Part shown: positions 1 through 64,000 of the stretch, in pieces | Layout: each line of letters opens with the position of its first letter | How positions within the stretch are numbered: position 1 is the stretch's first letter | Made by a program: the position numbers and the translations under genes | Source: Couchioplanes caeruleus | GTDB lineage: Bacteria; Actinomycetota; Actinomycetes; Mycobacteriales; Micromonosporaceae | Length of the DNA stretch: 64,000 nucleotides | Direction: 5' to 3' | NCBI RefSeq assembly: GCF_003751945.1 | Contig: NZ_RJKL01000001.1 | Location: forward strand, 6,262,001 to 6,326,000 | Notes under the pieces: generated by a model | Seen by the model: the letters and a program-made list of their open reading frames with translations, nothing else | What the model was told of the DNA's origin: nothing | The model's database searches: none

Positions 1-2
1 TC

Positions 3-533
3 ACCGGCGCCTGCCGCGAGCTGCGCGACTCCGGCCGCGACGAGGCGACCTTCGACACCACCGAGCTGGTGGAGCGGCAGGACACGGAGGGCAAGCACGC
101 GTACGGCGCGCACTTCGCCGAGGTCCGCGTCGACGCCGACTCCGGTGAGGTGCGGGTCTCCCGGCTCTTCGGCATGTACGCGGCCGGCCGCATCCTCAAC
201 CCCCGCACCGCCCGCAGCCAGTTCATCGGCGGCATGACGATGGGCATGGGCATGGCGCTGCACGAGGAGGGCGTCCTGGATCCGGCTATGGGGGAGTGGG
301 TCAACCATGATTTCGCGGGTTACCACGTGCCGGTGCACGCCGACGTGGAGTGGATCGACGCGGCGTGGCTCGACGAGGCGGACGACGACCTCAACCCGAT
401 GGGCAGCAAGGGCATCGGCGAGATCGGCATCGTCGGCTCCCCGGCGGCGATCGTCAACGCCGTCTGGCACGCCACGGGCGTCCGGGTCCGTGACCTACCC
501 GTACGCCTCGACAAGCTGCTGCCGCAGATCTAG
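3..533 (+). CDS. Molybdopterin-binding subunit of a xanthine dehydrogenase-family oxidoreductase (C-terminal part)
   Basis: The 5' end lies outside the window, and the open frame runs from base 3 to the TAG at 531-533. The visible residues match the C-terminal molybdenum-cofactor domain of XdhA/YagR/PaoC-type large subunits. Recognisable stretches are GMYAAGRILNPRTARSQFIGG, the Gly/Met-rich GGMTMGMGMALHEE and the family signature GSKGIGEIGIVGSPAAIVNAV near the end. The GxGE glutamate in that signature is the usual catalytic base. Family enzymes hydroxylate aldehydes or N-heterocycles with FeS and FAD partner subunits, which would be encoded upstream. The substrate cannot be read from this fragment. 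Its stop codon overlaps that of the convergent SDR gene by two bases. Confidence 0.9.
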   Translation, partial: TGACRELRDSGRDEATFDTTELVERQDTEGKHAYGAHFAEVRVDADSGEVRVSRLFGMYAAGRILNPRTARSQFIGGMTMGMGMALHEEGVLDPAMGEWVNHDFAGYHVPVHADVEWIDAAWLDEADDDLNPMGSKGIGEIGIVGSPAAIVNAVWHATGVRVRDLPVRLDKLLPQI

Positions 534-1279
534 GGCCTGTCCTGGGAACGGGGAGCCGCCTTGCCCGCAAAGGCGCGGTCGGTGACCCAGGGCAGGGCGG
601 CGGAGGCGGCCATGGCGATGCGGTAGCGCCGCGGCACCACGATGCGCCGCCGCGGCCTGCGCAGCGCCCGCTCGACGGAGGCCGCCACGATCTCCGGCCC
701 GGGCAGGCGGCCGGCGTGGCGGGCGTTCATCTCGGTGCCGATCCGGCCGGGCTCGATCAGCGTCACGCCGATGCCGGTGCCGGCCAGCTCGCGCCGGACG
801 GAGTCGGTCATGCCGCGCAGCGCGAACTTCGTCGCCGAGTAGACGCCGCCGATGCCGATCTCGCCGGCGACCGATCCGATGTTGACGATCGCGCCGCCGC
901 CGGCCGCGCGCATCGGCGGCACGACCGCCCGCATGAGACGGATCGGGGCGAGCAGGTTGACGTCGACCATGGCGGTCAGGCTCGGGTCGTCGAGCAGGAC
1001 GGTCTCCGGCCCGCTCAGGCCCGCGTTGTTGACGAGCCCGCCGATCGTGCCGGTGACCGCGAGGGCCTGCCGCACCAGCGCCTCGATCGCATCCGGTTCC
1101 CGCAGGTCGGTGGGGACGGCGAGGGCGGCGCCGCCGTGGGTCTCGATGGCGGCGGCCACGGCGGCGAGCTCGTCGGCGCGGCGGGCGGCGAGCACCAGGG
1201 TGGTTCCGGGGCGACCGAGCCGCAGCGCGGTCGCGCGGCCGATTCCGCTCGATGCTCCGGTCACGATGATGACGCGCAT
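530..1279 (-). CDS. SDR family NAD(P)-dependent oxidoreductase
   Basis: This 249-residue protein is a classical short-chain dehydrogenase/reductase. TGASSGIGRA near residue 7 is the Rossmann dinucleotide-binding turn, VNNAG follows around residue 88, and the catalytic pair appears as YSATK after the serine of NIGSVAG. The length is normal for the family. The C-terminal tail is Arg-rich (RRPRRRIVVPRRY) and followed by a hydrophobic stretch, as in SDRs that sit near membranes. The substrate is not predictable. The gene is convergent with the molybdenum subunit gene and has no obvious operon partner. Confidence 0.9.
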   Translation of the reverse strand: MRVIIVTGASSGIGRATALRLGRPGTTLVLAARRADELAAVAAAIETHGGAALAVPTDLREPDAIEALVRQALAVTGTIGGLVNNAGLSGPETVLLDDPSLTAMVDVNLLAPIRLMRAVVPPMRAAGGGAIVNIGSVAGEIGIGGVYSATKFALRGMTDSVRRELAGTGIGVTLIEPGRIGTEMNARHAGRLPGPEIVAASVERALRRPRRRIVVPRRYRIAMAASAALPWVTDRAFAGKAAPRSQDRP

Positions 1280-1354
1280 TCGTCCTCCGGCGGGTCTTCG
1301 CGAACAAGAAACGGCGCCGCCGTGTGGCGACGCCGTTTCGCTGCCGGGAAGAAC

Positions 1355-1705
1355 CTATCGCTTGGCGTGGTACGCCTCGACGATGGAGCTCGGGATGCGC
1401 CCGCGCTCCGAGACTTCGTATCCGTTCTTGCCCGCCCACTCGCGAATGGCCTGGTTCTGATCGCGGGTCGCCCGGCCGGTGCTGGCCGGTGCGCCGCCGC
1501 GCCGGGCGACCCGCGCCTCGGCGCCGCTGCGCCCCACGCGCGTGGCGACCGACAGATACGGGTCCAGGGCCTTGCGCAGTTTGCCGGCGTTCTTCTCCGA
1601 CAGGTCGATGGTGTAGTTCACCCCGTCCAGTCCGAATTCGACCGTACGATCGGCCTCGCTGCCGTCGAGGTCGTCGGTCAGAAGGGTGATTACCTGCTTG
1701 GCCAT
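1355..1705 (-). CDS. lsr2: Lsr2-family nucleoid-associated protein
   Basis: The 116-residue protein begins [19 protein letters not shown], the hallmark of Lsr2, the actinobacterial H-NS analogue that silences AT-rich DNA. Residues 1 to about 60 form the dimerisation domain ([20 protein letters not shown]). The C-terminal DNA-binding domain has the AT-hook-like motif here read as [25 protein letters not shown], and family members carry RGR at this site. Length and domain order are typical. A GGAGCGA ribosome binding site lies before the ATG. Actinomycetes often carry several Lsr2 paralogues, and which one this is cannot be said. Confidence 0.95.
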
Positions 1706-1934
1706 GATGAGGTCGCTCCTACAGCGGTGCCATTGTCTCGAGTAATTCGCCTATTCATTCTGTCGGTTCGCTCGCGTCGAAGCAAATTGTCGGCGCGCAT
1801 GTCGCGATCGCCAATCGGCGATATCGCGCCGAGAATTCCACGGCGGACGCCGGGCGCACCCCGCCTCACCTCGACGCGTACGGCGAAACTCCACCGCAAC
1901 ACTTCACCGTTCCGTCGATATGTTGTACGGTGGG

Positions 1935-1948
1935 TGGGAGCGCTCCCA
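1935..1948. promoter_or_regulatory. CebR-type operator (perfect 14-bp palindrome)
   Basis: The site reads TGGGAGCGCTCCCA, a perfect palindrome. It is identical to the consensus for CebR, the LacI-family cello-oligosaccharide repressor of Streptomyces and relatives. It lies 43 bp upstream of the GH12 cellulase start, a position suited to repression of that gene. Identity to the consensus is seen directly; the regulatory role is inferred from CebR biology and the cellulase downstream. Confidence 0.85.
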
Positions 1949-1991
1949 AACCCCCTCCCTCTTCCCCGGAGGATCCCCCGAAGGAGCTTTC

Positions 1992-3080
1992 ATGAGACGC
2001 GCCGTCCGCGTCCTCGCCGCCGCTGTCCTCTTCGCCGCCGCGAGCCTGACCACATTCGCCTTCGCCGGGTCCGCCCAGGCGGACACGCAGATCTGCGAGC
2101 AGTTCGGATCCACCACCCTCGGCGGCCGATACGTGGTGATGAACAACCGCTGGGGCAGCGCCGCCGAACAGTGCATCAATGTCACCGACAGCGGATTCGT
2201 CATCACCAGTCAACGCGGGACCGGCGACACCGGCGGTGCACCGGTCTCGTACCCGGCGGTCTACTACGGCTGTCATTACGCGAACTGTTCGCCCGGCACG
2301 AATCTGCCGCTGCAGCTAGCCGCGATCAGCAGCGTGACCAGTGCAGTCTCCTACCACTACGAGAGCGGGGCGACGTACGACGCCGCGTACGACATCTGGC
2401 TCGACCCCACGCCCCGGCGCGACGGCGTCAACGCGATGGAGATCATGATCTGGTTCCACCGCCAGGGCCCCGTCCAGCCGGTCGGCGCGGCGGTCGGCAC
2501 CGCCACGATCGGCGGCCGTGCCTGGGAGGTCTGGCGCGGAAACAACGGCGCCAACGAGGTCATCTCGTACGTGGCCCCGGCGCCGATCACGAGCTGGACC
2601 TTCAGCGTGCTCAACTTCATCGACGACGTGAAGCGCCGCGGCGCCGTCACCGACGCCTGGTACCTCACCAGCGTCCAGGCCGGATTCGAGCCGTGGATCG
2701 GCGGCGTCGGGCTCGCGGTCACCGACTTCTCCGCGGAAGTGAACGGCGGAAGCACCCCGCCGGAGCCCGCCTCCTGCCGGGTGACGTACGCGGCGGACAC
2801 GTGGGACACCGGATTCGTGGCCACGGTGACCGTCGCCGTCGCCGGCCCGGTCGACGGCTGGACGCTCGGCTTCACGCTCCCCACGGGCCAGCGCATCACG
2901 CACGCCTGGAACGCCGCGGTCGCCGGTGACAGCGGTGCGGTCACCGCCCGGGATCTGGGCTACAACGGCCGCATCCCGGCGGGCGGCCGCACGTCGTTCG
3001 GCTTCCAGGGCAGTCACAACGGCGGGTTCGCCACACCCGCCGCGTTCACCCTCAACGGCGCGGCCTGCACGAAGACCTGA
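1992..3080 (+). CDS. Secreted GH12 endoglucanase/xyloglucanase with C-terminal CBM2
   Basis: The 362-residue protein starts at the ATG preceded by AAGGAG (1981-1986). A Sec signal peptide covers about residues 1-30 and is cleaved after GSAQA. Residues 31 to about 250 are a glycoside hydrolase family 12 domain: the nucleophile Glu150 lies in NAMEIMIWF and the acid/base Glu233 in QAGFEPW. A short PPEP linker leads to a family 2 carbohydrate-binding module (about 262-362) closed by terminal cysteines Cys262 and Cys359. The enzyme should cut internal beta-1,4-glucan or xyloglucan bonds outside the cell. The CebR operator upstream supports a cellulolytic role. Confidence 0.93.
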   Translation: MRRAVRVLAAAVLFAAASLTTFAFAGSAQADTQICEQFGSTTLGGRYVVMNNRWGSAAEQCINVTDSGFVITSQRGTGDTGGAPVSYPAVYYGCHYANCSPGTNLPLQLAAISSVTSAVSYHYESGATYDAAYDIWLDPTPRRDGVNAMEIMIWFHRQGPVQPVGAAVGTATIGGRAWEVWRGNNGANEVISYVAPAPITSWTFSVLNFIDDVKRRGAVTDAWYLTSVQAGFEPWIGGVGLAVTDFSAEVNGGSTPPEPASCRVTYAADTWDTGFVATVTVAVAGPVDGWTLGFTLPTGQRITHAWNAAVAGDSGAVTARDLGYNGRIPAGGRTSFGFQGSHNGGFATPAAFTLNGAACTKT

Positions 3081-3128
3081 CCGCCCCGCGCTCAGTCCGT
3101 GTGGCCGCTCAGCCCCGCCCCGCCGCCG

Positions 3129-4946
3129 TCAGCCCTGCGGCGGGGCGGCCGGCGTGGTCGCCTCCGGCACCCTCTGACTCGGCACCACTCTCGCCGGCGC
3201 GGCTTTCGCGCCAGACCCGGCGGGGGTCGCTTGCGCGGCGGGAGTCGCTTGCGCGGCGGGCGTAGCGGGGGTCGCTTGCGTGGCGGGGGTCGCCGGCGTT
3301 GCTCGGGCGGCCGGCGTCAGGCGCAGCGCCGCCGGGGCGTGTGGCGGCACGGCCGGCGTGCGCGGCGCCACCGGCGCGATCCGCTCGTATGCCGATCCCA
3401 GCCCGGGGCGCGGGTCCGGCTCGCCCTTGTTGGGCCAGAACGACATCGCCCGCTCGGCGAGCGCGGTGATGGTCAACGACGGATTCACCCCGAGGTTCGC
3501 CGGAATCACCGAACCGTCCGCCACGTGCAGCCCCGGATAGCCGTGAACCCGCTGATAGGGGTCGACCACGCCGGTCTCCGGCGACTCGCTGATGGTCACG
3601 CCGCCGAGGATGTGCGCGGTCATCGGGATGTCGAAGATGTCACCGAGCGCGCCGCCCGGCTGCCCGCCGATCTCCTTCGCCATCCGGCGTACGGCCTCGT
3701 GGCCCACCGGGATCCACGTCGGGTTCGCGGGACCGTGGCCCGGGCCGGTGGTGAGCCGGCCGCGTCGGGTCCGGCGTACCGTGAGCGAGTTGTCCAGGGT
3801 CTGCATGACCAGCGCGATGATGGTGCGGTCACTCCACCGCCGGTTGGACATCGTCTGCAGCAGCATCCGCGGATGCCGCAGCGCCTGCCCCAGGAAACGC
3901 AGCGGTCGTGGCACCCGGCCGCCGCCGTCCACCAGCAGCGTGGTGAGCATGCCCATCGCGTTGCTGCCCGGGCCGTAGCGGACGGGCTCGATGTGCGTGA
4001 CCTCGTCCGGGTGGAAGGACGACGTGATCGCGACACCCTGGGAGAAGGGCTCCGGGGGCACGCGCCGGGTCTGTGCGCCCAGCAGCGCCTCCGAATTGGT
4101 CCGGGTCAGCGCGCCCAGCCGCCGCGACAGCTTCGGCAGCACACCCGTGTCGCGCATCTTGTGCAGCAGCCGCTGGGTGCCGAGCGCGCCCGCGGAGAGC
4201 ACAACCTGCTGCGCGGTGAAGACGCGCTTCTTCGTCTCGACCCGCCAACCGCCCTCGACCGGGCGCAGCGCCGTCACCTCGGTGTCCGGGTGTACCGTCG
4301 CGCCGAGCTTCTCGGCCAGGTAGAGGTAGTTGAGGTCGAGGCGGTTCTTCGCGCCCGTACGGCATCCGATCATGCAGTCTCCGCACTCCGTGCACCCGGT
4401 GCGGGCCGGCCCGGCGCCGCCGAAGAACGGGTCCGGCACGGTCTTGCCCGGCTCTCCGAAGAAGACTCCGACCGGCGTACGGCGGAACGTGTGACCGACG
4501 CCCATCTCCTTGGCGACCGCCTCCACCACCCGGTCCGACGGGGTCGTCGACGGCTGGGTGGTCACGCCGAGCATCCGCGACGCCTGGTCGTAGTGGGGCT
4601 GCAGTTCGCCCTTCCAGTCGGTGATGCCCGACCAGTGCTCGTCGTCGAAGAACGGCGCCGGCGGCTGGTAGAGCGTGTTGGCGTACACCAGCGAGCCGCC
4701 GCCGACCCCCGCCGCGGAGAGCACGACGATGTCCTTGAGCAGGGTGATCCGCTGGATGCCCCGCAGGCCCAGGGCCGGCGCCCAGAGGAACGCGCGCAGG
4801 TCCCACGAGGTCTTCGGCAGCGTCTGGGGGGTGTAGCGCCGGCCGGCCTCGAGCACGCCGACGCGGTACCCCTTCTCGGACAGGCGCAGTGCCGTGACGC
4901 TGCCGCCGAAGCCGCTGCCCACGACGATGATGTCGTAGTCGGTCAT
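3129..4946 (-). CDS. GMC-family FAD oxidoreductase (cholesterol-oxidase-like)
   Basis: The start is taken at MTDYDIIVVG because GGAG lies eight bases before this ATG; an upstream in-frame start adds 18 unlike residues. The N-terminal GSGFGGS is the FAD-binding turn, followed by the GMC signature VGGGSLVYANTL. A CTECGDCMIGCRTGAKN stretch resembles those of bacterial cholesterol-oxidase-like GMC proteins. The C-terminal flavin segment HVADGSVIPANLGVNPSLTITALAERA is intact. The last 60 or so residues are low-complexity Ala/Thr/Pro repeats (ATPATQATP), encoded by imperfect DNA repeats at about 3220-3300, and could be a flexible tail. No signal peptide is seen. The substrate is unknown. Confidence 0.88.
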   Translation of the reverse strand: MTDYDIIVVGSGFGGSVTALRLSEKGYRVGVLEAGRRYTPQTLPKTSWDLRAFLWAPALGLRGIQRITLLKDIVVLSAAGVGGGSLVYANTLYQPPAPFFDDEHWSGITDWKGELQPHYDQASRMLGVTTQPSTTPSDRVVEAVAKEMGVGHTFRRTPVGVFFGEPGKTVPDPFFGGAGPARTGCTECGDCMIGCRTGAKNRLDLNYLYLAEKLGATVHPDTEVTALRPVEGGWRVETKKRVFTAQQVVLSAGALGTQRLLHKMRDTGVLPKLSRRLGALTRTNSEALLGAQTRRVPPEPFSQGVAITSSFHPDEVTHIEPVRYGPGSNAMGMLTTLLVDGGGRVPRPLRFLGQALRHPRMLLQTMSNRRWSDRTIIALVMQTLDNSLTVRRTRRGRLTTGPGHGPANPTWIPVGHEAVRRMAKEIGGQPGGALGDIFDIPMTAHILGGVTISESPETGVVDPYQRVHGYPGLHVADGSVIPANLGVNPSLTITALAERAMSFWPNKGEPDPRPGLGSAYERIAPVAPRTPAVPPHAPAALRLTPAARATPATPATQATPATPAAQATPAAQATPAGSGAKAAPARVVPSQRVPEATTPAAPPQG

Positions 4947-4974
4947 GTGACACACTCCACCACGTCGGGCGGTG

Positions 4975-6522
4975 TTACACCAGAGGCGAAACTGTCTCAT
5001 CTGAGCGGCGGTACTGGGCGGGGGAGCCCTGGGTGGCCGGGTCCTCGTATGCGCCTGCCCGCCCGCGGTCCACGTGCCAGCTCGTCAGAGTGCTCACCGT
5101 GGCCGCCGGATCGCCGCGATCGGCCACGACCCGCATCCGGGTGGTCCACCGGTGCGGGGTCACCTCGTACAGGTCGTGGCCGTAGCGGTTGCCCTCGAAG
5201 TACTGCAGATGCGGATTGGCGGCGCCGAGAATCGGGCCGTTGGTGGCATTCCAGCTCGGCGAGTAGGCGCTCGAGGTCGCGGAGTGTGCCACGAACTCGG
5301 TGCCGATGACCGGTGCGCCCGGATTGTCGAAGTCCGGCGTGATGTCCTGGACGAAGGCGCTGTGCCAGTCGCCGGTGATGGTGACGAAGTCGGGTCCCCC
5401 GGCGCCGCGCACGTGGCCCAGGATCTCGGCGCGCTCGGCGCGGAAGCCGTCCCACTGGTCGGTGAACATGAAGCCGCCCTGCTGGGTCCGCTGCTGGCCG
5501 AGGAAGATCGAGTTGATCCAGCACTGCCAGCCGGTGCCGCGCCGGCTGATCCGCTGCTTCAGCCAGGCCTTCTGTGCCGTACCCAGAATGGTGCCGTCCG
5601 CCAGGTTCTGCGCCGAGCGGTATTGCCGCACGTCCAGCACGACCAGCTCGAGCAGGTCTCCCCACTGCCGACTGCGGTAGATCTGCGGGTCGGGCAGTGC
5701 GGTGTCGGAGCCCTCGAGTCGCAGCGGCATATGCTCGTACCAGCCCTGATAGGCCGCGGCCCGCCGGGCGACGAACGTGGCCGCGCCGCGCGAGCCGGAG
5801 TAGTCGTTGACCACCTCGTGGTCGTCCCAGGTGAGGTAGAACGGGTGGGCGGCGTGCAGGCCGCGCAGCAGCGGGTCGCCCTTGTAGAGCGCGTGCAGCT
5901 TGCGGTAGTCGTTCAGGCTCGTGGCGACACCGAGTTCGGATCCCTCGTACACGTAGTCGCCGAGGTGGACCACGAAGTCGAGGTTGTTGTCGGCGGCGAG
6001 GTCCCGCATGCCGGGGTATTCCCCGGACTGGTAGTTCTGGCAGTTGAGCGAGGCGAACCGGACCAGGCTCACCGCGCCGGTCGGTGCGGTCTTCGTGCGG
6101 CCCACCCGGCTGGCCTTGCCGAGCGCGGTGAACCGGTAGTAATAGCGCCGGCCCGGCTGCAGCCCGCCGGCCACCACGTGGACGCTGTGGCCGAGCAGTG
6201 CGGAGGCGGCCACGGATCCGGAGGCCACGACGGCGGTCATCGCCGCGTCGGTGGCGACGGCCCAGTCCACCTGCACGATGTCCGGCAGCGGCTGCACGTC
6301 GGCCAGCGGCTCCGGGGCCAGCCGGGTCCACAACAGAACGCTTGCGGGCAGCGGATCGCCCGACGCGACCCCGAGCGTGAAGGGGCCTGCGTCCCAGGAC
6401 GCGCCGAGCGCGGCCGCGGCGGCGTGGGCGGCGCGCGGTCCCAGACCCTCGGCCAGCGGCCAGGCGCTCAGCGCACCCGCGCCGAGCGCGGCCCGCAGCA
6501 GGGTACGACGACCGACCCGCAT
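4975..6522 (-). CDS. phoD: PhoD-type alkaline phosphatase/phosphodiesterase, Tat-exported
   Basis: The 515-residue protein has a Tat signal (RRTLLRAALGAGALSAWPLA) followed by the PhoD N-terminal beta domain and the metallophosphatase core. Metal-ligand motifs are present in order: HLGDYVYEG, TWDDHEVVNDY and TITGDWHSAF. PhoD enzymes release phosphate from phosphodiesters and monoesters outside the cell, using Ca and Fe. The start codon overlaps the stop of the upstream 188-residue gene (TGATG), so the two are translationally coupled. The next gene upstream is a CDP-alcohol phosphatidyltransferase, giving the cluster a phosphate or phospholipid theme. Confidence 0.93.
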   Translation of the reverse strand: MRVGRRTLLRAALGAGALSAWPLAEGLGPRAAHAAAAALGASWDAGPFTLGVASGDPLPASVLLWTRLAPEPLADVQPLPDIVQVDWAVATDAAMTAVVASGSVAASALLGHSVHVVAGGLQPGRRYYYRFTALGKASRVGRTKTAPTGAVSLVRFASLNCQNYQSGEYPGMRDLAADNNLDFVVHLGDYVYEGSELGVATSLNDYRKLHALYKGDPLLRGLHAAHPFYLTWDDHEVVNDYSGSRGAATFVARRAAAYQGWYEHMPLRLEGSDTALPDPQIYRSRQWGDLLELVVLDVRQYRSAQNLADGTILGTAQKAWLKQRISRRGTGWQCWINSIFLGQQRTQQGGFMFTDQWDGFRAERAEILGHVRGAGGPDFVTITGDWHSAFVQDITPDFDNPGAPVIGTEFVAHSATSSAYSPSWNATNGPILGAANPHLQYFEGNRYGHDLYEVTPHRWTTRMRVVADRGDPAATVSTLTSWHVDRGRAGAYEDPATQGSPAQYRRSDETVSPLV

Positions 6523-7088
6523 CACGATCCTCCCGCCGTCAGGCTGAGGCTGAGGGAATCGGCGTAGCCGTCGTTGAACGTGCCGCCGTCGCGGGTGAAG
6601 AGCAGCAGCACCCGTGCGGTACGGCTGCTCGGCGGCACCGTCCCGGCCCCGGCGCGCCGCAGCAGTCCGGTGGCGCGGCCGCGGTCGGTCGCGGTGACCG
6701 GGCCGAGGACGCAGAGGCCCAGCGGCGTACCCGCCGCGGAGAGGAACTCCAGCGAGAGCCGGACCCCGTCGTCCTGCTCCGCATAGCCGCCGAGCCATCC
6801 GGCGAAGTCGAAGCGCGTCGTGCCGGCGTCGATCTGCGCCGTGCCCGGCAGGGTCACGAGCTGCGTCAGGCGGGTCCGGGCCGAGGTGCCGCCGCTGAGG
6901 AAGTTGCGGCCGCGGTCGGCGGGCCCGGGACCGCCCGGCGCCGGATATCCCGGGGTGCCGTACGCGACGACGGCGGCCGCGCCCTCCAGGACCGTCCACC
7001 CGGTGACGGCCGACGGCTGGCCGGTGCCGCCGGGGTCGCTCTCTGCACCGCCGTTGGCGATCAGGTTCGTGGTCTGCACCCACGGCAT
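6522..7088 (-). CDS. Hypothetical protein, likely beta-sandwich binding domain
   Basis: The 188-residue protein is not firmly recognised. Its layout (NLIANGGAESDPGG, then WTV, then TRFDFAGWLGGYAEQDDGVRLSLEFL, ending FNDGYADSLSLSL) is the pattern of galactose-binding-like or choice-of-anchor beta-sandwich domains. No signal peptide is evident at the chosen start. It is coupled by a one-base TGATG overlap to the downstream PhoD gene, so it probably works with that enzyme or is co-produced with it. Its function is unknown. Confidence 0.7.
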   Translation of the reverse strand: MPWVQTTNLIANGGAESDPGGTGQPSAVTGWTVLEGAAAVVAYGTPGYPAPGGPGPADRGRNFLSGGTSARTRLTQLVTLPGTAQIDAGTTRFDFAGWLGGYAEQDDGVRLSLEFLSAAGTPLGLCVLGPVTATDRGRATGLLRRAGAGTVPPSSRTARVLLLFTRDGGTFNDGYADSLSLSLTAGGS

Positions 7089-7166
7089 TACAGTGGAGTG
7101 ACGTGAACGGCCACGATATTGACGTCGAACGATGCAAGAACCGGCACTGTCGCCGGGTGCGCCCGT

Positions 7167-8120
7167 CTACTGCGGGGTCGTCGCGGTGAACTCCCGCTCC
7201 GGCTCGTCGGACCGCTGCCGGGATGCGGACGCCGCCACCGCCGCCGACGCGTGTGCCTTGGCCAGGGCCACCGGGAACGCGCGGGTCGCCTGCCAGAGGC
7301 GCACGATCAGCCACAGCTCGAAGAAGAGCAGCAGGGCGCCGACGACCGCGGAGGTCTGGAGCACCCAGCCGGTCAGCGGGCCGATGATGAACACCGCCAT
7401 CTCGAACTCGATGCCGCTGATCAGGTGCGTACGGATCCGACGGGACTGCAGCGAGTGCCGCAGGCGGGCGCGGGGCCCGTGCGGCACGACCGTGGGGTCC
7501 TCGACGACGGGTGCCGGCGCGAATCCGCGGGCCTCCGCGAGCTGCTCCCGCATCGTCTGCCGGATGCGACCCATCTGGTGCGCGTTCACGTAGCGGAAGA
7601 GGTCCAGGAAGGTCACCGCGATCAGCGCCCACAGGTACGCCTTCGAGCCGGTCCTCGCGTACTGGCCGCCGAACAGTGCGACCGCGCAGAGGAAGGCGCG
7701 GAGGCGGTCGAACATGAAGTCGAACCAGGCGCCGAACATCGATCCTGTGCCGTGGAGTCTCGCGATCTTGCCGTCCATGCAGTCGACCACGAAGCTGACG
7801 TGGAACAGGAGCGCGCCCGCGACCAGCCACCAGCGATCCTGCATCAGGAAGCACGCGGCCGCGCCGAAGCCCAGCAGCGTGGCCAGGCCCGTGAGCAGGT
7901 TCGGCGTGATCCATCGGTACGGCGAGACGAGCCGCACCAGCCGGGCTGCCACCGGATCGACGAGCAGCACCGTCCACCACGCGTCCCGCGCCTTGTAGGT
8001 CTGCTCGCGAATATCCTGCAGCGATGAGCGTTGCACCATAACCCCAATCAACGCATCGGCCCCGTACCGGAAACTGCTTATGTCCGATTTGTGACGTGAT
8101 GGCGCGGTGGGTTTTTCCAC
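7167..8120 (-). CDS. CDP-alcohol phosphatidyltransferase family membrane protein
   Basis: The full family signature D-x2-DG-x2-AR-x8-G-x3-D-x3-D is visible as DCMDGKIARLHGTGSMFGAWFDFMFD, about residues 113-138 of 317. The four aspartates bind the Mg and diphosphate of a CDP-linked donor. Several hydrophobic helices surround it (LLTGLATLLGFGAAACFLM, WLVAGALLFHVSFVV, FIIGPLTGWVLQTSAVVGALLLFF). The enzyme moves a phospho-alcohol group in lipid or polyol-phosphate synthesis, and the acceptor cannot be told. The N-terminus is uncertain: a second ATG at MVQRSSLQ would shorten it by 27 residues. Confidence 0.88.
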   Translation of the reverse strand: MEKPTAPSRHKSDISSFRYGADALIGVMVQRSSLQDIREQTYKARDAWWTVLLVDPVAARLVRLVSPYRWITPNLLTGLATLLGFGAAACFLMQDRWWLVAGALLFHVSFVVDCMDGKIARLHGTGSMFGAWFDFMFDRLRAFLCAVALFGGQYARTGSKAYLWALIAVTFLDLFRYVNAHQMGRIRQTMREQLAEARGFAPAPVVEDPTVVPHGPRARLRHSLQSRRIRTHLISGIEFEMAVFIIGPLTGWVLQTSAVVGALLLFFELWLIVRLWQATRAFPVALAKAHASAAVAASASRQRSDEPEREFTATTPQ

Positions 8121-8172
8121 GGCCGTGCGCGTGCCGGGTCGCTACCGACCGCCTGCATAGTAGCGTCCATCC

Positions 8173-10254
8173 GTGGCCGATGGTCGATGTCCGACCGACC
8201 GGGCGGCGCCCGCCGACCCGGTGTCCACCCTGGACGCGCGCGGGCTCGGCGCGGCCGCGGACGATCCGCCCGCGGTCCACTACGACGACGAGGAACGCCC
8301 CGCGCGCACCCTCCGCGGTCCGGCCGGCCTCGTCGTCGCCGGCGTGGCCTTCGCGGTCGCACTCCTGGTGCTCTGGCAGGTCTTCCGGCCGCTCGCCCAG
8401 GGCAGCCAGTTCTATCTGATCGTCTTTCTGTCCGGCACGCTCCCGCTGACCTTCCTCGCCTATCGCAGCGGCCTCTCACGCCCTCGGCCGCGGTGGTCCT
8501 CGCCAGACCGGCCCACGGTCGCCGACTGGATCCTCTCCGCCGTCACGCTGCTGGTGTGCCTCTACCCGCTCAACCCGCTGACCGGTGGCTACGACGCCTT
8601 CCTCGACCGCCAGGGCCTCCTCGACACCCCCGACGTCATCGCCGGCGCCATCCTGCTCGCCCTGGTCGTCGAGGCCTGCCGGCGCACGACCGGACTCGCC
8701 CTGCCGATCGTCTGTCTGGCCTTCCTCGCGTACGGGTACTACGGCGGTCTGCTGCCGCAGACCTGGGCCGTCGCCCACTCAGGACTGGACTTCGCGCAGA
8801 TCGCCGACGCGCTGTTCAACTCGGGCAGCGGGTTCTACGGCACCCCGCTGGACGTCGCCGCCACGTACATCGTGCTCTTCACGATCTACGGTGCCGTCCT
8901 CGACCTCTCCGGGGCGAGCCGCTTCTTCGTCGACCTCTCCGTCGCCGCGTTCCGCAAGTCGCGCGGCGCCGCCGGGCGCACCGCGGTCGCCGCGGGCTTC
9001 CTGCTCGGCACGGTGTCCGGGTCCGGGACCGCGACCGCCGTCAGCGTCGGCGCCGTGACCTGGCCGATGCTGCGTCGAGCCGGCTATCCGAGGGAGCAGG
9101 CCGGCGGGATGCTGGCCGCGGCCGGCGTCGGCGCGATCCTCTCCCCGCCGACGCTGGGCGCGGCGGCCTTCATCGTCGCCGAATATCTCCACGTCTCCTA
9201 CCTGACCGTCCTGGGCTGGGCGATGATCCCCACGGTCCTCTACTACGCGGGCATCCTGCTCGCGGTCGAGATCGACGTGCGACGGTTCGGGGTACGCGCC
9301 GTGGACGCGCCCGCGACAAGTGCGCTCCGGCTGCTCGGCAGGTTCGGCTATCACTTCTCGTCGCTCGTACTCATCGTGGTGCTCCTGGCGCTCGGGCAGA
9401 GCGCGACGCGCGCCGTGGTCTATGCCACCGCTCTGGCCGCGGCGCTCTCCTTCCTCGACCGTCGCGCCTGGCTCACTCCGCGGCGGGTGTTCACCGCACT
9501 GTCGGCGGGTGTGCGGGGAGTGCTGCCGGTGGTCGCCGTCTGCACCGCGGCCGGCATCATCACCGCGACCACCACGAAGACCGGCCTCGGCGCCCAGCTC
9601 GCGTCGCTGCTGGTGAGCGGCGCCCGCGCGCTCACCGACGATCCGGCTGCGGTGCTCGCGCTCACGGTCCTGCTGGCCGCGGTCGCGCTCGCCCTGCTCG
9701 GCCTGGCCGTGCCGGTGACGGCGAGCTTCATCATCGGCTGGGTGATCATCGGGCCCGCACTGCTCCAGCTCGGCGTCCCCGCGCCGGCGGCCGCGATGTT
9801 CGTCTTCTACTACTCGGTGCTCTCCGAGGTCACGCCGCCGACCGCGCTGGCGGCGGTCGGTGCGAGCGCGATCACCGGAGGCCGCACGGTGCCGACGATG
9901 TGGCAGGCCCTGAAGTACGCGCTGCCCGCCTTCCTCGTGCCGGCCGCCTTCGTCCTCACCGGACCGGGGGAGTATCTGCTCGCCCGCGGCCCGGTCGCGG
10001 GCGTCGCGGGGGCGACCGCCGTCGCGCTGCTCGCCGTGGCCGGGCTGGCGGTGGCGACCGGCGCCTGGGTGCCCGGGATCGGTCCGGCGGGCCTGCCCAG
10101 CCGCGTCCTCGGTGGCCTCGCCGCTCTGCTCCTGCTGTATCTGGCACCACCGACGATCGTGGCCGGGCTGGCGGCTCTTGCCCTGGCCGCAGGCATCGCT
10201 TTCGTGCAGCACCGCCGTTCGGGTCGGCGAACTATCAGGGAGGCAGTCTCATGA
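8173..10254 (+). CDS. TRAP transporter fused permease (TAXI type)
   Basis: This 693-residue polytopic membrane protein belongs to the 4TM/12TM fused TRAP permeases. An N-terminal soluble stretch of about 45 residues leads into roughly 15 or more hydrophobic helices. The M-domain signature GTVSGSGTATAVSVGAVTWPMLRRAGYPREQAGGMLAAAGVGAILSPP is present and diagnostic. It takes up organic acids using an ion gradient together with a periplasmic-type binding protein. The stop overlaps the start of the TAXI binding lipoprotein (ATGA), confirming a two-gene operon. The GTG start is the best available, but the first 40 residues are not well supported. Confidence 0.92.
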   Translation: MADGRCPTDRAAPADPVSTLDARGLGAAADDPPAVHYDDEERPARTLRGPAGLVVAGVAFAVALLVLWQVFRPLAQGSQFYLIVFLSGTLPLTFLAYRSGLSRPRPRWSSPDRPTVADWILSAVTLLVCLYPLNPLTGGYDAFLDRQGLLDTPDVIAGAILLALVVEACRRTTGLALPIVCLAFLAYGYYGGLLPQTWAVAHSGLDFAQIADALFNSGSGFYGTPLDVAATYIVLFTIYGAVLDLSGASRFFVDLSVAAFRKSRGAAGRTAVAAGFLLGTVSGSGTATAVSVGAVTWPMLRRAGYPREQAGGMLAAAGVGAILSPPTLGAAAFIVAEYLHVSYLTVLGWAMIPTVLYYAGILLAVEIDVRRFGVRAVDAPATSALRLLGRFGYHFSSLVLIVVLLALGQSATRAVVYATALAAALSFLDRRAWLTPRRVFTALSAGVRGVLPVVAVCTAAGIITATTTKTGLGAQLASLLVSGARALTDDPAAVLALTVLLAAVALALLGLAVPVTASFIIGWVIIGPALLQLGVPAPAAAMFVFYYSVLSEVTPPTALAAVGASAITGGRTVPTMWQALKYALPAFLVPAAFVLTGPGEYLLARGPVAGVAGATAVALLAVAGLAVATGAWVPGIGPAGLPSRVLGGLAALLLLYLAPPTIVAGLAALALAAGIAFVQHRRSGRRTIREAVS

Positions 10255-11243
10255 GGAAGACACTCGCACTGACCGCCGTCGGCGTGCTCGCGCTCGCCGG
10301 CTGTGGCGGCAAGCAGGACGCGGCCGGTACGGACACCGGCGGCGCCGTCACCTGCGATGTCGGCTCCGACACCCGGATCGGCATCGCGACCGGCAACGCC
10401 ACCGGTGTGTACTTCGCGCTGGGCAACGCCTATGCGGAGCAGATCAACGCCGGCGGCGGCACGGTGCGCGCGACCGCCTCCGAGACCGGCGCCTCCGTGC
10501 AGAACATCCAGCAGCTCGTGGCCGGCGAGTTCGACGTGGCCTTCTCGCTGGCGGACAGCGCCGCCGACGCGGTCAGCGGCACGAACAGCTTCACCGCCGC
10601 CCAGCCCGTGCAGGCCCTGGCCCGCATCCACACCAACTACACGCAGGTCATCGTGCGCAAGGCGGCCGGCATCACCGACGTGGCCGGGATGCGGGGCAAG
10701 CGGGTCTCGACCGGCTCGCCCAAGTCCGGCACCGAGGTCATCGCCCAGCGAGTGCTGACCTCGGCCGGACTCGACCCCGCCAAGGACGTCCAGGCCCAGC
10801 GCCTCGACCTGACGAAGACCGTCGACGGGATGAAGGACGGCTCCATCGACGCGATGTTCTGGTCCGGCGGCCTGCCCACCCCGGGCATCACCGATCTGCT
10901 GACCACCGCGGGCGACAAGGTGCAGTTCCTCGACATCACCCCGGTCCTGCCCGCCCTCAAGAAGATCAATTCCGTGTACGAGCAGGGCACGATCCCCGCG
11001 GCGACGTACCGCACGCCCGCCGACGTGGCGACCGTCGTGGTGCCGAACCTCCTACTGGTCCGCGACAACCTCGACGCCGACGTGGCCTGCGTCCTCACCA
11101 GGACGCTCTTCGAGAAGCAGCCGCAGCTCGCCCAGGCCAACGCCGCCGCCAAGGAGATCGCTCCGGGCAAGGCCCGCCAGACGGCCCCCGTGCCCCTGCA
11201 CCGCGGCGCCGCCAAGGCCCTCGACGACCTCGGCGCTCCCTGA
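10251..11243 (+). CDS. TAXI family TRAP transporter solute-binding lipoprotein
   Basis: The 330-residue protein has a lipoprotein signal ending LALAGC, so Cys18 should carry lipid. The mature part shows TAXI features: IGIATGNATGVYFALGNAYAEQIN at the start of the ligand-binding fold, ETGASVQNIQQLVAGEFDVAFSLADSA, and GMRGKRVSTGSPKSGTEVIAQRVL. It captures a substrate outside the membrane for the permease encoded directly upstream. The ATG sits in an ATGA overlap with that gene and has AGGGAGG a few bases upstream. Known TAXI substrates include glutamate and other carboxylates; this one is not assigned. Confidence 0.92.
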   Translation: MRKTLALTAVGVLALAGCGGKQDAAGTDTGGAVTCDVGSDTRIGIATGNATGVYFALGNAYAEQINAGGGTVRATASETGASVQNIQQLVAGEFDVAFSLADSAADAVSGTNSFTAAQPVQALARIHTNYTQVIVRKAAGITDVAGMRGKRVSTGSPKSGTEVIAQRVLTSAGLDPAKDVQAQRLDLTKTVDGMKDGSIDAMFWSGGLPTPGITDLLTTAGDKVQFLDITPVLPALKKINSVYEQGTIPAATYRTPADVATVVVPNLLLVRDNLDADVACVLTRTLFEKQPQLAQANAAAKEIAPGKARQTAPVPLHRGAAKALDDLGAP

Positions 11244-11304
11244 CCGTCGCGGCGTGGGGGGCCGGGTCCCGCGTGCTGTCCGCCGCGCGGCGTCGTGGCG
11301 TGTG

Positions 11305-12693
11305 TCAGTCGGTGGTCAGGTCGGTGCCGGCGGCCAGGGTGGTGGCGAGGGCCATCAGGCCGACGCTGTTGGAGCCCTTGAACAGCACCACGTCGCCGGG
11401 CGCAAGCTGTTCGGCGAGGGCCTCGCGGGCGGCGTCCCGGTCGGGGACGTGCCGCGTGGCCACGCCGCGCTCGGCGGCGGCCCGGCCGAGCTGCGCCGCG
11501 TCGTCGTTGCCGACCGTCAGCAGCCAGTCGACGCCCACCTCGGCGGCGACGGCGCCGACGCCGACGTGGTCGGCGGTCGACGTCTCGCCCAGTTCGTTCA
11601 TCTGGCCGAGCACCGCGACCGCCCGGCGCCCGGCCGCCAGCTTGGTCAGCGTCCGCAGGGCGGCGGTCATGGAGACCGGGCCGGCGTTGTAGGCGTCGTT
11701 GATCACCGTGAACCCGGCGGGACTCTCCACCACCTGCATCCGTCCCTCCGACACCGGCGCGGCCGTGGACAGCGCCTGGGCGATCAGCGCGAGGTCGTCG
11801 GTGAAGTGCAGTGCCACCGCGGCGGCGGCGAGAGCGTTCGGCACGAGATGCTCGCCGACCAGGCGCAGCGCCACCTTCGCCGCACCGGCGGGCGTGCGCA
11901 GCGTGAACGACGCCCGCCCGGTCCCGTCGACCTCGACCGACTCCGCCCGGACCGTCGCCTCGGCGCCGAGACCGAAGGTGACGACCTCGGCGGCGGTCCG
12001 GCCCGCCATCGCCGCCACCATGGGATCGTCGGCGTTGAGGACGGCCGCCCCGTCCGCCGCGAGCGCCTCCACCAGCTCACCCTTGGCCTTGGCGATGGCC
12101 TCACGGCTGCCGAACTCCCCGAGGTGGGCGGTCCCCACATTGAGGACGACACCGACATGCGGGCGTACGAGCGACGTCAGGTACGCGATGTCGCCGACGT
12201 GGCGCGCACCCATCTCCAGCACCAGGAACCGTGAGTCCGCGGTGACGCGCGAAACGTTCTCCGGCATGCCGCTCTCACTGTTGCGATTGCCGGGCGGCGC
12301 GGTCGTCGGGCCGAGGCTGGACAGCACCTGTCCGATCAGATCCTTGGTCGTGGTCTTGCCGACGGACCCGGTCACGCCGACGACGCCGAGGCTCGGCACC
12401 CGCGCGACGATGGCCGTGGCCAGCCGGCCGTACGCCGCCAGCGTGTCCTCGACGACGATGGCGGGAACCCCCAGCGGCCGCGCCGCGAGCACCACGACGG
12501 CTCCGGCCTCGATCGCCTGAACGGCGAAATCGTGGCCGTCGACCCGCGCGCCGGGCAGGGCGACGTACAGGCCGCCCGGCTCGACGACCCGCGAGTCGAA
12601 CGTGCAGAGGCCGGTCACCTGGGCCTGCGGGTCGGCATCGTGCAGGGTCCCACCGACCGCGGCGGCAATCTCAGCAAGCGTCAAAGGCAGCAC
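11305..12693 (-). CDS. murF: UDP-N-acetylmuramoyl-tripeptide--D-alanyl-D-alanine ligase
   Basis: The 462-residue protein is a Mur ligase of the MurF branch. The N-terminal substrate domain contains TFDSRVVEPGGLYVALPGARVDGHDF, and the ATP-binding loop GVTGSVGKTTTKD lies at residues 106-118. The central domain has GNRNSESGMPENVSR and LEMGARHVGDIAYL, and NDAYNAGPVSM marks the C-terminal domain. It adds D-Ala-D-Ala to the UDP-MurNAc tripeptide in peptidoglycan synthesis in the cytoplasm. It lies outside any visible dcw cluster, so a second copy elsewhere is possible. It is convergent with the TRAP operon. Confidence 0.93.
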   Translation of the reverse strand: MLPLTLAEIAAAVGGTLHDADPQAQVTGLCTFDSRVVEPGGLYVALPGARVDGHDFAVQAIEAGAVVVLAARPLGVPAIVVEDTLAAYGRLATAIVARVPSLGVVGVTGSVGKTTTKDLIGQVLSSLGPTTAPPGNRNSESGMPENVSRVTADSRFLVLEMGARHVGDIAYLTSLVRPHVGVVLNVGTAHLGEFGSREAIAKAKGELVEALAADGAAVLNADDPMVAAMAGRTAAEVVTFGLGAEATVRAESVEVDGTGRASFTLRTPAGAAKVALRLVGEHLVPNALAAAAVALHFTDDLALIAQALSTAAPVSEGRMQVVESPAGFTVINDAYNAGPVSMTAALRTLTKLAAGRRAVAVLGQMNELGETSTADHVGVGAVAAEVGVDWLLTVGNDDAAQLGRAAAERGVATRHVPDRDAAREALAEQLAPGDVVLFKGSNSVGLMALATTLAAGTDLTTD

Positions 12694-12775
12694 GCTGGCA
12701 CGTTACCGCCCCGGCCGGCCGGGTATCGCACCGCTCCATCCGGCCGGGTGTCGTACCGGCCCGGCCGAGGGGTCA

Positions 12776-12817
12776 TCAACTTTTGTTGACGGGGAGATCG
12801 CTATCAACTAAAGTTGA
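12776..12817. promoter_or_regulatory. Paired palindromic operators before a helix-turn-helix gene
   Basis: Two 14-bp palindromes, TCAACTTTTGTTGA (12776-12789) and TCAACTAAAGTTGA (12804-12817), share the arms TCAAC-N4-GTTGA. They sit 28 bp apart, centre to centre, on similar helix faces. The second ends four bases before the GTG of the helix-turn-helix gene. This is a strong operator candidate for autoregulation of the helix-turn-helix/Clp-N pair. Binding by that gene product is inferred from position only. Confidence 0.7.
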
Positions 12818-12821
12818 CGAC

Positions 12822-13031
12822 GTGATCGATCGTGTGGAGGTCCCGGAGCCGGACGACCCCGAGGCAGCTCTGGCCGCCGTCGTGGCCCTGCGGCGACTGG
12901 CCAACCAGCTCGAACGCGCCGCCGTCGCGCACGCGCTGCGCGACGGATGGACCTGGGCCCAGATCGGTCAGGCGCTGGGCGTGAGCGCCCAGGCCGCCCA
13001 CAAGAAGCTGGCGCCCAAGAAGGGGGCGTAA
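12822..13031 (+). CDS. Small helix-turn-helix protein
   Basis: The start is set at the GTG directly after the second palindrome, giving 69 residues; an upstream in-frame ATG would translate through the operators. An acidic N-terminus is followed by AALAAVVALRRLANQLERAAVAHALRDGWTWAQIGQALGVSAQAAHKKL, a helix-turn-helix in which WAQIGQALGVSAQAAHKKL is the turn and recognition helix. Such proteins are commonly encoded before Clp-N domain proteins in actinobacteria, as here (39-bp gap). It is probably the DNA-binding regulator of this pair. Confidence 0.8.
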   Translation: MIDRVEVPEPDDPEAALAAVVALRRLANQLERAAVAHALRDGWTWAQIGQALGVSAQAAHKKLAPKKGA

Positions 13032-13070
13032 GCCGACGCGTTCGCGTCCTGAACCGAAGGGAACCATCCC

Positions 13071-13571
13071 GTGGCACTGCTGCATGCCCTGAAGGACGTT
13101 CGGACCATCAAGACTCTGCTCACCCGCGCCGGAGCCGAGGCCGTGCGCAGCGGCGACGACCTGCCCGGCCCGGAACACCTGCTGCTGTCCGCCCTCGCAC
13201 TGCCCGACGGCACGGCCGCCGCGGCCTTCACGCACCTCGGGGTGGATCCCGGTGACTTCCGGACGGCCGTCGACCGGACCCACCGGGACGCACTCGACCA
13301 CCTCGGCCTCACCGTCGGCGACGGGCTCGACGACCTGCCCGGCGCGGACACCCCGGCCGGCCCCTACCGCATGACCGCATCCGGACAGCAGGCGTTCCAG
13401 CGAGCGGTCACGCTGTCGAAGGAAACCAAGCCGTCACTGCTGCGCGCCGCCCACATCGTCATCGCCGTCTGCGAACAGGGCCGCGGCACCGTCGCCCGAG
13501 CACTCCAGACCCAGGGCATCGACCGCATCCACCTGGCCGCCGCCGCCCGAGAGGCACTAGCCACCCCCTGA
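13071..13571 (+). CDS. Clp N-terminal (Clp R) domain protein
   Basis: The 166-residue protein consists of the double helical repeat that forms the N-domain of ClpA/ClpC (LLTRAGAEAVRSGDDLPGPEHLLLSALAL, then RAVTLSKETKPSLLRAAHIVIAVCEQ), with no AAA+ module. An AAGGGA site precedes the GTG start. Stand-alone Clp R proteins may act as adaptors or substrate-recognition parts for ClpC. Here the gene is the partner of the upstream helix-turn-helix gene. The precise role is unknown. Confidence 0.85.
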   Translation: MALLHALKDVRTIKTLLTRAGAEAVRSGDDLPGPEHLLLSALALPDGTAAAAFTHLGVDPGDFRTAVDRTHRDALDHLGLTVGDGLDDLPGADTPAGPYRMTASGQQAFQRAVTLSKETKPSLLRAAHIVIAVCEQGRGTVARALQTQGIDRIHLAAAAREALATP

Positions 13572-13788
13572 CGCCGCACGGCTCAGGCGGAAGCCCGTCC
13601 GCCGCCTGCACATTGGTGGCCGGCGGCCGGCGCCTGCATATCGGTGGGCCGGCGGCCGGCGGGCCGCGATCTGGTGGCGGAGCCGGCTCCCGTGCCGCGG
13701 CCGGTGACGGTCGTCGGCGGATGGGCTGAGACCGCGTGCGGGTGATCGCCCGGGCGTCGGTCGGGGACTGGACCGGTATGGTGCGTCG

Positions 13789-14592
13789 ATGGAACGCACC
13801 GCGTTGGTCACCGGGGCATCGTCGGGCATCGGCCGGGCCACGGCGGCCCTGTTGGTGGCGCATGGTTATCGGGTGTGGGGGACCAGCCGCAGCCCGGAGA
13901 CCCTTGCGCCGGAGCAGCGGGCCGCCGGCGTCGACTACCTGGCGCTCGACCTGACCTCGGAGGAGTCGATCGAGGCTCTGGCCGATCGGCTGTCCGGGGT
14001 CGACGTCCTGGTCAACAACGCCGGGGAGAGCCAGTCCGGCCCGTTCGAGGAGCTGCCCGGCGACGCCCTGCGACGGCTGTTCCAAGTCAACGTTCTCGGC
14101 CCGGTGCGGCTGGCTCAGCTCGCCCTGCCGGGCATGCGGGAGCGGCGCCGCGGCCGGGTTGTCATGGTGGGTTCGATGCTCGCGTCGTTTCCCCTCGCCT
14201 ACCGCTCCTCGTACGTCGCGACGAAGGCGGCACTGAAGGGCTTCAGCGACGGGGCGCGCCACGAGTGCTCTCCCTTCGGGGTCTGGGTGACCACTGTGGA
14301 ACCCGGATCGATCAACACTGGCATCAGCGAGCGCCGCACCCGGTACGTGGCCGCGGACTCCCCGCATCGCCGCGATTTCGAGACGATGCTGGCCGCCCTC
14401 GACCGCAACGAGCGTGCCGGGATCTCCGCGGACCGCGTCGCCCAGGCCGTCGTCAAGGCGATCGAGGCACCGCGGCCGAAGCCGCTCTATGCCGTGGGCA
14501 GCAACGCTTCGCTGGTCTTCGCCCTGCGCCGGGTCCTGCCGGCAACGGTCGTCGAGAAGATGGTCCACCGCAGGCACGACCTGACCCGCTGA
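13789..14592 (+). CDS. SDR family oxidoreductase
   Basis: The 267-residue SDR starts MERTALVTGASSGIGRATAALLVAHGYRVWGTSR, with the nucleotide-binding turn TGASSGIG at about residue 8. VNNAGE, VGSMLASFPLAYRSSYVATKAALKGF (catalytic Ser, Tyr and Lys) and VEPGSINTGI follow. The arrangement resembles classical SDRs acting on sterol or retinoid-type ketones and alcohols, but the substrate is not assignable. It is monocistronic, and the 217-bp gap before it holds short GC-rich direct repeats around GGCCGGCGGCCGGCG and no gene. Confidence 0.88.
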   Translation: MERTALVTGASSGIGRATAALLVAHGYRVWGTSRSPETLAPEQRAAGVDYLALDLTSEESIEALADRLSGVDVLVNNAGESQSGPFEELPGDALRRLFQVNVLGPVRLAQLALPGMRERRRGRVVMVGSMLASFPLAYRSSYVATKAALKGFSDGARHECSPFGVWVTTVEPGSINTGISERRTRYVAADSPHRRDFETMLAALDRNERAGISADRVAQAVVKAIEAPRPKPLYAVGSNASLVFALRRVLPATVVEKMVHRRHDLTR

Positions 14593-14640
14593 GCGGAGCA
14601 AGCCGGATCATGTCGGCCCATGATCGTTTGAAGATGCCGC

Positions 14641-15096
14641 CTAGGGAAGGTCGCTGTTGCCGCCGAGGTTACTGATCATCCTTCGCAGGACGTTCAGGCC
14701 GGCAACGTACTCATCGGTCTCGATGCCGCCGTGTGTCCGCTGGTGGACCTTCTGACTACGGGCTGCCGCGCGTCGGCGACCGGCCTCTCCGGCCTCGGTG
14801 AGGGCGAGGCGGCCGTCGGCCTGCGTGACCCATCCGCGAGCGGTCAGGTCGGCGTAGATGACCTCGAAGTCGAGGCCCTGCCTGTCGAACGGGGAAAGCC
14901 TGGCGGTGAGGGCGGCGCGGGTCCACTCGCCGGGGGCGCCGGCGACGTGGTTGAGGATCCACCAGTGCGGTTGGGTGAGTTCTTCCTCGCCGAGGGCGGC
15001 GCGGATGCTCCCGATGATGAGCTCGTTGGCGACGCCGGTCCAGTAGCCGATGGGCTGGGCGGCGAGTTGCTCCCGGGGGTATTCCCTGATCGTCAT
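14641..15096 (-). CDS. MarR-like winged-helix regulator
   Basis: This is a protein of about 151 residues starting MTIREYPREQL; a TTG seven codons upstream is an alternative start. An N-terminal helix (QPIGYWTGVANELIIGSIRAALGEEELTQPHWWILNHV) and a wing region (LDFEVIYADLTARGWVTQADGRLALTEAGEAGR) match the MarR fold. MarR proteins repress nearby genes and let go on binding small phenolic or oxidised ligands. The closest neighbour is the fatty-acid desaturase gene on the same strand, whose control is possible but unproven. Confidence 0.75.
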   Translation of the reverse strand: MTIREYPREQLAAQPIGYWTGVANELIIGSIRAALGEEELTQPHWWILNHVAGAPGEWTRAALTARLSPFDRQGLDFEVIYADLTARGWVTQADGRLALTEAGEAGRRRAAARSQKVHQRTHGGIETDEYVAGLNVLRRMISNLGGNSDLP

Positions 15097-15267
15097 GTTC
15101 GGACCGTAGGAGTTCAAGGTGAGTTGAGGTCAACCCGGCGGCAGGATCGTTCTGCGGACCGGGCGCCGCGCGGAGCCGGGCTACGACAGGACCGCCACGT
15201 CCTGCCATGCCACACCACCATCGCCGCTCTACTCCATGGATCGAACCCCTTGGAGATGAGTCTCGGC

Positions 15268-16287
15268 TCAGGGGCGTAGGGGTGCGCCGACCTCGTGCAG
15301 GTGGCGGAGTGCGATGCCGTACGACCTTGCCAGGCTCGTCATCTCGTAGGGGACGCCGATCTCCGCGCAGTACGCCTGCACGATCGGCTGGGCTCGGCGC
15401 AGGTTCGGCGTCGGCATCGCCGGGAAGAGGTGGTGCTCGATCTGATAGTTCAGGCCGCCGAGTGCCATGTCCGTGAGGCGTCCGCCGCGGACGTTGCGGG
15501 ACGTCAGCACCTGCTTGCGCAGGAAGTCCTCGTCGCCGGTGGGGTGGGGCATCCCCTTGTGGTTGGGTGCGAACGTCATGCCCAGGTAGACGCCGAAGAG
15601 GGCCTGGTGCACCGCGACGAACGCCAGCGCCTGCAGAGGGCTCAGCACGAGCACCAGGGCGCACAGATAGCCGGCGACGTGCGCTCCCATCAGGGCACCC
15701 TCGAGGGCGCGGTGCTTGACGGTGCCCGTACGCAAGGCCTTGATGCTGTCCTTCCTGAGGCTCAGGCCGAGCAGCGTGAGCAGGGGAAAGAACAGCCAAG
15801 CCTGGTGGCGGGTGAGCCACCGGTCGAAGCGTCCCCGGCGGGCCGCCGCCGCCTCGGCCGACCACACCAGGACCGCCGGGGCGACGTCCGGGTCGAGGTC
15901 GTCGTGGTTCGGGTTGGCGTGGTGCCGGGTGTGCTTGTCCATCCAGTAGCCGTAGCTCATGCCGACGGCGAGGTTGCCGGCGATCCTTCCGGCGCGGGCG
16001 CTCGGCCCGGCGGTGCGGAAGACCTGCCGGTGCGCGAGGTCGTGGGCGACCAGGGCCACCTGGGCGAAGGTCACCGCGAGGAAGGCGGCCACGGCCAGCG
16101 TCCACCAGGAGGCGCCGACCAGGAAGAACGCGGTCCAGCCGCCGATGAGCATGAGGCCCACGACGCTGAGGCGTACGGCGTAGTAGCCGGGCTTGCGGTC
16201 GAGGAGGCCCGCCCGGCCGATCCGCCGGGCGAGCACTGCGAAGTCGCTGCCGGCCGTCGTCGCCGGCCGTTCGATCGTCGTCGTCAT
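15268..16287 (-). CDS. Membrane fatty acid desaturase
   Basis: The 339-residue protein has the three histidine boxes of diiron acyl desaturases: HDLAH, HTRHH (in DKHTRHHANPNHDDLDPD) and QIEHH (in GGLNYQIEHHLFP). Hydrophobic segments flank them (RLSVVGLMLIGGWTAFFLVGASWWTLAVAAFLAV; LEGALMGAHVAGYLCALVLVLSPLQALAFV). The QxxHH third box groups it with delta-5/delta-6-type or DesA3-like front-end desaturases. It should introduce a double bond in membrane acyl chains using O2 and an electron carrier. A MarR-like gene lies downstream on the same strand. Confidence 0.92.
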   Translation of the reverse strand: MTTTIERPATTAGSDFAVLARRIGRAGLLDRKPGYYAVRLSVVGLMLIGGWTAFFLVGASWWTLAVAAFLAVTFAQVALVAHDLAHRQVFRTAGPSARAGRIAGNLAVGMSYGYWMDKHTRHHANPNHDDLDPDVAPAVLVWSAEAAAARRGRFDRWLTRHQAWLFFPLLTLLGLSLRKDSIKALRTGTVKHRALEGALMGAHVAGYLCALVLVLSPLQALAFVAVHQALFGVYLGMTFAPNHKGMPHPTGDEDFLRKQVLTSRNVRGGRLTDMALGGLNYQIEHHLFPAMPTPNLRRAQPIVQAYCAEIGVPYEMTSLARSYGIALRHLHEVGAPLRP

Positions 16288-16318
16288 GCCTCAAGGCTTC
16301 CGGGACGCGGGCCCTGCG

Positions 16319-17422
16319 TCAGGAGTGCAGGCCCCCGAACAGTGGTAGGGACAACCCCACCCCGGTACCCCGACCACCGAGGTGCAGGCGGGCCACCCGG
16401 CCTTGTTCGCCGGACGCCCAGCACGCCCCGCCGGCGCACCGCACCGCATCGAAGCTCCCCTGGTCGAACTCCGTCCACGTGCGCCCGCCGTCGCGGCTGA
16501 TGTCGCTGCCGGTCGGACCCACCGCGAGCACCGTCGCGCCGCGGGCCCAGGCCGCTCCCGAGCGGTATTCGCCGGGCTCCTCGCGGGCCGAAGCCCAGGT
16601 CCGGCCGCCGTCGCGGGTGGTCGCCGCCGCGTCCGGCGCGGTGTCCGGCGCGGCGTAGTCACCGCCGACCGCGACGCCGTGCCGGGGGTCGCGGAACGCC
16701 AGGCTGTAGACGCCCGCGCTGGGCCCGCTCGGGATGCCGCCGTCGGTGACCTGCCAGGTGTGTCCGCCGTCGGCCGTCGCGAAGACGCGGGCGCGCTCGG
16801 CGCCGCCCGTGGCGAACCAGGCGCGCCCCGCGCCCCGCCGGTCCGCGGTGACCAGGCAGGTGCCGCTCGCCGCGAAGGCGAACTCACCGGGCAGCGCATC
16901 CGGCATGCCCGTGCCGGAGCGCACCTGCCAGGTGCGGCCGCCGTCGGCTGTCGCCAGGATCCGGAACTTTCCGCCGACCGGATCCGACAGGGCCAGGCCG
17001 TGGTGGCGGTCGAGGAAGGTCACACAGTCGTAGAACGCCGCCGGGTCGTCGTTGCGGAAGGTCTCGGTCCAGGTGGTGCCGCCGTCGTCGGTCGCGTACA
17101 GGCGGGACTGCTCGCCCTCGCCGATGGTCAGGGCCACCGCGTGGTCCGCGTCGAAGGCCTCGATGTCGCGGAACTGCAGGTCGGCCGTGCCCGGCGGGTC
17201 GACGCGCTGCCAGGTGCGGGCGCCGTCGACCGTGCGCATAACGGTCCCGCCGGAACCCGCCACCCAGGCCACCGAGTCGCTGACCGGGGCCAGGCCGCGG
17301 AAGCGGGCGGTGACGCCCGTCTCGGAGAGCCGCCACGTCGGCGCCGGGACGCCGGTGCTGAAGCCGCTGCTACCGGCGAGGGCGGCCAGGGCGAGGGTGG
17401 CCATCGAAAGCTTTCGAATCAT
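16319..17422 (-). CDS. Secreted BNR/sialidase-type beta-propeller protein (Ycf48-like)
   Basis: The 367-residue protein has a short N-terminal signal-like segment (LSMATLALAALAGSSGFS). Behind it come repeated D-G-G-x-T-W motifs: TVDGARTWQRV, TDDGGTTWTET, ATADGGRTWQV, ATADGGHTWQV, TTRDGGRTWAS and SRDGGRTWTEF. These are BNR or Asp-box repeats of a beta-propeller, related to the YCF48/Hcf136-like proteins annotated as oxidoreductases in actinobacteria. No catalytic residues of sialidases are evident. The role is unknown, probably extracytoplasmic binding. Confidence 0.82.
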   Translation of the reverse strand: MIRKLSMATLALAALAGSSGFSTGVPAPTWRLSETGVTARFRGLAPVSDSVAWVAGSGGTVMRTVDGARTWQRVDPPGTADLQFRDIEAFDADHAVALTIGEGEQSRLYATDDGGTTWTETFRNDDPAAFYDCVTFLDRHHGLALSDPVGGKFRILATADGGRTWQVRSGTGMPDALPGEFAFAASGTCLVTADRRGAGRAWFATGGAERARVFATADGGHTWQVTDGGIPSGPSAGVYSLAFRDPRHGVAVGGDYAAPDTAPDAAATTRDGGRTWASAREEPGEYRSGAAWARGATVLAVGPTGSDISRDGGRTWTEFDQGSFDAVRCAGGACWASGEQGRVARLHLGGRGTGVGLSLPLFGGLHS

Positions 17423-17493
17423 GTCCGCGGAATTTACTCCCCGGATGTCCCGATCGCCGCCCTCGAGGCGGGCCGGGGGCCGAGGATGGGGGC

Positions 17494-18075
17494 ATGGAGA
17501 CCGTCACCGTGGCGATCACGCGGAAAGCCGACCCGTCGCGCAACGCCGAGATGCTCGCGTGGGTGCGGGCAGGCGTGACGCTGGCCGAGCACTTCCCGGG
17601 CTTCCTCGGGGTCGGCTGGGTCCGGCCGGTGGTGGGCTCGACGGACTGGCACATGCTCTACCGGTTCGCCGACGCGGACGCGCTGCACGCGTGGGAGGAC
17701 TCGCCGCAGCGCCGGTGGTGGCTGTCGTCGGCGCAGGGCATGGTCGAGCACACCCGGGTGGAGAAGCGTACGGGCATCGAGGGCTGGTTCGACCCGCCGC
17801 GGGAGCTCTCGGTGGACGAGCTGACCCCGCCGCCCGCCGCGCCGCCGCGGTGGAAGCAGGCCGTCACGATCTGGATCGGCTTCTTCCCGCTGAGTCTGCT
17901 GTCGTCGGTCACGCTCATGCCGGCGCTGGCGGGTCAGCATCTGGTCGTCCGCACGCTGGCGATGACGCTGTGCCTGACCCCACTCATGACCTATCTCGTC
18001 CTGCCGCAGGTCACCAGGTCGCTGCAGTGGTGGCTGCAGGGCCGCCCGCCGCCCTGGCGCGGCCGGCGCGGCTGA
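17494..18075 (+). CDS. Antibiotic biosynthesis monooxygenase-domain membrane protein
   Basis: The first 95 residues of 193 form an ABM-type ferredoxin-like domain (METVTVAITRKADPSRNAEMLAWV, FPGFLGVGWVRP, DWHMLYRFADADALHAWEDSPQRRWW). The C-terminal half has two hydrophobic helices (VTIWIGFFPLSLLSSVTLMPAL and LVVRTLAMTLCLTPLMTYLVL). Proteins with this ABM-plus-two-helix layout are widespread and uncharacterised. The name does not prove antibiotic synthesis. Confidence 0.82.
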   Translation: METVTVAITRKADPSRNAEMLAWVRAGVTLAEHFPGFLGVGWVRPVVGSTDWHMLYRFADADALHAWEDSPQRRWWLSSAQGMVEHTRVEKRTGIEGWFDPPRELSVDELTPPPAAPPRWKQAVTIWIGFFPLSLLSSVTLMPALAGQHLVVRTLAMTLCLTPLMTYLVLPQVTRSLQWWLQGRPPPWRGRRG

Positions 18076-18195
18076 GGTGGTGCCGCAGGGGCCGATGGGG
18101 CCGCGGTGACTCTGCTACCGGACGGAAACCTGCTCGGCGGAAACCCTTCAAGTCGGCCTCGCCGCACCCGATGTTCTCCGGCGAGGAGGCATTCG

Positions 18196-20028
18196 ATGCG
18201 GCTGCGCAACTGGATCGCCGTGGTCGTCAGCGTGCTGCTGCTGGTGGCCGTCGGCATCGTCGGCGTGCTGGTGAACCGTTCGGCGCTGCGTGCGGCCGAC
18301 ACGGTGCACCGCGCCGACTCACAGGCGCTGGCGGTCAACAACGCCACCCTGGCCGGGTCGATGCAACTTCTCTCCGCCAAGGAGCTCAGCGAGTTCGCCT
18401 CGGGTCGCCCCTTCACCCTGGCGCCGGGTCAGGCCGCCGATCGCAAGATCCTCGAAGCGTACGTCAAGAAGTCCGCGCTGTTCCCGTACGGCGCGGCGCT
18501 CACCTCCCTCGACGGCAAGCTGCTCAACGCCACCCGCCGCAATCCGCTGCCCGATGCCGACGACCCCGGCTACGGGGTGATGCGCGATCAGTTGCTCGCC
18601 GGCAAGCCCGGCTTCTCGCCGGTCATGAGCGTCACCGACGCCAAGGGCGTGCCCGTCGCGGTTCAGGCCGTCGCGGTGCCGATCGCGGTCGAGGGCGCAC
18701 CCGTGGCGCTGCTCATCGGCTACCAGAAGCTCGCCGACACGACGCTTCAGGCGTACACGTCGAAGCTGAAGTCGGCGGCGCACACGACGCTGATCGTCGA
18801 TCCTGTCGGCGTGACCGGCATCAGCAGCGACCCGCGCAGGATCGGCAGCCAGGTCGATCCGGCGATCGTGGCGGCGGCCCGGGCGAACGCGACCGGCGGC
18901 GCCTTCGCCGAGTACGAGCTCGACGGCGTCGAGATGATCGCCATCGTGGTCACCGGGGACGTCCTGCCGGGCGGCTGGTCGTACGTGCGGACGCAGACGA
19001 CCGCCTCCTTCGACGGCGCGGTCCACCGCCGCAGCCAGACGATCAACCTGACCCTGCTCGCGATGCTGCTGATCGGCGCGGTGGGCATCTCCATCCTCGG
19101 CTACCGCACCCAGGTCCAGCGCCGGCGGGCCGACGAGAAGTTCCAGGCCCTGTTCCAGCACGCGCCCGACATGGTGGCCGTGCTCGACGCGGACGGGCGG
19201 CTCTCGTACTCCAGCCCGAGCGCGGCGTCGGTGCTGCACTTCCCGCCGGGTTCTCTGCAGGGCAGCAGCGTCTTCGAGCTGGTCCACCCCGAGGACCGGC
19301 CGCGGATGATGGAGGCCTTCGGTCGGCTGTTCGACGACAAGGACAGCGTGCTGCGTCTGCAGACGCGCGTCCTCAACGCTGCCGGCAACGCCACCTGGTT
19401 CGAGTTCACCGCCTCCAACCAGATGCACAACCCGGCCCTGAACGGCATCGTCATCAACGCCCGCGACGTCTCCGAGACCCGCGCCTTCCAGGAGCGGCTC
19501 GCCCACGAGGCGCAGCACGACGCGCTCACCGGGCTGCCCAACCGCCGCCGCATGCAGGACGCCCTCGGCTCGTCGCTGCGGCAGGAGCCGGTGGCGGTGC
19601 TCTTCGTCGACCTGGACGGCTTCAAGCCGGTCAACGACGCCCACGGTCACGAGGCCGGCGACGAGCTGCTGCGCCAGGTCGCCGACCGGCTCGGCTCCTG
19701 CGTCCGCGAGCAGGACGTCCTGTCCCGGGTCGGCGGCGACGAGTTCGTGGTGCTCATGCCCGGCATCACCAACCGTGAGGACGCAGACGCGATGAGCGCC
19801 CGGGTACGCCTGGCGGTCGAGCGCCCGTTCTACGTCCAGGGCAGCGAGGTGGTCATCGGCGCGAGCGTCGGCGTCCACGTCGCGAACGCGGCGGACGATC
19901 CCGACCAGGCGCTGCGCGCCGCGGACCACGCGATGTACGAGATCAAGCACCTTGGCGGCGGCCGTAATGCGGCGATCCCGGAGCAGCGCCATCTGGTTCA
20001 CGTGGGCCGTCACCGCGCGGAGGCCTGA
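18196..20028 (+). CDS. Membrane sensor diguanylate cyclase (PAS-GGDEF)
   Basis: The start is set at MRLRNWIAVVV because GAGGAGG precedes that ATG, giving 610 residues; a longer frame begins 90 bases upstream. One helix (residues 5-27) and a second near 280-300 bracket an extracytoplasmic sensor domain of about 250 residues. A PAS domain follows (ALFQHAPDMVAVLDADGRLSYSSPSAASVL), then a GGDEF domain with an intact RVGGDEFVVL active site. REQD five residues before GGDEF matches the RxxD inhibitory site. The protein should make c-di-GMP from GTP in response to an external cue. No EAL domain is present. Confidence 0.92.
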   Translation: MRLRNWIAVVVSVLLLVAVGIVGVLVNRSALRAADTVHRADSQALAVNNATLAGSMQLLSAKELSEFASGRPFTLAPGQAADRKILEAYVKKSALFPYGAALTSLDGKLLNATRRNPLPDADDPGYGVMRDQLLAGKPGFSPVMSVTDAKGVPVAVQAVAVPIAVEGAPVALLIGYQKLADTTLQAYTSKLKSAAHTTLIVDPVGVTGISSDPRRIGSQVDPAIVAAARANATGGAFAEYELDGVEMIAIVVTGDVLPGGWSYVRTQTTASFDGAVHRRSQTINLTLLAMLLIGAVGISILGYRTQVQRRRADEKFQALFQHAPDMVAVLDADGRLSYSSPSAASVLHFPPGSLQGSSVFELVHPEDRPRMMEAFGRLFDDKDSVLRLQTRVLNAAGNATWFEFTASNQMHNPALNGIVINARDVSETRAFQERLAHEAQHDALTGLPNRRRMQDALGSSLRQEPVAVLFVDLDGFKPVNDAHGHEAGDELLRQVADRLGSCVREQDVLSRVGGDEFVVLMPGITNREDADAMSARVRLAVERPFYVQGSEVVIGASVGVHVANAADDPDQALRAADHAMYEIKHLGGGRNAAIPEQRHLVHVGRHRAEA

Positions 20029-20046
20029 GCCGCTACGTTGTGATCC

Positions 20047-21006
20047 ATGGCCACGAAGCCGCCCGCGGTGGAGGTCGAGGCGGGGGAGCACACGGTACGG
20101 ATCTCGAATCCCGGCCGCGTGTACTTCCCGGAGCTCGGCCTGACCAAGCTCGACCTCGTCCACTACTACCTGAGCGTCGGCGACGGCATCGTCCGGGCGC
20201 TGCGGGAACGCCCGTGCATGCTGCACCGTTTCCCGGACGGGCTGGCCGGCGAGAAGGTGCACCAGAAGCGGGTGCCGCACGGCGCCCCGCCGTGGCTGCA
20301 GACCGTCCGGGTCACCTTTCCCCGCTACAACCGGCACGCCGACGAGCTGTGCGTGACCCGGCTCGGCGAGGTGATCTGGGCGGTGCAGATGTCGACGGTC
20401 GAGTTCCACCCGTGGAACTCGCGGCGCGCCGACACCGAGAAGCCCGACGAGTGGCGCATCGATCTCGATCCGATGCCGGACTGCGACTTCGCCACCGTAC
20501 GCCGGGTCGCGCACGTCGCCCACGAGGTGCTCGACGAGCTGGGGATCACCGGTTTCCCGAAGACCTCCGGCGGGCGGGGGCTGCACGTCTACGTCCGCGT
20601 CAAGCCGGAGTACGGCTTCGGCGACGTCCGCCGGGCGGCGCTCGCGTTCGCCCGGGAGGTGGAGCGCCGCGCCCCGGACGAGGTGACGACGACCTGGTGG
20701 CGCAAGGACCGTGACCCCGCCAAACTCTTCGTCGACTACAACCAGAACGCCCGGGACCACACCATCGCGAGCGCGTACTCGGTGCGCGGCAACCAGCGCG
20801 GCACGGTCTCCACGCCGATCCGGTGGGACGAGATTGACGAAGTCGACCCCGATGACTTCACGATCGTCACGGTTCCGGCGCGCTTTGCGGAGCGGGGTGA
20901 CCTGCACGCCGCGATCGACGACAAGGCCCATGACCTGCGTACCTTGCTGGAATGGGCGGAGCGCGACGAGCGCGCCGGCCTCGAGGGCCCGGCCGAGACC
21001 GACTGA
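20047..21006 (+). CDS. LigD-type DNA polymerase/primase domain protein
   Basis: The 319-residue protein is a stand-alone LigD polymerase (PolDom, archaeo-eukaryotic primase) domain: SNPGRVYFPELGLTKLDLVHYYLSVGDGI, the metal-binding DLDP in EWRIDLDPMPDC, SGGRGLHVYVRV and KLFVDYNQNARDHTIASAYSVRG. These enzymes add ribonucleotides at breaks during Ku-dependent end joining. No Ku or ligase is adjacent, and the truncated ligase at 50.4-51.4 kb is unrelated in position. It begins 18 bp after the GGDEF gene stop, so it may share its transcript. Confidence 0.9.
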   Translation: MATKPPAVEVEAGEHTVRISNPGRVYFPELGLTKLDLVHYYLSVGDGIVRALRERPCMLHRFPDGLAGEKVHQKRVPHGAPPWLQTVRVTFPRYNRHADELCVTRLGEVIWAVQMSTVEFHPWNSRRADTEKPDEWRIDLDPMPDCDFATVRRVAHVAHEVLDELGITGFPKTSGGRGLHVYVRVKPEYGFGDVRRAALAFAREVERRAPDEVTTTWWRKDRDPAKLFVDYNQNARDHTIASAYSVRGNQRGTVSTPIRWDEIDEVDPDDFTIVTVPARFAERGDLHAAIDDKAHDLRTLLEWAERDERAGLEGPAETD

Positions 21007-21094
21007 AAAGTCGGTTGTCTCGAAACATTTTCAACTATCGATGTAGCTGTTAGTTTCACGGAACGCAGTCAACCCGTCACATCGGGAGGCGTTC

Positions 21095-22294
21095 ATGCAG
21101 ACATCGGTGCGGTGGACGATCGCGGCAACTGCGGCCGTCGCCCTGACCACCCTCGGCCTGTCGGCACCCGCTACCGCGGCGCCCGCCGAGAAGCCCGTCC
21201 TCGCCGCGTCCGGCGCCGAGGTCGTCCCCCACAGCTACGTCGTGGTTCTCAAGGAGGACCGGTCGGCGGTCGCCGGGCGGGCGAAGAGCCTCGCGAACCG
21301 GCACGGCGGCACGGTACGGCAGACGTACTCGCACGCCCTGCGCGGCTTCGCCGCGACGATGAGCCCTCAGCAGGCGCGGCGCATGGCCGCCGATCCCGAG
21401 GTCCTCTACGTGCAGCACGACGTGATCCACCGGGCGAGCGACACCCAGACCAACCCGCCGTCGTACGGGCTGGACCGCATCGACCAGCGCAGCCGGCCGC
21501 TGAACCAGGCGTACACCTACTCGACCGGCGCGGCGAACGTGCACGCGTACATCGTGGACACCGGCATCCGCACGACCCACCGTGACTTCGGCGGCCGGGC
21601 GACGAGCGGGTTCGACGCCGTCGACGGCGGCACGGCCGACGACTGCCACGGCCACGGCACGCACGTGGCGGGCACGGTGGGCGGCACCGCGTACGGCGTC
21701 GCCAAGAGCGTGCAGCTCGTCGCGGTCCGCGTGCTGAACTGCCAGGGCAGCGGCACGACCGCCCAGGTCGTCGCCGGCATCGACTGGGTGACCGCCAACG
21801 CGCAGAAGCCCGCGGTGGCCAACATGAGCCTCGGCGGCGGCGCCGACACCGCCCTCGACAACGCGGTGAGCCGGTCGATCGCCTCCGGCGTGACCTACTC
21901 GATCGCCGCCGGCAACGGGCTGTTCGGCCTCATCGCCCTGGACGCGTGCACCCAGTCGCCGGCCCGGGTCCCGACCGCCCTCACGGTGTCCGCCGTGGAC
22001 ACCAACGACCGCAAGGCGAACTGGGCCAACCGCGGCACCTGCGTCGACCTCTTCGCGCCGGGCATCGGTATCACCTCGGCGTGGGCCACGAACGACACCG
22101 CCTCCAGCACGATCAGCGGCACCTCGATGGCGGCACCGCATGTCGCCGGGGCGGCCGCCCTCTATCTGGCTACCAACCCGACCGCTACGGCGGCGGCGGT
22201 GCACTCGGCGATCGTGAGCGCGGCGACCACGGGTGCGGTCACGAACCCCGGCTCCGGCTCGCCGAACCGGCTGCTCTACACCGGCGGCTTCTGA
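21095..22294 (+). CDS. Secreted S8 subtilisin-like serine protease
   Basis: The 399-residue preproprotein has a signal peptide to about residue 29 (SAPATAAP) and an inhibitor I9 propeptide (SYVVVLKEDRSAVAG to DPEVLYVQHDVIHRA). The S8 catalytic domain has the triad Asp155 (YIVDTGI), His187 (HGHGTHVAG) and Ser344 (GTSMAAPHVAG), with the oxyanion Asn in AAGN. It resembles aqualysin/proteinase-K-type enzymes and should be secreted and self-processed. Length is typical. The start follows GGGAGGC. Confidence 0.95.
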   Translation: MQTSVRWTIAATAAVALTTLGLSAPATAAPAEKPVLAASGAEVVPHSYVVVLKEDRSAVAGRAKSLANRHGGTVRQTYSHALRGFAATMSPQQARRMAADPEVLYVQHDVIHRASDTQTNPPSYGLDRIDQRSRPLNQAYTYSTGAANVHAYIVDTGIRTTHRDFGGRATSGFDAVDGGTADDCHGHGTHVAGTVGGTAYGVAKSVQLVAVRVLNCQGSGTTAQVVAGIDWVTANAQKPAVANMSLGGGADTALDNAVSRSIASGVTYSIAAGNGLFGLIALDACTQSPARVPTALTVSAVDTNDRKANWANRGTCVDLFAPGIGITSAWATNDTASSTISGTSMAAPHVAGAAALYLATNPTATAAAVHSAIVSAATTGAVTNPGSGSPNRLLYTGGF

Positions 22295-22442
22295 CCTCGG
22301 CAGCGGGCGGCGGGTTACCCCGGAAGGAGTACCCGCCGCCCGTGACAATTTCGGAGAATGCCCAGCTCGGAAGCGATATTTCGGGGGTCGGCCCAGATCG
22401 CGGCGGGTGGCCGCGGCATGGGCGCGGTGTCAGCATGTGTCA

Positions 22443-23258
22443 ATGCGCTCCGGCCACCGTGACATCCCGAACGAGCGACCGTCCTGGTTCGACCCGCCCG
22501 GCGGGATCCCGCTGCCGCGGCGACCGCAGTTGTCGGACCGCCCCCAGCAGCGACGGGTCTCCGAGTGGGCCGCCGCCGGTTGCGAGCCGATCGCCGGTGG
22601 CGTCGCCCGGGGCGCGCTGTGGCGGTTCACCGTGGCCGTCGCGGACGTGCTGTATCCCGGCATCGGCATCGCGGTCGCGGCGGCACAGCGGGTGACGAAG
22701 TGGGGTCCGCGGGTGAAGGGCCTCAATGACGAACGCGGCGCCGACGTGAAGATCGGCCTGATCGGTTCGGAGACCCTCGGCCTCTGGGTGCTCTTCCGGA
22801 CCCGGCTGGGCCAGTCCGATCTCGGACCCCGCCCCTCCTGGTGCCTGGACCTGCCGCTCGCCCGTCCGGGCCCGTCCGGCCCGCCCGGCCCGCTCGGCCC
22901 CTCGGGCCCGCTCGGCACCGAGGGCATCCGTCGGGATGCGTCGGTCATCTCCGGCATCGAGGACACCCGGCCCGCGGACGTGGCACCGCTGCTGCTCGTG
23001 CCGCCCGCGCTGGGCGCGGCCACGCGGGTGCTGGTCCGCGCCGATGTGCGGCGCCGGTCCGGGGTGGTGGCGGTGGACGCGGGTGACGGAGTCTGGCAGC
23101 GCCGGATGTTCTTCACCGTCGTGCACCCGGCGGGCCGGACCGGCAACCACCGCGACCGCTACCGGGTGATGTGCCCGGTCTGCGCCCGCCGCCGCCTCGC
23201 CCAGTTCCGCGGCTTCGACGTCTGCTCCGACTGCGGATGGCTCGACGCCCGGGTCTGA
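22443..23258 (+). CDS. Hypothetical protein with collagen-like run and C-terminal zinc ribbon
   Basis: The protein has 271 residues from the chosen ATG; no clear ribosome binding site is present, so the start is uncertain. It opens with a Pro-rich segment and has a hydrophobic patch (VADVLYPGIGIAVAAAQ). Residues around 140-158 read GPSGPPGPLGPSGPLG, with Gly at every third position. The C-terminus carries two CxxC pairs (CPVC and CSDC in CPVCARRRLAQFRGFDVCSDCGW), as in a zinc ribbon often seen before TIR or GIY-like contexts. No enzymatic domain is recognised. Confidence 0.65.
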   Translation: MRSGHRDIPNERPSWFDPPGGIPLPRRPQLSDRPQQRRVSEWAAAGCEPIAGGVARGALWRFTVAVADVLYPGIGIAVAAAQRVTKWGPRVKGLNDERGADVKIGLIGSETLGLWVLFRTRLGQSDLGPRPSWCLDLPLARPGPSGPPGPLGPSGPLGTEGIRRDASVISGIEDTRPADVAPLLLVPPALGAATRVLVRADVRRRSGVVAVDAGDGVWQRRMFFTVVHPAGRTGNHRDRYRVMCPVCARRRLAQFRGFDVCSDCGWLDARV

Positions 23259-23289
23259 CAGGCTTGCGCGCGCTGGCGAAGATAGACGA

Positions 23290-23817
23290 ATGTACGCGCC
23301 CTTCGCCGGCGTCCTTCTGCTGCCGGACGCCTCCTTCCTCGGCACGACCTCCACCGTCACGACCGCCGACGGCACGCCTGTCGCCACCATCCACCGCGAG
23401 GCGTGGACGCTGCGTCAGCGCTTCGAGATCCGGGCCGCCACCGAAGCGTCGCTGCTCGCCACCGGCGCGCAGGCCGGTTTCTGGGGCAACAAGTACGAGC
23501 TGATGGGCCCGCAGTCGCAGTTCCTGCTCTCCCTGAAGTTCAGTGGCTGGACCGGCCCGACCGGTCCCGGCGTCGTGTCGCTGCCGGACGGGAGGGTGCT
23601 GACCACCAAGGGGAGCTGGACGGCACGGCAGTTCACCCTGACCGACGAGGCCGGCACGCCGGTCGCCGAGCTCAGCAACCGCGGCGGGCTGATGGCGGCA
23701 CGGCAGAGCCTCGCGTTCGAGCTGCGCGCGCCGGTGCTCTCCGTCGTCCAGGCGATCGGCCTCGCCCAGTGCCTCCGCGCCGCCGTCGAGTCGGCGGCCA
23801 CAGCGGTCGTGGCATAG
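23290..23817 (+). CDS. Hypothetical protein, possible LURP-one/tubby-like fold
   Basis: The 175-residue protein has alternating hydrophobic strands (VLLLPDASFLGTTSTVTTADGTPVATIHREAWTLRQRFEIRAATEA) and ends with a helix (LSVVQAIGLAQCLRAAVESAATAVVA). A strand-rich barrel with one buried C-terminal helix is the layout of LURP-one-related/scramblase-like proteins. This is suggestive only. It follows the zinc-ribbon gene by 31 bp and could be co-transcribed with it. Confidence 0.65.
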   Translation: MYAPFAGVLLLPDASFLGTTSTVTTADGTPVATIHREAWTLRQRFEIRAATEASLLATGAQAGFWGNKYELMGPQSQFLLSLKFSGWTGPTGPGVVSLPDGRVLTTKGSWTARQFTLTDEAGTPVAELSNRGGLMAARQSLAFELRAPVLSVVQAIGLAQCLRAAVESAATAVVA

Positions 23818-23829
23818 CGGTCTCCGCCG

Positions 23830-25449
23830 TCAGACCTTGAAGGTCGTCGCCGTACGGTTCATCTGCTCGGCCATGTGGGTGAGCTCGTCGATGGTGGTGC
23901 TGCTCGCGGTCACGGCGTGGTGGGTGTTCTGGACCGTGGTGGCGACCATGGTCACGTGTTCGGCGATCTGCGCCGAGCCGGTGGCGGTCTGGGACACGTT
24001 GCGGCTCATCTCGGCCGTCGTGGCGCTCTGCTCGTCGACGGCGCTGGCGATCGTGGTCACGTACTCGTTGATCCGCTCGATGACGCCCTGGAACGTGCCG
24101 ATGACCTCGGCGGCGCCGGTGCTGTCCTCCTGGATGGCGCGGACCCGGTTGCTGATGTCCTCGGTGGCCCGGGCGGTCTCCTGAGCGAGGTCCTTGACCT
24201 CGCCGGCGACCACGGCGAAGCCCTTGCCGAGCTCGCCCGCGCGGGCGGCCTCGATGGTGGCGTTGAGGGCGAGCAGGTTCGTCTGCTGGGCGATGGCGTT
24301 GATCACCTTCACGACCGCGCCGATCTCCGACGACGAGCTGGTGAGCTGGCGGACCCGCTCGCCGGCGACGCTCGCCGCGTTCAGCGCCTCGCCGGACACC
24401 GTCGCCGCCTGGGAGGCGCTGTGCCCGATCTCCTGGATCGACACCTCCATCTCCTCCGTCGCGGCGGCAACGGTCTGACTGTTGGTGCTGACCTCTTCCG
24501 CCGCGGACGCCGCGTTGGCGACTCCGGTTGCGGCCTCGTCCGATCCGGTGACCATCAGGCCCGCACCCGCGCGCAGCGCCTGGGAGGCCTGCGAGAGCTG
24601 GGCGGCGTCGGACTTGATCTGGGCGACGGCCCCGCCCAGGGTGTCGGCGGCCTCGTTGACCGCCGTACCCATGTCGCGCAGCTCGCCGCCCATGCCCGCG
24701 GTGTCGACCCGCCGCGTCAGGTCCCGGCCCGCGACGGCTTTGAGCGTGGCCACCGCCGCGGTGAGCGGCGCGACGATGCTGCGCCGGGTCGCCCACACCA
24801 GGGGTACCGCCAGCAGCAGCGCCACGGCCATGCCGACGCTGAGCTGGATCTGGGCGGTCCGGGACGCGGCCGTAGCAGCGGCGGCGGCGGCGTCGCTGCG
24901 GGACTGCGCGCTGTCGATGAGCACCTTCGTGCTCTCCAGGATCCGGAAGTAGATGTCCCAGGAGGCGCCGCCGATGGTCTCGTTGGCCTTGCTCACCGAC
25001 GCCGGGGTGCCCTCGGCGAACATCGCGGCGATGCTGTCGTCCATCTTGAGGAACGCGTCCCAGTCGGTGCGGAGCGCCTCGAAGGTCTTCGCCTCCTCCG
25101 CGGTCATGGCCGAGGTGTCGACGCTCGAGAGATGGGTACGCAGCCGCCCGACGACCTCGAGGTAACCGGCCCGGCTCACCGCGTCGGGCTTGACCGCCTC
25201 CTTCGGGTCACCGAGGGCGGCCTCCCACGCGTACGCGACCTGCCAGCCGCTCACGTCGGAGTTGAAGTACTTGATCTCCTGGACGGCGCGGCTCAGCAGC
25301 AGCATGTCTTTCATGTGTGCCACCGCCCGGTCCTGCGCGCGCAACGCGATGAGACCCACGATTCCGGCGGCGAGGAACAGGGCCGTCACCGTGCCGAGGC
25401 ATACCACGAGACGTGCGCCTACCCGCAGGCGTCCCAGAAGAGAAAGCAT
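23830..25449 (-). CDS. Methyl-accepting chemotaxis protein
   Basis: The 539-residue protein has an N-terminal membrane helix ([23 protein letters not shown]), a four-helix-bundle sensor to about residue 200, and a second helix ([19 protein letters not shown]). A HAMP region follows, then a long cytoplasmic signalling domain with the conserved hairpin [51 protein letters not shown]. It senses external ligands and controls CheA/CheW. No other chemotaxis genes lie in the window. Confidence 0.95.
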
Positions 25450-25623
25450 CAGACTCTTTCTTCCCGTCGTGGCCTTTCCTCCCCACTACCCATATCGGCG
25501 CGCCGGCCGGGGAATTGAGCCGCCTTGGACGGCCGGTTCGTCATCGGAAAGTCATGGTTGCCCGGCCCCGCCTGCCCTAGGTTGGTACATAGCCCATCGT
25601 CGATGTCGATCAAGGGGGATCGG

Positions 25624-26685
25624 ATGAGGTCGAGGCTGTGTGCCGTCGTGGGTGCCGTGGTCATCGGCGCCGGTCTGCTGACGCCGCCGAGCGCGAGCGC
25701 CGCGCCGGGCGCGCCGCAGGCACCGTCCGTGGCGAGTCTCGCCGCGAGCGCGCCCGCCGGTCTCATCCCGGACCGGCCCATGCCCGAGGAGGTGGCCCGC
25801 GCGCTGACCCGCGTCGCCCGTGCCAGCGACGGACGGGTCCGGCTCGGCACCGTCGGGAGCAGCAACGAGCAGCGCCCGCTCCCGCTCGCCAGCGTCGGCA
25901 CCGGCGGCGTCCGCCTGCTCTACCTCACCCAGCAGCACGGCGACGAGCCGCTGGGCACCCCCGCCGCGGTGCGCGCCCTGTGGGCGCTCGGCGTGCCCGA
26001 CAGCGCGTGGCACCGGTGGCTGCGCTCCCGGGTGACCCTCGACATCGTCGTGCAGGTCAATCCCGACGGTGCCGTGCGCAACCAGCGCTACAACCACGAT
26101 CCGAGCGCCGGCGGCGAATATTCCGAGCCCGGCGTCGGCTACGACATCAACCGCTTCCACAATCCGCTGACGCCGATCGAGGACATCCCCGTCCCCGAGG
26201 CGCGGGCGATCCTGCGCCGGTGGCACGCCACCCACCCGGCGATCGTGGTCGACTACCACATGCAGGGCCGATACCTGCAGCCCGACGGCCGCGAGACCAC
26301 GGCCTCGATCCTGTGGCCGACCACGACGCTCGCCGGCGAGGCGGCGGTGACGCGCTCGCGGCAGGTGGCCGTCCGCAACTTCGACGTGCTGACGTCCGTG
26401 GCCGGCGCCAACGTGACCCGCTATCCGGGCGGCGACTACGAGGGCATCGCGCGCAATGGGTACGGCATCCTGGGCAGCGCGTCGCTGCTGGTGGAGCTCT
26501 CCGACCTGCCGCCGGAGCAGGCGGACTTCCAGATCCGCACCGCGTTCACATCGATGATCGCCACCGTCCACGGCGCAGCGAACGGCAGCCTGTGGCGCAC
26601 CGACCCGGCCCGCGCCGACACCATCCCGGAGCGCGGACCATCCCTGCCCGACGTCACCACCCTGCGGCGCGCCGACGCCGCTTGA
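25624..26685 (+). CDS. Secreted M14-family zinc carboxypeptidase-like protein
   Basis: The start is placed at MRSRLCAVVGAVV, preceded by GGGGGA, giving 353 residues with a signal peptide to about residue 27. The zinc site pair His105 and Glu108 lies in QQHGDEPLG, the downstream histidine in VVDYHMQGR, and a likely catalytic glutamate in LLVELSDLP. Together these are the M14 carboxypeptidase/succinylglutamate-desuccinylase-like core. It is probably an extracellular peptidase; substrate specificity is unknown. Confidence 0.85.
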   Translation: MRSRLCAVVGAVVIGAGLLTPPSASAAPGAPQAPSVASLAASAPAGLIPDRPMPEEVARALTRVARASDGRVRLGTVGSSNEQRPLPLASVGTGGVRLLYLTQQHGDEPLGTPAAVRALWALGVPDSAWHRWLRSRVTLDIVVQVNPDGAVRNQRYNHDPSAGGEYSEPGVGYDINRFHNPLTPIEDIPVPEARAILRRWHATHPAIVVDYHMQGRYLQPDGRETTASILWPTTTLAGEAAVTRSRQVAVRNFDVLTSVAGANVTRYPGGDYEGIARNGYGILGSASLLVELSDLPPEQADFQIRTAFTSMIATVHGAANGSLWRTDPARADTIPERGPSLPDVTTLRRADAA

Positions 26686-26772
26686 TGCCCCCGGGCCTGA
26701 TCCCGTTCGCAAGACATGGTTCCGGCACAGGGAGTGCGGAGGAGGCCGAGCACGAAGAGCAGGGAGGACACC

Positions 26773-27555
26773 ATGACGACCACGCCGAACGGACCGGGCG
26801 CCGCGTTGCCCGGCCGGCCGCCCGTTGTTGACCTGGCCACCTGGCAGGCTGCCCGCGACAGGCTTCTGGTTCGCGAGAAGGCCCACACCCGCGCAGGCGA
26901 CGCTCTCGCGGCGGCGCGCCGCCGGCTGCCGATGGTGGAGTTCGACGGGACGGTCGTGGTCGTCGGCGCCGACGGCCCGGTTCCGTTTCTGGACCTGTTC
27001 CAGGGCCGCGACGAGCTCGTGGTCTACAAGCACATGTGGTACGACGGCGCACCGCACCAGGGGCAGTGCGAGGGCTGCACCACCACGGCGTGGCACGTGA
27101 AGGACGCCGTCTATCTCCACGCCCGCGGCGTCTCGTTCGCCTTCCTGACCACGGGCCGGTGGGAGGAGGTGGCCTCCTACGTCGAATTCATGGGCTACAC
27201 CCAGCCCTGGTATTCGGTGCGCGACGTCGACGCGCCGGTCGGCGGCGACATGGGTTACCTCACCTGCTTCCTGCGCGACGCCGACCGCGTGTTCCTCACC
27301 TACGCCACGACGGGCCGTGGCAACGAGCCGGCCAACGGGTCACTGGCTCTGCTCGACCTCACGCCCTACGGCCGCGGCGAGGCGTGGGAGGACAACCCCG
27401 AGGGCTGGCCCGAGGGGCGTGACGCGTGCTGGTACTGGCGCTCGGACGCCGACGGGACCGCGACCTGGGGTCCGGCCAGCCGGCCGGTGCCGCAGTGGAC
27501 CCGTCCCGGCGCGACCCCGGTGGAGACTCTCGGCCGCATCGGCCATCACCACTGA
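26773..27555 (+). CDS. DUF899 family protein (thioredoxin-like fold)
   Basis: The start MTTTPNGPG follows GGGAGG at 26762-26767 and gives 260 residues. The family pattern is clear: ARDRLLVREKAHTRAGDALAAARRRLPMVEF, FQGRDELVVYKHMWYDG, CEGCTTTAWHV and FAFLTTGRWEEVASYVEFMGY. DUF899 proteins resemble thioredoxin-fold peroxidases but their reaction is not settled. Cysteines at QCEGCT could be the redox pair. The gene appears monocistronic. Confidence 0.85.
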   Translation: MTTTPNGPGAALPGRPPVVDLATWQAARDRLLVREKAHTRAGDALAAARRRLPMVEFDGTVVVVGADGPVPFLDLFQGRDELVVYKHMWYDGAPHQGQCEGCTTTAWHVKDAVYLHARGVSFAFLTTGRWEEVASYVEFMGYTQPWYSVRDVDAPVGGDMGYLTCFLRDADRVFLTYATTGRGNEPANGSLALLDLTPYGRGEAWEDNPEGWPEGRDACWYWRSDADGTATWGPASRPVPQWTRPGATPVETLGRIGHHH

Positions 27556-27561
27556 CGCGCT

Positions 27562-27780
27562 CCCACCGCAGCGGGGGCGCAGGGGAGTTGCGCAGCGCGG
27601 CCCCGAGCGCGTGCTGCCCGGCGGCGAGGATGCGCCGCGTGCGGATGCGGTAGCCGAGCACGTCCTGGAGGTGGGCCAGCACGGGCTGCACGCTGCCCGG
27701 CGGCACCCCTCGCGCGGTGAGGACGCTGGCGAGCCACGCGACGAACTCGGTGAAGACCGTGCAAGCCGTCCTCGTCCCGT
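27562..27780 (-). pseudogene. Relic of a cobalamin-binding-domain protein
   Basis: In one minus-strand frame this stretch reads FTEFVAWLASVLTARGVPPG and then VLAHLQDVLG followed by RILAAGQHALGAAL. That resembles the C-terminal helices of B12-binding regulator proteins, where FxxWLxxVLxxRGVPP is common. No start, B12-binding His motif or upstream domain is in frame, and the flanking frame is Arg-rich noise, so it looks like a remnant. Its place beside the cobinamide hydrolase gene cbiZ makes a B12 link plausible. This is a weak call made by eye. Confidence 0.35.
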
Positions 27781-27807
27781 TGCGCCCGGACGGGCAAGGG
27801 GCTTCCG

Positions 27808-28491
27808 CTACGGATCGGTGCGCGTACCCGCTCGGCGCTCGGACCACGACGCCGTGCCGGCCAGGTTGGCGGCGCCGCCGGAGAGGACGGCGCGATGGGC
27901 GGCGCGGGCCAGGAGCCGGCCCCACTGCGAGCGCGGGCCGGCGTACTCCGCCTCGGGACCCGCCGGTGGGCAGAGCACGGCGACCGCGTCGGTGGCCGTG
28001 CCGGTGGCGGCCAGGCCGAGCTCGCGGATCGCCTGGGTCTTGGCCTCGGTGAGGGTGGCTACCGCGTTCACCAGGGCGCCGTGGCTCAGCCGCCGCGGCA
28101 CCCAGGCCACGATGTTGACCGTCCCGGCGTGCGGTGCCGCCTCCGCGGTGGGCGCGGCGGCCTGGATGGGCGCGCCGAGGCCGACCGTGGCCCAGAGCCG
28201 GACCCCATCGTCGTCCGCGGTGACCACGTCGGCGACGTCGACGCCGGTGAGCAGGCCGACGCCGGGACCGGCCAGCCCCAGCCCGGCGGCGATCTCGGAC
28301 AGGTGGTCGGCCGGGTCGTCGCGGTCGTAGGACATCGGTACGGTCGCGTTGACCAGCCACCGGCAGGGCCCGATCCCCCCGCCCAGCACCGCCGACGAGA
28401 TCGCGAGCACCGGCTCGGCCAGGCGCCAGACCAGCAGCGGAACGTCGCAGCCGCTCTCGTCCCGGTGGGTCAGGAGCGGTTCGGTGATCAT
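27808..28491 (-). CDS. cbiZ: Adenosylcobinamide amidohydrolase
   Basis: The 227-residue protein matches CbiZ: LAISSAVLGGGIGPCRWLVNATVPMSYDRDDPADHL, GVGLLTGVDVADV, GTVNIVAWVPRRLSHGALVNAVATLTEAKTQAI and GTATDAVAVLCP. CbiZ cleaves adenosylcobinamide to cobyric acid so that salvaged corrinoids can enter cobalamin synthesis. No cobalamin riboswitch is evident in the 115 bp upstream. A possible B12-binding protein relic lies directly downstream. Confidence 0.88.
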   Translation of the reverse strand: MITEPLLTHRDESGCDVPLLVWRLAEPVLAISSAVLGGGIGPCRWLVNATVPMSYDRDDPADHLSEIAAGLGLAGPGVGLLTGVDVADVVTADDDGVRLWATVGLGAPIQAAAPTAEAAPHAGTVNIVAWVPRRLSHGALVNAVATLTEAKTQAIRELGLAATGTATDAVAVLCPPAGPEAEYAGPRSQWGRLLARAAHRAVLSGGAANLAGTASWSERRAGTRTDP

Positions 28492-28605
28492 GGCCCGACC
28501 CTACGCGGGGCCGGCCTCGCCTCCGCCGGCGGTCCGATCCGCCTCAAGATTTCCGCAAGCTTGCCGATGGGAGGTGCTCGCATCGCACTGAGGAAGGACC
28601 CCCGG

Positions 28606-30294
28606 ATGCGCTTGACGACCCGTGCGCTGCGCCGTGGGTGGCTCCTGGTGGCCGTGGCCGTATTGGCTGCCGCCCCTGCCGCGATCACCGCTACCCCCGC
28701 CTCGGCCGCCCCGCGTGGCGGCGAGCTCCCGTACGTCGGGGGGCTTCTGCTCAGCCCCACCCGCGTCCCGGCCACCGTCCGCGGTGGGGCCCTCGCCGCG
28801 CTGCCGGCGAGCGTCGACCTGCGGCGGTACGCGCCGCCGGCACGAAGCCAGGGGCAGGTCGGCTCGTGTGTCGCCTGGTCCATCGGCTACAGCATCATGG
28901 GCTACTACGCGAACCGTACGGGCGGCAGCGGCGCCCCCTATGCCCCGCTCTTCCTCTACCTGCGCAACGTCGCCAAGGGCGGCGCCCCCCACACGGGCCT
29001 GTACCCGGATTTCGTGCTGGCCGACGCCCGGGCCAACGGCATCGACACCCAGGCGGACTACTGGCAGGGCACCACCAGATGGAACATCGCCCCGACCAGG
29101 GCGCAGATCGAGAACGCCAAGAAGTACCGCATCAGCGGCTACCGGATGCTCTTCAACGGCGCGAACCAGGGCGTCGCCGCGCAGGCGTCGATCAAGGAGG
29201 CGCTCGCCGCCGGCGCTCCGGTCACCCTCGGCGTGCCGATCTACCAGGACTTCACAAGGCTGCGCAGTCACTCCCTCTACACCTCGACGAGGGGCGGCAT
29301 CCGGGGCTACCACCAGATGGCGGTATTCGGCTACGACGCCCAGGGCATTCACGTCCGCAACTCGTGGGGTCAGGACTGGGGCAACCGCGGCGACGTCAAA
29401 CTGTCCTGGGCGTTCGTCAACGAGCAGGCGATCAGCGCGCACGCCGTCTACGGCATCACCACCCCGGCCACCCCGGCGGACCCGTCCGCCCCGGTGGTGC
29501 CGGCGCCGACCGTGACCGCCCTGTCCGTGACCGATGGCACGGCAGGCACCCTGCTCAGCATCAGTGGCAGCGGCCTCGAACGCACCACCGCGGTCCGCTT
29601 CGGCGACTGGGCCGCGGGCTTCACCAAGTGGGAAACCCCGGACGGCCTCAAGCTGTACGTCCGCGTCCCGCCCCAGAACGCCCCCGGCACCGTCGACGTG
29701 CAGGTGACCGGTGACGCCGGCAACAGCGCCGTGAGCAGTGCCACCAAGTTCACGTACCTGCCCCCGGTCCCGGCGGTCACCGGGCTCAGTCCCGGCAGTG
29801 CGCTCGTCTTCGGCGGCGCGACGGTCAGGCTCAGCGGCACCGACCTGACCGGTGTCACCACCGTCAGGATCGGCACGACGATCGTCGCCGCCAAGTCGGT
29901 GACCCCGACGTCGCTCACCTTCGTCGCGCCGGCGATGCCGGTCGGCAGCTACGAGGTCGCCGTCAACGACAAGTACGGCCTGAGCACCCGCGCCGGCCAG
30001 TTCACCTACCGGAACCCGCCGGCGCCCACCGTCACCGCGCTGACGCCGAGAACCGGCCCGACGAACAAGGCGACGCCGGTCGTGGTGACCGGCAAGGACC
30101 TCACCGGCGCCACGGTCACCGTCGACGGCAGGAGAGTCCGTTTCACGAAGATCTCGGCGACCCAGCTCAGGCTCACCCTCGCGCCCCACGCGGCCGGCGC
30201 GGTGGCGGTGCGGATCACCACCCCGGGCGGCACGTCCGCGGAAGCCACCTTCACGTACGTCGCCCCGCGGGCTCAGCTCATCCGGGGCAGGTGA
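28606..30294 (+). CDS. Secreted papain-like (C1) cysteine protease with IPT/TIG domains
   Basis: The start at MRLTTRALRRG follows GAGGAAGGA; the product has 562 residues with a signal peptide to about residue 35. The C1 peptidase core has Cys88 (GQVGSCVAW), His236 (GYHQMAVFGYD) and Asn252 (VRNSWGQDWG), the complete papain triad. Three tandem IPT/TIG immunoglobulin-like domains follow from about residue 335 (PTVTALSVTDGTAGTLLSISG, PAVTGLSPGSALVFGGATVRLSG, PTVTALTPRTGPTNKATPVVVTG). It is probably an exported protease with binding domains. Its stop lies inside the convergent esterase gene (22-bp tail overlap). Confidence 0.93.
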   Translation: MRLTTRALRRGWLLVAVAVLAAAPAAITATPASAAPRGGELPYVGGLLLSPTRVPATVRGGALAALPASVDLRRYAPPARSQGQVGSCVAWSIGYSIMGYYANRTGGSGAPYAPLFLYLRNVAKGGAPHTGLYPDFVLADARANGIDTQADYWQGTTRWNIAPTRAQIENAKKYRISGYRMLFNGANQGVAAQASIKEALAAGAPVTLGVPIYQDFTRLRSHSLYTSTRGGIRGYHQMAVFGYDAQGIHVRNSWGQDWGNRGDVKLSWAFVNEQAISAHAVYGITTPATPADPSAPVVPAPTVTALSVTDGTAGTLLSISGSGLERTTAVRFGDWAAGFTKWETPDGLKLYVRVPPQNAPGTVDVQVTGDAGNSAVSSATKFTYLPPVPAVTGLSPGSALVFGGATVRLSGTDLTGVTTVRIGTTIVAAKSVTPTSLTFVAPAMPVGSYEVAVNDKYGLSTRAGQFTYRNPPAPTVTALTPRTGPTNKATPVVVTGKDLTGATVTVDGRRVRFTKISATQLRLTLAPHAAGAVAVRITTPGGTSAEATFTYVAPRAQLIRGR

Positions 30295-31013
30295 TGGGCG
30301 AGCTGGTCACGCCATGACGGCCAGTCGTGCGGTACGTCCGGGCCCCAGAGGTCCAGCTCGTGCCGGATGCCCTTGCCGGTGAGCAACGTGCCCATCCGCC
30401 GTGTCGACTCCAGCGCGCCGGTGGTGTCCTCCCACTGGCCCTGGCCGCACACGAGCACCAGCGACAGCCGCTGCCGCAGCCAGTCCAGATGGTCTCCGTG
30501 CAGGCGGGCGACGTAGTCCACCGGACTGTTGAAGTAGACCGCGTCGCCCCGCTCGCCCCAGCCCTGCCATGAGCCCGGGTCGTAGTTGCCGGAGAGGCAC
30601 AGGGCCAGCGGGAACAGATCGGCCCGTTTGAAGGCGAAGTTCAGGGCATGGAAGGCTCCCAGCGAGCATCCGGCCGTGGCGATGTCGGCCGGCCCGGTGT
30701 CGGCCCGGATGTGCGGCACCACCGCCTGGATCACCCAGTCCTCGTAGGCGGCGTGCCGCCAGGCCCGCTCCTCCAGCGGCAGGTGGTGCGCCGACCAGGT
30801 CTCGGCGTCGAACGAGTCGACGCAGTACAGCTTGACCCGCCCGGCCTCGACAAGCTGCTCGACGGCGCCGACCATGCCGGTGCGGGAGAACTCCCACGCA
30901 TCCCCGTTCTCCGTGGGGAAGACGAGGACGGGTTTGCCCCAGTGCCCGTACACGGCGACGGTCCCGGACCGTCCGCCGTTCGGCGGCGCCAGCTCGACCG
31001 AGTAGTGACGCAT
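30273..31013 (-). CDS. Alpha/beta-hydrolase esterase
   Basis: The 246-residue protein is an esterase D/antigen-85-like hydrolase. The nucleophile Ser lies in TAGCSLGAFHALNFAF (GxSxG form GCSLG). A strand/oxyanion region GKPVLVFPTENGDAWEFSRTG precedes it, and a C-terminal histidine in PHDWPSWRDQL is the likely catalytic base. It has no signal peptide and is probably cytoplasmic. The substrate is unknown. Confidence 0.88.
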   Translation of the reverse strand: MRHYSVELAPPNGGRSGTVAVYGHWGKPVLVFPTENGDAWEFSRTGMVGAVEQLVEAGRVKLYCVDSFDAETWSAHHLPLEERAWRHAAYEDWVIQAVVPHIRADTGPADIATAGCSLGAFHALNFAFKRADLFPLALCLSGNYDPGSWQGWGERGDAVYFNSPVDYVARLHGDHLDWLRQRLSLVLVCGQGQWEDTTGALESTRRMGTLLTGKGIRHELDLWGPDVPHDWPSWRDQLAHHLPRMS

Positions 31014-31022
31014 CCCTCAACC

Positions 31023-32249
31023 CTAGGACGATCGGGGCCTTGATCGCCGTCCGGCTTCGAACGCGCAGGTGTCGAGGGTGGACAGCGGGCAGAGATGCGC
31101 GCGCGGGTAGTAGTCGCCCATCACCGCCGCCGCCGTGCCGGGACGCCCGTCCGGCGGAACGTCCAGCACCGACCGGTGGAAGCCCGGCGCCGGCATCATG
31201 TTGCGCAGCAGCACCAGATGCCGAGCGCGGGGTTCGGTCACCGAGAAGGGTACGAACGTCACGCGCCGGACGGCCTCGATATGGGCGCGCTGTTTCTCCG
31301 TACCGATGACGAAGGTGTAGTCATCACCCACGTCCACCGCGGCGACGTCGTCGTGGCGGCAACCCGGGTCGGTCTCCCCGCTCGGCAACTGATTGACCAC
31401 GACGGGGAAGAACGGGAAGCGCAGGTTCGTGCAGAGTGACCAGTAGCGCATGTCGTCGCCGCGCTGCGGCCACGGGTGGGGGTGCGGCTGGTCGGGGCTC
31501 AAGGCGGCCCGGCCCCGCACCACGACCACGGTCTCCGGGCCCGGCGGCGTCACCCAGGTGCTGAGGTAACCGCTGTCCGGGTTGGGGAAGAGCTCGTCGT
31601 TGCCCGTCGTGCGGGCGAAGGCCAGGTCCGGCGCGGACCGCGGCGGCGCGACCGGGCCGTCGGGGGCGGTGACCGCGACCGTACGCGGGCAGGGCGGCAG
31701 CGTCCGCGTCCGCCCACCGTCGGTGACCGTGAGGGTGGGCAGCACGACGGGCGACGAGGTCCCGCCGGTGGGCAGGTAGATGCGATAGACGAGGAAGCCG
31801 AGCGCGCCGTCGGGCGTGCCGGGCGGGGCCAGCGGCACCGCGTTCACCTGGTCCGGCGCGACGGCCGTCCGCACCCGCAGCGTGTACGCCCCACCCGCGA
31901 CGGCGGGCTCCTGCCACGGGTTGACGCTGCCGGGATCCGGCGTGATCTCGTAGTCGGCCCGCGCCGAGGAGACGCCGTTGCTGGTGAAAGTGCCCTGGAA
32001 ACCGTCGTAGACGGCGAAGGAGGCGTACCGGGTGTCGGGGAAGGCGCCGGTGATGGTGATCTGGCGGTCCGCGTACACCTTGAACGGCATCACCCAGTAC
32101 CGGGCGTTGCTGTCGGGCAGCGCGACGTTCGAGGCCTGCGCCCCGACCTCCTGGGGCCAGGCGCACAGGGGAGTGGCGGCGGCGGCCGGCATGCCCGGCA
32201 GCAGGGACACCAGGATGAGCATCGCCATGGCGACTCTGACACGCGTCAT
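31023..32249 (-). CDS. Secreted protein of unknown function
   Basis: The start at MTRVRVAMAMLIL gives 408 residues with a clear signal peptide cleaved near PAAAATP (about residue 25); a longer frame starts 93 bases upstream without a better site. The mature protein is strand-rich (RYWVMPFKVYADRQITITGAFPDTRYASFAVYDGFQGTF) and contains conserved-looking blocks such as MRYWSLCTNLRFPFFPVV and RHLVLLRNMMPAPGF. These are typical of large secreted beta proteins found in actinobacteria and proteobacteria. No catalytic motif is recognised. Confidence 0.75.
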   Translation of the reverse strand: MTRVRVAMAMLILVSLLPGMPAAAATPLCAWPQEVGAQASNVALPDSNARYWVMPFKVYADRQITITGAFPDTRYASFAVYDGFQGTFTSNGVSSARADYEITPDPGSVNPWQEPAVAGGAYTLRVRTAVAPDQVNAVPLAPPGTPDGALGFLVYRIYLPTGGTSSPVVLPTLTVTDGGRTRTLPPCPRTVAVTAPDGPVAPPRSAPDLAFARTTGNDELFPNPDSGYLSTWVTPPGPETVVVVRGRAALSPDQPHPHPWPQRGDDMRYWSLCTNLRFPFFPVVVNQLPSGETDPGCRHDDVAAVDVGDDYTFVIGTEKQRAHIEAVRRVTFVPFSVTEPRARHLVLLRNMMPAPGFHRSVLDVPPDGRPGTAAAVMGDYYPRAHLCPLSTLDTCAFEAGRRSRPRSS

Positions 32250-32375
32250 GCGGGCATCACAACACGTGAAGATTTCGATGATATTCAATATTTTGGAACA
32301 ACCGTGAACGACATCCTCGCGCCACGCGGCCGTGATGACCATCGGTCACCACCCCACGTCTGCCATCATGGCCGA

Positions 32376-33065
32376 ATGCTTGAGCTCGGCCGGATGCTTC
32401 GTGGGATGGTCGCGATCCTCGCCGTCGTGGGGTTCGCCGGATGCTCGTCCGGCGACCCTGAGCCGGACGGGGGGAAGCTCACCGTCTCCATGATGCAGAA
32501 CGCCCTGCTCAAGCCCGCCGACATCGGCCCGACCTGGAAGGCGCCACCCGAGTCGGCGCCACCCGCGACCCTGGTGAGCGTCTGCGGCGGCGACACCGAC
32601 CCCGCCATCATCCCGGGCAAGCCGTCGCTCGCCTCCGCGCCGCTCTCCGACGAGGGCACCAAGGGCGTGCAGAGCCTCACCCAGTACGCCCTGGTCTACG
32701 ACGACATCATCTCCGCCGCCACGGCGCTTGCCACGCTGCGTGCGGTCGCCGATGCCTGCCCGAAGAGCGTGCAGCGGCCCGCCAAGACCGGCGACCGCCA
32801 GGAGCCCGCCTACACCGAGACCGCAAACACGTCGTCGCTGGAGGAGGGCTCCTGGGCCGGCTTCGTCACCGTCCGCCACAAGCAGTACGACAAGGCCCAC
32901 CCGGCCACCGCCGACGTCGCGGTTGTCGTCCTGACCCGCGCCAACGTCGTCCTCGTCGACCAGTACGCGATCTACCGCCTCGGCCGCTCCGACGCGAGCG
33001 CCAACCCCCAGTTCGCCGCGGACTGGCAGAAACTGATCGGCACCACCCTCAGCCGGCTGCCTTAA
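32376..33065 (+). CDS. Lipoprotein of unknown function
   Basis: The protein has 229 residues from the chosen ATG. The lipobox VVGFAGC near residue 23 marks a lipoprotein anchored outside the membrane. The rest has the general pattern of PknH-sensor-like extracellular domains (LLKPADIGPTW near the start, alternating strands and helices, and paired cysteines CGG and ACPKS). This assignment is weak. Its stop overlaps the stop of the convergent DUF1905-type gene by four bases. Confidence 0.7.
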   Translation: MLELGRMLRGMVAILAVVGFAGCSSGDPEPDGGKLTVSMMQNALLKPADIGPTWKAPPESAPPATLVSVCGGDTDPAIIPGKPSLASAPLSDEGTKGVQSLTQYALVYDDIISAATALATLRAVADACPKSVQRPAKTGDRQEPAYTETANTSSLEEGSWAGFVTVRHKQYDKAHPATADVAVVVLTRANVVLVDQYAIYRLGRSDASANPQFAADWQKLIGTTLSRLP

Positions 33066-33511
33066 CGCGCTCGGCCCTCGGCGAGCATCGCCACCGACCG
33101 GGCGATCCGCCGCTCCCGGGTCGGCGCCGTCTTCGCCCCGGTGACCTGCAGAACGTGCCAGTTCTGGTTGCTGTAGGAAAGCCCGGCCCAGAAGGCCTTC
33201 GCCTCGGGTGACGCCTCGAGCGCGGCGGCGAGGTCTTCCGGAACGTCCACCTCCCGGACCGCCGTGTCCAGCTCCACGTCGACCTCCAGGACGTCGCCCG
33301 CGGCGATACCCGCCTGAGCGCGCCGCTCCGCGCTGACGCCGAGCCAGTAGCTCCCGTCCATCCGCGCGATGGAGCCACGCCACTGGTGGCCGTCGACGGA
33401 TACCACCACCTTGGGCCGGCCGCCCCCACCCAGCTCGGCGACCACTCCGTCGTCCACCCGGAACCCGGTCGTGCTGCCACCCGTGGCCAGCAATTCCCCA
33501 CGAAACCTCAT
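33062..33511 (-). CDS. DUF1905/YdeI-like protein
   Basis: The 149-residue protein has an N-terminal barrel-like DUF1905 half (MRFRGELLATGGSTTGFRV, GHQWRGSIARMDGSYWLGVSAERRAQAGIAAGDVLEVDVELD) and a C-terminal YdeI/OmpD-associated segment (EVPEDLAAALEASPEAKAFW-type, then SNQNWHVLQVTGAKTAPTRERRIARSVAMLAEG). The length is normal. The family is widespread and its biochemical role is unknown. Confidence 0.85.
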   Translation of the reverse strand: MRFRGELLATGGSTTGFRVDDGVVAELGGGGRPKVVVSVDGHQWRGSIARMDGSYWLGVSAERRAQAGIAAGDVLEVDVELDTAVREVDVPEDLAAALEASPEAKAFWAGLSYSNQNWHVLQVTGAKTAPTRERRIARSVAMLAEGRAR

Positions 33512-33651
33512 GCCGCCGAGACAATCACGGATGATCGCGCGGGTCCAGAACCCGCAGCTCGGACTCCCGGCGTGCGGACCGCCGTCATTTCCCGATAAGT
33601 ACGGGCCAGATCCACTCTCATCTCGTCGAACCGCGTCACGACATGAAGGTG

Positions 33652-33681
33652 TTGACCATTGTGGACGCCGTCGCCTACGCT
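33652..33681 (+). promoter_or_regulatory. Likely promoter of the thioesterase/MoaD-like operon
   Basis: TTGACC (33652-33657) and TACGCT (33676-33681) are separated by 18 bases and sit directly before the palindromic operator at 33686-33705. They lie about 50 bp upstream of the thioesterase start. The match to the main sigma consensus is moderate. Position relative to the operator supports the call. Confidence 0.45.
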
Positions 33682-33685
33682 CGGG

Positions 33686-33705
33686 TAGACAGAACGTTCT
33701 ATCTA
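33686..33705. promoter_or_regulatory. TetR-type operator palindrome
   Basis: The sequence TAGACAGAACGTTCTATCTA is a 20-bp palindrome with one mismatched pair, of the AGAACGTTCT kind bound by many TetR-family repressors. It sits just downstream of a TTGACC/TACGCT promoter pair and 25 bp before the thioesterase start. The TetR gene at 34973 closes the same cluster and is the obvious candidate binder. Binding is inferred. Confidence 0.65.
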
Positions 33706-33729
33706 TCTGGTCGCAGGAGGACGGTGTCG

Positions 33730-34581
33730 ATGCCGCGCACTGTGCAGTCCGAGATCTTGTACGACTCCAGCTTCTTCACGCCGGTGCAGATGCAGCCGCG
33801 CAGCGTACTCTCGATCGGCTTCGCCAACTGGGCGAAATGGGCGTCGCGGCATCTCGCCAGCTTTCCGCAGCTCATCCGGCGGTTCGGGGTCAGCTTCGTG
33901 ATCGTCCGCATCCGGATCGACTACCTCGCCCCCTTCCGGTTCCTCGACGGCGACCGGGTCATCGCGTCGACCGGCGTGCAGGTCGACACGACCGGCCGCT
34001 ACCTGCGCGTCACCTCCGAGGTCACCGACGGCGACCACGCCATCGCCCGCGCGGAAAGCTACGCCCGCTGCGTCAGGCTCGACAGCGACCGCGGTTTCGG
34101 CGCCGAGACCGGGCGGATTCCCGACGTACTGAACGACCTGTTCCATTCCGACGAACAGGGCGCTCCGCCGCCGCCGCGCGTCCTGCAGGAATCGCTCGAG
34201 ACCCTGGAGGCGAAGCATCCGGCGGTCGCCGGAGTCACCAACCCGGTCGTCATGCATCGCGGCCTGTGCGAGGTCGCCGACCAATGGAGCTTCGTGGAGA
34301 TCCCCGCGCAGCTCGGTGCCGCTCGGGAGACGCTGGTAGCGCAGCATGGCCGTCGAAACCCGCGCATCAGGTCCGGACTGACCGATCCGGTGCGAGGCAT
34401 CGAGATCGAGCTGATGCGCCCGTTCTTCCTCCTTGACGAGGCGACCTTCGCAGCCTCCGTACATCACGTCGACGACTCCATCGCGTTCTCCCACCGGCTG
34501 GTGGGTCGCGACGGTCGCCTGCACGGCCTCGCGCTCGAAACCTTCGACGCACCCGACGAGCCGGCTGAAGTAGCCGCCTGA
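33730..34581 (+). CDS. Hotdog-fold acyl thioesterase-like protein
   Basis: The start MPRTVQSEIL follows AGGAGG (33715-33720), giving 283 residues; an in-frame ATG 87 bases upstream would translate through the operator. The protein resembles tandem hotdog acyl-ACP/acyl-CoA thioesterases: FANWAKWASRHLASFPQL, VIVRIRIDYLAPFRFLDGDRVIASTGVQVDTTGRYLRVTSEVTDGDHAIARAE, and a second repeat ending DDSIAFSHRLVGRDGRLHGLALETFDAP. It probably hydrolyses an acyl thioester or acts as a dehydratase-like binding protein. The downstream neighbours are a MoaD-like carrier and a TetR gene. Confidence 0.7.
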   Translation: MPRTVQSEILYDSSFFTPVQMQPRSVLSIGFANWAKWASRHLASFPQLIRRFGVSFVIVRIRIDYLAPFRFLDGDRVIASTGVQVDTTGRYLRVTSEVTDGDHAIARAESYARCVRLDSDRGFGAETGRIPDVLNDLFHSDEQGAPPPPRVLQESLETLEAKHPAVAGVTNPVVMHRGLCEVADQWSFVEIPAQLGAARETLVAQHGRRNPRIRSGLTDPVRGIEIELMRPFFLLDEATFAASVHHVDDSIAFSHRLVGRDGRLHGLALETFDAPDEPAEVAA

Positions 34582-34620
34582 ACCTGAGACCGACATCGAC
34601 CCATCGCCGGAAGGAAACCC

Positions 34621-34887
34621 ATGCACATCCGTCTGCCGGGCACGCTGTTGCACTACGTCGGCCACAGCGACGCGCTCATTTACGACGCAGGCACCGTTCG
34701 TGACGCCCTGTCCATGCTCGTCCAGGAATACCCGCCGCTCGGTCTGGTCCTGCTCGACCCCACCGGCCAGGTGCAGCGTTTCCACAGTCTGTTCCTCAAC
34801 GGCGAGCAGCTTCGCAACGACGAACTGGACCGCTCCGCCGCCGCCGACGATCGGCTGGAGGTGCTGACCGCCATCGCGGGCGGCTGA
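34621..34887 (+). CDS. MoaD/ThiS-like sulfur carrier protein
   Basis: The 88-residue protein has a beta-grasp sequence pattern (MHIRLPGTLLHYVGHSDALIYDAGTVRDALSMLVQEYP, then SLFLNGEQLR) and ends exactly in Gly-Gly (LTAIAGG). That C-terminus is the site adenylated and thiocarboxylated by MoeB/ThiF-type E1 enzymes. GGAAGGAAACCC precedes the ATG. No E1 or MoaE is adjacent, so the partner is elsewhere. Its position after a thioesterase gene rather than in a cofactor operon is unusual. Confidence 0.8.
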   Translation: MHIRLPGTLLHYVGHSDALIYDAGTVRDALSMLVQEYPPLGLVLLDPTGQVQRFHSLFLNGEQLRNDELDRSAAADDRLEVLTAIAGG

Positions 34888-34894
34888 CGCCGCC

Positions 34895-34965
34895 GGCCGG
34901 CGCTGTTGCTTCGTAAGGTCCACTGCCTTGGCCGGCGCTGTTGCTTCGGAAGGTCCACTACCCTT
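34895..34965. repeat. Tandem duplication of 35/36 bp before the TetR gene
   Basis: Unit 1 (34895-34929) and unit 2 (34930-34965) each start GGCCGGCGCTGTTGCTTCG and end AAGGTCCACT plus CCTT, with three differences including one inserted base. A partial third GGCCGGT follows and runs into the TetR start codon at 34973. The duplication lies in the promoter or leader of that gene. Confidence 0.85.
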
Positions 34966-34972
34966 GGCCGGT

Positions 34973-35554
34973 ATGGCGAAGGCACCCACCGCACCCGATA
35001 GACGCTCGTCGCCCGCGCGGCAGCGACTGCTCGACGCCGCTGCGCGGGTGTTCTACGCCGAGGGCATCCACGCCGTCGGCGTCGACCGGATCATCACCGA
35101 GGCGGGCGTCACCCGGGCGACCTTCTACAACCACTTCCGGTCCAAGGACGACCTCGTCGCCGCGTACCTCGACGAGCGCGACCGCAAGGTACGGGCGCGG
35201 GTCATGGCCGCGGTCCCCGACAGCAACGATCCCCGAGCCATCCTGAGCGCCCTGGCCGCCGGGATCACCGAGGAGATGTGCGAACCCGGGTTCCGGGGCT
35301 GCGCCTTCATCAATGCCGCCGCCGAGTATCCCGACCCGGACCATCCGGTGTCGCGCGTGATCGCCGGGCACCGTGCCTGGTTCCGTACGGCCCTGGCCGA
35401 GTTCCTCGCTCAGGCCGGTCATCCGGACCCGTACCGCGTCGCCGGAACGCTCTTCATGCTCCGCGACGGTGCGATGGTGAGCGGACATCTGGAAGGTCCC
35501 GAGGCCGTCCGTGCGAACTTCACCGAGGCCGTGCTCGGCGTGCTCCAGCACTGA
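34973..35554 (+). CDS. TetR/AcrR family transcriptional regulator
   Basis: The protein has 193 residues from MAKAPTAPDRRSSPARQRLLDAA. The N-terminal helix-turn-helix is classical (RVFYAEGIHAVGVDRIITEAGVTRATFYNHFRSKDDLVAAYL). The C-terminal ligand domain resembles the TetR_C class with CEPGFRGCAFINAAAEYPDPDHPVSRVI. It probably represses the thioesterase/MoaD-like operon through the palindrome at 33686-33705. The gene end overlaps the 3' end of the truncated T7SS-like gene on the other strand, close to the boundary of the accessory region. Confidence 0.9.
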   Translation: MAKAPTAPDRRSSPARQRLLDAAARVFYAEGIHAVGVDRIITEAGVTRATFYNHFRSKDDLVAAYLDERDRKVRARVMAAVPDSNDPRAILSALAAGITEEMCEPGFRGCAFINAAAEYPDPDHPVSRVIAGHRAWFRTALAEFLAQAGHPDPYRVAGTLFMLRDGAMVSGHLEGPEAVRANFTEAVLGVLQH

Positions 35555-36371
35555 GGAGGTCACCGTCGCCGTCACGGCGTCGCAGAGAACAGGGCAAGGC
35601 GCCGAACCGGCTCGGTCTACGCCGCCACGCCGCGTTGTGCCAGCAGTGGGAGATCAGCGCATCGGCGGCCCTGCCCTGCCAGACGCCGTCGACGCCCAGG
35701 GCGTGTCGGCTGATGTTGCCGGACATGTCCTGCAGTGACAGCGCCACGTTGTCCCACACGTCGGCGCAGGCCCGTACGCCGGACCAGTCCCCGGCCAGGG
35801 GTTTGACCCAGGATTCGAAGGGGTCGTAGGCGCGGTCGAAGATGCCCATCTTGGCGCCGAGCCTGGTGGCGCCCCAGATGGCGTCGCGGGCCAGGGAGGT
35901 GGGACTGGCCACGTCCCACAGGGCGGGGGCGTACTGGAACTGGTCGGCCTTGTCGTAGTCGGCGATCGGCGCCTTGTACCGGTCCCGGCGGGCGTAGGCG
36001 TCGGTAAAGCCGGAGGCGTTGCCGCCCATGCGGTAGTAGTTGGAGAACTCGTGGCGGTCGATGTAAATGTCGCGGCCGGCGTCGTCGAGCTTCGCGGCGG
36101 CTCCTCGGTCGGCCTGCTCGTAGTAGTCCAGGGCCTGGTCGACGGCGATGCTGCCTTCCCTGGCGGGGTACTTGGCGATGTCCTCGAGGAAGTAGCTCAC
36201 GGCGGAGACGATCGCCTCGTGACCGGTCTTCGCCTTGTTCAGCAGGCCGTCACCGTAGGCGAGCACGGTGTTGTCCTTGACGTATGCCATACCAGCGCGG
36301 GCATCGGCCTGGAGGCGGTCCAGCGCAGGTGGCAGCTTCCGCGCTGCCGGAATATCAACCGAGAACGACAC
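35520..36371 (-). pseudogene. Truncated WXG100/T7SS-type substrate
   Basis: Residues 1 to about 235 look genuine: an N-terminal helical WXG100-like domain (LPPALDRLQADARAGMAYV, IDQALDYYEQADRGAA form) followed by a linker and a second domain DPFESWVKPLAGDWSGVRACADVWDNVALSLQDMSGNISRHALGVDGVWQGRAADA. The 48.9-50.0 kb protein has the matching block DPISWLQERFSGDWEAVATMAPVLSNTSAALHDLALNIQSG plus WQGNAGDA, and continues for another 110 residues. Here homology stops at WQGRAADA and the frame runs on as Arg-rich noise over the TetR gene end. The 3' part has been lost, with a junction near 35640. Confidence 0.7.
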
Positions 36372-36469
36372 ATGACACCCGTACCAAGACCGCGTTCGGC
36401 CGCCACGGTGCCCGCGTTCCTCCGCGACCGTCTGCTCGCCCGTGCTGGGCCTACAGTGGGCGGGTGCGG

Positions 36470-36748
36470 ATGACGTTCGAGGTCGGTGTGGCGGAACGCC
36501 ACGAGGTCGTTTTCTCGTTCAGCAAGTTCTGGGGCGGGCTGTCCATCCGCGTTGATGGCGTCAACATCGTCCGGACCGTGCGGGTCTCGTCGATCGAGCT
36601 CGTCAAACGGTGGGAGTTCGTCGTCGGCGAACAGGAACAGCACCACGTCCGCATCGAGAAGCACCGGCAGCTACTGTTCGCCGGCTTCCGTCCGCAACCG
36701 GTGTACGCCTACGTCGACGGCCAACTCGTCGCCGAAGCCGTCGCCTGA
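36470..36748 (+). CDS. Small hypothetical protein
   Basis: The 92-residue protein MTFEVGVAERHEVVFSFSKF continues as alternating strands (GLSIRVDGVNIVRTVRVSSIELVKRWEFVVGEQEQHHVRIEKHRQLLFAG, VYAYVDGQLVAEAVA). This suggests a small beta barrel or PH-like sheet. A GTG two codons upstream is an alternative start. No family is recognised. It sits between the truncated T7SS-like gene and the integrase relic. Confidence 0.6.
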   Translation: MTFEVGVAERHEVVFSFSKFWGGLSIRVDGVNIVRTVRVSSIELVKRWEFVVGEQEQHHVRIEKHRQLLFAGFRPQPVYAYVDGQLVAEAVA

Positions 36749-36800
36749 CCGGCAACCGCACGATGCCCGGCGTACCTGGGGGTCTCCGTTGGCTGATCTT

Positions 36801-36935
36801 GATGTTCTCCCTCGGGTGGCGATGAGGATTCTGCGGCGCTCCCGGTTCTCGATCACGGTGGAGATCTACACCCAGATATCGTCGAAAGCGACGCGGGAAG
36901 CGCTGAAACGGCTGAGGGAGAGCCTGGATGGGTGA
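36801..36935 (+). pseudogene. C-terminal remnant of a tyrosine recombinase (integrase)
   Basis: The frame reads DVLPRVAMRILRRSRFSITV and then EIYTQISSKATREALKRLRESLDG, which matches the end of AICE/phage integrases (PRVxMEILxHSxxxxTMxIYT, where the tyrosine is the catalytic nucleophile). The upstream catalytic Arg/His boxes are not in frame, so only the last 44 or so codons remain. The stop lies 58 bp from a tRNA-Val 3' fragment, as expected for an integrase next to its attachment site. Confidence 0.7.
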
Positions 36936-36954
36936 CCGCTGCTGTACGGGCAGC

Positions 36955-36986
36955 AAAAAGGCCATGACCCGTGTTGGATCATGGCC
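36955..36986 (-). terminator. Rho-independent terminator (minus strand)
   Basis: GGCCATGA and TCATGGCC form a perfect 8-bp stem around an 11-base loop. On the minus strand a run of five T follows the stem (plus strand AAAAA at 36955-36959). It lies directly beyond the 3' end of the tRNA-Val fragment and is probably the original terminator of that tRNA gene. Confidence 0.75.
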
Positions 36987-36992
36987 CTGAGC

Positions 36993-37039
36993 TGGTGGGC
37001 GATACTGGGATCGAACCAGTGACCTCTTCCGTGTCAACT
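36993..37039 (-). other. 3' fragment of a tRNA-Val(GAC) gene; probable att site
   Basis: Read on the minus strand, the sequence runs TTGACACGGAAGAGGTCACT and then GGTTCGATCCCAGTATCGCCCACCA. This is the anticodon loop (GAC), 3' anticodon stem, variable loop, T arm with GGTTCGATCC, 3' acceptor strand and encoded CCA of tRNA-Val. The 5' half is missing: where CTTCC should pair with GGAAG the sequence reads CTAGT. A break in the anticodon loop is the usual crossover point of tRNA-directed integrases, and an integrase relic lies next to it. Confidence 0.8.
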
Positions 37040-37198
37040 AGGTCAAGATCGATCGGTGACGTGCGCCTTCGGCTGTACCTGCTGCTCAGGGCGTTGGTGC
37101 TCGTTGGTCTGGGGGAGTGCCTGCGACGGCTTTGTGTAAGATCGTCTCCCAGATTTCTCCCAGCGGCACCCCGGCACCGGCGTTCGGTTCGTCCGCTA

Positions 37199-37657
37199 CT
37201 AGCCGCGCTCGCTGCCTGTCCCGTAGAGATGGTGGCGTACGAGGTTGTCGTGTTCGAGGATGGTGTCGACGACCTTCCAGAATTCTGCAAGCCGGGGGTG
37301 GGAAAGTCCCTCTTCGCGGCTGAGTTTCTGGCCAAAGATCGGACTGTCGGGGGCCGCTGCCCCGCCGTTGACGAGCGTCGCGGCGGGTGTGGACGATCCC
37401 GCAACGGGTCCGACGCGGCATCCGAAGGTGATGTGATCGTCGAACTGGTTGTCGCCCCAGGTACCGAGGATGGCGTCGATCCAGGTCTCGTGAACGCCGT
37501 TGTGGTGGTAGCAGCTGGCGTAGTAGACACCTACGGCGGTGTTGTCGTCGTAGATGTTGGCCCAGGTCCGCTCGGCCTCGGTGTTGCAGCATGGGCAGAC
37601 GAACTGGCGTACCTGGCGGCTGTCTTCGTCGATCACGAGGGTCACGGCCGAAACCAT
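37199..37657 (-). CDS. Hypothetical protein with CPCC motif
   Basis: The protein has about 152 residues from MVSAVTLVIDEDSRQ; a start seven codons upstream is possible. The N-terminal part has VRQFVCPCCNTEAERTWANIY, then VYYASCYHHNGVHETWIDAILGTWG and DDHITFGCRVG. The CPCC pair with later Cys and His residues could bind zinc. The fold and function are not recognised. The gene lies just inside the accessory region to the right of the tRNA fragment. Confidence 0.65.
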   Translation of the reverse strand: MVSAVTLVIDEDSRQVRQFVCPCCNTEAERTWANIYDDNTAVGVYYASCYHHNGVHETWIDAILGTWGDNQFDDHITFGCRVGPVAGSSTPAATLVNGGAAAPDSPIFGQKLSREEGLSHPRLAEFWKVVDTILEHDNLVRHHLYGTGSERG

Positions 37658-37678
37658 ACTGGTGGCGGTCTGTTGCAA

Positions 37679-38274
37679 TCGACTGGCCGGGAGGGCGCTG
37701 TGGCCCGGCCGGACCAGGGGAATGCTGGGGGACCTTGCTCAGCGTGCAGTGGTACATCTCGAACCAAGCGGCGGAATGCGCTGACCTCCCCGCATGGCGC
37801 GAATCGCGGCGCTAAGCAGCCGATGCGGTTCGCGCTCGTTGCCATCGTTTTCCGTGTCTTTACGGCGGTAGTTGGGCCCTGGCTGGGCCGGTTGATCTTG
37901 AAGTATGCGCGGGTCTTCAGGTTTTCCGCGAAGGTGTCCGAGTTCGGCAGTGGCATCCCGTCGCGCAGGCTCCGCCCTCCCGGGCCGCGCCCGGGTGGTG
38001 AAGGTGGAGCGCCCTACCGGACGAACGACCTTCGCCACCCGGGCGCGGTCTGGTTGCCTCCGGTGTGCGATGGGTCGCGTGCCGGGCCGGGCATCCCGGA
38101 GTCGCCCGGGTCCAGGGCTGGAAGCCCTGGCCGCCGGAGGCCTTCTCCGGGTCGTAGGGCCGGAGGCCCTGCCCGCCGGAGGCATGTACCCGAGAAAGGT
38201 CCGTGGTTACGTGCCCGAACCTAGGCTTGGCGTGAAGTGCGCCAATTACCCGGTCGACCACGGAGAAGGAATGC
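37679..38274. other. Non-coding accessory DNA rich in inverted repeats
   Basis: No convincing gene is present in this stretch. It contains a long inverted repeat (37985-38048, listed separately) and several short palindromes such as CCAGGGCTGGAAGCCCTGG and GGGCCGGAGGCCC between about 38105 and 38180. Open frames here are low-complexity Pro/Arg/Gly translations of GC-rich DNA. Confidence 0.6.
37985..38048. repeat. Long inverted repeat (21-bp arms)
   Basis: The arms CCGCGCCCGGGTGGTGAAGG (37985-38004) and CCTTCGCCACCCGGGCGCGG (38029-38048) are complementary at 19 of 20 positions. One more T-A pair extends them inward, leaving a 22-base loop. No T-run follows on either strand, so a terminator is less likely than a mobile palindromic repeat or a structured RNA. 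Confidence 0.75.
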
Positions 38275-38802
38275 ATGAACGGGCTTAAGGTCGCGCGCAG
38301 TCGAGACACTGCCGCTGGCGTGGCATTGGCGGTCGCCGCGATCGGCGTCGTGGCAATCTTGGTGTCCGACCCGACCAGGCCCGTCGATGCCGGTACGGAG
38401 CTCGCCGCCGTCACTTTGGTCACCGCCGTCGTGGTTTGCGGCGGTACAGGGCTCGGTGCGGTGATCACACTGTTGTCCGCGCGGACCGCATCGACCGGAG
38501 AGTGGCTGCGCCGTTCCGCCGCCGGAGTGGCCTTGCTGAGTCCGGCCGCAATCTACGTGACATGGCCGTTCCTCGCCCAAGGCTGGGACTTCGACACGTG
38601 CGGGACCCTGATCGCCCGTAATCAATCAGCGTTCCGGTACAGTCCCGACTTCCAGCAGGTGTGCGAGTCCGCCGCTCAGGAGCAGCTACTCCGCGCGATC
38701 GTCTGGGCGGGCGTTGGATGCGCGGCGGCCGTGGCATATGGCCTAGGGCTGCGCCGGTGGCGGGGCGTCCGCGCCAGCCGACCGCCGGGCGCGGACAGTT
38801 GA
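38275..38802 (+). CDS. Hypothetical membrane protein
   Basis: The 175-residue protein has four hydrophobic segments: GVALAVAAIGVVAILV, LAAVTLVTAVVVCGGTGLGAVITLL, AGVALLSPAAIYVTW and AIVWAGVGCAAAVAYGLGL. A loop of about 45 residues with two cysteines (FDTCGTL, QQVCESA) lies between the last two. AGAAGGA precedes the ATG. No family is recognised. Confidence 0.6.
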   Translation: MNGLKVARSRDTAAGVALAVAAIGVVAILVSDPTRPVDAGTELAAVTLVTAVVVCGGTGLGAVITLLSARTASTGEWLRRSAAGVALLSPAAIYVTWPFLAQGWDFDTCGTLIARNQSAFRYSPDFQQVCESAAQEQLLRAIVWAGVGCAAAVAYGLGLRRWRGVRASRPPGADS

Positions 38803-39038
38803 TTTGGAGGATTTTGAGCCTCGGTCGCCCTGCTGCGGAACGACTGGGGCTTCGTCGTGTCGGGCAGAGCTTCGGGTCGGCGCGGCCGGGGCCGGCGCGG
38901 AGCCGAAGGCGGGAGCGCCGGCCCGAAGCCGCGCCTTGAAGACGTATAGAAAATTCTCACCAGACAGCCGCGTCGGCGTGTCTGACTCCGCTTGATGCGT
39001 TACGCCGTGGCTTCAGTTGATGCGTAACACTCCGCCGA

Positions 39039-40811
39039 GTGCTGGTGGAGTTGACCATGACAGAGCAGCGGTATCGCGCTGTGCTCGAAGTTCAGGCCGG
39101 GGTGCCGGTGACCGAGGTCGCCGAGCGGTTCGGGGTGTCCCGGCAAGCGGTGCACCGCTGGATCGGCTGGTATCGCGACGAGGGACTGGACGGGCTTGCC
39201 GACCGGTCGCACCGGCCGCATGCGCATCCGGCGCAGACCAGCCCGGAGGTGGAGGCAGCCATCTGTGAGTTGCGCCGGACTCATCGACGGTGGGGTCAGC
39301 GGCGCATCGCGTTCGAGTTGGGCCGCACCGGTTGCCCCGGGCCGATCCCATCGGTGAGCACGATCTACCGGGTGCTGGTCCGGCATGGTCTGGTCGACGC
39401 CGTGCCTCGTCGTCGGCGTCGGGAGGATTACCGGCGGTGGGAGCGGGCGGTGCCGATGGAGTTGTGGCAGCTCGACATCGTCGACGGCATCCGGTTGGCC
39501 GACGGTTCGGAAACCAAGATTGTCACCGGGGTAGACGATCATTCCCGGTTCTGCGTCATCGCCACGGTGGTGCGCCGGGCCACCGGCCGAGCCGTCTGCC
39601 AGGCGTTCACGGACGCATTGCGCGCGTACGGATTCCCGGACGAGGTCCTCACCGACAACGGCAAGCAGTTCACCGGCCGGTTCACCCGGCCCCGCCCGGC
39701 CGAGGTGATGTTCGAGCGGATCTGCCGGGAGAACGGCATCGTGGCCCGCAACACCAAACCGCGCAGTCCAACCACGACAGGCAAGGTGGAACGGTTCCAC
39801 CAGACCCTGCAACGGGAACTGCTCGACCACGTGCAGGTGTGGCCTGACCTGCCGACCGCCCAGGCGGCGATCGACGCGTTCCGGCACGAGTACAACACCA
39901 ACCGGCCGCACCAGTCGCTGAACATGGCGTTCCCGGCCGACCGGTTCGTGCCCCGCACCGCTGACGAGGCACCACCATCACGGCTACCCGTCACGCTGCC
40001 TCCGGCCGCGCCGGTATTGGGCGTCGACGGCGTCAACCCGGTCGATCTGGCCGTGGAGTTCACCCGGCTGGTGCCGTCGTCGGGGAATCTGACCGTGTGC
40101 GGGCAGCAGTTCTGGCTCGGCCCGGACCGCGCCGGCGGCACGGTCACCTTCTGGGCTGACACCACCATCGTGCATCTGCTCGTCAACGGCGTTCGGCTCA
40201 AGACTGTGCCGTCCCGGCTCACCACTACACACCTGCGTCGGCTCCTGGACGACGACGGCCGCCCCGCCGGGCCGCCACCCATCCGCACCGGCAACACTCA
40301 GCCGGGCACGGCCATTGAGGTCGACCGCACGGTCAACACCGTCGGCGCCGTCGGCCTGGCCGGACGGCAACATCCCGTCGGCTACCACTTCGCCGGCCGC
40401 CGGGTCACGGTCCGCCTTGACCACGGCTTGCTGCAGCTCGTCGACGATGGTGTCTTGCTGCGTAGTCTGCCCAACCCGCTCACTCCGGCCGAACTGGCCC
40501 GCCTCCGCGACGCCCGGCCCGCCGGGCCGCCACCCCAGCCTCCCGCTGGCCCGGTGCGGGTAGAGCGACGGATCAGCTGCCGCGGCTCCTTGGCCGTCGC
40601 CGGGCAACGCATCCATTTCGGCATGGTCCACGCCGGGCGCACCGTCACCATCGAGACCGCCGACACCACCTGGCGGATCTACCACGACGGCGAACTGCTC
40701 ACCGAAGTCGCCCGCACCACCAGCAAGAACATCGCTAGATTCAAGGTCCGCAAACCGGAACTACCGCGTCGTCGAGCAGCCCCGATCGACAGCACAGGAC
40801 AGGTGTCATGA
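39039..40811 (+). CDS. IS481-family DDE transposase (long form)
   Basis: The 590-residue transposase has an N-terminal helix-turn-helix (TEVAERFGVSRQAVHRWIGWYRDEGLDGLADRS), an HTH_Tnp-like second domain (RRTHRRWGQRRIAFEL) and an rve integrase core. The catalytic triad is Asp in WQLDIVDG, Asp in LTDNGKQF and Glu in GKVERFHQTL. NRPHQSLNMAFPADRF ends the core. The extra 250-residue C-terminal part contains two or three strand-rich repeats (TFWADTTIVHLLVNGVRLKTVPSRLTTTHLRRLL; VTIETADTTWRIYHDGELLTEVAR) like the Mu-type C-terminal barrel. TTG or ATG starts near 39039-39057 are all possible. The stop overlaps the passenger gene start (ATGA). Confidence 0.93.
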   Translation: MLVELTMTEQRYRAVLEVQAGVPVTEVAERFGVSRQAVHRWIGWYRDEGLDGLADRSHRPHAHPAQTSPEVEAAICELRRTHRRWGQRRIAFELGRTGCPGPIPSVSTIYRVLVRHGLVDAVPRRRRREDYRRWERAVPMELWQLDIVDGIRLADGSETKIVTGVDDHSRFCVIATVVRRATGRAVCQAFTDALRAYGFPDEVLTDNGKQFTGRFTRPRPAEVMFERICRENGIVARNTKPRSPTTTGKVERFHQTLQRELLDHVQVWPDLPTAQAAIDAFRHEYNTNRPHQSLNMAFPADRFVPRTADEAPPSRLPVTLPPAAPVLGVDGVNPVDLAVEFTRLVPSSGNLTVCGQQFWLGPDRAGGTVTFWADTTIVHLLVNGVRLKTVPSRLTTTHLRRLLDDDGRPAGPPPIRTGNTQPGTAIEVDRTVNTVGAVGLAGRQHPVGYHFAGRRVTVRLDHGLLQLVDDGVLLRSLPNPLTPAELARLRDARPAGPPPQPPAGPVRVERRISCRGSLAVAGQRIHFGMVHAGRTVTIETADTTWRIYHDGELLTEVARTTSKNIARFKVRKPELPRRRAAPIDSTGQVS

Positions 40812-41203
40812 AGGTCCCCACAGCGCTGATCGGTTGCCACGTCGACCGGACCGCATTCGACTATCAGGTCCGCCTCGGCTTCTCGGCTCACGATCCGGAC
40901 GAGGGCTACCGGGTCGACGCCGAGCTCACAATCGAGACACCCTTCCTGATGTGTGACCGCGACGGCGAATGGCACGAACTCGACCCCGGCACCGGCTCGG
41001 CCCTCGGACCCGCCCTGGACTTCTTCCGACGGACCGTCACTGCCGTCGAGATCCGCGCCAAAGGTGCCCTCCATCTCACCTTCGACGACAGCGCCGAACT
41101 GCACGTCGGCCCACACCCTCAGTACGAATCCTGGAGCCTGACCGGGACCGGCGTCGAGCCCGTCACCGTCGGCCCCGGCGGAGAAACCGACTGGGTTTCC
41201 TGA
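40808..41203 (+). CDS. DUF6188-like passenger protein inside the IS481 element
   Basis: The 131-residue protein has the layout of DUF6188-type proteins: acidic strands (YRVDAELTIETPFLMCDRDGEWHELDPGTG), SALGPALDFFRRTVTAVEIRAKGALHLTFDDSAELHVGPHPQYESWSLTG and a Pro/Gly-rich end. It overlaps the transposase stop by four bases (ATGA), so it is translated from the same transcript and lies inside the element's inverted repeats. Function is unknown; relatives appear near toxin or T7SS genes, where an immunity-like role has been suggested by context. Confidence 0.75.
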   Translation: MKVPTALIGCHVDRTAFDYQVRLGFSAHDPDEGYRVDAELTIETPFLMCDRDGEWHELDPGTGSALGPALDFFRRTVTAVEIRAKGALHLTFDDSAELHVGPHPQYESWSLTGTGVEPVTVGPGGETDWVS

Positions 41204-41466
41204 CCCAGCCCGTGTCGGCACCCAGTACCGTGCCCACAACGATCGTTCTAGCCGGAGCTGTAACGGATCATCTGACCCGGATCCGTAACGCATCAACTGG
41301 AGCCCGACACAGCCGCGTCGGCGCGATGTCCTTCGTCGGGTGATGCGCGACAGTCGTCTGCCAGGTGACGTGCGACAGGCGTCCTAGACCTCGGCGGGCA
41401 GCCAGTTTTCATCGCCTTAATCTGCCGATGAGAGTGCGCTGATCTGCGGCGAATCGGTTGCCGTAC

Positions 41467-41810
41467 TCAAGGCAGAATCGTTCGAACAAGCTCCCCTTTG
41501 ACGTCATACAGCTCAATCTCATAGTCAACGTCGAGTGAGCGGAAGGTGTCCGCCAGCTCGTCGACGCGGGTCGGCTCCACCACGCCGCGAACTTCGGCAT
41601 CCCGCCGGAATCGAAGAGGCTCAACTGACACCACGAACTCTCGACCTCATACTCGCCCTCTGCCGACCTGCGAGCCTGCCATCCCAGCCGCGCAAAAGCG
41701 CGCGCAAACGACTCCGGGTCTGAGGCGTTGTGCATGAAGCCGTACACGTTGTTGCCCATCGCGGCAAGCTCGGCAGCCAGCTGCGAGCCGGGCGTGCCAC
41801 CCGACGTCAT
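41467..41810 (-). pseudogene. Frameshifted hypothetical gene
   Basis: The start MTSGGTPGSQLAAELA follows AAGGA. The first frame is convincing to SSWCQLSLFDSGG. One base beyond the G-run there (near 41605) the sense continues in the next frame as RGVVEPTRVDELADTF, then RSLDVDYEIELYDVKGELVRTILP and a stop at 41467. The original frame instead runs on as unlike residues to 41409. A single-base change in a GGCGGG tract explains it; a sequencing error is possible. The intact product would be about 114 residues of unknown function. Confidence 0.6.
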
Positions 41811-42074
41811 CGACATTCCTTGAACCTTCCTGCGTGGACTCGGCCGCAGCACTGATTATCCTCGGCGCCAATCAAACGCGCCATGACCTATGCCTTCCGC
41901 AGCCACGTCCGGAACAAGATCAGACGCACTGATCTAGCCGCCGATCGCGCGCGCCGGCTCCGCCGTGGCGTCACGCTCAGGGTCGCAGTCCCGGTGTGCC
42001 GAGCACACACTCCTGCCGGGTTGAAGATGTTACTAACCCTTCTACCTGCGTGGTCACCTGCGATCATCGGGTGC

Positions 42075-42482
42075 ATGAGGACCCACGGTTGGCCACATCC
42101 CTTCCGGCAGCGACCGTGGGTCGAGATCGACGTCTTCCTTGGAGACATGGCCGATCGCTACTCCCAATTCCGACATATGTCGGACATCGTCAAGAGCGTC
42201 CTCGCTTCGGATCAGACCGAAGCGCTGGCAGCCTGTACTTCCATGCACGACTTGATCGTGGTGCCCACTCCGATCCCTGAGCCACCTTACGGAGTGGTTG
42301 CCGTACGGGCTCCTGGCTCGCTCCGCGAGCCGGGCAACGGTTTGGTACGCATCGAGCACCTCTCTGTAACGGGTCACAACGACGCGATCGAGAGGCCTGT
42401 CGCTGACGCGGTTCCACTCTTCTGGCGATTCATGATCGAGAAGTTCGGGGTGGACCCCGGTCTTCGCGGACGAACGCAATGA
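42075..42482 (+). CDS. Hypothetical protein
   Basis: From MRTHGWPHPFRQRPWVEIDVF the frame gives 135 residues; a longer frame opens at 41883, but its first 64 residues look non-coding. Conserved-looking stretches are GDMADRYSQFRHMSDIVKSVLASDQTEALAACTSMHDLIVVPTPIPEPPYGVVAVRAPG and VRIEHLSVTGHNDAIERPVADAVPLFWRFMIEKFGV. The mixed alpha/beta character suggests a small folded protein. No family is recognised. It lies inside the IS481-ended segment. Confidence 0.55.
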   Translation: MRTHGWPHPFRQRPWVEIDVFLGDMADRYSQFRHMSDIVKSVLASDQTEALAACTSMHDLIVVPTPIPEPPYGVVAVRAPGSLREPGNGLVRIEHLSVTGHNDAIERPVADAVPLFWRFMIEKFGVDPGLRGRTQ

Positions 42483-42564
42483 TCCCGTCGCCGAGCGCGC
42501 GCCGGCTGGTCGACGAGGCTCGATCCATCTGATGCTCGTCTCCGCCCCCATCGACCAGGCCCGC

Positions 42565-43017
42565 TTAGGGTGCAGCGGCATCATCGCGCGGCAGCGAATC
42601 GCCGTGTGTCGCGGTGACTTCGGCAAGCAGATCTGCCGATAGGTTCAGCGGTGCAAGGATGTCTCTCACGTAGGTCTCGCGTTCTGCTCGGTTCAAGTCG
42701 TTCCACCAGGGGCCTGCGGTCGAGAGGTGACGTCGAACGATGCCGACTCGTTCCTCGTGCCCTTCCGCTAGCCGCCATCTCGCCCATCCGGAGCCCGGAT
42801 CGGCGGCTTCGAGCGCGTCCGCCAGGCGGCGTTGGATCGACGCGATGTACGGACTGCCGGCGTAGATGCTGCCGGGGTGTTCCAGCTTCGCCTCGAAAAG
42901 GAACCGATGCAGAGCGAGTGCCTCGCGGTCGCCTTCGATGCTCACGGAGATGACATCCACACCACGAGCATGGCGTATCGAGTGTCGGAAGCTCCGCCGA
43001 GGTTGGAACGCACTCAC
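42565..43017 (-). CDS. Hypothetical helical protein
   Basis: The protein has up to 150 residues; a GTG at 42960 (VDVISVSIEG) is an equally likely start. The sequence LHRFLFEAKLEHPGSIYAGSPYIASIQRRLADALEAADPGSGWARWRLAEGHEERVGIVRRHLSTAGPWWNDLNRAERETYVRDILAPL is helix-rich and plausible. No family is recognised. It is convergent with the preceding hypothetical gene. Confidence 0.5.
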   Translation of the reverse strand: MSAFQPRRSFRHSIRHARGVDVISVSIEGDREALALHRFLFEAKLEHPGSIYAGSPYIASIQRRLADALEAADPGSGWARWRLAEGHEERVGIVRRHLSTAGPWWNDLNRAERETYVRDILAPLNLSADLLAEVTATHGDSLPRDDAAAP

Positions 43018-43337
43018 ATGCCGCCGATAAACGCGTGGGGGTGGCCTGATCGCCCCTCAGGACATTCTTCGACGGCCGCGTTACCTGTAATGCTGTCGAT
43101 CCCCTACGGTGCTGAGCCCAGCCGCTGCGGTGTGGTTCGACGGTAGGGGCGAGGAATCCGCGGTCGCCGCGCCCGGCGGCCACGGTCGCCTACCGGCACT
43201 GCGATGTCGCCGGGTGCCTTGTAGAACCCTGCAACGAAGGTGCGGTCCTGCTCTGGGACGCGATCTTTGATGCGTGGCACGGCACGGGCTGGGTAAACCC
43301 CTGCCCATCACGCGTCGACCATGAAGGAGCACACGAC
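43018..43337. other. Intergenic region without recognised features
   Basis: No convincing gene is seen. A 23-base segment GCACTCACATGCCGCCGATAA at its left edge (about 43010-43030) is nearly repeated at about 43882-43902 (one difference), just inside the right end of the IS481-style segment. The purpose of that repeat is unknown. Confidence 0.4.
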
Positions 43338-43541
43338 ATGATTCCCAACCTGATCCGGCGGTTTGTGGTGATGGCGGTCGCCGTGCCGCTCGCCGCGGCT
43401 GGCGCGCGCAAGCTCAGCGACGTGGTGGAGGCGCGGCGTGGGCCGAGCCGAGCGACCCGTCTGCTGCGTCAGGGCGCCGACACCCTGCAGGGACGGTTCG
43501 GCCGGAAGAAGAAGTCACGCCGCTTCGCGTTCGGCCGCTGA
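43338..43541 (+). CDS. Small membrane-associated hypothetical protein
   Basis: The 67-residue protein begins with a hydrophobic helix (LIRRFVVMAVAVPLAAAGARKLS) and ends strongly basic (RFGRKKKSRRFAFGR). GAAGGAG lies nine bases before the ATG. Its stop is one base from the start of the next gene, so the pair is coupled. Such short basic single-helix proteins are common and uncharacterised in actinobacteria. Confidence 0.6.
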   Translation: MIPNLIRRFVVMAVAVPLAAAGARKLSDVVEARRGPSRATRLLRQGADTLQGRFGRKKKSRRFAFGR

Positions 43542-43542
43542 G

Positions 43543-43776
43543 ATGTTCCTTCTCGTCGGCATCCGTACCAAGGAACGGTTGCTCTCCACGGTGACGCTGG
43601 TCGGCGAGATCTGCGGCGTGACGGCGCCTCAGAGCGTTGTCCGGACTTCGACGAAGTTCACCGCGTTCTTCATCCCACTTTTCCCCGTCCGGCCCAGCCG
43701 GTATCGCTTGGAGTGCGGCAACTGTGGCGCCGCCCGGGCGGTGGATGCGGGTTCGGCGGCTCGCCTCGCCGCGTAG
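43543..43776 (+). CDS. Zinc-ribbon family protein
   Basis: The 77-residue protein starts MFLLVGIRTKERLLSTVTLV and resembles the small actinobacterial zinc-ribbon proteins with a central TKFTxFFIPLFPVR block. The second knuckle CGNCG is intact, but the first has only one cysteine (EICGV), so metal binding may be lost or altered. It is coupled to the preceding small basic protein. Confidence 0.7.
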   Translation: MFLLVGIRTKERLLSTVTLVGEICGVTAPQSVVRTSTKFTAFFIPLFPVRPSRYRLECGNCGAARAVDAGSAARLAA

Positions 43777-43990
43777 GCGCCGGGCGGGTGGAAGGCTGAG
43801 GTGCCGACCCGACCTGGCATCGGAGTCGGTTTCCCTGTGCACCATGTGACGCCTTCGGGATGGCTCCGCCTCGCGGTCGATGCACTCACATGCCGCCGAC
43901 AAGGCGCGTTCTGCCGTCGCGCATCACGTGGCAGACGACTGTCGCGCATCACGTGGCAGACGACTGTCGCGCGTCACCCGACGGAGGACA

Positions 43991-44531
43991 CTGCCTGCTG
44001 CCTGCTGGTTGTTCAAACTTTCTGTACGTCTTTCAAGGCGGCCCGAAACGGGCCGCTCACGCCGTCGACTGGGCGCGTGGCCTGTCTGCCGCTGTCGCTC
44101 GGCCAGGCCACGCAAGACCGCCCGTCGGCTGGCGTGTAGGGCGGACAACCACGGGCCGCCGACAGACAAGACACAGCAGAGCTGGCGAAAACAGAAGGCG
44201 ATAGCCGACCGGGGGCAGGACCTGAGCGACGCGGCCGAGCTGCCGCGCCGGAGGGCGCAAGGCCGGTTGCGGCCGTCGAGCGCCGGGTCCGGCGGCGCGC
44301 ATGGTCCCGGGCCGCCCCTCCACCGTCAAGAGCGCTGCGCGTCGCACGCGACGGCCCGCAAGCGGGCCGCTCTTGAGCGGCGGAGCCTCTGCGGCCCTAT
44401 GCGGGCAGGGGGTCAAGCGGCAGGCCGGTGGCCTGCCCGCGTAGGTCGCACGCCGCCGGACCCGTCACCGACTCCACGACATCGGGGCCCGAGGGTTGGG
44501 TGTCAAGGCTTCCTTGACACCCAACGGCCGA
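43991..44531. other. GC-rich non-coding region with inverted repeats
   Basis: No gene is supported. An arm pair TCAAGAGCG/CGCTCTTGA (about 44325-44378) brackets a GC-rich stretch. A perfect 13-bp hairpin, TTGGGTGTCAAGG-ctt-CCTTGACACCCAA, lies at 44496-44524. Near 44020-44050, TTTCTGTACGTCTTTCAAGG is a close relative of the inverse of 38930-38960. The structure suggests a repeat element or a structured RNA rather than coding sequence. Confidence 0.45.
44496..44524. repeat. Perfect 13-bp hairpin
   Basis: TTGGGTGTCAAGG (44496-44508) and CCTTGACACCCAA (44512-44524) pair without mismatch around a 3-base loop. It sits eight bases beyond the stop of the minus-strand gene ending at 44532, so it could end that transcript even though no T-run follows. 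Confidence 0.7.
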
Positions 44532-45002
44532 TCAAGGGCTTCCGGGAAGAGGGCGCGGGTCCGTGAAAACGAAGGCACGGTAGCTCTTTAGAGGCGTCAA
44601 CACCACCACGACAGCTTGCCTCCCGAGTGCCGCCTGACCCAAACCACTTGGCAACTGAACCTCGTTAAATATTAGCGGAGGCTCGGCATGCCCCGCTTTG
44701 ATTGTTCGCGGAGTGTTATCTAATTGTTGACTACTCGTCTTGGGCCAAATCTGAATAGATCCAAATGACCACGCCGGATCACCCCGCCATTTAAGAGTGA
44801 TCGCTCTAACCTCAATATCGGACCGCCCGGCATTGTTAATCTCGACCGCGAGATTCCCAGTCCTGAGAGTGAGCGTAGCCACCACGCGAAGCCAGGGACC
44901 TGAACGTCGCCAGCTATAGACACTCCAGGCAGCGTTAGCCACCCCAAGAAGCAGACCGCCGATGGCTAGTCCGCGCGCAAGGCAGTCCGGCTCAGCGGCC
45001 AT
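44532..45002 (-). CDS. N-terminally membrane-anchored hypothetical protein
   Basis: The 156-residue protein has one helix (LAIGGLLLGVANAAWSVYSW) and a strand-rich domain (WLRVVATLTLRTGNLAVEINNAGRSDIEVRAITLKWRG) ending in ALGRQAVVVVLTPLKSYRAFVFTD. The domain pattern is a small beta-sandwich. The coding region has lower GC than its surroundings. Three more genes of the same design follow (45.3, 46.5 and 47.9 kb), all on this strand. Function is unknown. Confidence 0.65.
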   Translation of the reverse strand: MAAEPDCLARGLAIGGLLLGVANAAWSVYSWRRSGPWLRVVATLTLRTGNLAVEINNAGRSDIEVRAITLKWRGDPAWSFGSIQIWPKTSSQQLDNTPRTIKAGHAEPPLIFNEVQLPSGLGQAALGRQAVVVVLTPLKSYRAFVFTDPRPLPGSP

Positions 45003-45268
45003 CTCATCGGAGATTCGACGATCGAGAATCCATCAACCTATGATGACGTAGCTACGACCGTCATGAACGGGGTTTCGCCGAAGCTACGGAGTTCCTGATG
45101 AGGAACGTCAAACGTGTCTGCTACGTGCCCGATGGACCAGGTACCAAGGGTGAACAGCGGTACCTACGACGATGATCCGTAGACAGCCCCTTTGCCAGAA
45201 AAGCACCCAAACACCATGAAGTCGTCACAGATCAACGAGATTCCCAAGCTGACGGTGTTCGACCTGCG

Positions 45269-45706
45269 TCAGATCCGGTTGTAGGAGAGCGGGATCATGG
45301 ATGACTGCTGGCCGCGGCGTCGATCGTGCCATCGTACGAGTGCCTGTCGAGCGTCCCGCGTCGCGAGCGACCGAGTAAGCGTCAGATACAGCGACTGATT
45401 GGGATGCAGCTCCCGTACCGGCATCTTGGGCCATAAGGCCGAGACGTCGGGCTCAGTCAGTTCCAGAGATTTTCCGTCTTCGTCGAACACCTGAACGTTA
45501 ACCTGCTTCATGACGGCTGGCCCCTGGTTCGTGACTAGGAGTCGAACTTCGTTGGTCGGACCTGACTTGAGCTGAGCGCGAATCAGATCGAGCTGCACCC
45601 GGGGAGTAGCCGCTCGGTCCTTCAACCAAGTACGGACCACGCCAAGCCAGAGGCTGAGAATGCTGACCGCAAGTCCCAGCCACGCCGCAACGGTCGTCGC
45701 CTTCAT
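45269..45706 (-). CDS. N-terminally membrane-anchored hypothetical protein
   Basis: The start at MKATTVAAWLGLAVSILSLW gives 145 residues; the longer frame to 45829 translates a repeat. One helix is followed by a beta-rich domain (TPRVQLDLIRAQLKSGPTNEVRLLVTNQGPAVMKQVNVQVFDEDGKSL, ELHPNQSLYLTLTRSL). LLVTNQGPAVMKQVNV parallels the VEINNAGRSDIEVRAI block of the 44.5-kb protein, so the two are probably distant homologues. Confidence 0.65.
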   Translation of the reverse strand: MKATTVAAWLGLAVSILSLWLGVVRTWLKDRAATPRVQLDLIRAQLKSGPTNEVRLLVTNQGPAVMKQVNVQVFDEDGKSLELTEPDVSALWPKMPVRELHPNQSLYLTLTRSLATRDARQALVRWHDRRRGQQSSMIPLSYNRI

Positions 45707-45739
45707 GCTTGGCAGGCTAGGCGATGGCCGCGACAAGGG

Positions 45740-45870
45740 GTGAGTGACTAAATGGGTGACGACCGAGGAGCACAGCGCCGGACGACCACGGACTCCGACG
45801 GACCGTCTGCGCAGCTCAGAAGTGGTCACACCGCCGGCAAACCCTCCATGATCATTCGTTCGGGACGAAG
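45740..45870. repeat. Diverged intergenic repeat, copy 1
   Basis: The segment begins GTGAGTGACTAAATGGGTGA and ends CATGATCATTCGTTCGGGACG. It aligns along about 130 bp with 57353-57482, and its first 50 bases align with 48524-48575. Shared blocks include TGACTAA, GTGAC, GCGCAG followed by TCAGAAGTG, and CATGATC. Confidence 0.6.
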
Positions 45871-45938
45871 GACTCCAGCCGGCGCGGCGTAGAGGGTGAC
45901 TCCGCCGAGTTGGTCATGTAGGCCGCGATGATGATGAG

Positions 45939-46424
45939 ATGACCGCGCCGCTGCCGTCCGACGGCCATCGGTTTCGCGACCCGCGGACCCACCTCGCCAC
46001 CCTCGCGTCCGGTGACGTCATCGTCATTTGCCCTCGTTGCGCTGGCCCTGCCATCGTGCGGCCGCACTCGGACGGATCTCGATATTCGATGTTCTGGCCC
46101 CGACGGCTGACCTGCACCGGATGCGCCTACTACGACTCATGGACCTCATCCAGCCCGTGGTACTGGGAAGGTCCGATCGATCCGTTCTTCCAGCAGCCGC
46201 TGTGGTTGCGGGCCAATTGCTGCGGAGGGAAGACCCTGTGGGCGTATCACGGCGAACATCTCGACCTTATCGAGGACTATGTCCGTGCTCGGCAGCGTGA
46301 GCGCGGTCCGGAACGCTCCTTCACCAGCCTGCTCGAGAAACTTCCTGCCTGGATCAAGGCGGCCGGTAACCGAGACGAGATCCTCCGGACGTGCCGGCAG
46401 TTGCGCGCGAAGCTGCCCGAGTGA
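45939..46424 (+). CDS. Zinc-ribbon (TFIIB-type) hypothetical protein
   Basis: The 161-residue protein has two CxxC pairs (VIVICPRCAGPAIV and RRLTCTGCAYYD) forming a zinc ribbon. The conserved block DPFFQQPLWLRANCCGGKTLWAYHGEHLDLIEDYVRARQRER follows, then a helical tail (SLLEKLPAWIKAAGNRDEILRTCRQLRAKLPE). This combination is found in a widespread actinobacterial family annotated only by its zinc ribbon. Function is unknown. The start is supported by similarity pattern, not by a strong ribosome binding site. Confidence 0.7.
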   Translation: MTAPLPSDGHRFRDPRTHLATLASGDVIVICPRCAGPAIVRPHSDGSRYSMFWPRRLTCTGCAYYDSWTSSSPWYWEGPIDPFFQQPLWLRANCCGGKTLWAYHGEHLDLIEDYVRARQRERGPERSFTSLLEKLPAWIKAAGNRDEILRTCRQLRAKLPE

Positions 46425-46511
46425 ACGGCGGCGAAGGGGTCGGGACCGCTCCTCGTCCGACGGGGGTCTTACACGCGCCGGCCTCACCGGCTCAACTACG
46501 CCACCGCTGGC

Positions 46512-47069
46512 TTAGTGGACGCGCCGGAGGTCGCCCTGCTCCCCGCGGGTCCACATGAGGCCGTGCGTGTCGGTGTACGTCACCTCGCAGTTGATACCTC
46601 GCTGTATGGACTCGAGGGACACGCCCTCCGGCCACGGAATTTCGACGCTCCAGGCGAGCCGCGTGTCGCCGCCGGCCTCAATGACTCGAATGGTGTCCGG
46701 ATACTTCTGCTGCCGCCAATCGCCCTCGCCGTAGGGCATATTTTCCCACCAAATACGAGCCGTCAGTGACAAGATCGGTGCGTCGCCATAGTTGTTAATC
46801 GACACCACAACTTCGTCGATCTTCTGAAATTGGATGCCACTGCACACAGGCTGATGAACAATGACCGTGCGGGCCTGAGCCTCCTCTTTGCTCAACTGTT
46901 CGTTTCTAAGTCTTGATACATCGGCTTCACGGGCGATTCGTTCGCGCTTCAATCCCCTTGCGGCATAGATTAAAGTGCCAACCGTGCCGACCGAGCCAAC
47001 CGCGGCGGCCCATGCCTCCAGCCAGTCTGCTTCGATTGCTGCCCCAAGGAAGTGCCACGTGGACGCCAC
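46512..47069 (-). CDS. N-terminally membrane-anchored hypothetical protein
   Basis: The 185-residue protein has a helix (WAAAVGSVGTVGTLIYAARGL), a short charged coiled stretch (KRERIAREADVSRLRNEQLSKEEAQA) and a beta-rich domain (DEVVVSINNYGDAPILSLTARIWWE, TRLAWSVEIPWPEGVSLESIQRGINCEVTYTDTHGLMWTR). VVVSINNYGDAPI matches the pattern of the 44.5- and 45.3-kb neighbours, which suggests one family. Function is unknown. Confidence 0.65.
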   Translation of the reverse strand: MASTWHFLGAAIEADWLEAWAAAVGSVGTVGTLIYAARGLKRERIAREADVSRLRNEQLSKEEAQARTVIVHQPVCSGIQFQKIDEVVVSINNYGDAPILSLTARIWWENMPYGEGDWRQQKYPDTIRVIEAGGDTRLAWSVEIPWPEGVSLESIQRGINCEVTYTDTHGLMWTRGEQGDLRRVH

Positions 47070-47394
47070 GTCCTCCGACGGTACGGGTTGACCGGCAACC
47101 GCTCACGTAACCGCGGCTGGGCGAGCCGCGACTGAGTCCGGACGCTGCAAGGCAGCCAGCAAGTCCCTCGGTCGCAGCTTCGATCTTGGGTGCCTGGCTG
47201 TGCGACGCAGAGGTATCACATAGCGGGCTCCGAGTACCTGCGGTCAGTGCCGGATGGTAGCCCTGACAGCAACGATGACAGCAACCGGCCCGGACGAGCG
47301 CGGTTTGAGCGGGGCAGCCACGTACGGCTGTCCCAGCTCACGACCACAGGCGGACCGCGCCGGACGAGTCGCTCAGGACTTACAAGCGAGGGAT
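47070..47394. other. Intergenic region without recognised features
   Basis: Open frames here are short and of low quality on both strands. No ribosome binding site, repeat or RNA gene was recognised. Confidence 0.4.
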
Positions 47395-47721
47395 CTACTC
47401 GTCGGGCCACTGGTGAACGCTGATGGTCCATGGATGGAGCGGTTCGTCGCGCTCTGCGATGTGGCCGAGTGGAAGACTCGCGAGTTCGGCGACGGTTGGG
47501 TCGGTATCCGCGAGATGCTTCATGCAGGCCACGACGCTCGCTCCGTCGTTCGGGTCGTTGACTCCATCCCCGACGAGCCAGTCGTTGTCCTCGTCGTGAA
47601 TGACGACACGGGCCGGCTCTTGGCCCGTGAGCACGGTGCGTTGAATCACCGCGCCGAGGTGTTGGGGGAAGCGATCGTCCTCAAACGGGAAGATTACGTC
47701 TCGGAACACTTCACCTGGCAT
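47395..47721 (-). CDS. Hypothetical protein of a VVIHDEDNDWLVGDG family
   Basis: The 108-residue protein contains RVVIHDEDNDWLVGDGVNDP and then ASVVACMKHLADTDPTVAELASLPLGHIAERDEPLHPWTIS, a block seen in short actinobacterial proteins of unknown role. The start lies near MPGEVFRDVIF. A 44-base stretch of this gene (47579-47622) recurs exactly at 57285-57328 as part of a broken copy. Confidence 0.65.
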   Translation of the reverse strand: MPGEVFRDVIFPFEDDRFPQHLGAVIQRTVLTGQEPARVVIHDEDNDWLVGDGVNDPNDGASVVACMKHLADTDPTVAELASLPLGHIAERDEPLHPWTISVHQWPDE

Positions 47722-47878
47722 GAGGCGAGTATGAGGGTGCCCGGCTTGAGTCCGTGGCGCGGGCGGACCGACCTTCGAAGCTCGTGCAGCAAACGCGCCA
47801 GCTTAGCCAAGATCAAGAGGGGCTTGGGGGCAAGAGGTCCTACCTTGAGGGTTGGCCTCAAGCATGCGTCAGTCCTGT

Positions 47879-48472
47879 CTACTCGTTGTCGATCTTCGAC
47901 ATCGCCTTCCTGATAGCGCGGTCGATATCGGTGGCCGAAGCGTCGACTTTCCTGCCTGCGTCAACAATCAAGCCCCAGGTTTGGCGTTCGTTCTCCTCGG
48001 TGAACCACTTAGCCGGCACCAACTGATATCCGTGTTCCACAGCGCCCTCTAAACTCAGCAAGGCCGCATGCAAACTGTTCCATTCGTCCACCAGCTCGTC
48101 ACCTTGGAAGAGCAAGCGAATGCGAATATCCATGAGGCGGGCCGTTGAAGCGTGACTTGCTGCGCGGGCGGCTACTGAGTCCCAGTCGTACGAATCATCA
48201 TGCTCGCTGCGGCCAAAGAGAATCGCGAGGGAAGCATTAATATCGTGCAGCAGGTTGCCGATCTCGTAAAGGTTCGCGATGCGGTCTGGCCGCAACCTAG
48301 ACGGACGCTCCGAGGCAAGTTTGCGCCGTTCTCTCTCGTTTTCAACCTCAATTCTATACTGCTCACGTGCATCCGTACGATCCTGAACGATCCTCACACC
48401 CCACAGGCTTGCCCCACCACCAACGAGCGCGCCGATCGCAACACTGATCAAGTTTGCCCACCACGGAGTCAC
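47879..48472 (-). CDS. Membrane-anchored helical hypothetical protein
   Basis: The 197-residue protein has an N-terminal helix (LISVAIGALVGGGASLWGVRIV), a coiled-coil-like charged segment (REQYRIEVENERERRKLASER) and a helical cytoplasmic-looking domain (IANLYEIGNLLHDINASLAILF to ATDIDRAIRKAMSKIDNE). Unlike the other three anchored proteins of this cluster, the main domain is helical. Function is unknown. Confidence 0.65.
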   Translation of the reverse strand: MTPWWANLISVAIGALVGGGASLWGVRIVQDRTDAREQYRIEVENERERRKLASERPSRLRPDRIANLYEIGNLLHDINASLAILFGRSEHDDSYDWDSVAARAASHASTARLMDIRIRLLFQGDELVDEWNSLHAALLSLEGAVEHGYQLVPAKWFTEENERQTWGLIVDAGRKVDASATDIDRAIRKAMSKIDNE

Positions 48473-48523
48473 CAGACGAGACTAGAGGTCAAGCAGCGCG
48501 AACCGACTCTGAACGCCCGCGCC

Positions 48524-48575
48524 GTGAGTGTCTAAGCGGGTGACAACCGGTGGCGACTATGTCGGACGGCCGTGG
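48524..48575. repeat. Diverged intergenic repeat, partial copy 2
   Basis: The sequence begins GTGAGTGTCTAAGCGGGTGA and continues CAACCGG to CGGACGGCCGTGG. It matches the first 50 bases of the repeat at 45740 with about one difference in four. It lies between the anchored-protein cluster and the T7SS-like operon. Confidence 0.45.
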
Positions 48576-48582
48576 TGTGACG

Positions 48583-48906
48583 TCACGGAGTAATACCGCC
48601 AGCTTCGTCGGGCTCCGTTGGTTCTGACTGCTCGATGAACCGGTGACCTTCTGCGAGCAGGTCTTGCTGTTCCTCTGCTGTGAGTGTCTGGTATCGCTGC
48701 CAGAAGGTGTCGAACTGATCTGCGAGAGCCTCGCTGTAGATCGAGCTTGAGGCGGCGTCTCGAAGCGAGAGGTCGCCTTTGCGGACGCCGGACGCCATCT
48801 CGCGAAGTACGGCGTTGGGTCCGTCGGCAATCGAGGCGAGTAGCCGGTCGATGGCGCGGGCGCGGTAGGAGTCGCCGCCGGCCATGTCGAGGATTTCGGG
48901 GTTCAT
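48583..48906 (-). CDS. Hypothetical helical protein coupled to the T7SS-like gene
   Basis: The start MNPEILDMAGGDSYRARAID gives 107 residues and overlaps the upstream gene stop by four bases (ATGA). The sequence is helical throughout (LLASIADGPNAVLREMASGVRKGDLSLRDAASSSIYSEALADQFDTFWQRYQTLTAEEQQDLLAEGHRFIEQ). Last genes of WXG100-type operons often encode such small helical partners. A chaperone or immunity role is possible but unproven. Confidence 0.7.
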   Translation of the reverse strand: MNPEILDMAGGDSYRARAIDRLLASIADGPNAVLREMASGVRKGDLSLRDAASSSIYSEALADQFDTFWQRYQTLTAEEQQDLLAEGHRFIEQSEPTEPDEAGGITP

Positions 48907-49997
48907 GCGGCCACCTCTGCTACCGGGTGCTGGTAGCCGGTACCGCCGGGCAGGGTAGGCAGGGTGATGGTGTCGAGGTCGTTCAGCGCCGATCCGAGTT
49001 TGGCTCGGAAGCCGGCGACGGCCGCGCCGGCGAGCTGGTAGAGCTCGGTTGCCTTGCCCCACAGGTTGAGCAGGTTGACGACTTCGAGGCCGGCGACCCC
49101 GTATCCGGCGACGGCACCCACGCCGGTCCACGACGTGGCAGTGCCCGCGGCGGCGGCGATGCCCGCGATGATGGCAGCGTCGACCATGCCTTTGATGATG
49201 CCGCCGAGGGCCTCACCGGCTGCCCAGACCGCGTCGGCCAAGGCTGTGTATTCGGTGGCCATCTGCTGCAGCGGCTCTTGCAGGGCGACGATGCCGGTGG
49301 ACAGGTCGGTGAAGTAGTCGTACGCGGCGTCGCCGGCGTTGCCCTGCCACAGCGGGCGCAACGTGGTGGCGCCGGATTGGATATTGAGGGCCAGGTCGTG
49401 CAGGGCGGCGCTGGTGTTGCTGAGAACGGGTGCCATCGTCGCTACGGCTTCCCAGTCGCCGGAGAACCGTTCCTGGAGCCAGCTGATCGGGTCGAAGCCC
49501 AGGACGATGTCGAAACCCTTCATGGCCCACGAGGTCGGGCTGAGGTAGTCCATGAACCCGAGCGAGTTCGACGGATTCTCCGGCTCCGGTGGCGCGGTGA
49601 GACGATCGGTCACCTGTCGCGGGTCGGTGAACGGGACCGGTTTGCACACGATCGCGTTGAACTCGTACTCCAGCGGCGTCTGGCACTGCCCGAGCGCGGT
49701 CGGCAGGGACGCGTCGACGACGGCCGCGGCTTGGTGATCGGTGGCGAGGTAGTACCGAGCCGCTGCCGTGAGCTCGGGATGAGAGGCGCGGACGGTTGCG
49801 TCCAGGCGGGTCAGCGTGGCGTTCACCGTGGTGATCGCCTACTGGTGGCTGCCCGAGGCGATCTGGATCAGTTCGCCACCGGTCACCTCTTTGGCATGAG
49901 TGGCCACATAACCCTTGATGGCGGTCATGTCCTCGGCCGCGCCTTCGAGCTGCTTCGCGTATCCGGTCAGCGCTGCCGGCTCCACCGTCAGCGCCAT
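48903..49997 (-). pseudogene. WXG100/T7SS-type substrate interrupted by an in-frame TAG
   Basis: One continuous frame of 365 codons begins at the ATG at 49997 (MALTVEPAALTGYAKQLEGA) and ends at 48903, broken only by TAG at 49839-49841 after IASGSHQ. The sense continues directly behind it (AITTVNATLTRLDATVRASHPELTAAARYYLATDHQAAAVVDA), as one helical WXG100-like domain would. A GTG at 49826 could restart translation to give 307 residues. The second domain (DPISWLQERFSGDWEAV to WQGNAGDAAYDYF) and a glycine/alanine-rich helical tail match T7SS substrates. Its start overlaps the stop of the upstream membrane gene by one base. Confidence 0.75.
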
Positions 49998-50371
49998 CAG
50001 CGGGCTCCGCTACTGACGGCGACTAGGAGGATCACGCCGACGATGGTCGTGAGGACCGCGGCCAGCAGTAGCTGCAAAGCCAGCCGCGGCCGCGTGCCGG
50101 ACGCCGCGAAGTGGCCCGCGCTGAGGGCGGCGGACAACAACAAGACCAGGCATGGCCAGAGCCGCGCACCGTCGGCGTTGCCGAGGAAGACATCGGAACC
50201 GACGAACAGGCCAAAGATGATGATCGCAGTGGCGATGCTGTACCGCAGGTTCCGGTATGCGTCGGTCTGGAACCGGTAGATCGCCAGCCGGGTGTCGTGT
50301 TCTACCTGCTGACGTTCCTCCGGCGACATCTTTTCGGCCGCTGCTTTGCCCCACCGTCGTCGGTTCGCCAT
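49997..50371 (-). CDS. Small membrane protein upstream of the T7SS-like gene
   Basis: The protein has 124 residues from MANRRRWGKAAAEKM. A charged N-terminal segment is followed by three hydrophobic helices (YSIATAIIIFGLFVGSDVFL, WPCLVLLLSAALSAGHFAA, LALQLLLAAVLTTIVGVILLVAV). The stop and the next start share one base (TGATG), so it is the first gene of a three-gene operon. Function is unknown. Confidence 0.7.
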   Translation of the reverse strand: MANRRRWGKAAAEKMSPEERQQVEHDTRLAIYRFQTDAYRNLRYSIATAIIIFGLFVGSDVFLGNADGARLWPCLVLLLSAALSAGHFAASGTRPRLALQLLLAAVLTTIVGVILLVAVSSGAR

Positions 50372-50425
50372 AGCCAGCACGGTAGCAACATCACTGGTCG
50401 TCAGCGGCCCGGCGATGTCGAGGTA

Positions 50426-51427
50426 TTAGGTCGGTGGTTGTGGGTGCCAGGGCTCGACGCCGGCCGGGCGGAGGTCGACGCGGACGCGCAGGTGTCGCAC
50501 GGCGTGGCGGAATCGTCCGTGTTCGTAGGCCTGGTCGACGACGATTTCGGCCACGAGCAGCGGTTGGACCTGAACGTACTGCTGCGCTTCGCGCTGGTCG
50601 AGCTGGCCCAGCCAGCTGGGAGGCAGCGGGTGTGGCCACGGGTGATTGTCGGCAGCCCGGATCAGGAGTCGGGCGGCTTCCTGGCGTTGGCTGGGCCTGA
50701 GCGGGGTGGTCTGAGCGGCGTAGCGCAGTCGGTTGCGGTCGTCGAGGCGGCCGAGCAACAGGGTGCGGGGGGCCTCGATGGAGCCGGTCACGCCGGCGAT
50801 GATGGCTTCGACCGTGGTCCGGCGTTTGTACTTCCATCAGCCGGGCCGGCCGGGTTGGTAGCGGCTGGCGAGGTCCTTGACGACCAGGCCCTCGACGCCG
50901 GTTACGGCGAGCTCGTCGAACCAGGTCCGAGCCATTGCCACGTCGGTGGTGTGGGGGCACAGCGCGACCGCGGGCGGCGCGGCGGCCAGCAGTCGTTCGA
51001 GCCGGGCGCGGCGTTCCTGCAGCGGCTGACCCGTCAGATCGGTTCCGGCGTCGGCGAGCACGTCGAACACCACCAAGGTGGCGGGACGGGCCGCGGCCCT
51101 CCGAAGGAGCTGGTGGCCGGCGATGACACGGGCGAGTAGATCCGTAAATGACGTTCGGCCGGTCACCGTGTCAAAGACGATCAGCTCGCCGTCGAGGACC
51201 GTGCCGGGCGCGACGGATTTATGCAGTGCGGCGGCGATGTCGGGGAAGTACGGGGTGAGGTTCTTGGCCTGGCGACTCTGTAGGTAGATGCCCGAGTCGT
51301 CGATGAAGGCGAGGCTGCGGAAGCCGTCGAACTTCGGTTCGTATGCGCACCCGCCGCGGCACATTGTGGGCTCGGGTAACTCGGTGACGCCCACCGCTCG
51401 CATCGGCTCGACCGGTGGTCTGAACAC
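50426..51427 (-). pseudogene. ATP-dependent DNA ligase with an in-frame TGA
   Basis: The adenylation domain is intact from the start to TGA at 50837-50839: the nucleotide-binding Lys lies in YEPKFDGFRSL, motifs III and IV in VLDGELIVFD and GVEGLVVKDLASRY. The stop falls after YQPGRPG, where ligases continue with a W or K-rich strand. The same frame then reads WKYKRRTTVEAIIAGVTGSIEAPRTLLLG and the rest of an OB-fold domain (LPPSWLGQLDQREAQQYVQVQPLLVAEIVVDQAYEHGRFRHAVRHLRVRVDLRP) to a stop at 50426. A single TGG to TGA change explains the break. The truncated form would lack the C-terminal DNA-binding OB domain. Confidence 0.8.
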
Positions 51428-51502
51428 CCCGCGACGCTAGCGATCACCAGGCCGGCGGGGTGCGGAAACGCTGAGCCTGTCGACTGAACAGGTGTCGCGC
51501 GG

Positions 51503-51709
51503 CTAGTCCTCGGCGCCCGCCCGGGAGGGTCGCGACGCGATCCATGCTTCGACGTCCTCGGTGCGCCAGACATTGCCCATTGCCAGCTCGGCGACCGGGG
51601 TGGGGAAGTCGCGGCGGCTGGTGATCTGGTACACGCGCTGGCGGCTGATCCCGCCGAGCATCATGCGGATTTCGTGTGCCCCAACGAGCCGGAGCTTCTT
51701 GGTGGCCAT
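51503..51709 (-). CDS. AlpA/excisionase-like helix-turn-helix protein
   Basis: The 68-residue protein has LRLVGAHEIRMMLGGISRQRVYQITSRRDFPTPVAELAMGNVWRTEDVEAWIASR. This is the MerR-like winged turn of AlpA/excisionase proteins that bind mobile-element DNA or direct excision. It is divergent from a small hypothetical gene, with a long palindrome between them. It may be a leftover excisionase of a former element. Confidence 0.8.
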   Translation of the reverse strand: MATKKLRLVGAHEIRMMLGGISRQRVYQITSRRDFPTPVAELAMGNVWRTEDVEAWIASRPSRAGAED

Positions 51710-51764
51710 GATCGCAGGCTAGGCGTGTGCCTGCTGGTCGCATGACGACTTCACGGAAACTAAG

Positions 51765-51796
51765 CACGCTCGCTAGCGTCATACGCTAAGAGCGTG
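51765..51796. promoter_or_regulatory. Palindromic operator between divergent genes
   Basis: CACGCTCGCTAGCG (51765-51778) and CGCTAAGAGCGTG (51784-51796) form an inverted repeat with one bulged base around TCATA. It lies 56 bp from the AlpA-like gene start and 26 bp from the start at 51822, so it is placed to control both. Which protein binds it is unknown. Confidence 0.5.
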
Positions 51797-51821
51797 TGCC
51801 TAGTAGGAGGTGAGGTCTGAC

Positions 51822-52022
51822 GTGCGGTTCAAGATGTGGTTGAGGAATCCCGGGAGTGATCCTCAGGTGGAGATCATCGGCGATAGTGCGTGGTATTGGC
51901 GGTCGGGCCACTTCAGTCAACGCATCGAACGTTCCGTCATGGCGGAGCTGCTGTCGGAGGACGAAGTGCAACGGCTTCAGCTCCAGCCCGGCCGGTGGCT
52001 GCTGCCCGGCATCCCGCCATGA
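51822..52022 (+). CDS. Small hypothetical protein
   Basis: AGGAGG (51805-51810) lies eleven bases before the GTG start, giving 66 residues (VRFKMWLRNPGSDPQVEIIGDSAWYWRSGHFSQRI to LLPGIPP). An ATG four codons further on is an alternative. No family is recognised. The good ribosome binding site is the main reason for calling it. Confidence 0.45.
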   Translation: MRFKMWLRNPGSDPQVEIIGDSAWYWRSGHFSQRIERSVMAELLSEDEVQRLQLQPGRWLLPGIPP

Positions 52023-52192
52023 CTCTGACTCCCTCCGCGAGCCCAAGCGTCAAGGGGCGGAGGTGATTGACCTGACAGGCTCGAGCTGTCGCTGACGAGC
52101 ACGGCTCTGCACTCAATCTTGATCAAATCGAACATGCGTTCTAACGCAAGCACTTGACTCTCGTGCTCAGAGCCTGCGCCCATGGATCAGCG

Positions 52193-52996
52193 TCACCCAC
52201 GGTCACAATTGACTCCAACCGTTTGAGTGTCGGAAGTCGGCTCCCGAAGCGGCTCAAGCGGTAGTTCGTACACGAGTAGGTGAGCTGATCCGTCGAGCAC
52301 GATTTCGTGCACCTCAATGCAGCGGCCGGCTTCGTCATAGGTGTGGCGTGTGATCTCGGCAACTGGTGTGCCGGGGCTCAAGCTAAGGGCGTCGCGCTCA
52401 GCGGTATCTGGCATTCGGCAGCGTACGGTCTCACGGCTGCGCACGGGTTGGTGACGTCGATCGGCGTTCCTGCCATCCGCTGCGTGGCGGTCCGCGAAGG
52501 CGCAGGACCCGACGACGCTGGCTCCGCGGTCATGCGGGTACCAGCTTGTAGCCAGGCGCACGGTGCGGCCGTCGGTCGTAACGCGGCGGTGGTGGCGAAG
52601 GGCTGGGTCGCCGTTGTTCAGGCTCAAAGCGGCTACCACGGTCGGCGGCGGTGATAGGTCAAGGTCGACATCGAGGGTTGTCTCGGTGTCGCTGTTGGTG
52701 TGAACCGCATGGGGATCGTCGGGGCTGACAAGATTATGTCTGACTATCGGATTGAATCCGCGCACATAAGCTCCAGCGCCAACCCTGGTGATTAAGAGTC
52801 CTTCGGCCACAAGCGCCGCCACGGCCTTTTGCACTGTCTGGCGGGTGACCGTGTAGCGTGCCATCAGTTGGGACTGCGACGGTATGCGGTCACCCTCGTT
52901 GAGGCGCCCCGATTTGATATCCACACGGATATCATCAACAATCGCCATATAGCGAACACGATCTTCTCTGCTGTTCCTCATCTTTCCCTGGTTCAT
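52193..52996 (-). CDS. GntR/HutC-family regulator next to the RiPP genes
   Basis: The 267-residue protein has an N-terminal GntR winged helix (MAIVDDIRVDIKSGRLNEGDRIPSQSQLMARYTVTRQTVQKAVAALVAEGLLITRVGAGAYV). A UTRA/HutC ligand domain follows (PALRHHRRVTTDGRTVRLATSWYP ... AERDALSLSPGTPVAEITRHTYDEAGRCIEVHEIVLDGSAHLLVYELPL). Between these, about residues 156-195, the sequence (RGASVVGSCAFADRHAADGRNADRRHQPVRSRE) is unlike other UTRA domains and may reflect a pair of compensating frameshifts. It lies 56 bp downstream of the radical SAM gene on the same strand and may be the last gene of that operon. Confidence 0.75.
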   Translation of the reverse strand: MNQGKMRNSREDRVRYMAIVDDIRVDIKSGRLNEGDRIPSQSQLMARYTVTRQTVQKAVAALVAEGLLITRVGAGAYVRGFNPIVRHNLVSPDDPHAVHTNSDTETTLDVDLDLSPPPTVVAALSLNNGDPALRHHRRVTTDGRTVRLATSWYPHDRGASVVGSCAFADRHAADGRNADRRHQPVRSRETVRCRMPDTAERDALSLSPGTPVAEITRHTYDEAGRCIEVHEIVLDGSAHLLVYELPLEPLREPTSDTQTVGVNCDRG

Positions 52997-53051
52997 TGAT
53001 CACCGGATACAAGGATTCGAGCTGCCGCAGGTGCGGCTCACGTCCATGTGT

Positions 53052-54179
53052 CTATAGGTGCCCGTTCTCTACGAGTGTGTTTTGTACGTGACGATAGAGG
53101 TACAGCAGGTCTGCACAATAGATGGTCTTACGGGAGAACCCGTCTTCCTCGCTGTATCGAGTAGATATCCGCCCTGCGCCGCAGCTGTCAAGAAACGGAC
53201 AAGCTTGACACTCGTTCGGCAGGATTGAGGATGTGTCGGTGCAGTATTGAAAGAATTCGTGCTCGTAGAGGTCGTCGAAGGAGTTGTGAAAGATGGAGAG
53301 GCCGAGGTCGGTAAGCCGGTCGGTGCAGGACTTGAAGTTGTCGGTCGGTTCGATTGATCCGTCCGTCTCGATGACGGCTACCTGTACGGGCGCGTTGCCG
53401 ACCTGGTCGGTCGAAGGGGCTTGGCCAAGCATTCCTTTCATGATTTCGACGAAGTAGCGGATACGTACTTCATCGTTGTTCTCTGCGACCCACGCGTCGA
53501 AGATCTCGGCGAAGAATCTCCCGTACGGCGTTTCCGGGTTGTCGAAGGTGAACTCGTACGGCGGGTGGGCATAGTTTCCCTCGGGCAAGAGGAAATTGAG
53601 GTTGCCAACACCGAGCTCGCGGAGGTGTTTGTAGGCTACGTCTCCGGATAGCGTGGGGTCCACGACGCTTACCACGCCCACCTGGAGACCCTTATCAGCC
53701 CAGGTCAGAGCCTTCTGGAGCCCTCGGACGGCGCGATCGTAGCTGCCTTTGCCGGCATGGTCGACGCGAAAGCGGTCATGCGCAATCTTGGGGCCGTCGA
53801 TGCTGAAACCGAGGCGTGTACGCCACTGCGAGAGTAGTTCCCCCCACCCGTCATCGAACATAACGCCGTTGGTTTGCATCTTTCTTAGGGTTCGGATGCC
53901 TGCTTGGTCAACGCGATCGAACTGTTCCATCATCCACCGGCAGTCCTCCTTGGGCTGCAGGAGGGGCTCTCCGCCATGAAAGGTGATTTCGATATTGTCT
54001 ACACCGCGACGTAGGCAATGATCAATCATCTTGGGAATCGCGGCTTCGACCACCGAGCGGTCCATGTATTTAGGACGATTCATAAAGGAGGTGTCGGCGC
54101 CGTTGTAGTAGTAGCAGTAGGAACAGTTCAGGTTGCACCACGAAACCGTCTTGATGATGTAGGTATCAATTCCCGGCAT
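53052..54179 (-). CDS. Radical SAM/SPASM peptide maturase
   Basis: The 375-residue enzyme has the SAM-cluster motif CNLNCSYCYYYN with Cys15, Cys19 and Cys22. A typical core follows (DNIEITFHGGEPLLQPKEDCRWMMEQF, RKMQTNGVMFDDGWGELLSQW, RLGFSIDGPKIAHDRFRV). The C-terminal SPASM-type cysteines for auxiliary 4Fe-4S clusters include FKSCTDR, QYCTD, ECQACPFLDSC and IYCADL. Such enzymes install C-C or thioether crosslinks in ribosomally made peptides. A 25-residue precursor gene lies directly upstream. The aromatic-rich precursor tail suggests a cyclophane-forming enzyme, but this is inference. Confidence 0.92.
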   Translation of the reverse strand: MPGIDTYIIKTVSWCNLNCSYCYYYNGADTSFMNRPKYMDRSVVEAAIPKMIDHCLRRGVDNIEITFHGGEPLLQPKEDCRWMMEQFDRVDQAGIRTLRKMQTNGVMFDDGWGELLSQWRTRLGFSIDGPKIAHDRFRVDHAGKGSYDRAVRGLQKALTWADKGLQVGVVSVVDPTLSGDVAYKHLRELGVGNLNFLLPEGNYAHPPYEFTFDNPETPYGRFFAEIFDAWVAENNDEVRIRYFVEIMKGMLGQAPSTDQVGNAPVQVAVIETDGSIEPTDNFKSCTDRLTDLGLSIFHNSFDDLYEHEFFQYCTDTSSILPNECQACPFLDSCGAGRISTRYSEEDGFSRKTIYCADLLYLYRHVQNTLVENGHL

Positions 54180-54230
54180 GATTGTCAGCCACCACTCTCT
54201 CGCTATCCGGTCGGTTGAATGGTAAAACCG

Positions 54231-54272
54231 AACCCTCCGCCCCGGGCAAAAGGCAGCCCAGGGCGGAGGGTT
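54231..54272 (-). terminator. Hairpin between precursor and maturase genes
   Basis: AACCCTCCGCCC (54231-54242) and GGGCGGAGGGTT (54261-54272) pair perfectly over 12 bp around an 18-base loop. The hairpin lies between the precursor stop and the radical SAM start, without a long T-run. A partial terminator here would give more precursor than enzyme transcript, a common feature of RiPP operons. Confidence 0.6.
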
Positions 54273-54286
54273 TCACGGGTTTGAAA

Positions 54287-54364
54287 TCAGGACGCGAAAG
54301 CCCAGGCAGTGATGGTCTTCTCGGCAACCCGAGCTTCCTTGACAGCCTTGTTGAGAACAGCCAT
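54287..54364 (-). CDS. Putative RiPP precursor peptide (25 residues)
   Basis: The ATG is preceded by GGAGG at a normal spacing and encodes a 25-residue peptide starting MAVLNKAVKEAR and ending ITAWAFAS. It was found by reading the gap upstream of the radical SAM gene and is too short for standard gene callers. The N-terminal part is a charged amphipathic helix suited to leader recognition. The C-terminal tail holds Trp and Phe and ends Phe-Ala-Ser, resembling the aromatic-x-Ser motifs crosslinked by cyclophane-forming SPASM enzymes. A near-consensus promoter lies upstream. The modification is inferred. Confidence 0.75.
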   Translation of the reverse strand: MAVLNKAVKEARVAEKTITAWAFAS

Positions 54365-54426
54365 GGTGCACCTCCGTGAAAGGGTTTCCTTTGTCCGATC
54401 GGCTTGTCCCGATCGCTAAGCAAAAC

Positions 54427-54454
54427 CTTATAAGGACGTTCTCGTTGGTGTCAA
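54427..54454 (-). promoter_or_regulatory. Promoter of the RiPP operon
   Basis: Read on the minus strand, TTGACA (54454-54449) and TATAAG (54432-54427) are 16 bases apart, 60-90 bp before the precursor start. This is close to the vegetative sigma consensus and unusually good for a high-GC genome. CCTTATAAGG overlapping the -10 is a 10-bp palindrome, and its CCTTAT half matches the arms of the operator before the ArsR-type gene. Confidence 0.7.
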
Positions 54455-54469
54455 CGCATCGAGGGAAGC

Positions 54470-54960
54470 GCATGCGCCAGCACCTTGGGTGAAGACTAGT
54501 TACATGCTCAGGTTCGGGGCCTGGAATGCGATTACTCCCTGTTTCGAGAATGAGGACGACGGCGCGATCTGAACGACTTTCGAGCCGCTTGGCGATGGGC
54601 CTTCAGGGGGATGGTGCGACCATCCGCAGCACGTTGCGAGCCATACCGTGAGCAGGGTATTTGCCTTGATCAATTAGCGAGAGTGGCATGTTTCCGGGCT
54701 TTCGGCGTCAATCCGTGCTGGCAGTAAACTCGACTACACGTGGTGACAGGTCAGTCAGCAGGACCTGAGGATCGACGCCTCCTCCGATCGGACGGCCTGT
54801 CGCGAGGGCGACAGACAATGCGGCAACCCGGAGGGTGTGCAGGAGGGCGGCCGCTGCGGACGCCCTGGTCTTCGACGGGCTGATCGGCGGCCAGCGGGGA
54901 GACGGTGCTGGATGACGCGTTAGGCGTGATTGCCGGCAGTTTCCGCTACGCGGGCAGACC
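54470..54960. other. Gene-poor stretch between the RiPP genes and the NACHT relic
   Basis: No convincing gene is present. A 22-codon plus-strand frame at 54504-54572 lacks a good ribosome binding site. The right part (about 54770-54960) may be an eroded N-terminal section of the NACHT relic that follows, but no frame is long enough to support this. Confidence 0.35.
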
Positions 54961-54974
54961 GAGGCCCCGCTGCC

Positions 54975-55250
54975 CGGACAGGCCAGCACGATCATTCGGG
55001 AGATCGTGCCTGCATTCCGGGCTCTGCCGCGCCAACCGTGGGCGGTGCTCGGCGAGCCGGCTTCGGGCAGTAGCGTCTTCGCGCTGGAAATCGGGCTGAT
55101 CGGCACTGGGATGACAGCGGGGAGCAACTGCTGTGCTGTTGGCGATCAACGTGTGGGATCCCAACAAGCCGTGGACGGACTCATGGCCCGCTGGCTGGCC
55201 AGGACTACGCCGATGCGCCCGCCGCCATCCGCGGTCGGTGGTCGAGTGTC
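54975..55250 (+). pseudogene. Decayed NACHT/STAND ATPase fragment
   Basis: One frame reads GQASTIIREIVPAFRALPRQ and then PWAVLGEPASGSSVFALEIGLIGTG, which matches the start of NACHT domains, where the P-loop is GEPGSGKS. Here the catalytic Lys is replaced by Ser (GEPASGSS). After a frameshift the next NACHT block appears as VLLAINVWDPNKPWTD, and after another WLARTT. Frameshifts, the lost P-loop lysine and the absence of the rest of the protein mark it as a relic. Confidence 0.6.
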
Positions 55251-55388
55251 TGGTAAAGCACTAGCTGGTGTCGCCGATACCGGAGACGGACCTTCCGCCG
55301 GAGTGCTAAGCCCCTGGCGGGATCCCCTGTCCATAAGGTTTGCACTGGTCAACCGTTTGTCTATACCGGGGTAGACGACAATCCGACA

Positions 55389-55414
55389 CCCTGATAAGGT
55401 CCCCCTTATCGGGG
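55389..55414. promoter_or_regulatory. Operator palindrome before the ArsR-type gene
   Basis: CCCTGATAAGG (55389-55399) and CCTTATCGGGG (55404-55414) form an inverted repeat with one mismatch around TCCC, 36 bp before the ArsR-type gene start. The CCTTAT/ATAAGG half-site recurs in the CCTTATAAGG overlapping the -10 of the RiPP promoter. Autoregulation by the downstream regulator is the simplest reading. Confidence 0.65.
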
Positions 55415-55449
55415 CCGACCTCAGTCGACCAACATCCCAGGGGCCTGCT

Positions 55450-56016
55450 ATGCCTGCACAGAGTTATGTTCCTCAGGCGCAACTTGAAATCACTACCAGT
55501 GAACAGATATCGGCCTTTTCTCATGCCACCCGACAGAAGATTCTGAGGGTACTAGTGCAGCGTCCCTGCACAAACAAGCAGGTTGCCGACGCGTTGGGCG
55601 AAACTCCTCCACGCATCTATCACCACATTCGCGAACTGGAGCGAGCGGGTCTCATTAAACTAGTGTATACCGCCCCCCACGGCAGCGTTATTGAGAAGTA
55701 TTACGCAGCAGTGGCGCTGAGATTTAAGTTGGTCGCCGACTTCTCCGCCATGCCAGAGCAGGCCGCAGTGGCCTCATCGGCGTTGGTCGCTGCAGAAGAA
55801 GACCTGCAAACCGCAGTCACGCAACATCCAAATCAGCATGTGCACATCAGGATTCTGCATGAAAGTACCTGGCTCAACCCCGACGAGCGCCGCACGGTCG
55901 AAGACTTGATCGGCCAGCTCGGCGAGATCATGCAAAAATCCATCCAGTCAGGCCCACAGCATAGTAATGCGAAGCCCTTGAGTCTGCTCGTGCTGGCACA
56001 CTACCCGGCCGATTGA
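55450..56016 (+). CDS. ArsR-type winged-helix regulator
   Basis: The 188-residue protein has an N-terminal winged helix (ISAFSHATRQKILRVLVQRPCTNKQVADALGETPPRIYHHIRELERAGLIKLVYTAPHGSVIEKYY). The C-terminal half (about residues 95-188) is helical without metal-binding cysteines, so a small-molecule or peptide signal is more likely than a metal. It lies 27 bp before an MFS transporter gene with which it forms an operon behind a palindromic operator. It probably controls the exporter and perhaps the RiPP operon. Confidence 0.85.
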   Translation: MPAQSYVPQAQLEITTSEQISAFSHATRQKILRVLVQRPCTNKQVADALGETPPRIYHHIRELERAGLIKLVYTAPHGSVIEKYYAAVALRFKLVADFSAMPEQAAVASSALVAAEEDLQTAVTQHPNQHVHIRILHESTWLNPDERRTVEDLIGQLGEIMQKSIQSGPQHSNAKPLSLLVLAHYPAD

Positions 56017-56043
56017 ATCGGCTCACCAAAAGGAGCAAGCGGT

Positions 56044-57276
56044 ATGAGTGTGGCCCAATCGGTTTCAGGCCGATTAAGGCAGGCAACCGGACCGTTACAC
56101 GGAAACTGGCGCTTCTCCACAGTCTGGTTCGGGCAGGCGCTTAGCTGCTTCGGTGATCCACTGCAGCGCATCGCGATCGTCTACATCATCCTGTCCCAGT
56201 ACGGCGACCCTCTACTGCTCAGCCAGGTAGTGGTGGCTTTCGCCGTGCCCTCCGCCCTAGCCGCGCTGTTTGGCGGCGTCATATCCGACCGGTACAGCCC
56301 TCGCCGCGTTATGTTCTGGTCTGATATCGTCCGTGCGCTCTCCGCCGCCGCGCTGGCAGTACTTGCCGCTACCAACGGCTCTACCACCCTGATCACTATT
56401 GTCCTAGCGATCGCCGGCACGGCGGGCGGCGCCTTCTTGCCTGCTAGCCGCTCGGTTGTTACGAGCCTGGTCGATAGCAACAACCTGCAATCAGCTAACT
56501 CTCTGATGCAGATCAACCCCCAACTCGCCATGTTCATCGGAGCTCCGGTCGGAACTCTCATCGTTGCTGCCTACGGTCCCTCCACAGCGCTGATAATCAA
56601 CGCCGTTTCGTTCATCATCTCCGCCATCTCCTGCCTCGCCATACCACGCATGACGGCCAGCATTGCCGCGTCGGGCCAGCGGATCATGAGTGAAGCTTGG
56701 GATGGAATTCGTTACCTCGCTCGTCACGGTGCTTTAACTGTGTTAGTGGTCATGGATATGGTCATTGACTTCGCCACCGCAGGCCAGCTCGCCGTGGGCC
56801 TGCCGATCCTGGCGCACGAAAGGGGCAACGCGGCCGATTTTGGCATCCTGCTCGGTGGTTTCGGCGCGGGTTCAATCCTCGGCCTGGTTCTCATGGCAGT
56901 CGTGCCTCCAATCAAACGCAGACGCGGCCTGCTGATCTGCTGGCTGCAGCTCGCCCAGGCTCCCTTGCTCGGCGCCATCGCCTTCACGGACATCGTTGTG
57001 TCCACGGCCCTACTGGCGCTAATGGCTGCACTGAACGGCGTAGCCTTGGTGTTGTATTTAGGCGTCATTCATGATTACACCGAGCCGCGTCTTCTTGGCC
57101 GAGTGATGGCTCTGACAGTTGTTGCGGGCCTATCGTTGCAACCCCTTGCGCAACTCGCTACTGGGTTCGCGGCCGAATTTGGCAACTCCGCACTACCCTT
57201 TATAGCCGGATCGCTCATCATGGCTATCGCAAGTGCGATCGCCCTGGGCTCGGCTCGTGTACGGAAGTTGGCCTGA
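56044..57276 (+). CDS. MFS transporter, probable exporter
   Basis: The 410-residue protein has about 12 membrane helices and the MFS layout of enterobactin-exporter/MefA-like proteins (FGQALSCFGDPLQRIAIVYIIL, GGVISDRYSPRRVMFWSDIVRALSAAALAVLA with the loop-2/3 motif DRYSPRR). AGGAGC precedes the ATG. It follows the ArsR-type gene closely and faces the RiPP operon, so export of the modified peptide is a reasonable role. Substrate is not shown by sequence. Confidence 0.9.
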   Translation: MSVAQSVSGRLRQATGPLHGNWRFSTVWFGQALSCFGDPLQRIAIVYIILSQYGDPLLLSQVVVAFAVPSALAALFGGVISDRYSPRRVMFWSDIVRALSAAALAVLAATNGSTTLITIVLAIAGTAGGAFLPASRSVVTSLVDSNNLQSANSLMQINPQLAMFIGAPVGTLIVAAYGPSTALIINAVSFIISAISCLAIPRMTASIAASGQRIMSEAWDGIRYLARHGALTVLVVMDMVIDFATAGQLAVGLPILAHERGNAADFGILLGGFGAGSILGLVLMAVVPPIKRRRGLLICWLQLAQAPLLGAIAFTDIVVSTALLALMAALNGVALVLYLGVIHDYTEPRLLGRVMALTVVAGLSLQPLAQLATGFAAEFGNSALPFIAGSLIMAIASAIALGSARVRKLA

Positions 57277-57284
57277 GCCTGGCT

Positions 57285-57482
57285 CAGTCGTTGTCCTCGT
57301 CGTGAATGACGACACGGGCCGGCTCTTGACCGGTGAGCTTGAGTCCACGGCGCGGGTGACTAACTGCGTGACAACGGGCGCCGAGGGTCGGACGATCGTG
57401 GACGCTCATGGACGGTTCGCGCAGTTCAGAAGTGCCGGATGCCGTGCTCAGAACGCCATGATCGTTCCTTGACACGAAGAGG
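57285..57482. repeat. Broken duplicate of the 47.6-kb gene fused to the diverged repeat
   Basis: Bases 57285-57328 are identical to 47579-47622 inside the VVIHDEDND-family gene. After GTGAGC the copy jumps to the sequence matching 47739 onward (TTGAGTCCACGGCGCGGG), so about 105 bp are deleted. From 57353 to 57482 it continues as a copy of the repeat at 45740-45870. No intact gene remains here. Confidence 0.65.
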
Positions 57483-57517
57483 TTGCGGTCGATTGCCAGG
57501 CGTTGGCTGGGCGCGTC

Positions 57518-58615
57518 CTATAACCGGCAGAGCGGGACGTCGTCGTAGGCGAGGTCGCCGGCTGCGGCTCGGATGAGCTTCGGTTCGTAGGTGCGCAGCC
57601 CAGCTACCTCGCCTAGCCTGCGGAGGCTTGTGAGTGTGGCGCCGCGTTCGACCGCTCGGAGGCGATGTGCAGTTATCCGGTCTTGAAGTTCAGTGGCGGT
57701 GGGTGCACGGTAGGCGGTTCGTGTGAGTGTCGCGGCTTTGCGGCGTTCGTGGTCGAGTTCAGTTCGTCCGCAGATTTCTCGGGTCGCGTGTTCTGCCTCG
57801 GTGAACGATCGGGAGCCGGCGAGCGCCTGGGCGACCTGATTGATGGCGAGGACAGCGCGGCAGTCCGCTAGTAGGAGATCAGCGCTGGCGGCGTCGAGTG
57901 GGACAAGTGCCGCGCTGTCGCGGATCTCGGCTTGCCCTTCGATTCCGAGTGCTGCCGCGGAGAGCAAGGCGGTTGCCTCGGATGGGTGTCGGTCGAGGAC
58001 GGAGACGTACGCCTTGACGTCGGGTGAGGTTACTCGGCGATTGGTTGCGCCCGCTCTCGCCATCCTTGCGCGTACGTAGTCACCAGAGAGTTCTCCGTCG
58101 AGTCCCGGGCCGCCGACGACCACCTGTCCAGGAAGGGAAAGGCCGGCTACCGCAGCCAGGGCTAGGGAGTCGGCAAGCGGGCTGGACAGTTCTGGTTCCA
58201 GTCCGCTCGCGGCGATGTCGCCGCCGACGTCGACCAGGGTCACAGATGAGGCTGACGCTAACGCGGCCAGGTCGGCGAGCTGCTCCCGGATGCCGTCGGC
58301 GCCGCGTGAGGGGTCGAGGAGGAAGAATCGCCCCTCGGTGTGTTGCGCGAGAATCGCTAGACCAGAGATTCCGCCTGTGCGCAGTTGGCTTGTCGCAGTT
58401 ACTTCCCAGACATGCCGGGTGTGCTGAACCAGGCCCTCGAAGTCTTGGATTGTCCTAGGGCCCGGTGTCGGGTCGAGGATGTATCGGTCCCACGAGAAGC
58501 TGGCGACTATCTGCTCGGACGACCCGGGGTTCAGAACACGATCGGCGATCAATGCCGCCAGGGCGTCGCCTCCGCCGCCTGCTGCGACGGACAGTGTCGT
58601 AGTCACTGGTCCCAC
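57518..58615 (-). CDS. DUF1152 family protein
   Basis: The 365-residue protein starts with VAAGGGGDALAALIADRV, the glycine-rich nucleotide-binding-like turn of DUF1152. SRGADGIREQLADLAALASASSVTLVDVGGDIAASGLEPELSSPLADSLALAAVAGLSLPGQVVVGGPGLDGELS is the family core. A C-terminal Arg-rich helical tail follows. The biochemical role is unknown. It is divergent from the GntR gene, with a candidate operator in the 70-bp gap. Confidence 0.85.
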   Translation of the reverse strand: MGPVTTTLSVAAGGGGDALAALIADRVLNPGSSEQIVASFSWDRYILDPTPGPRTIQDFEGLVQHTRHVWEVTATSQLRTGGISGLAILAQHTEGRFFLLDPSRGADGIREQLADLAALASASSVTLVDVGGDIAASGLEPELSSPLADSLALAAVAGLSLPGQVVVGGPGLDGELSGDYVRARMARAGATNRRVTSPDVKAYVSVLDRHPSEATALLSAAALGIEGQAEIRDSAALVPLDAASADLLLADCRAVLAINQVAQALAGSRSFTEAEHATREICGRTELDHERRKAATLTRTAYRAPTATELQDRITAHRLRAVERGATLTSLRRLGEVAGLRTYEPKLIRAAAGDLAYDDVPLCRL

Positions 58616-58641
58616 GGTACGGCGCTAAGCTGAAGGTGGCC

Positions 58642-58653
58642 AGTGGCCTATAC
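58642..58653. promoter_or_regulatory. Possible GntR operator
   Basis: AGTGGCCTATAC upstream of the GntR gene resembles the two AGTGGYATAGTCC sites at 59475 and 59499 upstream of the transfer operon. A shared site before a repressor gene and its target operon is the usual KorSA-type arrangement. Similarity is short, so the call is tentative. Confidence 0.35.
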
Positions 58654-58685
58654 AAGAGGCGATATCTACCAGATTGCGTATTTCT

Positions 58686-59438
58686 GTGCCTGAGATCAAA
58701 GTCGTTCTTCCGAAGTACCTCCAGATCGCGGGACATATCCGTGATCAGATCCTTCGAGGTGACCTTCAACCGGGCGATGAGGTGGACAGCGAGCGCAAGA
58801 TCGCCGAAGTCTGGAAGGTGGCTCGGCCCACTGCGACCCGCGCGCTGGACACCCTCCGGCGGGAAGGGCTCATCGAATCACAGCAAGGATCAGGCACACG
58901 GGTACGCGACGTTCGCACCCATCGGCGTGCCTCGCATCGGTACCACCGCTACCTTGCTCAAGGCGCGCAATACGCCCAAGACGAGTCGATGGAACTCCTC
59001 GGCGTGGGGATCGTAGACGCGCCCGGCCATGTGGCAGAGGCACTGAATCTGGCTCGACCGGCCCGCGTGATGACGCGGCACCGGCTGATCTCCCGCGAGG
59101 GCGTCGGGCCGGTGGAGATCTCGACATCATGGTGGCCTGCATCCTTGGCAGAGCATGCCCCTCGACTGTTAGAGCCGGCTTCGCTCGGGGGAATCGGAAG
59201 CGTCCGCTACGTCGAGTCGGCGACAGGCAGGAAAGCGTCATATGCCCGCGACCAGGTCTCTGCCCGGCTAGCGACGACTCAAGAAGCGGAGCTCCTTCAG
59301 CTAAGCGACGCTCCGGCCGCGGTCCTCGCCTACCGGCACACGGTGTACGACTCGGCGGATCAGATCTTGGAGTTCGCTGAGGCGGTCTACCCACCAGGCG
59401 TGTGGAGCCTCGAACAGGAGTACCCCATCGAGGCCTGA
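58686..59438 (+). CDS. GntR-family repressor (KorSA-like)
   Basis: A start at GTG 58686 gives 250 residues (VPEIKVVLPKYLQIAGHIRDQILRGDLQPGDEVDSERKIAEVWKVARPTATRALDTLRREGLIESQQGSGTRV is the winged helix); a TTG four codons upstream is also possible. A UTRA domain follows (RVMTRHRLISREGVGPVEISTSWWPASLAEHAPRLLEPASLGGIGSVRYVESATGRKASYARDQVSARLATTQEAELL). GntR repressors of this type hold AICE transfer and replication genes silent. It precedes the transfer operon and is divergent from the DUF1152 gene. Confidence 0.85.
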   Translation: MPEIKVVLPKYLQIAGHIRDQILRGDLQPGDEVDSERKIAEVWKVARPTATRALDTLRREGLIESQQGSGTRVRDVRTHRRASHRYHRYLAQGAQYAQDESMELLGVGIVDAPGHVAEALNLARPARVMTRHRLISREGVGPVEISTSWWPASLAEHAPRLLEPASLGGIGSVRYVESATGRKASYARDQVSARLATTQEAELLQLSDAPAAVLAYRHTVYDSADQILEFAEAVYPPGVWSLEQEYPIEA

Positions 59439-59475
59439 AATGTCGGAAGACCCTGCTACCCGAGCTCTAAACAAA

Positions 59476-59512
59476 GTGGCATAGTCCACCATCCAGTAAG
59501 TGGTATAGTCCA
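59476..59512 (+). promoter_or_regulatory. Direct-repeat operator and promoter of the transfer operon
   Basis: GTGGCATAGTCCA (59476-59488) and GTGGTATAGTCCA (59500-59512) are direct repeats 24 bp apart in a lower-GC gap. Each contains TATAGT or CATAGT, which could serve as -10. They end 27 bp before the GTG start of the next gene. They are the best candidate binding sites for the GntR protein encoded just upstream. Confidence 0.6.
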
Positions 59513-59538
59513 GTTACTAGATGAAGGAGGTGAGCACC

Positions 59539-60405
59539 GTGAAAGGGAGGTTGTTCGACCGTTCGTCCGTCGGTGCGGTAGCGATCGTGGAGCCACCGGT
59601 GTCGCAGTGGTATGCCCGGCGTGCCGGAACTGCGGCTCTGGTCGTGGGTCTGGCGTCAGACGCGTTGGTGACGGCGGTGTTGAGCGTGTTCTGCCCGCTG
59701 CTGCTAGCGGTGGTGCTGGGCGCGCTGACCGGTCTCGTGTGCGCGTTAGTCGCGGCGGTGTTGGTGCGAGTCTGGCCGGTGCTGCGGGTGCTGTGGTGGT
59801 GGTCGATCGAGAGCACGGCTGCGGTAGTCGTGGTCGGTGGCTGGGTCGCGCTGGCGCACTTGAGTTCCTGGTGGATCGCTTCGGCGGTTCTGCTCGCGGT
59901 CGCTGCTGGGGTGCTGGCACCGGTCCGGGTGCGCCGGTTCGTGTGGGCGTGGTGGTGGTGTCTGGTGGTGCGTCACCGGCTGCGGTTGTACTTCGCCACG
60001 CTTGTACGCAGTGCCGCGCGTTCCGGTGGTTCGCGTCCGGTGACGTTGCCGCTGTTGTTGTGGGCGCGGCCGACGCCTGCGGGTGAGCGCGTGTGGCTGT
60101 GGCTTCGTCCCGGCCTTGCGCTGGAGGCCCTGGAGGGCAAGGCGCCGCTGATCGCGGTGGCGTGTATCGCCAAGCAAGTCCGTATTACGGCCGCGTCGGA
60201 GCGGTACGCCGCGCTGTTGCGGGTCGACATCGCCCGCCGGGATCCGCTGGCGGGGCGGGTGGAGTCGCCGTTGGCGCTACTGATCCCGAGCCTGCGCGAC
60301 ACCGACGCGGACGTGCCGGTGTCGCCGGCGATGCCGCCGGTCGGCCTTGAGCTGGCCGACATCGAAGACCCGGCACCCGAACCGCCGCGTGGTGGTCGCC
60401 GATGA
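59539..60405 (+). CDS. AICE membrane protein
   Basis: GAAGGAGGTGA (59523-59533) is a near-perfect ribosome binding site placed for the GTG at 59539, not for the in-frame ATG at 59521 that overlaps it, giving 288 residues. Four hydrophobic segments lie in residues 25-135 (TAALVVGLASDALVTAVLSVFCPLLLAVVLGALTGLVCALVAAVLVRVW; TAAVVVVGGWVALAHLSSWWIASAVLLAVAAGVLAPV). A cytoplasmic domain follows with WLWLRPGLALEALEGKAPLIAVACIAKQVRI. Proteins of this layout precede the FtsK-like gene in many actinomycete elements and may help DNA spread or transfer. Confidence 0.75.
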   Translation: MKGRLFDRSSVGAVAIVEPPVSQWYARRAGTAALVVGLASDALVTAVLSVFCPLLLAVVLGALTGLVCALVAAVLVRVWPVLRVLWWWSIESTAAVVVVGGWVALAHLSSWWIASAVLLAVAAGVLAPVRVRRFVWAWWWCLVVRHRLRLYFATLVRSAARSGGSRPVTLPLLLWARPTPAGERVWLWLRPGLALEALEGKAPLIAVACIAKQVRITAASERYAALLRVDIARRDPLAGRVESPLALLIPSLRDTDADVPVSPAMPPVGLELADIEDPAPEPPRGGRR

Positions 60406-60467
60406 CCTCCCGCGTCCGGGTGCCTGCGCAAGTGCAGTGGCAAGCCATCACCGACAAGGAGAACTGA
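60402..60467 (+). CDS. Possible tiny coupled ORF
   Basis: A 21-residue frame ([21 protein letters not shown]) starts in an ATGA overlap with the membrane protein stop and ends one base before the SSB start. Its AAGGAGAA near the end serves as the SSB ribosome binding site. It may couple translation of the SSB gene to that of the membrane protein rather than encode a functional peptide. Confidence 0.35.
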
Positions 60468-60468
60468 G

Positions 60469-60924
60469 ATGGCGAACGAAACCACGATCACCATGGTCGG
60501 CAACCTCACCGCCGACCCCGAACTGCGGTTCCTGCCGAATGGCACCGCGATGGTGAAGTTCACCATCGCGTCCACGCCGCGCACCCTCGACCGTCAGTCG
60601 GGCGAGTGGAAGGACGGCGACCCGCTGTTCCTGACCTGCACCGGCTGGCGCGACCTGGCCGAGCACATCGCCGAGTCGCTGACCAAGGGCACCCGGGTCA
60701 TCGTCACCGGCCGTCTGAAGCTGTCGCGGTGGGAGGACAAAGAAACCAAGGAGAAGCGCTCGGCGTACGGCCTGGACGTCGATGAGATCGGCCCGAGCCT
60801 GCGCTTTGCTCAGGCCAAGGTGCAGCGGATGAACCGCAGCAGCAAGAACGATGGGTTCATCCCCGACGCGCCGCAGGACGACGCCTGGAGCATCGCCGCT
60901 CCGGCTTCGGCGTCGGCGGCCTGA
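60469..60924 (+). CDS. ssb: Single-stranded DNA-binding protein of the element
   Basis: The 151-residue protein has a standard OB fold ([103 protein letters not shown]). It ends with an acidic-poor tail [13 protein letters not shown] rather than the DDDIPF-type tip of housekeeping SSBs. It probably covers single strands during element replication or transfer. AAGGAG precedes the ATG. Confidence 0.9.
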
Positions 60925-60934
60925 GGGCTGAGCT

Positions 60935-61852
60935 GTGCCACCCGTCCTCGCTGCGAACACCACACTGGGGCCGGTCAAGCCCGGCCTGCCCCTGTCAATC
61001 TTCGACCCGATCCCGATCGGGATCGACGAGTTCGGCATGCAGGTACTGATCCGGCTGATCTGGCGCAACCTGCTGATCGGCGGCGAGCCCGGCGCGGGCA
61101 AGTCGGCGCTGCTGAACGTACTCGTCGCCTACGCGGCGCTGTGCCTGAACTGCAAGCTGATCCTGCTGGACGGCAAGCAGGTCGAACTCGGCCAGTGGCG
61201 CAAATGCGCCGACGCGTTCGTCGGCCCGAACATCGTCCAAGCACTGGTCCTGCTGACCAAGTTGCAGAAGATGATGGACAACCGGTACGCGTTCCTGCTC
61301 GACTGCGAACGCCGCAAGGTCGTCGAGAAGATCCAGACCCTCTCACCGATCACCGGGGAGATCATCTGGGTACCGGACGCGTTCCTGCCCTACGTGGTCG
61401 CGATCGACGAGATCGCCTACTACTCAGCCACGACCGGGGACAAGAAGCAGCGCGAAGAGTTCGCCGCGCTGCTGCGCGACCTGGTCGCCCGGGGCCGGGC
61501 GGTCGGCATCATCGTCATCGCCGCCACCCAACGCCCATCCTCGGACATCATCCCGACGTCGCTGCGGGACCTGTTCGCGTGGCGCTTCGCCGGGCGCTGC
61601 ACCAACGACAGCAGCTCGGACATCGTCCTCGGGCACGGCTGGGCGCAGAAGAACTGGTCGGCCAACTCGATCAGTCCTAACAACCCCGGCGCGGGGCTGC
61701 TCATCGCCGAAGGCGGCAGCCCGCAGCTCGTGAAGACCGCCTACCTGGATGACCGCACCTGCGCGGCCATCGCCGCCCACGCGGCTTCCTTGCGCGCCAC
61801 CGTCACCGCCGCCGACCGTCGCGCGTTGCGGGCGGTCCCCGCCGCGGCCTGA
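60935..61852 (+). CDS. FtsK/SpoIIIE-type DNA translocase (TraSA/TraB-like)
   Basis: The 305-residue ATPase has Walker A GGEPGAGKSALL (Lys56, residues 49-60) and Walker B in FLPYVVAIDEIAYY. Downstream motifs are VARGRAVGIIVIAATQRPSSDIIPTSLRDLFAWRFAGRCTNDSSSDIVLG. It matches the short FtsK-like transfer proteins that move double-stranded DNA between mycelial cells in AICEs. There is no N-terminal membrane domain; the upstream membrane protein may supply it. A GTG start ten bases after the SSB stop fits the operon. Confidence 0.92.
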   Translation: MPPVLAANTTLGPVKPGLPLSIFDPIPIGIDEFGMQVLIRLIWRNLLIGGEPGAGKSALLNVLVAYAALCLNCKLILLDGKQVELGQWRKCADAFVGPNIVQALVLLTKLQKMMDNRYAFLLDCERRKVVEKIQTLSPITGEIIWVPDAFLPYVVAIDEIAYYSATTGDKKQREEFAALLRDLVARGRAVGIIVIAATQRPSSDIIPTSLRDLFAWRFAGRCTNDSSSDIVLGHGWAQKNWSANSISPNNPGAGLLIAEGGSPQLVKTAYLDDRTCAAIAAHAASLRATVTAADRRALRAVPAAA

Positions 61853-61925
61853 CGCGCGCCACCCTGACCACCCCGCAACCGGTGCGGGCTGGAATCCATC
61901 CACATCAATCGAAGGAGATCAATCC

Positions 61926-62306
61926 ATGGTCAAGCGTCTCCCGGCCACCCGGCCGCCCATGCCCCGGATCATCCACTACGTCGACCCGTCCACCCCGGCC
62001 GAGCTGGCCTACCCGATGAACCCGGCCCAGCTCGCCGCCCGGCAGCGCCAGCACGACGCCCTCTACGCCCAGTGGAAGGCCCGGCAGAAGGCCATCGCCG
62101 AACGCGACCGCAAGGTCCGCCACTTCTGGCTCGGCTTCGGCGCCGTCCTCGGCCTCGCCGTCCTCGGCCTGCTCATCGCGGCGGGTTGGCTGCTGTGGAC
62201 CGGCATCGGCCTCGGCGCCCTCGCCGTGCCGGTACTGATCGCCATCATCGCCGCCCTCGCGGTCGGCGGTCACCGCTGCATCACCGTCGTGCAGCACTGG
62301 CACTGA
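61926..62306 (+). CDS. AICE small membrane protein
   Basis: GAAGGAG lies twelve bases before the ATG of this 126-residue protein. The N-terminal half is charged and Pro-rich (RPPMPRIIHYVDPSTPAELAYPMNPAQLAARQRQHDALYAQWKARQKAIAERD). Two helices follow (FWLGFGAVLGLAVLGLLIAAGWLLW and GLGALAVPVLIAIIAALAVGG). It resembles small spread-like (Spd) membrane proteins of conjugative actinomycete elements by layout only. Confidence 0.7.
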   Translation: MVKRLPATRPPMPRIIHYVDPSTPAELAYPMNPAQLAARQRQHDALYAQWKARQKAIAERDRKVRHFWLGFGAVLGLAVLGLLIAAGWLLWTGIGLGALAVPVLIAIIAALAVGGHRCITVVQHWH

Positions 62307-62441
62307 CGGCCATGTGGCCACCGAACCTGTCTCTGTCCCTACTCACGCAAGCCAGCGACACCGGAAACGGCCCTACGAAAGCAGATCCGGTGCCGCTGGC
62401 CCTCAAGCACTGACCCATCCCGTTGGAGAGGAGCCAGCATC

Positions 62442-63320
62442 ATGCACGCTACCCAACCCCAGGGCGGAGCCTGCCCTGCACCCACCCGCCGTTTCGACGG
62501 CAAGCCCGAAACGGCGATCGATCGTAGGTTCTTCGACCTGCGAGAGTCCGAGGCCGCAGCCGAGTACTACGCGGAGAACGAACTCGACCACGATCGGGTG
62601 CCCACCGCCGACGGCTTCACCGCCTGGTGCCACCGGCAGGCCAGCTCCGAGGACGGCTACGTTGTCACCGACGCCGGGCTGCAAGCCCTGGCCGACACCG
62701 CGGAGGCTCCCGGTACCGCTGCGTCGGTGCTGCGCTCCGCAGCGCTGTATCTGGAGCGGCACGGCTGGATCCAGGGCGCCTACTACGACAGCACTGCCGC
62801 GTCGTTCACGCCTGCGGCGTGCATGGTCGGGGCGATCGGTATGGCCTGCTATGGCTTCCCGGTCGAAGCCCCGGCGCAGCATTTCGACGATCCCGGCTTC
62901 CTCGACTTCGAAGAGGCCGTGCTGCACCTGGACCGCTATCTGCTGGTCGAGGACGGCTCGCAAGCGTACGAGTTCAACGACGCCCAGGGCCGCACCGTCG
63001 CAATGGTCACGGACCAACTGCGCAAGGCCGCGGCCCGCCCCGCCGAGGAACTCATCGACGCCCTGCGCGTCATCGACGCTCGCAACGCCGACATGGCTGC
63101 GCTGGCGCAGCTGCTCACGCCCTGCGGCATTTGGGCCGAGACGGCTGACAAGCCGCAACAGGTTGAGCACATCCACTACCCGCACCAGCCGGGTGCGCTG
63201 TCCGACTGTCCGGCGTGTCAGGCCGGGTGCTTCTGCGCTGAGGCTGCGATCTGCGCGCGCTGTAGTGACGGCAACACCGACGGCTGCGCGTTCTGCTCGG
63301 CCGACGGCGGCGAGGCCTGA
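62442..63320 (+). CDS. AICE conserved protein with Cys-rich C-terminus
   Basis: The 292-residue protein starts at the ATG after GAGAGGAG. The main part is helical (ASVLRSAALYLERHGWIQGAYYDSTAASFTPAACMVGAIGMACYGFP; EEAVLHLDRYLLVEDGS), like the DUF6197 family of element-encoded proteins, in which ALYLERHGW is typical. The last 45 residues hold eight cysteines (DCPACQAGCFCAEAAICARCSDGNTDGCAFC), a likely zinc-binding tail. Its stop overlaps the next start (TGATG). Function is unknown. Confidence 0.8.
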   Translation: MHATQPQGGACPAPTRRFDGKPETAIDRRFFDLRESEAAAEYYAENELDHDRVPTADGFTAWCHRQASSEDGYVVTDAGLQALADTAEAPGTAASVLRSAALYLERHGWIQGAYYDSTAASFTPAACMVGAIGMACYGFPVEAPAQHFDDPGFLDFEEAVLHLDRYLLVEDGSQAYEFNDAQGRTVAMVTDQLRKAAARPAEELIDALRVIDARNADMAALAQLLTPCGIWAETADKPQQVEHIHYPHQPGALSDCPACQAGCFCAEAAICARCSDGNTDGCAFCSADGGEA

Positions 63321-63997
63321 TGGACAAGAACACCGTCAAGCCTGCCTTGACGCCGAAACCGCGTAAGCGGTCGAAGCGTGCGGTGGAGAACGCCGAGTTC
63401 GACGCGTTCGTGCGCCGGATTCTGCGGGCCTATGCCCGCCGCGTCGCCGCAGGCGACGTCGAGGCGCTGCGCTCACTTGCCCAGTTGTCGAGCGAGGTCG
63501 ACGCGGTGACCCGCCTGGCCGTGGCCGGGCTGCGTATGGCTCCGTATTCCTACTCGTGGTCCGAGATCGCCGACCGGCTTGGCGTGTCCAAGCAGGCCGC
63601 GCAGATGCGCTACGGCGACCGAACCGACCGCGGCGCCCTGGACCGCCGGCTCTTGGAGACCGGTCTGGGCGTCAGCGTGGCGACCCTGGTGCAGGTGTTC
63701 GTCGACCATCACCCCGGTAGTCCGGCCGCCAGCGTGTGTCCGGGCTGCGGCTACCGCTACCCCGACGGGGTTAGTGATTGCCCCACCACCGCCACCGTCC
63801 GGCCGATCCTGCGCCGGCGCCGCCACGAAGACGACGACGCGGTGGCACGACTGTCCCCTGTCCAGTTCGCCGACCTGCTCACCACCAAGCCCCGATCCCC
63901 TCGGGCAACGGCGGTCCGGCAGGCGGTCTTCACCGCGCTGATTCCGGACCGACCCGCAGCACTGTTCGACCTCTCTGGAAAGGACCCAGCGCCATGA
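63320..63997 (+). CDS. AICE helix-turn-helix/zinc-ribbon protein
   Basis: The 225-residue protein has a basic N-terminus (KPRKRSKRAVENAEFD), a helical section and a helix-turn-helix (SWSEIADRLGVSKQAAQMRYG) of the kind often found as KQAAxMRYG in element-borne proteins. A CxxC zinc motif CPGCGYRYPDGVSDCP is followed by a basic RPILRRRRHEDDD segment. It probably binds DNA. The TGA overlaps the start of the following gene (ATGA). Confidence 0.75.
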   Translation: MDKNTVKPALTPKPRKRSKRAVENAEFDAFVRRILRAYARRVAAGDVEALRSLAQLSSEVDAVTRLAVAGLRMAPYSYSWSEIADRLGVSKQAAQMRYGDRTDRGALDRRLLETGLGVSVATLVQVFVDHHPGSPAASVCPGCGYRYPDGVSDCPTTATVRPILRRRRHEDDDAVARLSPVQFADLLTTKPRSPRATAVRQAVFTALIPDRPAALFDLSGKDPAP

Positions 63998-64000
63998 CCA
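63994..64000 (+). CDS. Start of the next AICE gene (cut by the window edge)
   Basis: ATG at 63994 overlaps the preceding stop (ATGA), and AAAGGACC lies at 63979-63986 as a ribosome binding site. Only two codons are visible, so the product cannot be named. Confidence 0.5.

Follow-up and report, generated by a model that had tools for sequence, protein, structure and literature searches.

The Couchioplanes caeruleus DNA analyzed here, a window of 64,000 nucleotides, is best explained as containing a small RiPP module, composed of a precursor peptide, a cyclophane-type maturase and an MFS exporter, and carried as cargo on an integrative and conjugative element of the AICE type. We assign to this reading as a whole a probability of roughly 80%. 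The same peptide motif and the exporter occur in other actinobacteria and the locus is part of a mobile element here, and therefore the peptide and its maturase very probably represent a genuine family of modified peptides that has no name as yet. The genes of the locus are as follows.

52193-52996, minus strand: GntR/UTRA regulator, 55 nt after the maturase, with no relative near the other four loci
53052-54179, minus strand: radical SAM peptide maturase, 375 aa, of a subfamily near FxsB/YhhB/ChlB
54287-54364, minus strand: precursor peptide gene of 25 codons (25 aa, MAVLNKAVKEARVAEKTITAWAFAS), with same-motif relatives upstream of clade maturases
55450-56016, plus strand: ArsR-type (HTH_20/HTH_5) regulator, 188 aa
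56044-57276, plus strand: MFS exporter (410 aa), equivalent to the MFS gene that stands behind the maturase in the other genomes

The original prediction was of a 25-codon gene, and this ORF is indeed present, with a GGAGG sequence 6 nt before its ATG and a gap of 107 nt between its stop codon and the maturase start. A tiny ORF lies directly upstream of the maturase in all five clade genomes whose DNA could be read, namely, C. caeruleus, Arthrobacter sp. MI7-26 (L004/L110), a second Arthrobacter genome (L093/L109), Microbacterium mangrovi (L005/L111) and an Arthrobacter-family genome (L092/L108); those placed in the maturase tree (36 clade rows, L003 being left out) all belong to a subclade of 22 rows, so that these counts cover that subclade and not the 14 outermost rows (e.g., Thermomicrobiales, Lentibacillus). 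Both Arthrobacter genomes encode the peptide MEIITKALGESNDKITAWAFSSE, and the remaining two genomes, M. mangrovi and the Arthrobacter-family genome, encode MSVIEKALEEQPTITAWSFSTDPH and MSVLEMAMNSADDQVITAWAFSTDPIKP. The four distinct peptides, 23 to 28 residues long, share the motif ITAW[AS]F[AS][ST] and have seven invariant columns, M1, A7, I18, T19, A20, W21 and F23, I-T-A-W-x-F being identical in all of them. Their N-terminal parts conform to M-x-[VI]-[LI]-x-[KM]-A, and their tails are FAS, FSSE, FSTDPH and FSTDPIKP. The expectation that homologous maturases would be preceded by a conserved peptide gene was thus borne out in this sample. Between the two Arthrobacter genomes, the peptide gene is conserved at 72/72 positions and the gap behind it at 82/82; as the gap is as conserved as the gene, this pair gives no proof of coding selection.

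The strict motif was found within 500 nt upstream of the maturase in four of four distinct clade loci. A looser version was absent from the 500 nt upstream of each of 78 non-clade maturases and appeared in 23 of 20,000 shuffled upstream stretches, indicating that the motif is more than chance. A scan of whole loci yielded one loose match outside the clade, in L070, approximately 7 kb from its maturase. The outgroup L012 has an upstream 64-residue ORF ending in LFSLHVKI, a different motif. These data bear on the reading that the small ORF is fortuitous or encodes an attenuator leader peptide, with the maturase acting on a protein elsewhere as the anaerobic sulfatase maturase does. The hairpin behind the ORF, described below, resembles an attenuator, and the anaerobic sulfatase maturase profile (TIGR03942) does match the enzyme; however, it does so with 176.4 bits against a cut-off of 349, the looser motif is missing upstream of the 78 other maturases, and the amino acid motif is kept between actinobacterial families although most of the peptide differs. 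We therefore regard this reading as highly improbable and retain the ORF as a precursor gene. The precursors were too short for the protein database search used, and ORFs of such length are easily overlooked by gene callers, so more loci of this type may be unseen.

By profile, sequence and predicted fold, the maturase is nearest to cyclophane-forming enzymes. The best profile match was YhhB (NF041707), with 283.9 bits against a cut-off of 445; FxsB (TIGR04269) matched along the whole length of the protein, with 275.4 bits against 370. For the 37 clade members, the best E values were 1.3e-94 (approximately 318 bits) for YhhB and 9.6e-93 (approximately 312 bits) for FxsB. Among the matches listed, which cover 25 of 59 families, the maturase falls below every family cut-off. 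The nearest crystal structures are those of ChlB, a multiple cyclophane synthase (PDB 9gm3 and 9gmc), at 27 to 28% identity. The clade sits on a branch of 0.56 in the tree; by the tests run it is neither FxsB nor YhhB, with XyeB and ChlB lying at a great distance.

The enzyme had been described as a CNLNCSYC radical SAM protein with SPASM cysteines. The first part of that description holds: CNLNCSYC is present, and the CxxxCxxC cysteines C15, C19 and C22 are present in every one of the 35 rows spanning these positions. The second part holds for one auxiliary cluster. In an alignment with the anaerobic sulfatase maturase, C324, C327 and C333 (37/37 rows) and C355 (35/36) are kept, while two positions that are Cys in that enzyme are replaced by T279 (37/37) and R337 (35 of 36 rows with a residue there). 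The two replaced positions belong to the other auxiliary cluster, and the clade thus lacks the complete set of Cys ligands for both auxiliary clusters that defines a canonical SPASM domain.

The maturase might modify the peptide in another way, e.g., by epimerization, by an ether link or by a change to Trp only, instead of forming a three-residue cyclophane. Such an activity would be compatible with the scores below cut-off among the 25 of 59 families listed, with the clade branch and with the missing Cys of one cluster, but the nearest profiles and crystal structure are those of cyclophane enzymes, in the alignment the PCD position of ChlB is likewise not a Cys, and the F-x-[ST] element fits the Phe-Ser link made by MscB (PMC11002830). 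We consider it quite unlikely and favor a cyclophane-forming activity.

Comparison with characterized systems places the locus more closely. MscB belongs to the FxsB family, whose precursors end in FxSxx-COOH. The four peptides resemble these in having F-x-[ST] throughout, but their tails do not have the FxSxx ending, and an additional invariant Trp stands two residues before the Phe. YhhB links Tyr and His to Arg (PMC11002830), whereas Tyr is absent from the four peptides and the sole His is the final residue of one of them; the maturase also falls short of the YhhB cut-off (284 versus 445 bits) even though this is its best profile match. ChlB is described as a natural fusion of a radical SAM domain with an HExxH hydroxylase domain, whose product is hydroxylated on His and Asp (PMC12636437); the C. 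caeruleus enzyme is free-standing, and its core peptide contains neither residue.

Darobactin is linked at positions i, i+2 and i+4. The peptides likewise have two aromatic residues at the first two of these positions and a potential partner at the third, and the profiles of the darobactin and dynobactin maturases, DarE and DynA, match 26/37 and 37/37 clade members, respectively. However, the scores of the C. caeruleus enzyme are far below the cut-offs (68.6 versus 650 and 128.5 versus 450), and the peptides have one Trp only and no Lys in the core. It is rather unlikely that the W-x-F-x-[S/T] core is converted into a fused bicycle through Trp-Phe and Phe-Ser/Thr links, which would give a darobactin-like topology made by a different radical SAM clade from a Gram-positive precursor of 23 to 28 residues, encoded by an exchangeable module that has passed from lineage to lineage and travels on an integrative element.

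The W-x-F-x-[ST] pattern of all four distinct precursors corresponds, in the broad sense, to the cognate precursor with a conserved aromatic-x-x motif that characterizes triceptide systems, and the enzyme likewise agrees with that group in its CxxxCxxC motif and its relation to 3-CyFE enzymes. The original prediction of an undescribed precursor class is therefore better put as a subfamily within a known cyclophane-forming group, the broad group being defined by enzyme fold and substrate pattern: the peptide motif matches no named family tested, but the system sits in that group. Our literature search, conducted mostly without subscription papers, in which an earlier listing is possible, did not retrieve the peptide motif. 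Since neither the substrate motif nor the enzyme clade falls within the named cyclophane families tested in NCBIfam, the product may represent novel chemistry of a sought-after type, that of stapled peptides.

We propose that the N-terminal M-x-[VI]-[LI]-x-[KM]-A segment would act as a recognition leader and I-T-A-W-x-F-x-[S/T] as the core. The radical SAM enzyme would generate a 5'-deoxyadenosyl radical and couple an aromatic ring at position i to the beta carbon of residue i+2. The most likely link would be from Phe to Ser/Thr, like that of MscB, which makes Phe-Ser rings, and perhaps the invariant Trp would be used too, as Trp is by XncB and OscB (PMC11002830). The unit showed no protease gene, and leader removal would therefore fall to a host protease. 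The MFS transporter may export the product or protect the producer.

Export by the MFS protein had been postulated, and comparison of the loci supports it: a Pfam-confirmed MFS gene lies directly behind the maturase in all four other clade genomes, giving the order peptide-maturase-MFS. As predicted, the C. caeruleus ArsR-type and MFS genes lie on the opposite strand; here, the MFS gene is divergent from the maturase and follows the regulator. Its product shares 29 to 32% identity over 362 to 402 aligned columns with three of the other four. When 18.7 and 19.0 kb of the two Arthrobacter loci were compared, the only common block had 3394 columns at 94.5% identity (approximately 3.4 kb). It starts a little way into the ArsR-type gene, takes in the peptide and maturase genes and stops slightly short of where the MFS gene ends. 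Identity drops to about 0.4 on either side, and the unit of ArsR, peptide, maturase and MFS genes is therefore sharply marked. The GntR gene does follow the maturase as noted originally; however, a tblastn search with its product against the 18 to 19 kb around the four other loci gave no match at an E value of 0.01, and we dropped it as a partner, since it is probably not part of the unit.

The ArsR-type gene is a less regular neighbor. Only three of the five genomes have it in a divergent, adjacent position, two of these being near copies, and the resemblance of the C. caeruleus protein to the Arthrobacter ones is confined to the DNA-binding region (31% over 87 aa). In Microbacterium, an ArsR-type gene occupies the second position upstream in the same orientation, an AHSA1 gene lying in between, and a LysR gene stands beside the fifth clade locus.

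Several putative regulatory elements accompany the C. caeruleus genes.

54231-54272, minus strand: GC-rich hairpin in the gap between peptide gene and maturase (z -5.6), probable attenuator
54426-54435, no strand assigned: CCTTATAAGG palindrome over the -10 element, candidate operator
54427-54454, minus strand: promoter-like site of the peptide gene, TTGACA (54449-54454), 16 nt, TATAAG (54427-54432)
55389-55414, no strand assigned: 11-bp inverted repeat CCCTGATAAGG/CCTTATCGGGG ahead of the ArsR-type gene, holding a second CCTTATAAGG-type site, candidate operator

The near-consensus promoter claimed for the peptide gene is recognizable as TTGACA-16-TATAAG, but a strict promoter scan of the window lists none at this gene because its rule requires a T at the end of the -10 element. 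Hairpins are predicted in the peptide-maturase gap of four of four distinct loci (z -5.6, -4.4, -2.0 and -4.7), one of them being weak, with 7 of 200 shuffles folding as well. The C. caeruleus hairpin is also listed as terminator-like, in a scan in which shuffled sequences give 1.1 on average. Judged from these folds, it is a probable attenuator, which would yield peptide in excess over enzyme.

With at most one mismatch, CCTTATAAGG has two sites only in the 64 kb, one at the peptide promoter and the other ahead of the ArsR-type gene, against 0.18 expected, and at least two sites occurred in 1 of 100 shuffles, for a pattern picked after both sites had been seen. An earlier operator pattern with a 3-nt gap had given no match. 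The location of the two sites makes this sequence a candidate shared operator linking the divergent halves of the locus, and the ArsR-type protein may repress both promoters through these CCT[TG]ATAAGG sites in C. caeruleus.

Such an arrangement raises the possibility that the modified peptide is a signal and that the module serves for peptide sensing or regulates itself instead of making an antibiotic. The very short peptide, the regulator with its candidate operator and the four shared genes, among which no further immunity gene was seen, would fit, but the ArsR-type gene is not adjacent at every locus and the constant partner is the MFS gene, as for export or self-protection. We view a signaling role as somewhat unlikely. 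The locus offers a compact, testable RiPP system of a peptide, one enzyme and one exporter.

At strict cut-offs, whole-genome searches for the maturase gave matches in 1 of 67 congeneric genomes and in 1 of 200 family genomes, C. caeruleus itself each time, and at an E value of 1e-90 the clade gene was absent from 66 congeners. Strict cut-offs also gave 2/295 (family) and 2/131 (genus) genomes around the Arthrobacter genome, one being common to both, 1/4 around the third carrier genome, 1/299 around Microbacterium and 0/392 in a large genus taken to be Streptomyces. A phylum sample of 396 genomes returned the C. caeruleus match and five non-clade matches, and a 210-genome sample around an Anaerolineae genome returned that genome only, outside the clade. 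A single-sequence scan of genome contigs confirmed none, and an alignment-based scan confirmed 153 matches, of which 80 were kept, 2 being clade loci. Plasmids contributed 14 records at an E value of 1e-40 (best identity, 36.8%). Carriage by phages or viruses was rejected: phage records held no maturase match at an E value of 1e-20, and viral contigs held 14 distant partial relatives only (best E value, 1e-16).

Analyses of the flanking DNA pointed to a mobile element, whose end is covered by the adjoining L114 sequence.

36991-37037, no strand assigned: left attachment site, 47 bp identical to L114 11073-11119 (69073-69119 on the window scale)
58674-59438, plus strand: GntR/UTRA, element backbone
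60469-60924, plus strand: SSB, element backbone
60935-61852, plus strand: FtsK/SpoIIIE-type transfer ATPase, element backbone

The L114 copy of the repeat, 32 kb on from the left one, holds the 3' end of a tRNA-Val gene. L114 continues the element with RepSA, an excisionase-like protein (HTH_17, 25.4 bits, narrowly missing its cut-off of 27) and, next to the tRNA, a tyrosine integrase. The 47-bp repeats thus enclose the RiPP locus, GntR regulators, SSB, the FtsK-type ATPase, RepSA, the excisionase-like protein and the integrase. These element genes and the att repeat at the tRNA 3' end identify the carrier as an integrative and conjugative element of the pSAM2 type, whose cargo is the RiPP module. 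It shares with such elements RepSA, the excisionase-like protein, the tyrosine integrase beside a tRNA, the FtsK-type ATPase, the GntR regulators and the att repeat, and differs in carrying the module. One literature search of titles and abstract openings, which proves little, found no case of an AICE with RiPP cargo. Carriage on an AICE shows one route for the spread of such modules. The G+C content is 0.713 in 1-36990 versus 0.588 in 53052-57276.

The module rides as cargo on a pSAM2-type actinomycete integrative and conjugative element (AICE) of about 32.1 kb, which lies at tRNA-Val(gac) and has a perfect 47-bp repeat at both ends. The element encodes RepSA, an integrase, an FtsK-type ATPase, an SSB and two GntR/UTRA regulators. 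The element and other genes near the module are as follows (window coordinates).

36991-64000, continuing to 11119 of L114 (DNA past the window's right end): pSAM2-type AICE
48903-49826, minus strand: 307-aa protein, weak WXG100 match slightly below the gathering score
50837-51427, minus strand: 196-aa ORF inside the AICE
57518-58615, minus strand: DUF1152 protein (244 bits), adjoining the module

The top match of the 196-aa ORF is the ATP-dependent DNA ligase domain (PF01068, 109 bits), and this ORF may be a ligase fragment.

In the Arthrobacter sp. MI7-26 locus of the module (L110), a perfect 15-bp inverted repeat, TAGATTCCTTTGCAA/TTGCAAAGGAATCTA, is found at 14166-14203, where the ArsR-type gene begins. 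This repeat is likely an operator, and its sequence differs from that of the candidate operator in the window.

Two more relatives of the maturase are encoded in the same genome as the window, the first of which was placed in the tree among other actinobacterial maturase relatives:

G000:C1:4752739-4753779: L002, 35% identity
G000:C1:4225277-4225921: L003, 32% identity

Outside the clade, a 64-residue ORF ending in QLFSLHVKI precedes the maturase relative of an Anaerolineae locus (L012, 7759-7953), and perhaps represents another unnamed precursor.
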